Assembly: GCA_029556545.1 (NCBI GenBank)
Contig: JAKQEQ010000077.1
Span: 1-8,151, forward strand
DNA length: 8,151 nucleotides
Reading direction: 5' to 3'
Source of the DNA: Candidatus Hydrogenedentota bacterium
GTDB lineage: Bacteria; Hydrogenedentota; Hydrogenedentia; Hydrogenedentales; JAGMZX01
The notes under the pieces were generated by a model, which was given only the letters and a program-made list of their open reading frames with translations, did not search any database and was not told the DNA's origin. Of this stretch, positions 1 to 8,151 are shown piece after piece. Numbering within the stretch: the stretch's first letter is position 1; each line of letters begins with the position of its first letter. The translations under genes were made by a program, and so were the position numbers.

Positions 1-1
1 G

Positions 2-139
2 ACCACAAAATTCCGGCAAGTGATCGTCCTGACCATCAATGGTGAACGAAAGTTCGCCGCGCCTCTCCGCGCGGACCAGCTCGCCTTCCTGTGGGCGCTC
101 GATCTCGAAGAAACAATATATTTACAAACAGTTACATAA
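2..139 (+). CDS. C-terminal tail of an unrecognised protein (partial at window start)
   Basis: An open frame enters the window at base 2 and ends at TAA 137-139, giving 45 residues. It contains a beta-like stretch (FRQVIVLTINGERKFAAPL) followed by a helical-looking end (ADQLAFLWALDLEETIYL). Codon third positions are GC-rich in the middle and AT-rich in the last codons, so the tail may have been extended into non-coding DNA. I do not recognise the family. The opposite strand is also open here (a stretch including FFEIERPQEGELV), but that frame has a stop directly upstream and no start codon before the protein-like part, so I prefer the plus strand. Confidence is low because the fragment is so short. 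Confidence 0.35.
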   Translation, partial: TTKFRQVIVLTINGERKFAAPLRADQLAFLWALDLEETIYLQTVT

Positions 140-219
140 AAAATTAAATGGGTGGAAATTCGCGCGGCGGTGAGAGAGGGGGTGCTGAATGTGCGGTGGA
201 CCGCTCGCTGCACACCGGA

Positions 220-230
220 GTGCCTGGCAC
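220..230. repeat. REP-like palindrome copy 1 (GTGCCTGGCAC)
   Basis: An 11-bp perfect palindrome around a central T. The downstream bases CCTTCGAC nearly match those after copy 3 at 7954-7968 (CCTTCAAC), so the shared unit is longer than the palindrome. It lies 24 bases upstream of copy 2. Short extragenic palindromes of this kind are typical of REP elements mobilised by Y1 (RAYT) transposases, but no such gene is visible here. Confidence 0.6.
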
Positions 231-253
231 CCTTCGACTCGGGCCGGTAGGAT

Positions 254-268
254 GAGTGCCTGGCACTC
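254..268. repeat. REP-like palindrome copy 2 (GAGTGCCTGGCACTC)
   Basis: A 15-bp perfect palindrome around a central T, sharing the 11-bp core of copies 1 and 3. The outer base pairs differ between copies (GAGT..ACTC here, GGGT..ACCC in copy 3). These compensated changes keep the hairpin, as expected if the folded structure is under selection or is what is recognised. Confidence 0.65.
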
Positions 269-416
269 GGCAACCAGCTCCGCGCCAACGTTGCTCAGGT
301 GGTGAGACTCGATCTGTTCTTTGAGTTCGGTCGCATAATGGAGTTGGGGAACACCAATCGCCGCGGCGCGCGGCTCAAGCCGCTCCGTCCCTTCAAACTC
401 CTGCATACCGAGCGAC

Positions 417-3400
417 CTACTGGCACGGATTCGGCAACGAGAGGTAGGTTTTAAAAAGACCCAGGGCGTCCGCTGGTGTGACGGATCCGTCGCAAGGCGC
501 GGCGCTGCCCGCGCCGCAGAGATCGGCGGCGCAATACTGTTCCTCGGTTGGCGCTTGGTTGGCGCAATCCAAATAATAGAAGAACGCGAGCTGCGCATCG
601 GCGGGGGTGATCAGGCCGTCGCCGGTCGGATCGCCGTCATGCACGCAGAGCACCGGCGTGGCCGAAGGAAGCGGGGTGAAGGTGGCAGTTGGCTCAGGCG
701 TAGGCGTGGCGGCTGGGGGAACAGTCGGAGATGGGGTGGGGCTGTATGCGGGCGTGGCGGTCGAAGTTGGCGGGAAGGCCGGCGTGGACGTGGATGTCCA
801 CGTGGGCGCTGGGGTTGGCGTAGTGCTCGCTGCCCCGGTCGGGGTTGGCGTCGCGTCCACATGATAGACGACGTATTCGGTCCACACCTCGTCCGTGGCG
901 GTGATTTGGGCCGACTCCAGGGCGGCGGGCGCGCTGCCGAACGTCAGCGGAAGGAAAAAACCGTCGCCAGCGGCGCCCAATGTGTAACTCGGCACATAGG
1001 CCGCCGTGTCCACCTGCCACGCCGCCCAATAGTCGCCAGCCGGCAGGTCCAGGGTCGGCGGCGAACCGCTGGCAACCGGGACCACCAATTCGGCCTCCTC
1101 AGCCGTGTTCGCCACCGGCCCCGATTGCCACAGAAGAGTCTTCGGTTCACCATTGGCATAAAGCGCCAGGCGGACGTTCCCCGCGGCGGCATGGCTGTAG
1201 AAACGCACCTGGTCGATGCCGCCCGCTTCCGGCAGGTCGAACCGCGTCCCCTTCAGAAAGCCTTGTTGATTGAGCGCTACTTTGACCACGCCCCCCGGAT
1301 AGGTGTTCATGCCGAAGTAGGCGAATCCGCCCGCGGGATCGATTACCACGTTGTCAAGGCTACCATCCCCAGCGCTGAGCCCGAGAGCGCCGGCGCGAGT
1401 GAACGTGGCGAGATCGATCTTCACCACGAACGCCGGATAGGTGCGGGTGCCGAAATAGGCGAACCCGCCCGCGGGATCGACCGCCGCGCTGTAAAGGCTA
1501 CTTTCCCCAGCGTTGAGCGTGATAGCGCCGGCGCGGGTGAACGTGGCGAGATCGATCTTCACCACGCGCCCTAGAGTTGTGCTGTTGCCGAAGTAGGCGA
1601 ATCCGCCCGCGGGATCGACCACCGCGCTAACAAGGCCACCTTCCCCAGCGTTCAGCGTGACGGCGCCGACGCGAGTGTACGTGGCAAGATCAATCTTCAC
1701 CACGCGCCCAGGATTGTCGCCGGTACCGAAGTAGGCGAATCCGCCCGCGGGATCGACCGCCGCGCTGTAAAGGTAACCTTCCCCCGCGTTGAGCGTGATG
1801 GCTCCGGCGCGGGTGAAGGTGGCGAGATCGATCTTCACCACGCGCCCCGGGGATGAGGAGGTGCCGAAGTAGGCGAAGCCGCCCGCGGGATCGATCGCCG
1901 CACTGTAAAGGATATTTTCCTCCGCGTTGAGCGTGATGGCGCCGGCGTGGGTGAACGTGGCGAGATCGATCTTCACCACGCGCCCCGGGGATGAGAAGGT
2001 GCCGAAGTAGGCGAATCCGCCCGCGGGATCGGCCACCGCGCTGACTAAGGAATGTTCGCCTTCGTTAAGCCTGATGGCTCCGGCGCGGGTGAACGTGGCG
2101 AGATCGATCTTTACCACGCTCACCGGTTCGGCGGCGGTGCCGAAGTAGGCGAATCCACCCGCGGGGTCGATCGCTGCGGAGGTGAACCAAATCTCAGTGT
2201 CGAGAGCGATCCCTGCGTTGCGGCCGAACGAGAGCATGATTTTCACGACCCGTCCGGGGTCGGTATCGGTGCCGAAATAGGCCGCGCCGCGTTCGGGATC
2301 CACTATCGCGCAGTAAAGAAGCTCCTCCTGTTGGTCGAGGGTGATGGCGCTCGCGCGGCTGAAGCTGGCGAGATCGATCTGCACCACGCGTCCAGGAGCG
2401 GTGCGTGTGCCGAAGTAAGCGGTTCCGCCCGCAGGATCCATCACCCCGCAATACAGATTATTCTCACCGTCGCTGAATGTGACCGCGCCAACGCGGCTGA
2501 ACGGATCGAGATCGATCTTCACCACGCGTCCAGGGCTCGTGCGGGTGCCGAAGTAGGCGAAGCCGCCCTCAGGATCGATCACCGCAGTAAACAGGTAATT
2601 CTCGCCGGTGTTGAGCGTGAGCCCGCCAACGCGGCTGAACGAAGCAAGATCGATTTTTACGATCCGTCCCGGCTGGCTGTACGTGCCGAAATACGCGGCA
2701 CCGGCGGCGGGATCGATCGCGGCGGAGTAAAGTCTGCTCTCGCCGGTACCGAGATTGATGGCGTCGGCGCGGCTGAACGAAGCGAGATCGATCTTCACCA
2801 CGCGGCCGGGAGAGGTGTCCGTGCCGAAATAAGCGAAGCCGCCCGCGGGGTCAATCGCCGCGCTAACCAATTTATCTTCCCCCGCATTGAGTATGATGGC
2901 TCCGGCGCGGGTGAACGTGGCGAGATTGATCTTCACCACGCGCCCCGGAGATGTCGCTGTGCCAAAGTAAGCAAATCCGCTTGCCGGATCGATCACCGCG
3001 GACTTAATAACATCCTCTCCGAAAAGAAGCGATTTGACGGCGACGCGGCTGAATGAAGCTAGATCGACCTTCACCACGCGCCCCGGGGACGTCTCTGTGC
3101 CAAAGTAAGCAAACCCGCTCGCCGAATCGATCACCGCAACGTGCAGGGACGTCTCGCCGGTGAAAAAGGTGATATGGCCGGAGCTGCTTAACGAGGCGAG
3201 TTTGAGTTTCACCACGCGGCCCGGGGAGACATTGGCACCAAAGTAGGCGAATCCGCCCAGTTCATCGATCGCCGCGCAGAGGAGACCGTTCTCACCGGGG
3301 TTGAGCGCGAGCGCGCCCGTGCGGCTGAACGAGGCGAGATCGACCTTCACCACGCGCCCGGGCGAGGTGTCTGTGCTGAAGTAGGCGCACCGTTCAGCGG

Positions 3401-5615
3401 AATTGATCACTGCGGCGCGCAAGTTATTCTCGCCGGAAGGGAGGCTAATGGCGCCGGTTCGGCTGAATGAGGCGAGATCGACTTTCACCACCTTGCCGGG
3501 GGACGTATCAGTGCCAAAGCAGGCGCAGCCATCGGCGGCACTGACCACCGCGGAGCATAAGTAATTCTCGCCAGTCTGGAGGCTAATGGCGCCAGCCCGG
3601 CTGAATGATGCGAGATCGACCTTGGCCACGCGGCCAGGATAGGTGTAAGTGCCGAAGTAGGCAAAGCCGGCCGCCAGATCGGCCGCCGCCGCGCGCAGGT
3701 AACTTTCGCCGGTATTAAGCATGATGGCATTGACGCGGCTGAACGAGGCGAGATCGATCTTCACCACGCGGCCGGGAGAGGTGTCCGTGCCGAAGTAGGC
3801 GAAGCCGTCGGCGGGATCGATCACCGCGCTGCGCAAAGAATCCTCGCCCGCGGTCAGTATGATCGCGCCAGCGCGGCTGAAAGGATCGAGATCTATTTTT
3901 ACCACGCGTCCGGGAGCTGTATTGGTGCCGAAGTAGGCGAAGCCGCCCGTTGGGTCGATCGCCGCGCTGGCTAAATAGCTCTCCCCAGCGCCGAGCGTGA
4001 TAGCGTCGGTACGGGTGAACGAGGCGAGATTGATCTTCACCACGCGTCCCGGAGAGGTGTAAGTGCCGAAATAAGCGAAGCCGGCCGATGAGTCGATCAC
4101 TGCGCTGCACACATTATTCTCGCCAATGTCCAAATCGAGGCCGTCGGCGCGGTTGAACTGGGGGATCCTTATCTTCACCACGCGCCCCGGCGATGTATCT
4201 GTACCGAAGTAGATGAATGCGCCCGAGGTATCGACCGCCGCGCTGCGAAGGACACTTTCCCCCGCGTTGAGCGTGATGGCGCCGGCGCGGGTGAACGTGG
4301 CGAGATTGATCTTCACCACGCGCCCCGGCGAGGTGCAGGTACCGAAGTAGACGAATCCGCCTGCGGGAGCGGCCGCCGCGCAGCGAAGGTCATCTTCGCC
4401 TTCGTTGAGTGTGATCGCACCGGTGCGGGTAAACGAGGCGAGATTTATCTTCACCACGCGCCCCGGCCAGGTGTCGGTGCCGAAGTAGGCGAAGCCGCCC
4501 GTGGAATCGACCGCCACGCAGCGAGGGTAGTCTTCACCCGTGTTGAGCGTGATGGCGCTGGCGCGGGTGAACGAGGCGAGGTCGATCTTCACCACGCGCC
4601 CCGGCGAGGTGTCGGTGCCGAAGTAGGCGAAGCCGCCCGTGGGGGCGACTGCCGCGCAGCCAAGGAAGTTTTCGTCGGGGTTGAGCGTGATGGCGCCGGC
4701 ACGGGTGAACGTGGCAAGATCGATCTTCACCACGAGTCCTGGCGAGGTAAATGTGCCGAAGTAAGCGAAGCCGCCCGCGGGGGCGACTGCCGCGCTGTAA
4801 AGGTTGTCTTCGCCCGTGTTGAGCGTGATGGCGCCGGCGCGGGTGAACGTGGCAAGATCGATCTTCACCACGCGCCCCGGCTGGGTGTCGGTGCCGAAGT
4901 AGGCGAATCCGCCCGCGGGGTCGATCACCGCGCTGTAAAGTTTCTTTTCGCCCGAGTTGAGCGTGATGGCGTCGGCGCGGGTAAACGTGGCGAGATCGAT
5001 CTTCACCACGCGGCCGGGATTGGTGTCCCCGCCCGTGCCGAAGTAGGCGAAGCCAGCAGCGGGATCGATCACCGCACTGCGCAAACTATCCTCCCAATGG
5101 CCGAGGATGGAGTCCATCCGGCGCATCCCCCCGTCCGGATAATCGGGGGTCCCTGGCGCGGAGTGGCCCGCCGCCGGATCGCTGAACTGCAACGAGCGGT
5201 CAGTGATCGAGTGCCCCGCGGCATCCGTCACCGTCAGCGCCACGGCATAGACCCGTTCGTCCATGTCCGCCGCGGTCCATTCCCCCTCGTACAGCGCCAC
5301 CCGCCCGCCGTCCGCTAGCAGCGCCGCCCCGGCGATCTGTTTCTGCTTCAATTCCAGCCTCGCCAACCCTCCCAAATCAGCCGTCACCGAGGCGACGGAT
5401 TCCCGCGACTTCACCAACGCGCTCACAGTGAGCGTCTGCCCGGGTTTCAGCGAACAAGGGCGCAGCGAGGGAATCACCCGGATCTGCCCGTCGCCGCTGC
5501 CCATCGCCGCCGCCTCTCCTCCTGCCCGCGCGCCCGCCGTTCCAAGCCAAGCGAAGGTTAGGATCATCAGCGCGAACGCCCCCCATCGGCGCCAAACCGC
5601 GGTGTTTTGAATCAT
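417..5615 (-). CDS. Secreted giant beta-propeller repeat protein with dockerin-like C-terminus
   Basis: The gene encodes a 1732-residue exported protein. Residues 1-31 form a signal peptide: Arg at 9-10, a hydrophobic core (AFALMILTFAWLG), and a likely cut after ARA. Residues about 42-147 look like an Ig-type beta domain, and a Pro/Gly-rich hinge follows. Residues 178-1452 hold 28 repeats of about 46 residues. Their core is FAYFGTxTSPGRVVKIDLA, then TFTRAGAITLNAGE, resembling YVTN/SMP-30-like propeller blades. Residues 1453-1586 form a further beta-rich domain, 1589-1654 a Thr/Pro/Ser linker, and 1655-1732 a dockerin-like domain. The likely role is surface display or assembly onto a cell-envelope or extracellular complex; substrate and partner are unknown. 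I start it at 5615 because GGAGGA lies 8 bases upstream and a hydrophobic leader follows. An in-frame ATG at 5681 lies at or before the predicted transcript start. The gene has its own promoter and appears monocistronic. No frameshift or internal stop is present. Certain as a coding region; function inferred. Confidence 0.95.
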   Translation of the reverse strand: MIQNTAVWRRWGAFALMILTFAWLGTAGARAGGEAAAMGSGDGQIRVIPSLRPCSLKPGQTLTVSALVKSRESVASVTADLGGLARLELKQKQIAGAALLADGGRVALYEGEWTAADMDERVYAVALTVTDAAGHSITDRSLQFSDPAAGHSAPGTPDYPDGGMRRMDSILGHWEDSLRSAVIDPAAGFAYFGTGGDTNPGRVVKIDLATFTRADAITLNSGEKKLYSAVIDPAGGFAYFGTDTQPGRVVKIDLATFTRAGAITLNTGEDNLYSAAVAPAGGFAYFGTFTSPGLVVKIDLATFTRAGAITLNPDENFLGCAAVAPTGGFAYFGTDTSPGRVVKIDLASFTRASAITLNTGEDYPRCVAVDSTGGFAYFGTDTWPGRVVKINLASFTRTGAITLNEGEDDLRCAAAAPAGGFVYFGTCTSPGRVVKINLATFTRAGAITLNAGESVLRSAAVDTSGAFIYFGTDTSPGRVVKIRIPQFNRADGLDLDIGENNVCSAVIDSSAGFAYFGTYTSPGRVVKINLASFTRTDAITLGAGESYLASAAIDPTGGFAYFGTNTAPGRVVKIDLDPFSRAGAIILTAGEDSLRSAVIDPADGFAYFGTDTSPGRVVKIDLASFSRVNAIMLNTGESYLRAAAADLAAGFAYFGTYTYPGRVAKVDLASFSRAGAISLQTGENYLCSAVVSAADGCACFGTDTSPGKVVKVDLASFSRTGAISLPSGENNLRAAVINSAERCAYFSTDTSPGRVVKVDLASFSRTGALALNPGENGLLCAAIDELGGFAYFGANVSPGRVVKLKLASLSSSGHITFFTGETSLHVAVIDSASGFAYFGTETSPGRVVKVDLASFSRVAVKSLLFGEDVIKSAVIDPASGFAYFGTATSPGRVVKINLATFTRAGAIILNAGEDKLVSAAIDPAGGFAYFGTDTSPGRVVKIDLASFSRADAINLGTGESRLYSAAIDPAAGAAYFGTYSQPGRIVKIDLASFSRVGGLTLNTGENYLFTAVIDPEGGFAYFGTRTSPGRVVKIDLDPFSRVGAVTFSDGENNLYCGVMDPAGGTAYFGTRTAPGRVVQIDLASFSRASAITLDQQEELLYCAIVDPERGAAYFGTDTDPGRVVKIMLSFGRNAGIALDTEIWFTSAAIDPAGGFAYFGTAAEPVSVVKIDLATFTRAGAIRLNEGEHSLVSAVADPAGGFAYFGTFSSPGRVVKIDLATFTHAGAITLNAEENILYSAAIDPAGGFAYFGTSSSPGRVVKIDLATFTRAGAITLNAGEGYLYSAAVDPAGGFAYFGTGDNPGRVVKIDLATYTRVGAVTLNAGEGGLVSAVVDPAGGFAYFGNSTTLGRVVKIDLATFTRAGAITLNAGESSLYSAAVDPAGGFAYFGTRTYPAFVVKIDLATFTRAGALGLSAGDGSLDNVVIDPAGGFAYFGMNTYPGGVVKVALNQQGFLKGTRFDLPEAGGIDQVRFYSHAAAGNVRLALYANGEPKTLLWQSGPVANTAEEAELVVPVASGSPPTLDLPAGDYWAAWQVDTAAYVPSYTLGAAGDGFFLPLTFGSAPAALESAQITATDEVWTEYVVYHVDATPTPTGAASTTPTPAPTWTSTSTPAFPPTSTATPAYSPTPSPTVPPAATPTPEPTATFTPLPSATPVLCVHDGDPTGDGLITPADAQLAFFYYLDCANQAPTEEQYCAADLCGAGSAAPCDGSVTPADALGLFKTYLSLPNPCQ
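420..653 (-). other. Dockerin-like Ca-binding domain with six cysteines (residues 1655-1732)
   Basis: The first EF-hand-like loop is DPTGDGLITPAD (residues 1662-1673), with Asp at loop positions 1, 5 and 12, followed by a helix (AQLAFFYYL). The second half has CDGSVTPADALGLF, where Asp1709 and Asp1716 fit positions 5 and 12. Position 1 is Ala instead of Asp, and an insertion (LCGAGSAAP) precedes the loop, so the second site may not bind calcium in the usual way. Cysteines at 1657, 1684, 1695, 1700, 1708 and 1731 could form three disulfides, fitting an extracytoplasmic location. Type I dockerins bind cohesins; no cohesin is visible in this window. Confidence 0.75.
654..851 (-). other. Thr/Pro/Ser-rich linker (residues 1589-1654)
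   Basis: A low-complexity stretch dominated by TPTP, TSTSTP and TATP units joins the beta-rich domain to the dockerin-like end. Linkers of this kind are usually extended, flexible and often O-glycosylated in secreted multidomain proteins. The DNA is correspondingly biased, which produces long meaningless open frames on the opposite strand. Confidence 0.85.
858..1259 (-). other. Beta-rich domain after the repeats (residues 1453-1586)
   Basis: This roughly 134-residue stretch follows the last partial blade. It has alternating hydrophobic strands such as IDQVRFYSHAAAGNVRLALY, an aromatic pair (LLWQSG, YWAAWQVD) and a Gly/Asp turn (GAAGDGFF). The pattern suggests a jelly-roll or carbohydrate-binding-like fold that reports on a small ligand or glycan. 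No catalytic motif is visible. The fold call is inferred from pattern only. Confidence 0.5.
1260..5084 (-). repeat. Array of 28 tandem 138-bp coding repeats (beta-propeller blades)
   Basis: Twenty-seven full units and one half unit lie head to tail in one frame. Unit length is 46 residues (138 bp), except the first (48) and the twenty-first (44). Invariant features are FAYFGT, PGRVVKI and a closing GE. The second half of the unit diverges in repeats 7 (IRIPQFNRADGLDLDIGE), 14 (LKLASLSSSGHITFFTGE), 21 (IMLSFGRNAGIALDTEIW) and 28 (truncated). Repeat 15 is also unusual (RVAVKSLLFGE). Repeats 1-6 and 22-27 mostly carry LATFTR or LASFTR, while most of 9-20 carry LASFSR, so the array grew by block duplication. 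Each unit matches the length of a four-stranded propeller blade. Confidence 0.95.
5175..5492 (-). other. Ig-like N-terminal domain of the repeat protein (residues about 42-147)
   Basis: After the signal peptide the protein has a beta-sandwich-like pattern: QIRVIPSLRPCSLKPGQTLT, then VSALVKSRESVASVTADLGG, and finally YAVALTVTDAAGHSITDRSL. The closing Val-Thr-Asp-Ala-Ala-Gly stretch is typical of bacterial Ig/cadherin-like modules found ahead of other extracellular domains. It is probably a structural spacer between the secretion signal and the propellers. Confidence 0.5.
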
Positions 5616-5623
5616 AGTGCTAT

Positions 5624-5629
5624 TCCTCC
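5624..5629 (-). promoter_or_regulatory. Ribosome binding site GGAGGA
   Basis: On the minus strand GGAGGA is followed by 8 bases and then the ATG at 5615. It is a near-ideal Shine-Dalgarno sequence and decides the start: the longer frame beginning at 5681 has no such signal and would place 22 hydrophilic residues before the signal peptide. Confidence 0.9.
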
Positions 5630-5686
5630 GAGCGCTTGTGGCAGGCCAATGAACCATCCGAGAGCGCCATCCCGAATTCATGGTTC

Positions 5687-5715
5687 AATATAGGAGGGCG
5701 GGACAGAGGTGTCAA
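5687..5715 (-). promoter_or_regulatory. Sigma-70-type promoter of the repeat-protein gene
   Basis: Read on the minus strand, TTGACA (5710-5715) is a perfect -35 box, the spacer is exactly 17 bp (5693-5709), and TATATT (5687-5692) matches the -10 consensus at five of six bases. Transcription would begin near 5680, giving a leader of about 65 bases with the ribosome binding site near its end. No operator or riboswitch-like structure is evident in that leader. Confidence 0.85.
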
Positions 5716-5860
5716 CGGCCTCTCCGTACGGTCCGGCTCCCCTGCTGCTCCCGACCCGCCTGGCGATTGCCAGGTACTCATCAAGCGGTTTTCGGGTACC
5801 AGCCAACCATCACGCGGATAATCTGGTTCATCCGTGATTTCCGGGAAACGCTGACCAATC
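5716..5860. other. Intergenic spacer with a 6-bp hairpin
   Basis: This 145-base stretch lies between the promoter and the left end of the mobile element. It contains a perfect hairpin, CCTGGC-GATT-GCCAGG (5759-5774), with no U-tract on either side, so it is not a standard terminator. An imperfect inverted repeat involving GCGGAT and ATCCG spans about 5815-5836. No gene is supported here. Confidence 0.4.
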
Positions 5861-5887
5861 GTAACTATTCGGTGAACCCCACATTCC
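5861..5887 (+). repeat. Left terminal inverted repeat of the IS66-type element
   Basis: It begins GTAACTATTCGGTGAACCCC and continues for seven further bases (ACATTCC). It matches the reverse complement of 7854-7880 at 26 of 27 positions; the fifth base differs (C here, G at the right end). The GTAA start is characteristic of IS66 ends. Confidence 0.9.
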
Positions 5888-5954
5888 AGTGAAGCACGAG
5901 CCCTGCCGCAAGATTGAACGGGACACCACGCCGGCAGCATGATACGTTCGTCCC

Positions 5955-7009
5955 ATGTGTGACCTAGGCCGATTCAGCCCGTTGAAAGATCCCGAGATCC
6001 GGACCCGCGCGGATGCCAACCGTTACCGGTCGCTTCACTCCCGCGCGGCGGCGAAGCTGGCCGGTTCCCAGAAGGAGACGGACGCGCTTCGTGCCCAGAT
6101 CAAGGCATTGAAGTTGGAGCGGCGACGCTGCGGGCCCGGATCCAGGAACTGGAGAAAGAGGCCTCGTCGCTGCGGGAGAAGCACGAACACCTGCCATCGG
6201 TGAACAGCTATCTCCGGCGGCTGGTGTTCTCACCGAAGTCGGAAGCGGGCGAAGCGCCCGGCTCGCCGACGCCGGCGCCGGGAAGCGCAAGCGGGGGCAG
6301 CAGCGGGGATCGCCGGGGCACGGGTGCAAACGGCGCCTCAGCCTGCCCGCCGTTGAGCGCATCCGCGATTTCCCGGAGGGTCCGCCCCATTGTCCGTTTT
6401 TGCAGGCTGGTTTACTTCGAAACCGGGGCGACGGAAGATTCGGATGAAATCGATTGGACCGTCCAGTTGATCCGCCGGGTCCACCGGCGCAAATAATACG
6501 CGCGCGGCTGCCATTGCCAGGGCGCGGCCCGGGTTGCGACAGCGCCCGGGCCGGCCAAACTGTTCCCAAAGTCGGCGTTCACCCATCAGTTCTGGGCGCG
6601 GTTGATCATCGAGAAATTTTATCGTCAGAGACCGTTGAACCGGACGCGCCAACTGCTGGCCGACGAGGGCATGGACGTTTCCTTGGGAACTCTGGTGGAC
6701 GGGCTTCACCGCATCGGCGGTTTGCTACAGCCGCTCTACGGCGAGATTATCCGGCGCAATCAAGCGTCCGGAAGATGGCAGATGGACGAAACGCGGTGGC
6801 GGGTGTTCGAGCAGGCGGAAGGCAAAAAGACATTCCGGTGGTGGCTGTGGGCCGTCCTCTCGCCGGACACGGTGGTGTATCTCCTGGATCCGTCCCGGTC
6901 GCGGGCCGTCCCCCGGAAACATCTCGGACCCGACCCGGAAGGGACGCTCACTGCGGACCGGTGCAGCGTGTATCCCGGGGTGGGCGGCAAGATCCAGGTG
7001 AGCCATTGC
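5955..7009 (+). pseudogene. IS66-family transposase (TnpC), multiply frameshifted and 3'-truncated
   Basis: The reading starts at ATG 5955 (MCDLGRFSPLKDPEIR). A coiled-coil leader shifts frame near 6119 (apparent loss of one G) and continues as LRARIQELEKEASSLREK. It shifts again at about 6240-6265 into the basic GKRKRGQQRGSPGHG segment, and once more at 6400, where an extra T interrupts the zinc ribbon CPFC. A TAA at 6494-6496 breaks RRK-YARGCHC just before the second Cys pair. From 6497 the frame is open through the catalytic domain: GRWQMDETRW gives the first Asp (6785-6787) and LTADRCSVY the second (6956-6958). The gene stops at GGKIQVSHC, so the catalytic Glu and the IS66 C-terminal region are missing. 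It acted on the element ends in the cytoplasm; it is now dead. Confidence 0.9.
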
Positions 7010-7012
7010 TAA

Positions 7013-7192
7013 GGGACCGCGTAAAAATAATTTGTGCCGATTGCCGTCAGATTTGGGATGAGATTTGCCCGGTTCGACCGAGTGAATACCGCAGGAATAC
7101 TTGGCTGTATTTCGAGTTATTCACGACGGAGAACCGGGCAAAGCTCGCCCAAAGATGACGGCAAGCGGTGCAAGTTATTTTTACGCGGTCCC
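7013..7192. mobile_element. 180-bp foldback MITE-like insertion
   Basis: The first 18 bases, GGGACCGCGTAAAAATAA, recur exactly as an inverted copy at the right end. The similarity continues inward with few mismatches and small gaps almost to the centre near 7103 (AATAC facing GTATT), so the whole element can fold into one long hairpin. TAA flanks it on both sides (7010-7012 and 7193-7195), consistent with a 3-bp target duplication. It encodes no protein. The reading frames seen on its two strands mirror each other (RDRVKIICADC and RDRVKITCTAC) because of the palindrome. A TNA-type target suggests mobilisation by an IS1031-like IS5-family transposase, but that is a guess. Confidence 0.8.
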
Positions 7193-7195
7193 TAA

Positions 7196-7854
7196 GCTCA
7201 TATCCGCGGGCTCGTTGAACTGCCTCCGCCCGGGTGCCAGCCGGCCCGGGCTCAGCCGCGGCGAGGCTACCTGTGCCCTCCGGGTCCACCCGTCGAAACG
7301 CCCACGGGCGGACTCGGCCCGCTAGAACTCCGGCTGGCGCGGACGAAACAGGATTCGCGGCTCTGGAACGAAGCCATCGACCGTTATCACTACCTTGGCT
7401 ATTGCCCGGTCCCTGGCGATCAAGCGCGCTACCTCGTGAGCGCGCGGGGGACGTTGCTCGGCGCCCTCGGCTTCAGCGCCGCGGCGTGGACGGTGGCCCC
7501 GCGCGATGCGTCCAGCGGCTGCGGTTCGCGGCGAACAATTCCAGGTTCCTGATCCTGCCCTGGGCGCGCTCGAAAAATCTGGCGTCCCGCATCCTGGCCG
7601 CGGCGGCGAGGTCGCTGCCGGGCGATTCGGATGCTCTTTACGGCTACGCGCCTGTGCTGCTCGAAACCTTTGTTGACAGCCCCAAAAAATATAAAGGAAC
7701 TTGTTACCGCGCATCAAATTGGATCCACGTCGGGCGAACCACAGGCAGGGGCAAGCTGGAGAAGCGGGAGCGCCAGGCCGTTCCCATCAGAGATATCTTT
7801 CTGTATCCACTGCGCCCTGATTTTCGGAACGTTTTGTGTGCCGATCTTTCATAG
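7196..7854 (+). pseudogene. DruA-like (DUF4338) gene remnant, N-terminally truncated and frameshifted
   Basis: The first frame (7196 to about 7502) reads GLVELPPP, then LWNEAIDRYHYLGYCPVPGD and LLGALGFSAAAWTVAPRD. The second frame (about 7508-7854) reads RFAANNSRFLILPWARSKNL, then LLETFVDSPKKYKGTCYRAS, then NWIHVGRTTGRGK and IFLYPLRPDFRNVLC. These are the signature blocks of DUF4338, the family of Druantia protein DruA, also widespread as solitary genes near transposases. Between the frames the usual block around IGWS is missing, so a deletion of roughly 40 bases plus a shift occurred near 7503-7510. The N-terminal winged-helix-like region is gone, replaced by the foldback insertion and the IS66 piece. 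The stop TAG (7852-7854) overlaps the first base of the right terminal repeat. It is inactive as it stands. Confidence 0.85.
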
Positions 7855-7880
7855 GAATGTGGGGTTCACCGAATACTTAC
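7854..7880 (-). repeat. Right terminal inverted repeat of the IS66-type element
   Basis: The reverse complement begins GTAAGTATTCGGTGAACCCC and continues ACATTCC, matching the left end except at base five. It starts at the last base of the DruA-like stop codon, which places that gene inside the element. Confidence 0.9.
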
Positions 7881-7953
7881 TTTTTGCCATGCGCGGACTG
7901 ACATACATCGACAGCGATGAAAGCGGCGCTCTCGCCCTCCAATACATCTTGTC

Positions 7954-7968
7954 GGGTGCCTGGCACCC
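7954..7968. repeat. REP-like palindrome copy 3 (GGGTGCCTGGCACCC)
   Basis: A 15-bp perfect palindrome around a central T, followed by TTCAAC, close to the TTCGAC after copy 1. It sits immediately upstream of the point where recognisable ISAzo13 transposase sequence begins, so it marks or lies next to a breakpoint. Confidence 0.65.
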
Positions 7969-7975
7969 TTCAACC

Positions 7976-8151
7976 GGAAACAACGCTGCCTGGGTCAGCG
8001 TCGGCTGCGACCATGACACTGCGGCGTTCGCCGTGCAAACATTGCGCAACTGGTGGCGCGCGATGGGATCGGTCGCGTACCCCGGGGCGGATTGCCTTCT
8101 CATCTGCGCCGATGGTGGTGGAAGCAATGGATACCGGACAAGGCTTGGGAA
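7976..8151 (+). pseudogene. ISAzo13-family transposase fragment, 5'-truncated, runs off the window
   Basis: From about 7979 the frame reads NNAAWVSVGCDHDTAAFAVQ, then TLRNWWRAMGSVAYPGADC, then LLICADGGGSNGYRTRLG. The WVSVG-DHDTAAFAV and LL-ADGGGSNG blocks are hallmarks of ISAzo13 DDE transposases and contain conserved acidic residues. The upstream part of the family (N-terminal half and the start of the catalytic domain) is absent: the frame stays open back to an ATG at 7889, but residues before NNAA (MRGLTYIDSDESGALALQ) do not look like ISAzo13. The usual RLW is RLG here, which could be a substitution or a one-base deletion near 8147. The C-terminal part lies beyond the window. Probably a dead remnant. 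Confidence 0.8.

Follow-up and report, generated by a model that had tools for sequence, protein, structure and literature searches.

A 28-blade protein of Candidatus Hydrogenedentota, predicted to form four tandem seven-bladed beta-propellers with deviant blades at the ring junctions

We describe a long gene of a Candidatus Hydrogenedentota bacterium, the product of which very probably contains four consecutive seven-bladed beta-propellers, with deviant blades situated at the ring junctions. We hold this view with high confidence whichever way the individual rings close. Four tandem propellers had already been proposed in a preliminary description made from the sequence alone, and the proposal is now supported by blade counts of relatives, which run in sevens, by an insert in a related protein of Bathyarchaeota (L096), and by a predicted structure of residues 178-850. 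In our model, one blade type of 46 residues would build all four propellers in the middle of the protein. Ahead of blade 1, a lone strand D would open the chain of rings, which would finish after strand C of the last blade. At every seventh blade, the chain would skip the ordinary C-D hairpin and pass to the next ring (or, at blade 28, leave the array); presumably because of this passage, the consensus is lost at the end of strand C, in the C-D turn and in strand D. Blades would multiply and be homogenised singly, and only chains that complete every ring would persist, which would keep the blade number a multiple of seven.

The analysed stretch of DNA (the window) is one whole contig of 8151 bases (C76 of genome G000). 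The genome comprises 6.1 Mb in 195 contigs, and no further copy of the propeller gene was found in it. The features of the gene are collected in Table 1. Its array consists of 28 units of 46 aa (window 1224-5087, aa 199-1486), spaced by 46 aa throughout except for unit 1 (+2) and unit 21 (-2). The 28 blades claimed earlier are thus borne out, in an array slightly wider than the 1260-5084 originally assigned to it. Because the longest exact repeat inside the array is only 47 bp, a mis-assembled copy number is unlikely. A typical unit reads LYSAVIDPAGG in strand A, FAYFGTDTSPG in strand B, RVVKIDLATFTR in strand C and AGAITLNTGEN in strand D. The strands were named by analogy with YVTN-type propellers, and the names agree with the strands of the AlphaFold model.

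Table 1. Features of the propeller gene and its product (positions in the window)
Feature	Position	Strand	Residues	Remarks
Whole gene	417-5681	minus		single ORF, 1754 aa
N-terminal conserved region	5148..5486	minus	66-178	'..TDRSLQFSDPAAG..', common to many relatives
Strand D0 ahead of blade 1	5088..5141	minus	181-198	PDGGMRRMDSILGHWEDS
Predicted ring 1, blades 1-7	4116..5087	minus	199-522	sequence and two-ring AlphaFold model
Predicted ring 2, blades 8-14	3150..4115	minus	523-844	sequence and two-ring AlphaFold model
Putative ring 3, blades 15-21	2190..3149	minus	845-1164	sequence; in the off-phase model, a ring begins at this point and has eight blades, with low confidence
Putative ring 4, blades 22-28	1224..2189	minus	1165-1486	sequence only
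Deviant segment, blade 7	4116..4169	minus	505-522	end of strand C, C-D turn, strand D
Deviant segment, blade 14	3150..3203	minus	827-844	disordered as chain end of the two-ring model
Deviant segment, blade 21	2190..2237	minus	1149-1164	two residues shorter
Exit of blade 28	1224..1277	minus	1469-1486	without propeller strand D, runs into the C-terminal domain
C-terminal all-beta domain, ~140 aa	846..1265	minus	1473-1612	jelly-roll-like by eye
Thr/Pro-rich linker	651..845	minus	1613-1677	sequence
Dockerin-like C-terminus	420..650	minus	1678-1754	two 'DG.[IV]TPADA' segments, by eye

Every seventh unit departs from the consensus. In the motif VVKI[D/N]L, 24 of the 28 units keep the D/N; the exceptions are units 7, 14, 21 and 28, which have R, K, M and A there, respectively. 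Leave-one-out profile scores of whole units, obtained with no period built in, assign the four lowest values among the 28 units to units 28, 21, 14 and 7; for the stated period and phase, the chance of this outcome is 1 in 20,475. The deviance of unit 28 is partly expected from its place at the array end. With this unit excluded, units 7, 14 and 21 are the three lowest of the other 27 (chance 1 in 2,925). The earlier observation of deviant seventh blades was therefore correct, as was the remark that blade 15 is unusual, since this unit is the next most deviant for the C-D half. Units 7, 14 and 21 stay near consensus up to VVK[I/L] of strand C, beyond which their C-D turn and strand D have an altered sequence. 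Split by region, the window's loss is largest for the C-D turn (-1.96), followed by the A-B turn (-1.83) and strand D (-1.33); the B-C loop and strand A show almost none. In the propeller fold, the A-B turns are found on the same side as the C-D turns. The suggestion that deviant blades close a ring or connect it to the next fits with the deviation falling mainly on the end of strand C, the C-D turn and strand D.

A two-ring AlphaFold model was built for residues 178-850 (D0, blades 1-14 and D14) from an alignment with 22 other rows. Its mean pLDDT is 92.6 and its pTM 0.72; all strands are in place and only D14 is disordered, as would be expected if a two-ring chain ends at C14. D0 forms an ordered strand (model residues 9-16). 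In this model, and by its matches to solved seven-bladed structures, rings 1 and 2 consist of four-stranded blades in closed rings of seven. The best single-ring match is YncE of E. coli (PDB 3VGZ; Z 38.0, rmsd 1.9 A, 299 residues aligned, 18% identity), a YVTN/lactonase-like protein with the same seven-bladed fold in a single ring; the match is one of fold and not of membership. Rings 3 and 4, judged from their sequence, would be closed seven-bladed rings as well.

With the whole protein as query, the genome collection yielded no relatives, but a ring alignment as query recovered 15 loci (in Acidobacteria, Chloroflexota, Planctomycetota, Patescibacteria, Omnitrophota, Desulfobacterales, Bathyarchaeota and others). 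Within the phylum of the window itself, members are present in 13 of 68 genomes, source genome included. The phylum around L012 is rich in them (15 of 40 genomes), the phyla of L022, L010 and L013 yielded few further members (396-400 genomes surveyed each), and phage records gave no match. The family is strongly expanded in two genomes, G1294 and G1295 (L143, L147, L148, L152, L155-L158 and others), with 30 and 19 matches per genome, respectively, and several propeller genes stand side by side on one contig there.

The relatives' frames were cut into blades by a single-blade HMM, which had no ring size built in and was retrained twice on the family. After broken frames and fragments had been set aside, 47 arrays were countable, and 44 of them have 7, 14, 21 or 28 blades by automatic count (in L154, which is among the 44, divergent units lie upstream and were left uncounted). 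Seven blades were counted in 21 arrays (both arrays of L096 included), 14 in 20 arrays, 21 in two and 28 in the window alone; one array has 13 blades and two have six. On inspection, the array of 13 (L097) has a divergent fourteenth blade, and the arrays of six (L143 and L149) run from strands C-D through six full blades to strands A-B, which makes seven, L149 being judged by its equal layout. In these two loci (L143, 2915-5557, plus strand; L149, 3212-5860, plus strand), the differently cut seven-bladed propeller is flanked by hydrophobic segments, in what is probably a membrane protein. Divergent arrays counted by eye have 14 blades in L159, L162 and L164 and 21 blades in L153, L163 and L166. 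L160 (3860-6736, minus strand), also divergent, has 11 blades by eye and is a real exception to the sevens. The array of L060 (2509-7116, minus strand), one of 14 blades, is broken by an in-frame TAG near blade 13.

The junction position is marked in the relatives as well. Among 23 multi-ring arrays, the seventh blade is the weakest (mean z -1.04, permutation p = 5e-5), and it remains so without the window (mean z -0.88, p = 2e-4), the sixth blade being next (-0.60). Between proteins, register-specific similarity of blades has a median of 0.004 and exceeds 0.1 in 3 of 343 pairs, so the arrays look independently amplified or homogenised. That such arrays still keep to sevens is the strongest evidence for the seven-bladed ring.

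Relatives also indicate where the rings begin and end. A lone D strand near consensus stands ahead of blade 1 ('FLRVGALTLNAGEN' in L022, 'FGKLGSLTLNRGDS' in L010), and the chains of L016 and L020 stop directly behind C14; n blades therefore use strands D0 to D(n-1). The Bathyarchaeota protein, L096, has seven blades, a 100-residue insert behind C7, an own D strand 'FARVGALALNAGEN' and seven more blades. A ring boundary is predicted at exactly the site of this insert, between C7 and the following D strand. Pfam recognizes two fn3 stretches in this protein, and the insert, as read from the sequence, is taken as one of them. Length variation at the junction is unremarkable, with a mean departure of 0.92 residues after blade 7 compared to 1.06 after blade 4, and so favours neither mode of ring closure considered below.

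Each ring may close on its own D strand. In the other conceivable topology, the first D strand pairs with the last C strand, as in tandem WD proteins, and the deviant blades mark the packing of ring against ring. This is a variant of the four-ring explanation that differs in topology, not in ring size, and we consider it a serious possibility, if less likely than not. Such closure is known for Pwp2 (WD1 12-343), and most 14-blade relatives have a blade 7 with a fairly normal C-D turn. The match ranges of the two-ring model point the same way: they span approximately 10 to 651 for some 300 aligned residues, one match covers 14-332, and the model thereby suggests that D0 closes ring 2 rather than ring 1, as in Pwp2 and Utp21. 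If D0 closed ring 2, a broken C-D hairpin at blade 7 would be unneeded, which counts against rings that close on their own D strands. In the window, however, the deviation at blades 7, 14 and 21 is strongest in the C-D turn and strand D and less at the D-A turn. The position of the L096 insert also speaks against this topology, which in a four-ring protein would require D0 to extend as far as ring 4.

If the period of seven were a fossil, an ancestral ring would have been duplicated twice as a block, with its deviant blade copied along. The preliminary description noted that blades 1-6 and 22-27 resemble each other, and this holds: protein identity is 0.71-0.73 within and between both blocks compared to 0.60-0.65 elsewhere. 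The greater likeness of rings 1 and 4 is what block duplication could leave behind. The same description expected a period of seven in the whole identity matrix, and here it was not upheld, since sharing a phase does not make units significantly more similar (mod 7 p = 0.13). Normal blades at the same position of different rings are no more identical than those at different positions (for rings 1 and 4, for example, DNA identity is 0.784 and 0.786, respectively), and this likeness is absent in protein and in DNA alike. The period thus leaves no visible record of whole-ring copying. Further, the deviant blades resemble each other less (0.40) than they resemble normal blades (0.48-0.52), and the near-zero register signal between proteins also speaks against copied blocks. 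Later homogenisation could mask such a signal; as none is present, block duplication was set aside as the source of the period, and we regard it as unlikely. By sequence comparison, only the junction units carry the period of seven.

The rings might also be of mixed sizes, for example 7+7+8+6, the deviant blades being accidental. Four closed seven-bladed rings were anticipated at the outset. The model of blades 1-14 yields the first two of them, and a second AlphaFold run, made off phase, instead gives a doubtful eight-bladed ring from blade 15. This run covered blades 11-28 and the C-terminal domain and was started at D10 to test the intrinsic register; its alignment was not neutral, since most rows were without the first four blades. 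The resulting model is weaker (pLDDT 83.3, pTM 0.45), with drops in confidence at three places: D14, D21 together with blade 22, and the end of blade 28. The boundary at 14/15 is present in it and the one at 21/22 is absent. Its matches extend over aa 841-1196 (blades 15-22; model residue 195 is aa 841), with blade 22 at low confidence, and their targets are structures which we take, from general knowledge and from the target titles, to be eight-bladed. The predicted eight-bladed ring counts against four sevens, with low weight. Mixed sizes are not without parallel: WD40 blade fragments form six- to nine-bladed assemblies, and fifteen near-identical WD blades of a fungal protein were predicted as 7+8 (PMC9218822). 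We nevertheless find this explanation very improbable, given the weakness of the off-phase model, the regular positions of the deviant blades and the family counts, nearly all multiples of seven. An open superhelix or solenoid of propeller-like blades, without closed rings, is hardly credible, as we found no evidence supporting it, the model of blades 1-14 matches closed seven-bladed propellers, and the counts in sevens would be left unexplained.

With the four-ring explanation preferred, the protein can be compared to known systems. On the whole protein, no Pfam family matches at E up to 1, hence there is no WD40, YVTN or other propeller match. NCBIfam gives a partial match to L-NosZ (lactonase-type NosZ; E 1.6e-9, 36.9 bits against a cut-off of 700). 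Weak names on the blades (NSs, Amnionless, RlmH and FoxA) were taken as chance repeat matches. Normal blades average 0.60-0.73 in identity, which places the array among highly repetitive, recently amplified propellers, defined by more than 60% pairwise identity of consecutive blades. In the WRAP propeller of Nostoc punctiforme (Npun_R6612, PDB 2YMU), near-identical blades likewise form consecutive seven-bladed rings, closed by a non-repeat strand. WRAP, however, consists of WD40 blades, 14 and not 28, which are practically identical, whereas the normal blades here are about 50-87% alike and every seventh is deviant. The tandem WD proteins Utp21, Pwp2 and Aip1 also have seven-bladed rings in one chain, with a D strand first and a C strand last; they belong to another blade family, have two rings instead of four, and close by the first D with the last C strand. 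The highly repetitive propellers surveyed by Pereira and Lupas (2022) share the many similar consecutive blades. WD40 counts peak there at 7 and 14, yet blade numbers form a continuum reaching 47 blades; for that longest array the ring register could not be told, and structure prediction can fail for such arrays (PMC9218822). In the present family, by contrast, nearly every count is a multiple of seven, and the sequence itself shows the register.

Multi-propeller chains of highly similar blades and tandem seven-bladed WD proteins are therefore already known. New features would be the near-strict counting in sevens despite independent turnover of blades, and possibly the self-closing rings. As a tentative proposal, in which we place limited confidence, we suggest a propeller family, lacking a Pfam model, in which blade numbers advance in steps of seven (7, 14, 21, 28) while blades turn over singly. 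In its long members, each ring would be closed by that ring's own D strand, in contrast to tandem WD proteins. If this is true, growth by whole rings with boundaries legible in the sequence presents a natural test of how repeat proteins keep count. The register can be read here from the sequence and checked against dozens of relatives counting up in sevens. They form a clean set in which to study how blades can be gained while half rings are avoided. One domain in single-, double-, triple- and quadruple-ring versions would also provide material for structural work.

The array is embedded in a protein which is most likely secreted or displayed on the cell surface, as suggested by its signal-peptide-like start and dockerin-like tail. 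Read by eye, the second Met (aa 23) lies upstream of a hydrophobic, signal-peptide-like stretch (aa 33-53). A motif of the TDRSLQFSDPAAG type precedes blade 1 also in L012, L018, L053, L056-L059 and L061. At the other end, the final 18 residues of ring 4 pass into the C-terminal domain, characterised by the motifs '..KGTRFDLPEAG..FYSHAAAGNVRLALY..' and 'KGFLKATRFTMPE..FYSHAAAGNVRLALYD..LLWQS..YWLAWQVDT..'. This domain of about 140 aa has no match in Pfam or NCBIfam, and it is conserved directly behind the last blade in L012, L018, L053-L059, L061-L064, L138-L141, L145, L146, L150 and L155. Residues 1638-1754, which include the dockerin-like tail, gave no match in Pfam, dockerin type I included. 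Relatives carry Calx-beta, PKD, Big, fn3 and beta-helix domains, all of them common in extracellular proteins. From this architecture, the most likely role, at roughly even odds, would be that of a multivalent binding scaffold which is secreted and displayed on the surface, the binding ring being present four times.

Outside of the propeller gene, the plus strand of the window contains an apparently degenerate fragment of an IS66-family transposase (6602-7012; PF03050, E 2e-25, profile positions 13-148 of 284) and a frame with a partial match to DruA (7234-7854; PF14236, E 1e-15, profile positions 125-224 of 297), which also looks like a fragment.
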